Below are positions 1-6,609 of a stretch of 6,609 nucleotides of DNA, piece after piece (the stretch's first letter is position 1; each line of letters opens with the position of its first letter). Both the position numbers and the translations under genes were made by a program. This DNA is from Polaromonas sp. Lineage in GTDB: Bacteria; Pseudomonadota; Gammaproteobacteria; Burkholderiales; Burkholderiaceae_C. The notes under the pieces were generated by a model. The model did not search any database and was not told where the DNA came from. It worked only from the letters and a program-made list of their open reading frames with translations. The stretch lies in NCBI GenBank assembly GCA_014376885.1, contig JACMQR010000165.1:1-6609 (forward strand), read 5' to 3'.

Positions 1-359
1 AAGTCCTTGAGCCCGCCGGCATGGTCGAAATGCAGGTGGCCAATGAAAATCACATCGACATCGGCCGGCGTAAGCCCCAGGCGCGCCAGATGGCGGGGAA
101 TGCGCTGCTCATCACGCATCTCCGGCGCGCCGAACTCGAACACCGCCGGGTCGTAGTAACGGGCACTTGCCAACGGGTCGTTGATCTTGGCATGGTCGCA
201 ACCCACGTCGTAAAGGATGCGTCCGTTGGCCGTTTCAATCAGGTAGGCCAGGATGGGCGCTTCAATCTGCTGGCCGCGGCCGCGGTTGAAGGTCGAGATG
301 GACTTGTCGTAGCGATGCGTTGCGGTCAGCAAGGGCCATAATTTTTTGACTTGGGTCAT
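1..359 (-). CDS. Metallo-beta-lactamase-fold hydrolase, lactonase-like (partial)
   Basis: N-terminal 119 residues of a protein that runs off the window at position 1. The fold's first strands (ILAYLIETANGRILYDVG, 36-53) lead to the zinc motif HLHFDHAGG (108-116), i.e. HxHxDH. This layout, a ~100-residue lead and FDHAGG, resembles the AiiA/AttM-BlcC group of N-acyl homoserine lactone and gamma-butyrolactone lactonases rather than glyoxalase II, though other MBL hydrolases look alike at this end. The later zinc ligands and C-terminus are outside the window, so intactness is unknown. The ATG (359-357) overlaps the stop of the cysteine hydrolase gene as ATGA, so it belongs to the same operon and is probably translationally coupled. 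A third ring- or ester-opening hydrolase would fit a stepwise catabolic route; quorum quenching is an alternative role but is less suggested by the neighbours. Confidence 0.88.
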   Translation of the reverse strand, partial: MTQVKKLWPLLTATHRYDKSISTFNRGRGQQIEAPILAYLIETANGRILYDVGCDHAKINDPLASARYYDPAVFEFGAPEMRDEQRIPRHLARLGLTPADVDVIFIGHLHFDHAGGLKD

Positions 360-1033
360 GGGATTTCTCTGTGACTGGGCGCGCCGCGTAGCGCTTGCAG
401 CAATTGATCGGTGGTGGCCACACGGCCGAAAATCCCGCCCTCGACGCCGATCATGGCCAGCGCCGGCGCCTGCAAGGCGGGATCGCTCGCGGCAGTGGCA
501 TCGGCCACGGTGACGCAGGCATAGCCCCGGTCCACCGCTTCGCGCAGCGTCGAATGCACGCACACCTCGGTGGTGACGCCGCAGACGATCAGCCGGCGGA
601 TGCGGCGATCAGACAGCAGTTGCGCCAGTTCGGTCTGGTAGAACGCGCCATAGCCCGGCTTGTCAATCACGGATTCGCCCGCAGCCGGCTGCAACTCGTC
701 GATGAAGTCATGTCCATATTCGCCGCGCACCAGCAGGCGGCCCATCGGTCCGGCGCCGCCGATGGGCGCGCCGGCCTGCCGGCTGCGCTGCATTTTCTCG
801 GGCGGGCAATCGGACAGGTCGGGCCGGTGGCCTTCGCGCGTGTGCACAACCAGCAGGCCCGCGCCGCGTACGGCATCGAGCAGGCGGCGGATCTGACCGA
901 TGGGCCCGGCCAGGTGCGCCACATCGAGCCCAGCGCGCGCCGCGTAGCCATGCGGACTGCAAAAATCACGCTGCATGTCGATGACCAGCAGCGCCGTGCC
1001 GGCGACGCCATTCGGCCAGGCGGATGGGTTCAC
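356..1033 (-). CDS. Isochorismatase-like cysteine hydrolase (biuret/guanylurea hydrolase-like)
   Basis: 225-residue cytoplasmic amidohydrolase with the Asp-Lys-Cys triad of the family: D19 (LLVIDMQRDF), K125 (IDKPGYGAF) and C158 (GVTTEVCVHSTLREA), with the cis-peptide GVTT before the Cys. The stretch HTREGHRPDLSD (64-75), the Gly-rich GGAGPMGRLLVRGE (92-105) and EGGIFG (198-203) resemble biuret hydrolases more than RutB or true isochorismatases, as I remember them. From memory, guanylurea hydrolase (GuuH), which yields guanidine, is in the same subgroup. The start is chosen as GTG at 1033-1031, 13 nt after the creatininase stop; it gives a normal N-terminus. The Shine-Dalgarno is weak, and a GTG at 1129 (83 nt overlap) is the alternative. 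Stop overlaps the next start as ATGA. Family secure; guanylurea, biuret or another ureide/amidine as substrate is inference. Confidence 0.92.
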   Translation of the reverse strand: MNPSAWPNGVAGTALLVIDMQRDFCSPHGYAARAGLDVAHLAGPIGQIRRLLDAVRGAGLLVVHTREGHRPDLSDCPPEKMQRSRQAGAPIGGAGPMGRLLVRGEYGHDFIDELQPAAGESVIDKPGYGAFYQTELAQLLSDRRIRRLIVCGVTTEVCVHSTLREAVDRGYACVTVADATAASDPALQAPALAMIGVEGGIFGRVATTDQLLQALRGAPSHREIP

Positions 1034-1046
1034 GGCCAGCCCGGTT

Positions 1047-1811
1047 TCAGCGAAAGCCGGTGGCCACGGCCTGGGCAATGCGGTCTGCGACTTCGTGCGC
1101 CAGCAACCGGCCCTTGGCCGCGTCGGCACCGCGCGCCGACGACAGCACGCCCGAGGGCGGCACCCAGTCGCGGCGCGCGGGGTAGATGTCGTAGGACGGG
1201 AAATCGGCCGGTCCGTCGTCGGGAATCAGGTCCAGCCGCACCAGCGCCGGGTGGTAGTGCAGCATCATGGATGTCTCCATCACGGCCGCATGCTCTAGCG
1301 CAAAGCCCGGAAAACCCTCGGGGAACACATGCGCCAGCGTCTCGGGCGTCATGAAATCCCAGTATTCCAGCCGCATGACCTCCAGCGCAGCGCCGGGCCC
1401 GACATCGCGCAAGCCCAGGTCGATGCCTTCCACCAGGAACCACTGGTTTTCATAATGCCCGTTGAGCACCACCAGCCGGTTGACGCCGTGGCGCGCAAAC
1501 TCGCGCACGGCGTCGCGCACCGAGCCTATCAGCGTGGCCGCGTCGACGCTGGTGGTGCCGCAAAAATGCTGGCCGCCCCCGCACTTGGGCTGGGATTTGT
1601 AGCCGTACGACAAGGTAGGCGCCACCAGGCCGCCGACCCGGGCGGCCGCATCGGCGGCCACGGCGGCCGACAGCAGCCCGTCCGTGCCCAGCGGCAGGTG
1701 CGGGCCGTGCTGCTCCAGCGCGCCGACCGGCAGGAAAACCGGCGGCTTGTCCCCGGTCATGCGGGCCTGGTAATCGACCCACGACAATTCATTCATCCAG
1801 ACGGTGCTCAT
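1047..1811 (-). CDS. Creatininase-family amidohydrolase
   Basis: 254-residue cytoplasmic metal-dependent hydrolase. Creatininase opens the cyclic guanidine creatinine to creatine. From memory of the Pseudomonas enzyme, the likeness is close: GALEQHGPHLPLGTDG (30-45), SYGYKSQPKCGGGQHFCGTT (68-87) and VLNGHYENQWFLVEGIDL (115-132). Metal ligands are present as E33, H35, D44, H119 and E121 (equivalents of E34, H36, D45, H120, E122), and E173/H174 match E177/H178. W151 matches W154. The lid pair W174-D175 is replaced by F170-A171, so the substrate may differ from creatinine. Other family members open or cleave amides in mycofactocin and purine/pyrimidine chemistry. The start has a strong Shine-Dalgarno (AAGGAG, 5 nt) and overlaps the transporter stop by 4 nt. 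A cyclic-guanidine hydrolase fits the guanidine riboswitch upstream. Family secure; substrate open. Confidence 0.93.
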   Translation of the reverse strand: MSTVWMNELSWVDYQARMTGDKPPVFLPVGALEQHGPHLPLGTDGLLSAAVAADAAARVGGLVAPTLSYGYKSQPKCGGGQHFCGTTSVDAATLIGSVRDAVREFARHGVNRLVVLNGHYENQWFLVEGIDLGLRDVGPGAALEVMRLEYWDFMTPETLAHVFPEGFPGFALEHAAVMETSMMLHYHPALVRLDLIPDDGPADFPSYDIYPARRDWVPPSGVLSSARGADAAKGRLLAHEVADRIAQAVATGFR

Positions 1812-2731
1812 GTTGACTCCTTGGAAACAGTAACAAGTGGCAGGCTGGGCTCGCCCGCATCGGTGGCTTCGACCAGCGCGGCCAGGGCAATCAAGGCGCC
1901 GCCCAGCCATTCGACCGGCGACAACTGTTCGTTGCCAAGCCAAGTGGCGCTGAGCACCGCCACCAGCAACTCGGCCACCATGACGATGCCGGCGCGGCCG
2001 CTTTCCAGGTGGGTCACGCCGTACTGCCAGGTGGCCGTGGCCAGCAGCAGCCAGATGAAGCCATAGGCCAGTACCGCCAGCAGCACCGGTGCCGACACGG
2101 CCGGCACGGCGGCGCCCTGCCCGACCACGGCGGCCAGCGCCAGCACGCTGCAACCCAGGAAAACGGCTACCGTCTTGGAACGCAACGGAATTGCCTGCGC
2201 CGCGCGCGCAAGCAGGTTGTTGCCCGCAAACGCGAGGCCCGCCGACAGGGCCAGCCAGTCGGCCGTGCTGAGCGGCGACTGCAAGGCGCGCGCTCCGCCG
2301 ATCACGAACCACAAGCCGGTCAGCGCCAGCACGACCGCGATGATGCGCCGGGGGCGCACCTGCTCGCCCAGGAACAGCCAGCCTCCCAGAACCGACCAGA
2401 CCGGTGACAGGTAGAACAAAAACATCACGCGCACCACATCGCCCAGCATCAGCGCGCTGACAAACGACGTGTTGGCCCATCCGCCCACCAGCGCCAAGGC
2501 CAGCAGCAGACCGGTTTGCGAACGCCAGGCAGACCGCTCGCGCCACAGCAGCGGGACGGTGCACAGGCTGACCAGGCCATAGGCCAGCAGCGACAGAACC
2601 GGACCGGACAGGCCCATCGCGACGAACTGCTTGAGCGGCCACCATGACAGCCCCCAGAGCGACGAGGAAAACAGCAGCACAGCCACTGGCCAGGCGGCGG
2701 ATCGGGGTGATGAAAGGGGCGGGGACAGCAT
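1808..2731 (-). CDS. EamA-type drug/metabolite transporter (DMT superfamily)
   Basis: 307-residue inner-membrane protein with about ten hydrophobic helices arranged as two EamA repeats, roughly residues 14-146 and 157-287. The end of the first repeat is marked by FLGEQVRPRR (120-129) and the second by WLGNEQLSPVEWLGG (264-278), where family members place a conserved Glu before the last helix. A short polar tail follows. DMT members usually export amino acids, metabolites or toxic compounds; the small guanidinium exporters (Gdx/SugE) belong to the same superfamily but have four helices, so this is not one of them. The start ATG is 20 nt after the SDR stop, without an obvious Shine-Dalgarno. 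The stop overlaps the creatininase start as ATGA. In this operon it may export an intermediate or a guanidine product; import cannot be excluded. Confidence 0.92.
   Translation of the reverse strand: MLSPPLSSPRSAAWPVAVLLFSSSLWGLSWWPLKQFVAMGLSGPVLSLLAYGLVSLCTVPLLWRERSAWRSQTGLLLALALVGGWANTSFVSALMLGDVVRVMFLFYLSPVWSVLGGWLFLGEQVRPRRIIAVVLALTGLWFVIGGARALQSPLSTADWLALSAGLAFAGNNLLARAAQAIPLRSKTVAVFLGCSVLALAAVVGQGAAVPAVSAPVLLAVLAYGFIWLLLATATWQYGVTHLESGRAGIVMVAELLVAVLSATWLGNEQLSPVEWLGGALIALAALVEATDAGEPSLPLVTVSKEST
1817..1822 (-). promoter_or_regulatory. Ribosome binding site of the creatininase-family gene
   Basis: AAGGAG lies 5 nt upstream of the ATG at 1811-1809, inside the end of the transporter gene. 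It fixes the start there although the same frame stays open without a stop as far as 2783. Confidence 0.85.
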
Positions 2732-2751
2732 CAGGTGTTTGTCGATCTGGT

Positions 2752-3516
2752 TCAGCCCATGACCGAGCCGCCATTGGGGCCAAGCACCTGGCCGCAGTAA
2801 AAGCGCGACAGGTCCGAGGCTAGAAACAGCGCCGTCGCGGCGATCTCGTCAGCTTCGGCAATGCGTCGCTGCGGAATGTCCAGCTCCTTGGCCAGCCACT
2901 GCGGACTCATGGCTTCGAGCGACATCATCGCCGTGTTGACCGGCCCGGGTGCAATCGCATTGACACGGATCGCCGGGGCGAACTCACGCGCCAGCGAGCG
3001 CGTCAGGCCGATCACGCCGGCCTTGGCGGCGCAGTAAGGCGCGTACTGTTCGCGCCCCAGCACAGCCAGGTCAGAGGCGATGTTGATGATGACGCCGCGC
3101 CCCTGCGCCACCATGCCGGGCAAGAAGGCGCGCGCGGTCAGGAAGACCGACTTCAGGTCGACGGCCAGCATGCGGTCCCAGTCGTCCTCGGTGGTGTCGA
3201 GAAACGGTTTTTCCTGGATGATGCCGGCGTTGTTGACCAGCACATCGACGGCGCCGCACCGCTGCGCGGCCTCTGCCGCCAGGCGGGCCACATCGACCGA
3301 CCGGCTGACATCGGCCTCGATCGCCCAGGCCTGGGCGCCCAGGCTGTGGATCTCGCGCACAAGTGCATCGGCTTGGGCAGCGCGCCCCAGGTGGTTGACC
3401 ACCACGGCCGCACCGGCTTGCGCAAAGGCCAGCGCGATGGCGCGGCCAATACCGCTGCTGGCTCCGGTCACCAGCGCGCGGCGGCCGGACAAGGACAGTT
3501 CGAACGCCGCGGCCAT
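2752..3516 (-). CDS. Classical SDR oxidoreductase A (FabG-like)
   Basis: 254-residue classical SDR with TGASSGIG (17-24), NNAG (95-98), Ser148, and Tyr161/Lys165 in YCAAK. The residue after beta-2 is Asn (VVVNHLGR, N41), so the Asp that marks NAD preference is absent; NADP(H) use or mixed preference is more likely than in the neighbouring SDR. The tetrad Asn is replaced by Asp (AVDLKSVF, D120), a known variant in FabG-like members. The start ATG (3516-3514) overlaps the upstream TGA as TGATG, and GAGGTGA lies 7 nt upstream, so it is coupled to SDR B. The two SDRs share a fold and an ending (VMG at both C-termini) but differ widely between motifs, so they are paralogues in function rather than a recent duplication. 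Role: a second alcohol/carbonyl step; substrate unknown. Confidence 0.93.
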   Translation of the reverse strand: MAAAFELSLSGRRALVTGASSGIGRAIALAFAQAGAAVVVNHLGRAAQADALVREIHSLGAQAWAIEADVSRSVDVARLAAEAAQRCGAVDVLVNNAGIIQEKPFLDTTEDDWDRMLAVDLKSVFLTARAFLPGMVAQGRGVIINIASDLAVLGREQYAPYCAAKAGVIGLTRSLAREFAPAIRVNAIAPGPVNTAMMSLEAMSPQWLAKELDIPQRRIAEADEIAATALFLASDLSRFYCGQVLGPNGGSVMG

Positions 3517-4304
3517 CAGCCCATCACCTCGCCGTGGCTCATCACAATGGCCTGGCCGGTCAACGGCGCCGCATCGACGCTGGCCAGGAAAAGATAGATA
3601 CCGGCAATGTCGGCCGGCGCCAGCATGACCGGAACGGCCTGGCGCGACAGCAGTTCACGCTCAATCTCGGCTTCGCTGCGGCCTTGCTGCTGCGCCATGC
3701 GGGCCAGCGAGCGCAGCCCCGCCTCGGTGCGAATCCAGCCGGGGCAGACCGCGTTGACGCGGATGCCGCGCGCCGCCAGTTCAAACGCCAGCGAGCGCGT
3801 CAGGCCGATCACCGCGTGCTTGCTGGCCACGTAGGCCGAAAAGTCGGCCACGCCGGTCTTGCCCCAGATCGACGACTGGTTGATGACGCTGGCGCCGGCC
3901 GGCATCAGCGGCAGCAGAGCGCGCGTCAGACGCACCATGCTGACGACGTTGTTGTCAAGCAAGCTGGCCCAGCACGCCATGGCGTCGGGCGCGCGGCTGT
4001 CGATTGGGGTCGGGTATTCGCAGCCCGCGTTGTTGATGAGCACATCGACGCGAACTCCCTGCGCGTGCAGCCGCTCAGCCAGCAGCGCGACCTGGCCGTC
4101 GTCCCCGAGGTCGCACACGGCCGTGCCGACCCGGTCTGGCAAGGCCAGCGCCTGGGCCAGGCTTTGCAGGCTGCGCGCCTCGCGGTCGAGCAGCAGCAAG
4201 GTGGCGCCCTGGGAGGCGAACGCGTGCGCCAGCGCGCAGCCAATGCCGCCGCCTGCGCCGGTCAGGACCACGGTTTTACCCTCCAGGGCGTAGCGCGGTT
4301 TCAC
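3516..4304 (-). CDS. Classical SDR oxidoreductase B, probably NAD-dependent
   Basis: 262-residue short-chain dehydrogenase/reductase. Visible motifs: the nucleotide-binding glycine motif TGAGGGIG (15-22); an Asp after strand beta-2 (LLLLDRE, D40), which usually selects NAD(H) over NADP(H); NNAG (91-94); catalytic tetrad N119, S145, Y158 and K162 in YVASK; and the PGWIRT segment after the active site. The family interconverts alcohols and carbonyls in the cytoplasm. The start is GTG at 4304-4302, 1 nt after the TAG of the di-iron protein gene, with no clear Shine-Dalgarno, so translation is probably coupled. In context it could oxidise a hydroxyl made by the oxygenase-like protein. Substrate is not predictable; FabG-like or sugar/polyol dehydrogenase labels would be guesses. 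Confidence 0.93.
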   Translation of the reverse strand: MKPRYALEGKTVVLTGAGGGIGCALAHAFASQGATLLLLDREARSLQSLAQALALPDRVGTAVCDLGDDGQVALLAERLHAQGVRVDVLINNAGCEYPTPIDSRAPDAMACWASLLDNNVVSMVRLTRALLPLMPAGASVINQSSIWGKTGVADFSAYVASKHAVIGLTRSLAFELAARGIRVNAVCPGWIRTEAGLRSLARMAQQQGRSEAEIERELLSRQAVPVMLAPADIAGIYLFLASVDAAPLTGQAIVMSHGEVMG

Positions 4305-4305
4305 G

Positions 4306-5319
4306 CTAGACCGCTGTCAGGAAAGACACGCCGACCGCGCCCACAAAGCCGTGCGTGCGGCCGCTGGTGCCGGGAGCCTGGATCTGGCCGTAGTCGCTGG
4401 CCAGCACACGCCGGACGCGGTTGACGTGAAAACTGTGCAGTAGCTCGCGCACCGTGACAACCTGCGCGCAACTGTCGGGATAAAGCTCGCGATGAAAAGC
4501 CGGCAGGCGGTGCCAGGGTGCCGTGGGCCGCTCGTGGTGGGCGTTGTGAAAACCAAAGTTCAGCCAGACCAGGTTGAGCCACTTGCTGTTCAAGCCCACG
4601 ATGTCACTGTAGGTGTTGGCCTGCTCGTAGGCGCGGTCGCGCAGCTTGTCGGCGGGCACCGGCTGGTCGTCCAGAATCGGATAGGCGTCGTAGGTGTGCT
4701 GAAAGCAGTCGGCAAAGCGCAGCACGGTGACAAACACCAGGTAGGCCGCGAAGTACAGCAGCAGCGCCTTGACCGACCACCAGCCCAGCGCCGACAGCAG
4801 GCTCAGGCGAACGGCGGCAATAGCGAGCACGCGCGCCCGCGCCGCATGGCGGCGCTCGTCGCGAAAAGGCAGCACCACCACGAAGGCCCGCATCAAAAAC
4901 TCCTCCGCCGGGAAATACGCCCATTCCAGCGCCAGCACCGTGTTGCGAAACCAGGCCGGGGCGCGCAGCAAAAACCCGCGCACGTCAAACGTGATCACGT
5001 CGGCGCGCTCCACGTGGTGGCGCATGTGCTTGCGCCGCATGTCGGCAAACGTGGCGTAGCAGCTGCCGTTGAGCCAGCTCATCAAGGTGCCCCAGCGCTG
5101 GTTGGCCGCTGGCGTCCTGAAGATCGCCTGATGGGCAAATTCGTGAATGAAGTAGGCCGACCAGACCAGCGTCTGGGCCACCAGCAAAAAGCCCAGCGCG
5201 TTCAGGCTCCAGCGGGCCTGGCCCAGCAGCGCCACGCCGGCGCCGTAGCCCAGCAGCGTCAGACTCAGCGCGGCCACATTGGGCCACGCACCTTCGGGAT
5301 AGCGAAAAACCTGTTTCAT
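4306..5319 (-). CDS. Membrane di-iron fatty-acid desaturase/hydroxylase superfamily protein
   Basis: 337-residue integral membrane protein with the three histidine boxes of the non-haem di-iron desaturase/hydroxylase superfamily: HEFAH (59-63), HMRHH (98-102) and HNAHH (258-262). A further His at 208 (FQHTYD) could add a ligand. Hydrophobic segments at about 15-33, 40-58 and 164-200 place the boxes on the cytoplasmic face. Such enzymes use O2 and electrons from ferredoxin/NAD(P)H to desaturate or hydroxylate an unactivated C-H; relatives act on lipids, alkanes, carotenoids and, in the MocD group, small catabolic substrates. The short soluble parts and the catabolic neighbours argue against lipid desaturation. 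The gene sits 52 nt behind the binding protein and 1 nt ahead of an SDR gene. The start at 5319 has a GAAAGG Shine-Dalgarno. No ferredoxin or reductase gene is in view. The superfamily is clear; substrate and reaction are unknown. Confidence 0.9.
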   Translation of the reverse strand: MKQVFRYPEGAWPNVAALSLTLLGYGAGVALLGQARWSLNALGFLLVAQTLVWSAYFIHEFAHQAIFRTPAANQRWGTLMSWLNGSCYATFADMRRKHMRHHVERADVITFDVRGFLLRAPAWFRNTVLALEWAYFPAEEFLMRAFVVVLPFRDERRHAARARVLAIAAVRLSLLSALGWWSVKALLLYFAAYLVFVTVLRFADCFQHTYDAYPILDDQPVPADKLRDRAYEQANTYSDIVGLNSKWLNLVWLNFGFHNAHHERPTAPWHRLPAFHRELYPDSCAQVVTVRELLHSFHVNRVRRVLASDYGQIQAPGTSGRTHGFVGAVGVSFLTAV

Positions 5320-5326
5320 AAGGCAA

Positions 5327-5332
5327 CCTTTC
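5327..5332 (-). promoter_or_regulatory. Ribosome binding site of the di-iron membrane protein gene
   Basis: GAAAGG sits 7 nt upstream of the ATG at 5319-5317. It favours that start over an in-frame GTG at 5343, which would add eight residues. Confidence 0.7.
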
Positions 5333-5349
5333 GTTGATGGCACGGGCGC

Positions 5350-5365
5350 GCAGGCGAACGCCTGC
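5350..5365 (-). repeat. Intergenic hairpin between binding-protein and di-iron protein genes
   Basis: In the 52-nt gap the transcript reads GCAGGCG-TT-CGCCTGC, a perfect 7-bp inverted repeat (realistically 6 bp with a four-base loop). It starts 6 nt after the stop codon of the binding-protein gene. No U-run follows, so it is not a standard intrinsic terminator. A hairpin here could protect the 3' end of the upstream message or reduce read-through, keeping the binding protein in excess of the enzymes. The structure is seen; the role is inferred. Confidence 0.45.
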
Positions 5366-5371
5366 CGAGGT

Positions 5372-6409
5372 TCAGTTTTTGGTCAGCGCGGTGACGAACT
5401 GCGCGTCAAAGGTGGTGTCGATCGGCGGCACTGCGGTGATCTGGCCCTTGGCCTTGAGCAGCTGGCCAATGATCTCGCCGCTGGCGTAATAAGAGGTGGT
5501 TTCCTTGGCTTTGACGAAAGCCTTGGGCATTTCGGCCAGCGGAATGTTGTACACGCCGGAGAGTTGCTCCTTGACCTCCTTGGCCGAGACGCCCATGAAC
5601 TTGCCGATTATCTTGGCCGACTCGTCCGGCTTGGCCTTCATGTAGGCCAGGCCGTCCAGGTAGGCTTTCATGACACCGGCGATGTCCGCCGGCCTGGCCT
5701 TGATGGCCTTGTCGTCAAACACCAGCACGTCGGCAATCAGGCCAGGTGCATTTTTGGATGAAAACACCACCTTGAACTTCTTGCCCCCGCCCTGGCTGAG
5801 AATTTGCGACAAGCTGGGCTCGTAGGTCACGCCGATGGGCATCTGGCCCGAGGCCATTGCAGCCGGCACAGCCTCGGGCGTCATGTTGACCGCCACGATG
5901 TCCTTGTCGCTCAGGCCGTTGGTCTTAAGCGCGTACGACAGCAGAAAGTCCGACGGCGACAAGGGGTTGAAGCCGACCTTCTTGCCCTTGAAATCGCTCA
6001 CTTTGGTGATGCTGCTGTCGGCCACGATGGCATCGCCGCCGTTAGAGTAATCAATCGGCATCACCACCTTCAGCACCTTGCCGCCTGGCGCCTGGCCGAC
6101 CACCTGGTCAAAGGTCAGCATGCCGCCGTCCAGCGCCCCCCACGCCATGGCCGACGGAATCAGGGCCGGATCGGTGAATACCTGCAAGGACACCTTGAGG
6201 TTGTATTTCTTGTACAAATCGAGCGCATCGGCCACGTAGAAAGGACCGTAGCCGATCCAGACCACGGTGCCGACTTTCATGCTGGTCGGGCCGGCAGCGA
6301 ACGCCGAGGCGGCCGCGAGCGCCACCGCCAGACCCAGCGCGGGCTTGAACAAACGACCGAGCAACGAAGATGCAGCGTGGCGCGAAGGGGAAAAACCGGA
6401 TGATGTCAT
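5372..6409 (-). CDS. ABC transporter periplasmic substrate-binding protein (NMT1/SsuA/TauA-like)
   Basis: Predicted 345-residue periplasmic binding protein that delivers a small solute to an ABC importer. Residues 1-38 form a signal peptide: basic residues around R10-K22, a hydrophobic Ala/Leu/Val stretch at 23-36, and a probable type I cut after AFA at 36-38. The mature protein opens with the family pattern MKVGTVVWIGYGPFYVA (44-60), followed by a helix ending in LYKKYNLKV, as in nitrate/sulfonate/taurine and thiamine-precursor binding proteins. Family length is normal. The start at 6409 is chosen for its AGGAG Shine-Dalgarno; an in-frame ATG at 6460 is less likely. It is the first gene behind the guanidine-type riboswitch. 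Binding proteins of this class often accompany guanidine-I elements, so guanidine or a guanidino compound is the best ligand guess. No permease or ATPase gene is in the window. Family is secure; ligand is inferred. Confidence 0.93.
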   Translation of the reverse strand: MTSSGFSPSRHAASSLLGRLFKPALGLAVALAAASAFAAGPTSMKVGTVVWIGYGPFYVADALDLYKKYNLKVSLQVFTDPALIPSAMAWGALDGGMLTFDQVVGQAPGGKVLKVVMPIDYSNGGDAIVADSSITKVSDFKGKKVGFNPLSPSDFLLSYALKTNGLSDKDIVAVNMTPEAVPAAMASGQMPIGVTYEPSLSQILSQGGGKKFKVVFSSKNAPGLIADVLVFDDKAIKARPADIAGVMKAYLDGLAYMKAKPDESAKIIGKFMGVSAKEVKEQLSGVYNIPLAEMPKAFVKAKETTSYYASGEIIGQLLKAKGQITAVPPIDTTFDAQFVTALTKN

Positions 6410-6480
6410 GACAAAGCTCCTGAGGTAAGGGACGGGCGCAGGAAAATACGACTGGTACATCGTTCTCCCGGGCTTTTGTC
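6410..6480 (-). promoter_or_regulatory. Putative translational expression platform of the riboswitch
   Basis: Between the aptamer and the first gene there is no GC-rich stem followed by a U-run, so transcription termination is not obvious. However, the aptamer core segment GACAAAAGC (6480-6472) is complementary to GCTTTGTC (6417-6410), eight base pairs with one bulged A. GCTTTGTC is the spacer between the Shine-Dalgarno AGGAG (6421-6417) and the ATG at 6409, and it includes the last G of the Shine-Dalgarno. Folding the aptamer around ligand would use the core and leave the ribosome site free; without ligand the core could cover it. The complementarity is seen directly; the switching role is inference. 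Confidence 0.5.
6417..6421 (-). promoter_or_regulatory. Ribosome binding site of the substrate-binding protein gene
   Basis: AGGAG lies 7 nt upstream of the ATG at 6409-6407, an almost ideal arrangement. It decides the start over an in-frame ATG at 6460, which would add 17 residues ahead of the signal peptide. Confidence 0.85.
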
Positions 6481-6571
6481 CCTCCGTGGGGCCTCTTGCG
6501 AGGCCGGGGCACTCTCGGACCAGACGTCAGTCGAATCATTCCTCATTCGCCAACCGGAACCCTAGTGCCCC
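6464..6571 (-). promoter_or_regulatory. ykkC-class riboswitch, probably guanidine-I (subtype 1)
   Basis: The transcript (minus strand) carries the three signature blocks of the ykkC aptamer: CTAGGGTTCCG (6565-6555), CTGGTCCGAGAG (6523-6512) and GGGACAAAAGCCCGGGAGA (6482-6464), the last preceded by ACGGA. The pairing fits: P1 GGGGCAC (6571-6565) with GTGCCCC (6512-6506), a perfect 7 bp; P2 GTTGGCGAAT (6554-6545) with ATTCGACTGAC (6536-6526), with one bulged A and G-U pairs; P3 GGCCTC (6505-6500) with GAGGCC (6495-6490), closed by a GCAA tetraloop. ykkC subtype 1 binds free guanidinium and switches downstream genes on; subtypes 2a-2d sense ppGpp, PRPP or nucleotide diphosphates. I favour subtype 1 because the core matches the subtype-1 pattern as I remember it, and because an NMT1/SsuA-like binding-protein gene directly downstream is typical cargo of proteobacterial guanidine-I elements. 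The class is near certain; the ligand is likely but untested. Confidence 0.93.
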
Positions 6572-6609
6572 TACGTTTGAAGCATTTGCACCATGACTGC
6601 ACAAATCGC
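6572..6609. other. Upstream DNA with an imperfect dyad; promoter not resolved
   Basis: On the plus strand ATTTGCA (6584-6590) faces TGCACAAAT (6598-6606), an imperfect inverted repeat just upstream of the aptamer. The right half in the transcript direction reads ATGGTGCA, which resembles one half of an NtrC site, but the other half does not fit and no good sigma-54 -24/-12 pair follows. A weak sigma-70-like pair (TTGTGC, 17 nt, TTCAAA) is possible but scores only three of six in each box. The window ends here, so the promoter may lie wholly or partly outside. Confidence 0.2.

Follow-up and report, generated by a model that had tools for sequence, protein, structure and literature searches.

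A Burkholderiales-conserved Guanidine-I riboswitch operon predicted to free guanidine oxidatively from N-alkylated guanidines

What a guanidine riboswitch may control when the genes behind it encode a membrane oxygenase, dehydrogenases and hydrolases is the question raised by a contig of Polaromonas sp. (GCA_014376885.1, JACMQR010000165.1). The window, that is, the whole stretch of DNA analysed, is a complete contig of 6609 bases from a mixed bin with 78% completeness, and therefore the absence of a gene from it is uninformative about the operon. Joining it with the bin contig C199 into one sequence was rejected, and the two are taken for two strains because their overlap is only 83-86% identical. 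On the minus strand, the open reading frame list with Pfam and NCBIfam assignments gives a closely spaced string of eight genes behind a Guanidine-I riboswitch, the eighth being truncated at the contig end (Table 1), in the order NMT1/SsuA-type binding protein, FA_desaturase, two SDRs, EamA, creatininase, isochorismatase-type hydrolase and metallo-beta-lactamase-fold protein, with the gene ends nearly touching or overlapping (1 base at SDR1/SDR2, 4 at EamA/creatininase and 4 at hydrolase/MBL). Thus, the ykkC leader heading a packed gene string and the di-iron membrane oxygenase-like protein of the original prediction were both recovered, the latter by PF00487 and its histidine boxes. The leader, the sole Rfam match in the window at gathering thresholds (E 4.9e-13), is a putative guanidine sensor, as assigned by a covariance-model score above the curators' cut-off. 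The binding protein scores 105.1 bits with TIGR01728, under the cut-off of 163.5; its frame is open from 6460, and ATG 6409, preceded by AGGAG at 6421-6417, is the most likely start. The BIU frame is open from 1129, with GTG at 1033 as the likely start.

Table 1. Features of the window and the matches on which their assignment is based
Feature	Coordinates	Strand	Basis
Guanidine-I (ykkC subtype 1) riboswitch aptamer, putative guanidine sensor	6463..6576	-	Rfam RF00442, 77.4 bits, cut-off 63
SBP, ABC substrate-binding protein, NMT1/SsuA type	5372..6409	-	PF09084, 80.1 bits
DES, FA_desaturase-superfamily integral-membrane di-iron oxygenase; predicted guanidine-compound hydroxylase	4306..5319	-	PF00487
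SDR1, short-chain dehydrogenase/reductase	3516..4304	-	PF13561
SDR2, short-chain dehydrogenase/reductase	2752..3516	-	PF13561
EamA-family transporter	1808..2731	-	PF00892
CRN, creatininase sister, substrate pocket altered	1047..1811	-	TIGR04448, 358.9 bits
BIU, isochorismatase-type cysteine hydrolase, guanylurea-hydrolase kind	356..1033	-	61.6% identity to assayed guanylurea hydrolase
MBL, AiiA/4-pyridoxolactonase-like metallo-hydrolase; N-terminal part (119 residues), truncated at the contig end	3..359	-	PF00753

The arrangement is common to 80 loci, the best 80 of 102 confirmed places, nearly all of them in Burkholderiales, so the gene order behind ykkC is not confined to one genome and, given this recurrence, exceeds chance. 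Upstream counts were made in 74 of the 80 loci (6 with fewer than 1500 bases before DES were left out) and downstream gene counts in 60 (20 with fewer than 6000 bases after DES were left out), and the protein comparisons included only the copies passing length and identity filters (DES 81, CRN 60, BIU 63, MgdL 53). Among the loci is that of the isolate Hydrogenophaga flava NBRC 102514 (L057). SBP precedes DES in all the 74 loci with upstream sequence, and a Guanidine-I element lies immediately 5' of the SBP gene in 71 of them, 68 found by motif and three (L019, L021, L026) by Rfam. In L031 the element heads ABC genes together with the binding protein; in L067 and L077, searched among the same 74 by motif and Rfam, no Guanidine-I element was found, and L067 has a Guanidine-II element elsewhere. 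Downstream, EamA is present in 53 of the 60 loci and MBL is missing from 18, a full-length relative of the latter (L005:6315-7121) scoring 141.3 bits as AiiA and 137.5 bits as 4-pyridoxolactonase, against the NCBIfam cut-offs of 375 and 325, respectively.

The usual guanidine genes, which the original prediction had described as absent, are missing from the window by truncation of the contig. Guanidine carboxylase or deiminase (CgdAB) genes were found inside the available flanks of 33 of the best 80 of 102 loci. In the closest relative among them, L005 (90.5% DNA identity to the window), one more gene and another Guanidine-I element follow the point where the contig ends, then ABC genes and the genes for carboxyguanidine deiminase and guanidine carboxylase, the last two lying in the immediate downstream region; the genes to be looked for past position 1 in the original prediction are present in this relative. 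The Gca and CgdAB genes of the guanidine carboxylase pathway (Gca, CgdAB, AtzF), adjoining the operon in many relatives, would consume its predicted product, whereas the operon of the window would yield guanidine, not degrade it.

In 58 of the 60 loci that extend 6000 bases or more beyond DES, the next open reading frame behind MBL (behind BIU in loci lacking MBL) encodes a homologue of MgdL; the window ends before this position, and the homologue is known from the relatives. Of the genes downstream of DES in the operon loci, MgdL is the most regularly present, and the two loci without it (L067, L077) are the same two without the Guanidine-I switch. According to a 2025 publication, MgdL is an N-(hydroxymethyl)guanidine lyase, specific for this compound in its characterised form, with the catalytic residues Asp49 and Arg51 shown by mutagenesis (PMC12508155). 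In P0134, from Vreelandella boliviensis per its source, positions 49 and 51 are likewise Asp and Arg. The lyase copy of L005 is 31% identical to P0134 (pairwise E 8e-21), the operon lyase profile matches two halophile-type copies at 99.9% (E 8.2e-33 in profile comparison), and the catalytic D49/R51 pair is kept in all 35 readable rows of the 36 in the MgdL alignment. The operon lyase resembles MgdL at only about 31% identity, which counts against the best reading given below. A fold search with an MgdL-like model, a predicted beta-rich barrel, gave no match with an E value of 0.001 or below, and its top ranks included lipocalin-like entries. In the loci with halophile-type MgdL (L096, L098), genes for guanidine carboxylase and a 2OG dioxygenase lie ahead of the lyase gene, the carboxylase gene itself being preceded by a Guanidine-II switch, and L098 has also a Guanidine-I switch at its head, matching the published MgdH-MgdL operon. 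An MgdH-type dioxygenase was absent from the scan of L005-L084 (best 80 of 102; blast with the L098 dioxygenase as reference, E 1e-6).

DES itself, with nine histidines and conserved histidine boxes, shares the fold and the histidine set of AlkB, other integral-membrane di-iron hydroxylases and desaturases, and differs from them by its guanidine-riboswitch context. Its sequence had no significant relative among solved structures, the one match being by chance (E 0.62), and an oxygenase class of this kind for guanidine compounds was not found in the literature searched. Among 250 genomes of the family, DES occurs in 10 and MgdL in 12, with 9 shared (P 2.4e-13, without kinship correction), the sample being not fully independent because it overlaps the 80-locus set (e.g., G517 and L067, whose contigs are equally long). 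Three of the 12 MgdL-bearing genomes have no DES, and in G568 and G595 a stop interrupts the MgdL match. Beyond Burkholderiales, the two genes are weakly paired: in the class sample, MgdL was found in 4 of 12 genomes with DES (G000, G107, G213, G241), and a pairing universal to the class is not supported, MgdL lying in G000 and G213 on a contig different from that of DES. Elsewhere, the DES neighbours are MBL, EamA and a PF01261 TIM-barrel protein. In other families, a Guanidine-II riboswitch directly precedes DES in three loci (L114, L115, L119), and DES lies within a Guanidine-I operon in L113 and L095. Guanidine context is absent around the DES relatives L118, L120, L129 and that of Gloeothece (35%), and therefore the FA_desaturase superfamily does not imply the substrate; a plasmid search for DES gave a single match, in Gloeothece, with a natural-product-like neighbourhood.

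The reading that we consider fairly probable is that the window represents the front of a Burkholderiales-conserved Guanidine-I operon predicted, from its gene content, to free guanidine oxidatively from N-alkylated guanidines. DES would hydroxylate the carbon adjoining a guanidino nitrogen, taking the place of the 2-oxoglutarate dioxygenase MgdH, and the MgdL homologue would cleave the hydroxylated product to guanidine and an aldehyde. The released guanidine may be both the inducer of the operon and the feed for guanidine carboxylase and CgdAB, and guanidine freed from larger compounds would become a nitrogen source. BIU may cleave an N-acylguanidine, and the SDR and creatininase-sister pair may be an optional extra that handles a cyclic or lactam-type guanidine. 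Methylguanidine would be the likeliest substrate of the DES-MgdL core because of the above specificity of the characterised MgdL; as the sole substrate, it would leave SDR1, SDR2, CRN, BIU and MBL without explanation. The route for an organic guanidine in the original prediction is thus retained as a conserved riboswitch operon, with oxidation first and guanidine as the predicted product and likely inducer, and its decisive gene, MgdL, lies outside the window. With the MgdH-MgdL system of Vreelandella boliviensis, the operon shares guanidine riboswitch control, an MgdL homologue with D49/R51 in the relatives, and the nearby ABC, CgdAB and guanidine carboxylase genes; it differs by the membrane FA_desaturase-fold enzyme in place of the MgdH dioxygenase and by the additional SDRs, creatininase sister, guanylurea-hydrolase-type hydrolase, MBL and EamA (PMC12508155).

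The release could instead be hydrolytic, DES and the SDRs oxidising the carbon of the side chain to a carbonyl to give an N-acylguanidine, which BIU would split to guanidine and an acid, with MgdL clearing only a side product. The properties of BIU speak for such a role: its identity to the guanylurea hydrolase assayed from Pseudomonas mendocina MET (pMET-2; PMC9800807) is 61.6%, against 47.8% to the biuret hydrolase BiuH and 50.7% to 6xjm, and shares with the MET enzyme the triad, Glu215 and Tyr145 (BiuH numbering). The Glu stands for the biuret-binding Gln215 of BiuH in all 60 readable of the 63 BIU copies, and the Tyr replaces Lys145. The MET hydrolase has very low biuret activity (PMC9800807), and the Q215E change of BiuH raised KM more than 25-fold (PMC5806882); with the identity and the two residues, these findings count for the DES-MgdL reading as well. 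By identity and pocket residues, BIU resembles the assayed guanylurea hydrolase more closely than it does biuret hydrolases; of the biuret/guanylurea hydrolase-like function claimed earlier, the guanylurea half stands and the biuret half was rejected (NF050097 260.8 bits, below the cut-off of 370). BIU differs from the MET enzyme in its place within a riboswitch operon beside an oxygenase, and from both MET and BiuH in having Glu for their Asp173. Both SDRs, present together in 46 of the 60 loci, also agree with a hydrolytic release. However, BIU is missing in 7 of the 60 loci and MgdL, the steadier partner of DES, in 2, and the hydrolytic release is regarded as doubtful.

An unlikely variant of the DES route would begin from creatinine or a similar cyclic guanidine and also end in guanidine: DES would hydroxylate a ring carbon, an SDR would oxidise it, CRN would open the ring, BIU would split the acylguanidine to methylguanidine, and oxygenase-lyase demethylation would give guanidine. 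Creatinine is converted chemically through creatol to methylguanidine, and the variant, if true, would be the enzymatic counterpart of this chemistry and a biological source of guanidine. Ordinary creatinine use, with CRN as a true creatininase converting creatinine to creatine and onward and the oxygenase unrelated, is favoured by the family score of CRN, well above the TIGR04448 equivalog cut-off of 235, by its 49.0% identity to creatininase 1j2t, and by the retention of all metal ligands. W154 and H178 are kept, like the metal ligands, in 60 of 60 copies compared, and Y121 in 59 of 60 (creatininases 1j2t, 1q3k). However, W174, D175 and S78 of creatininase, which we take to be substrate-pocket residues, are replaced by Phe/Tyr, Ala and Cys, respectively, in all the 60 copies, and 10 of the 60 loci lack CRN, 9 of these while retaining MgdL and BIU, so that this explanation is very improbable. 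A plain creatininase was rejected accordingly, and CRN is by sequence a sister of creatininase with an altered pocket, which leaves the creatininase-like claim valid for the family and the metal ligands, but not for the pocket. SDR1 is present in 46 of the 60 loci and SDR2 in 50, the same 50 as CRN (together 50/50, both missing 10/10); the tree gives 5 independent pairs with a median p of 0.0625, and strict SDR-CRN coupling was rejected as non-significant on the tree and broken by L113, where CRN occurs without any SDR. The loose Ser-Tyr-x3-Lys pattern is found in 59 of 59 SDR1 and 67 of 67 SDR2 copies checked. That DES acts as a desaturase of lipids, in an operon for a guanidinium tolerance response rather than catabolism, as the Pfam label FA_desaturase and the guanidine exporters controlled by guanidine riboswitches in many bacteria (PMC12508155) might suggest, is scarcely credible.

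On the oxidative release of guanidine by DES and the MgdL homologue, the operon would be an added source of guanidine, a membrane di-iron enzyme with a small, cationic guanidine as its substrate would represent a new class of oxygenase, and the published MgdL lyase would be re-used alongside a non-homologous oxygenase. Proteins currently named fatty acid desaturase and hypothetical protein would receive a candidate function, and the origin of guanidine would become a question approachable in named isolates, such as H. flava NBRC 102514.

In the window, the cmscan search detected a Guanidine-I element at positions 6576-6463 of the minus strand (77.4 bits against a gathering threshold of 63), and no other RNA family at gathering thresholds. 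The genes following it away from the element encode, in order, an NMT1/SsuA-type binding protein (SBP), a membrane di-iron oxygenase of the FA_desaturase superfamily (DES), two short-chain dehydrogenases/reductases (SDR1, SDR2), an EamA-family transporter (EAM), a creatininase sister (CRN), an isochorismatase-type hydrolase (BIU) and a metallo-beta-lactamase-fold protein (MBL), the last cut by the contig edge. The ends of these eight genes overlap or almost touch, and the riboswitch-headed tight gene string of the original prediction is thereby confirmed. The window is the complete contig C347 of a bin of 401 contigs (78% complete), whose second Guanidine-I element lies on contig C199 ahead of ABC permease and ATPase genes. 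The overlap of C199 with the window is just 83-86% identical, and therefore the bin holds two strains. The final 264 bases of C199 (L085) are in reverse orientation.

The arrangement is conserved among the best 80 of 102 confirmed loci from a DES scan of genome contigs, almost all of Burkholderiales as judged from their record titles, including Polaromonas, Rhodoferax, Hydrogenophaga, Aquabacterium and Noviherbaspirillum. The locus of Polaromonas sp. CG_9.7 aligns with almost the full length of the window at 90.5% identity. Past the window's end it continues with the remaining MBL, a homologue of the N-(hydroxymethyl)guanidine lyase MgdL (MGDL), a second Guanidine-I element (as a motif), ABC permease and ATPase genes, CgdA/B and guanidine carboxylase. 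Among the 60 loci that extend 6000 bases or more beyond DES, MGDL was present in 58, BIU and EAM in 53 each, CRN and SDR2 in 50 each, SDR1 in 46 and MBL in 42; the most frequent orders were the complete set (25 loci) and the set lacking only MBL (17). In 71 of the 74 loci whose upstream sequence reaches 1500 bases or more, a Guanidine-I element directly precedes SBP; the two loci devoid of MGDL, L067 and L077, also lack the element. No description of this operon was found in the available text of the literature on guanidine riboswitches in connection with creatininase, creatinine, desaturases or methylguanidine hydroxylation, and on carboxyguanidine deiminase, which does not prove its absence from print; the desaturase there is the arginine desaturase NapI (excerpts of PMC12186494 and PMC11410670) or belongs to a cobalamin riboswitch context (excerpt of PMC2211319).

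According to the available text of PMC12508155, methylguanidine is hydroxylated in Vreelandella boliviensis by the 2OG dioxygenase MgdH; the MgdL of this species, for which a beta-barrel model is given, has D49 and R51 as catalytic residues and splits N-(hydroxymethyl)guanidine. MGDL relatives were found in 7 of 369 genomes of the class sample, the source of loci L098 and L096, where ABC, CgdAB, Guanidine-II, guanidine carboxylase, 2OG dioxygenase and MGDL-relative features match the published order, L098 being also headed by a Guanidine-I element. Asp and Arg occupy positions 49 and 51 in the L098 copy and in P0134 (source name Vreelandella boliviensis), and are kept in all 35 readable rows of 36 for MGDL, the full frame of the remaining row having both. 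An hhalign comparison of 38 operon-type with 2 halophile-type sequences gave 99.9% (E 8.2e-33), and MGDL is predicted to adopt a barrel-like fold rich in beta strands (pLDDT 90.9). Scans of two MGDL copies against Pfam and of one against NCBIfam assigned no family; precomputed PF16815 occurs on 1 of 120 listed relatives, and one source names the V. boliviensis entry DUF3445. The L098 2OG dioxygenase had no match across the 80 operon loci. In one genus, MgdL-like proteins lie distant from guanidine genes (L122, L123, L124), with the catalytic Asp replaced by His in L124.

Among plasmid relatives of BIU, three of the top four are on plasmids of metformin/guanylurea-degrading Pseudomonas and the other on a Nitrosospira plasmid. 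The flanking of the plasmid gene, whose locus tag probably corresponds to the gene name BB_00025, by nucleoside deaminase and ABC genes agrees with the available description of the pMET-2 guanylurea hydrolase, an enzyme of 11 umol/min/mg whose activity on biuret is very low (excerpt of PMC9800807). BIU shares 61.6% identity with the pMET-2 enzyme (211 columns), against 47.8% with BiuH and 50.7% with the biuret hydrolase 6xjm. BiuH binds biuret by Gln215, with KM raised >25-fold in Q215E (excerpt of PMC5806882); at this position BIU has Glu in all 60 readable of 63 copies, and at Lys145 it has Tyr in 61 copies and Phe in one. The Gln/Glu residue alone is not decisive, since the same exchange in triuret hydrolase lowered triuret activity and raised biuret reactivity tenfold (excerpt of PMC7948467). 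The plasmid guanylurea hydrolase gene comes with a dedicated set of binding protein, permease and ATPase genes and with a nucleoside deaminase, and has an IS66 transposase nearby (L101:5552-9260, L103:2552-6260).

CRN is 49.0% identical to creatininase 1j2t and retains every metal ligand, while its pocket differs in all 60 copies (W174 to F/Y, D175 to A, S78 to C). CRN and SDR2 are jointly present or absent in 60 of 60 loci, a link for which the DES tree offers 5 independent pairs with support (median p 0.0625); L113 has CRN and no SDR. A distant creatininase-family protein and a glutamine-synthetase-like protein lie close to guanidine-type uptake genes (L119:9465-11622(-), L117:11766-13947), and L084:4214-5575(-) looks like a further copy of the latter. 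The SDR-CRN-BIU set would fit enzymatic creatinine oxidation through a keto form, with creatone steps, a reading secondary to the main proposal; the oxidation of creatinine via creatol to methylguanidine is described in an excerpt of PMC3775425.

In other families, a PF01261 protein adjoins or neighbours DES and possibly replaces or complements MgdL there. Second DES copies occur within one genome (L084:13559-14560, L129:8643-9635), that of L129 far from guanidine riboswitches, and a relative of 35% identity on a Gloeothece verrucosa plasmid (L104:4809-5912) has neighbours annotated as ectoine synthase, GNAT and tryptophan halogenase.

PF01261 TIM-barrel proteins (~280 residues) adjoining or near DES in other families
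Locus	Positions	Strand
L114	6438-7286	(-)
L117	9800-10642	
L119	7581-8417	(-)
L116	5780-6664	
L115	5554-6393	(-)

From the observed gene content and order, riboswitch, homologies and residues of the operon, a route for organic guanidines may be proposed, in which DES would hydroxylate the N-bound carbon of the guanidine compound, MgdL would split the resulting hemiaminal into guanidine and an aldehyde, and BIU may hydrolyse an acylguanidine. The proposed steps take in neither MBL nor EAM. The inducer is likely guanidine and not the operon substrate, because methylguanidine failed to bind to the Guanidine-I element of V. boliviensis (excerpt of PMC12508155); guanidine would induce the operon and be consumed by the carboxylase and CgdAB.
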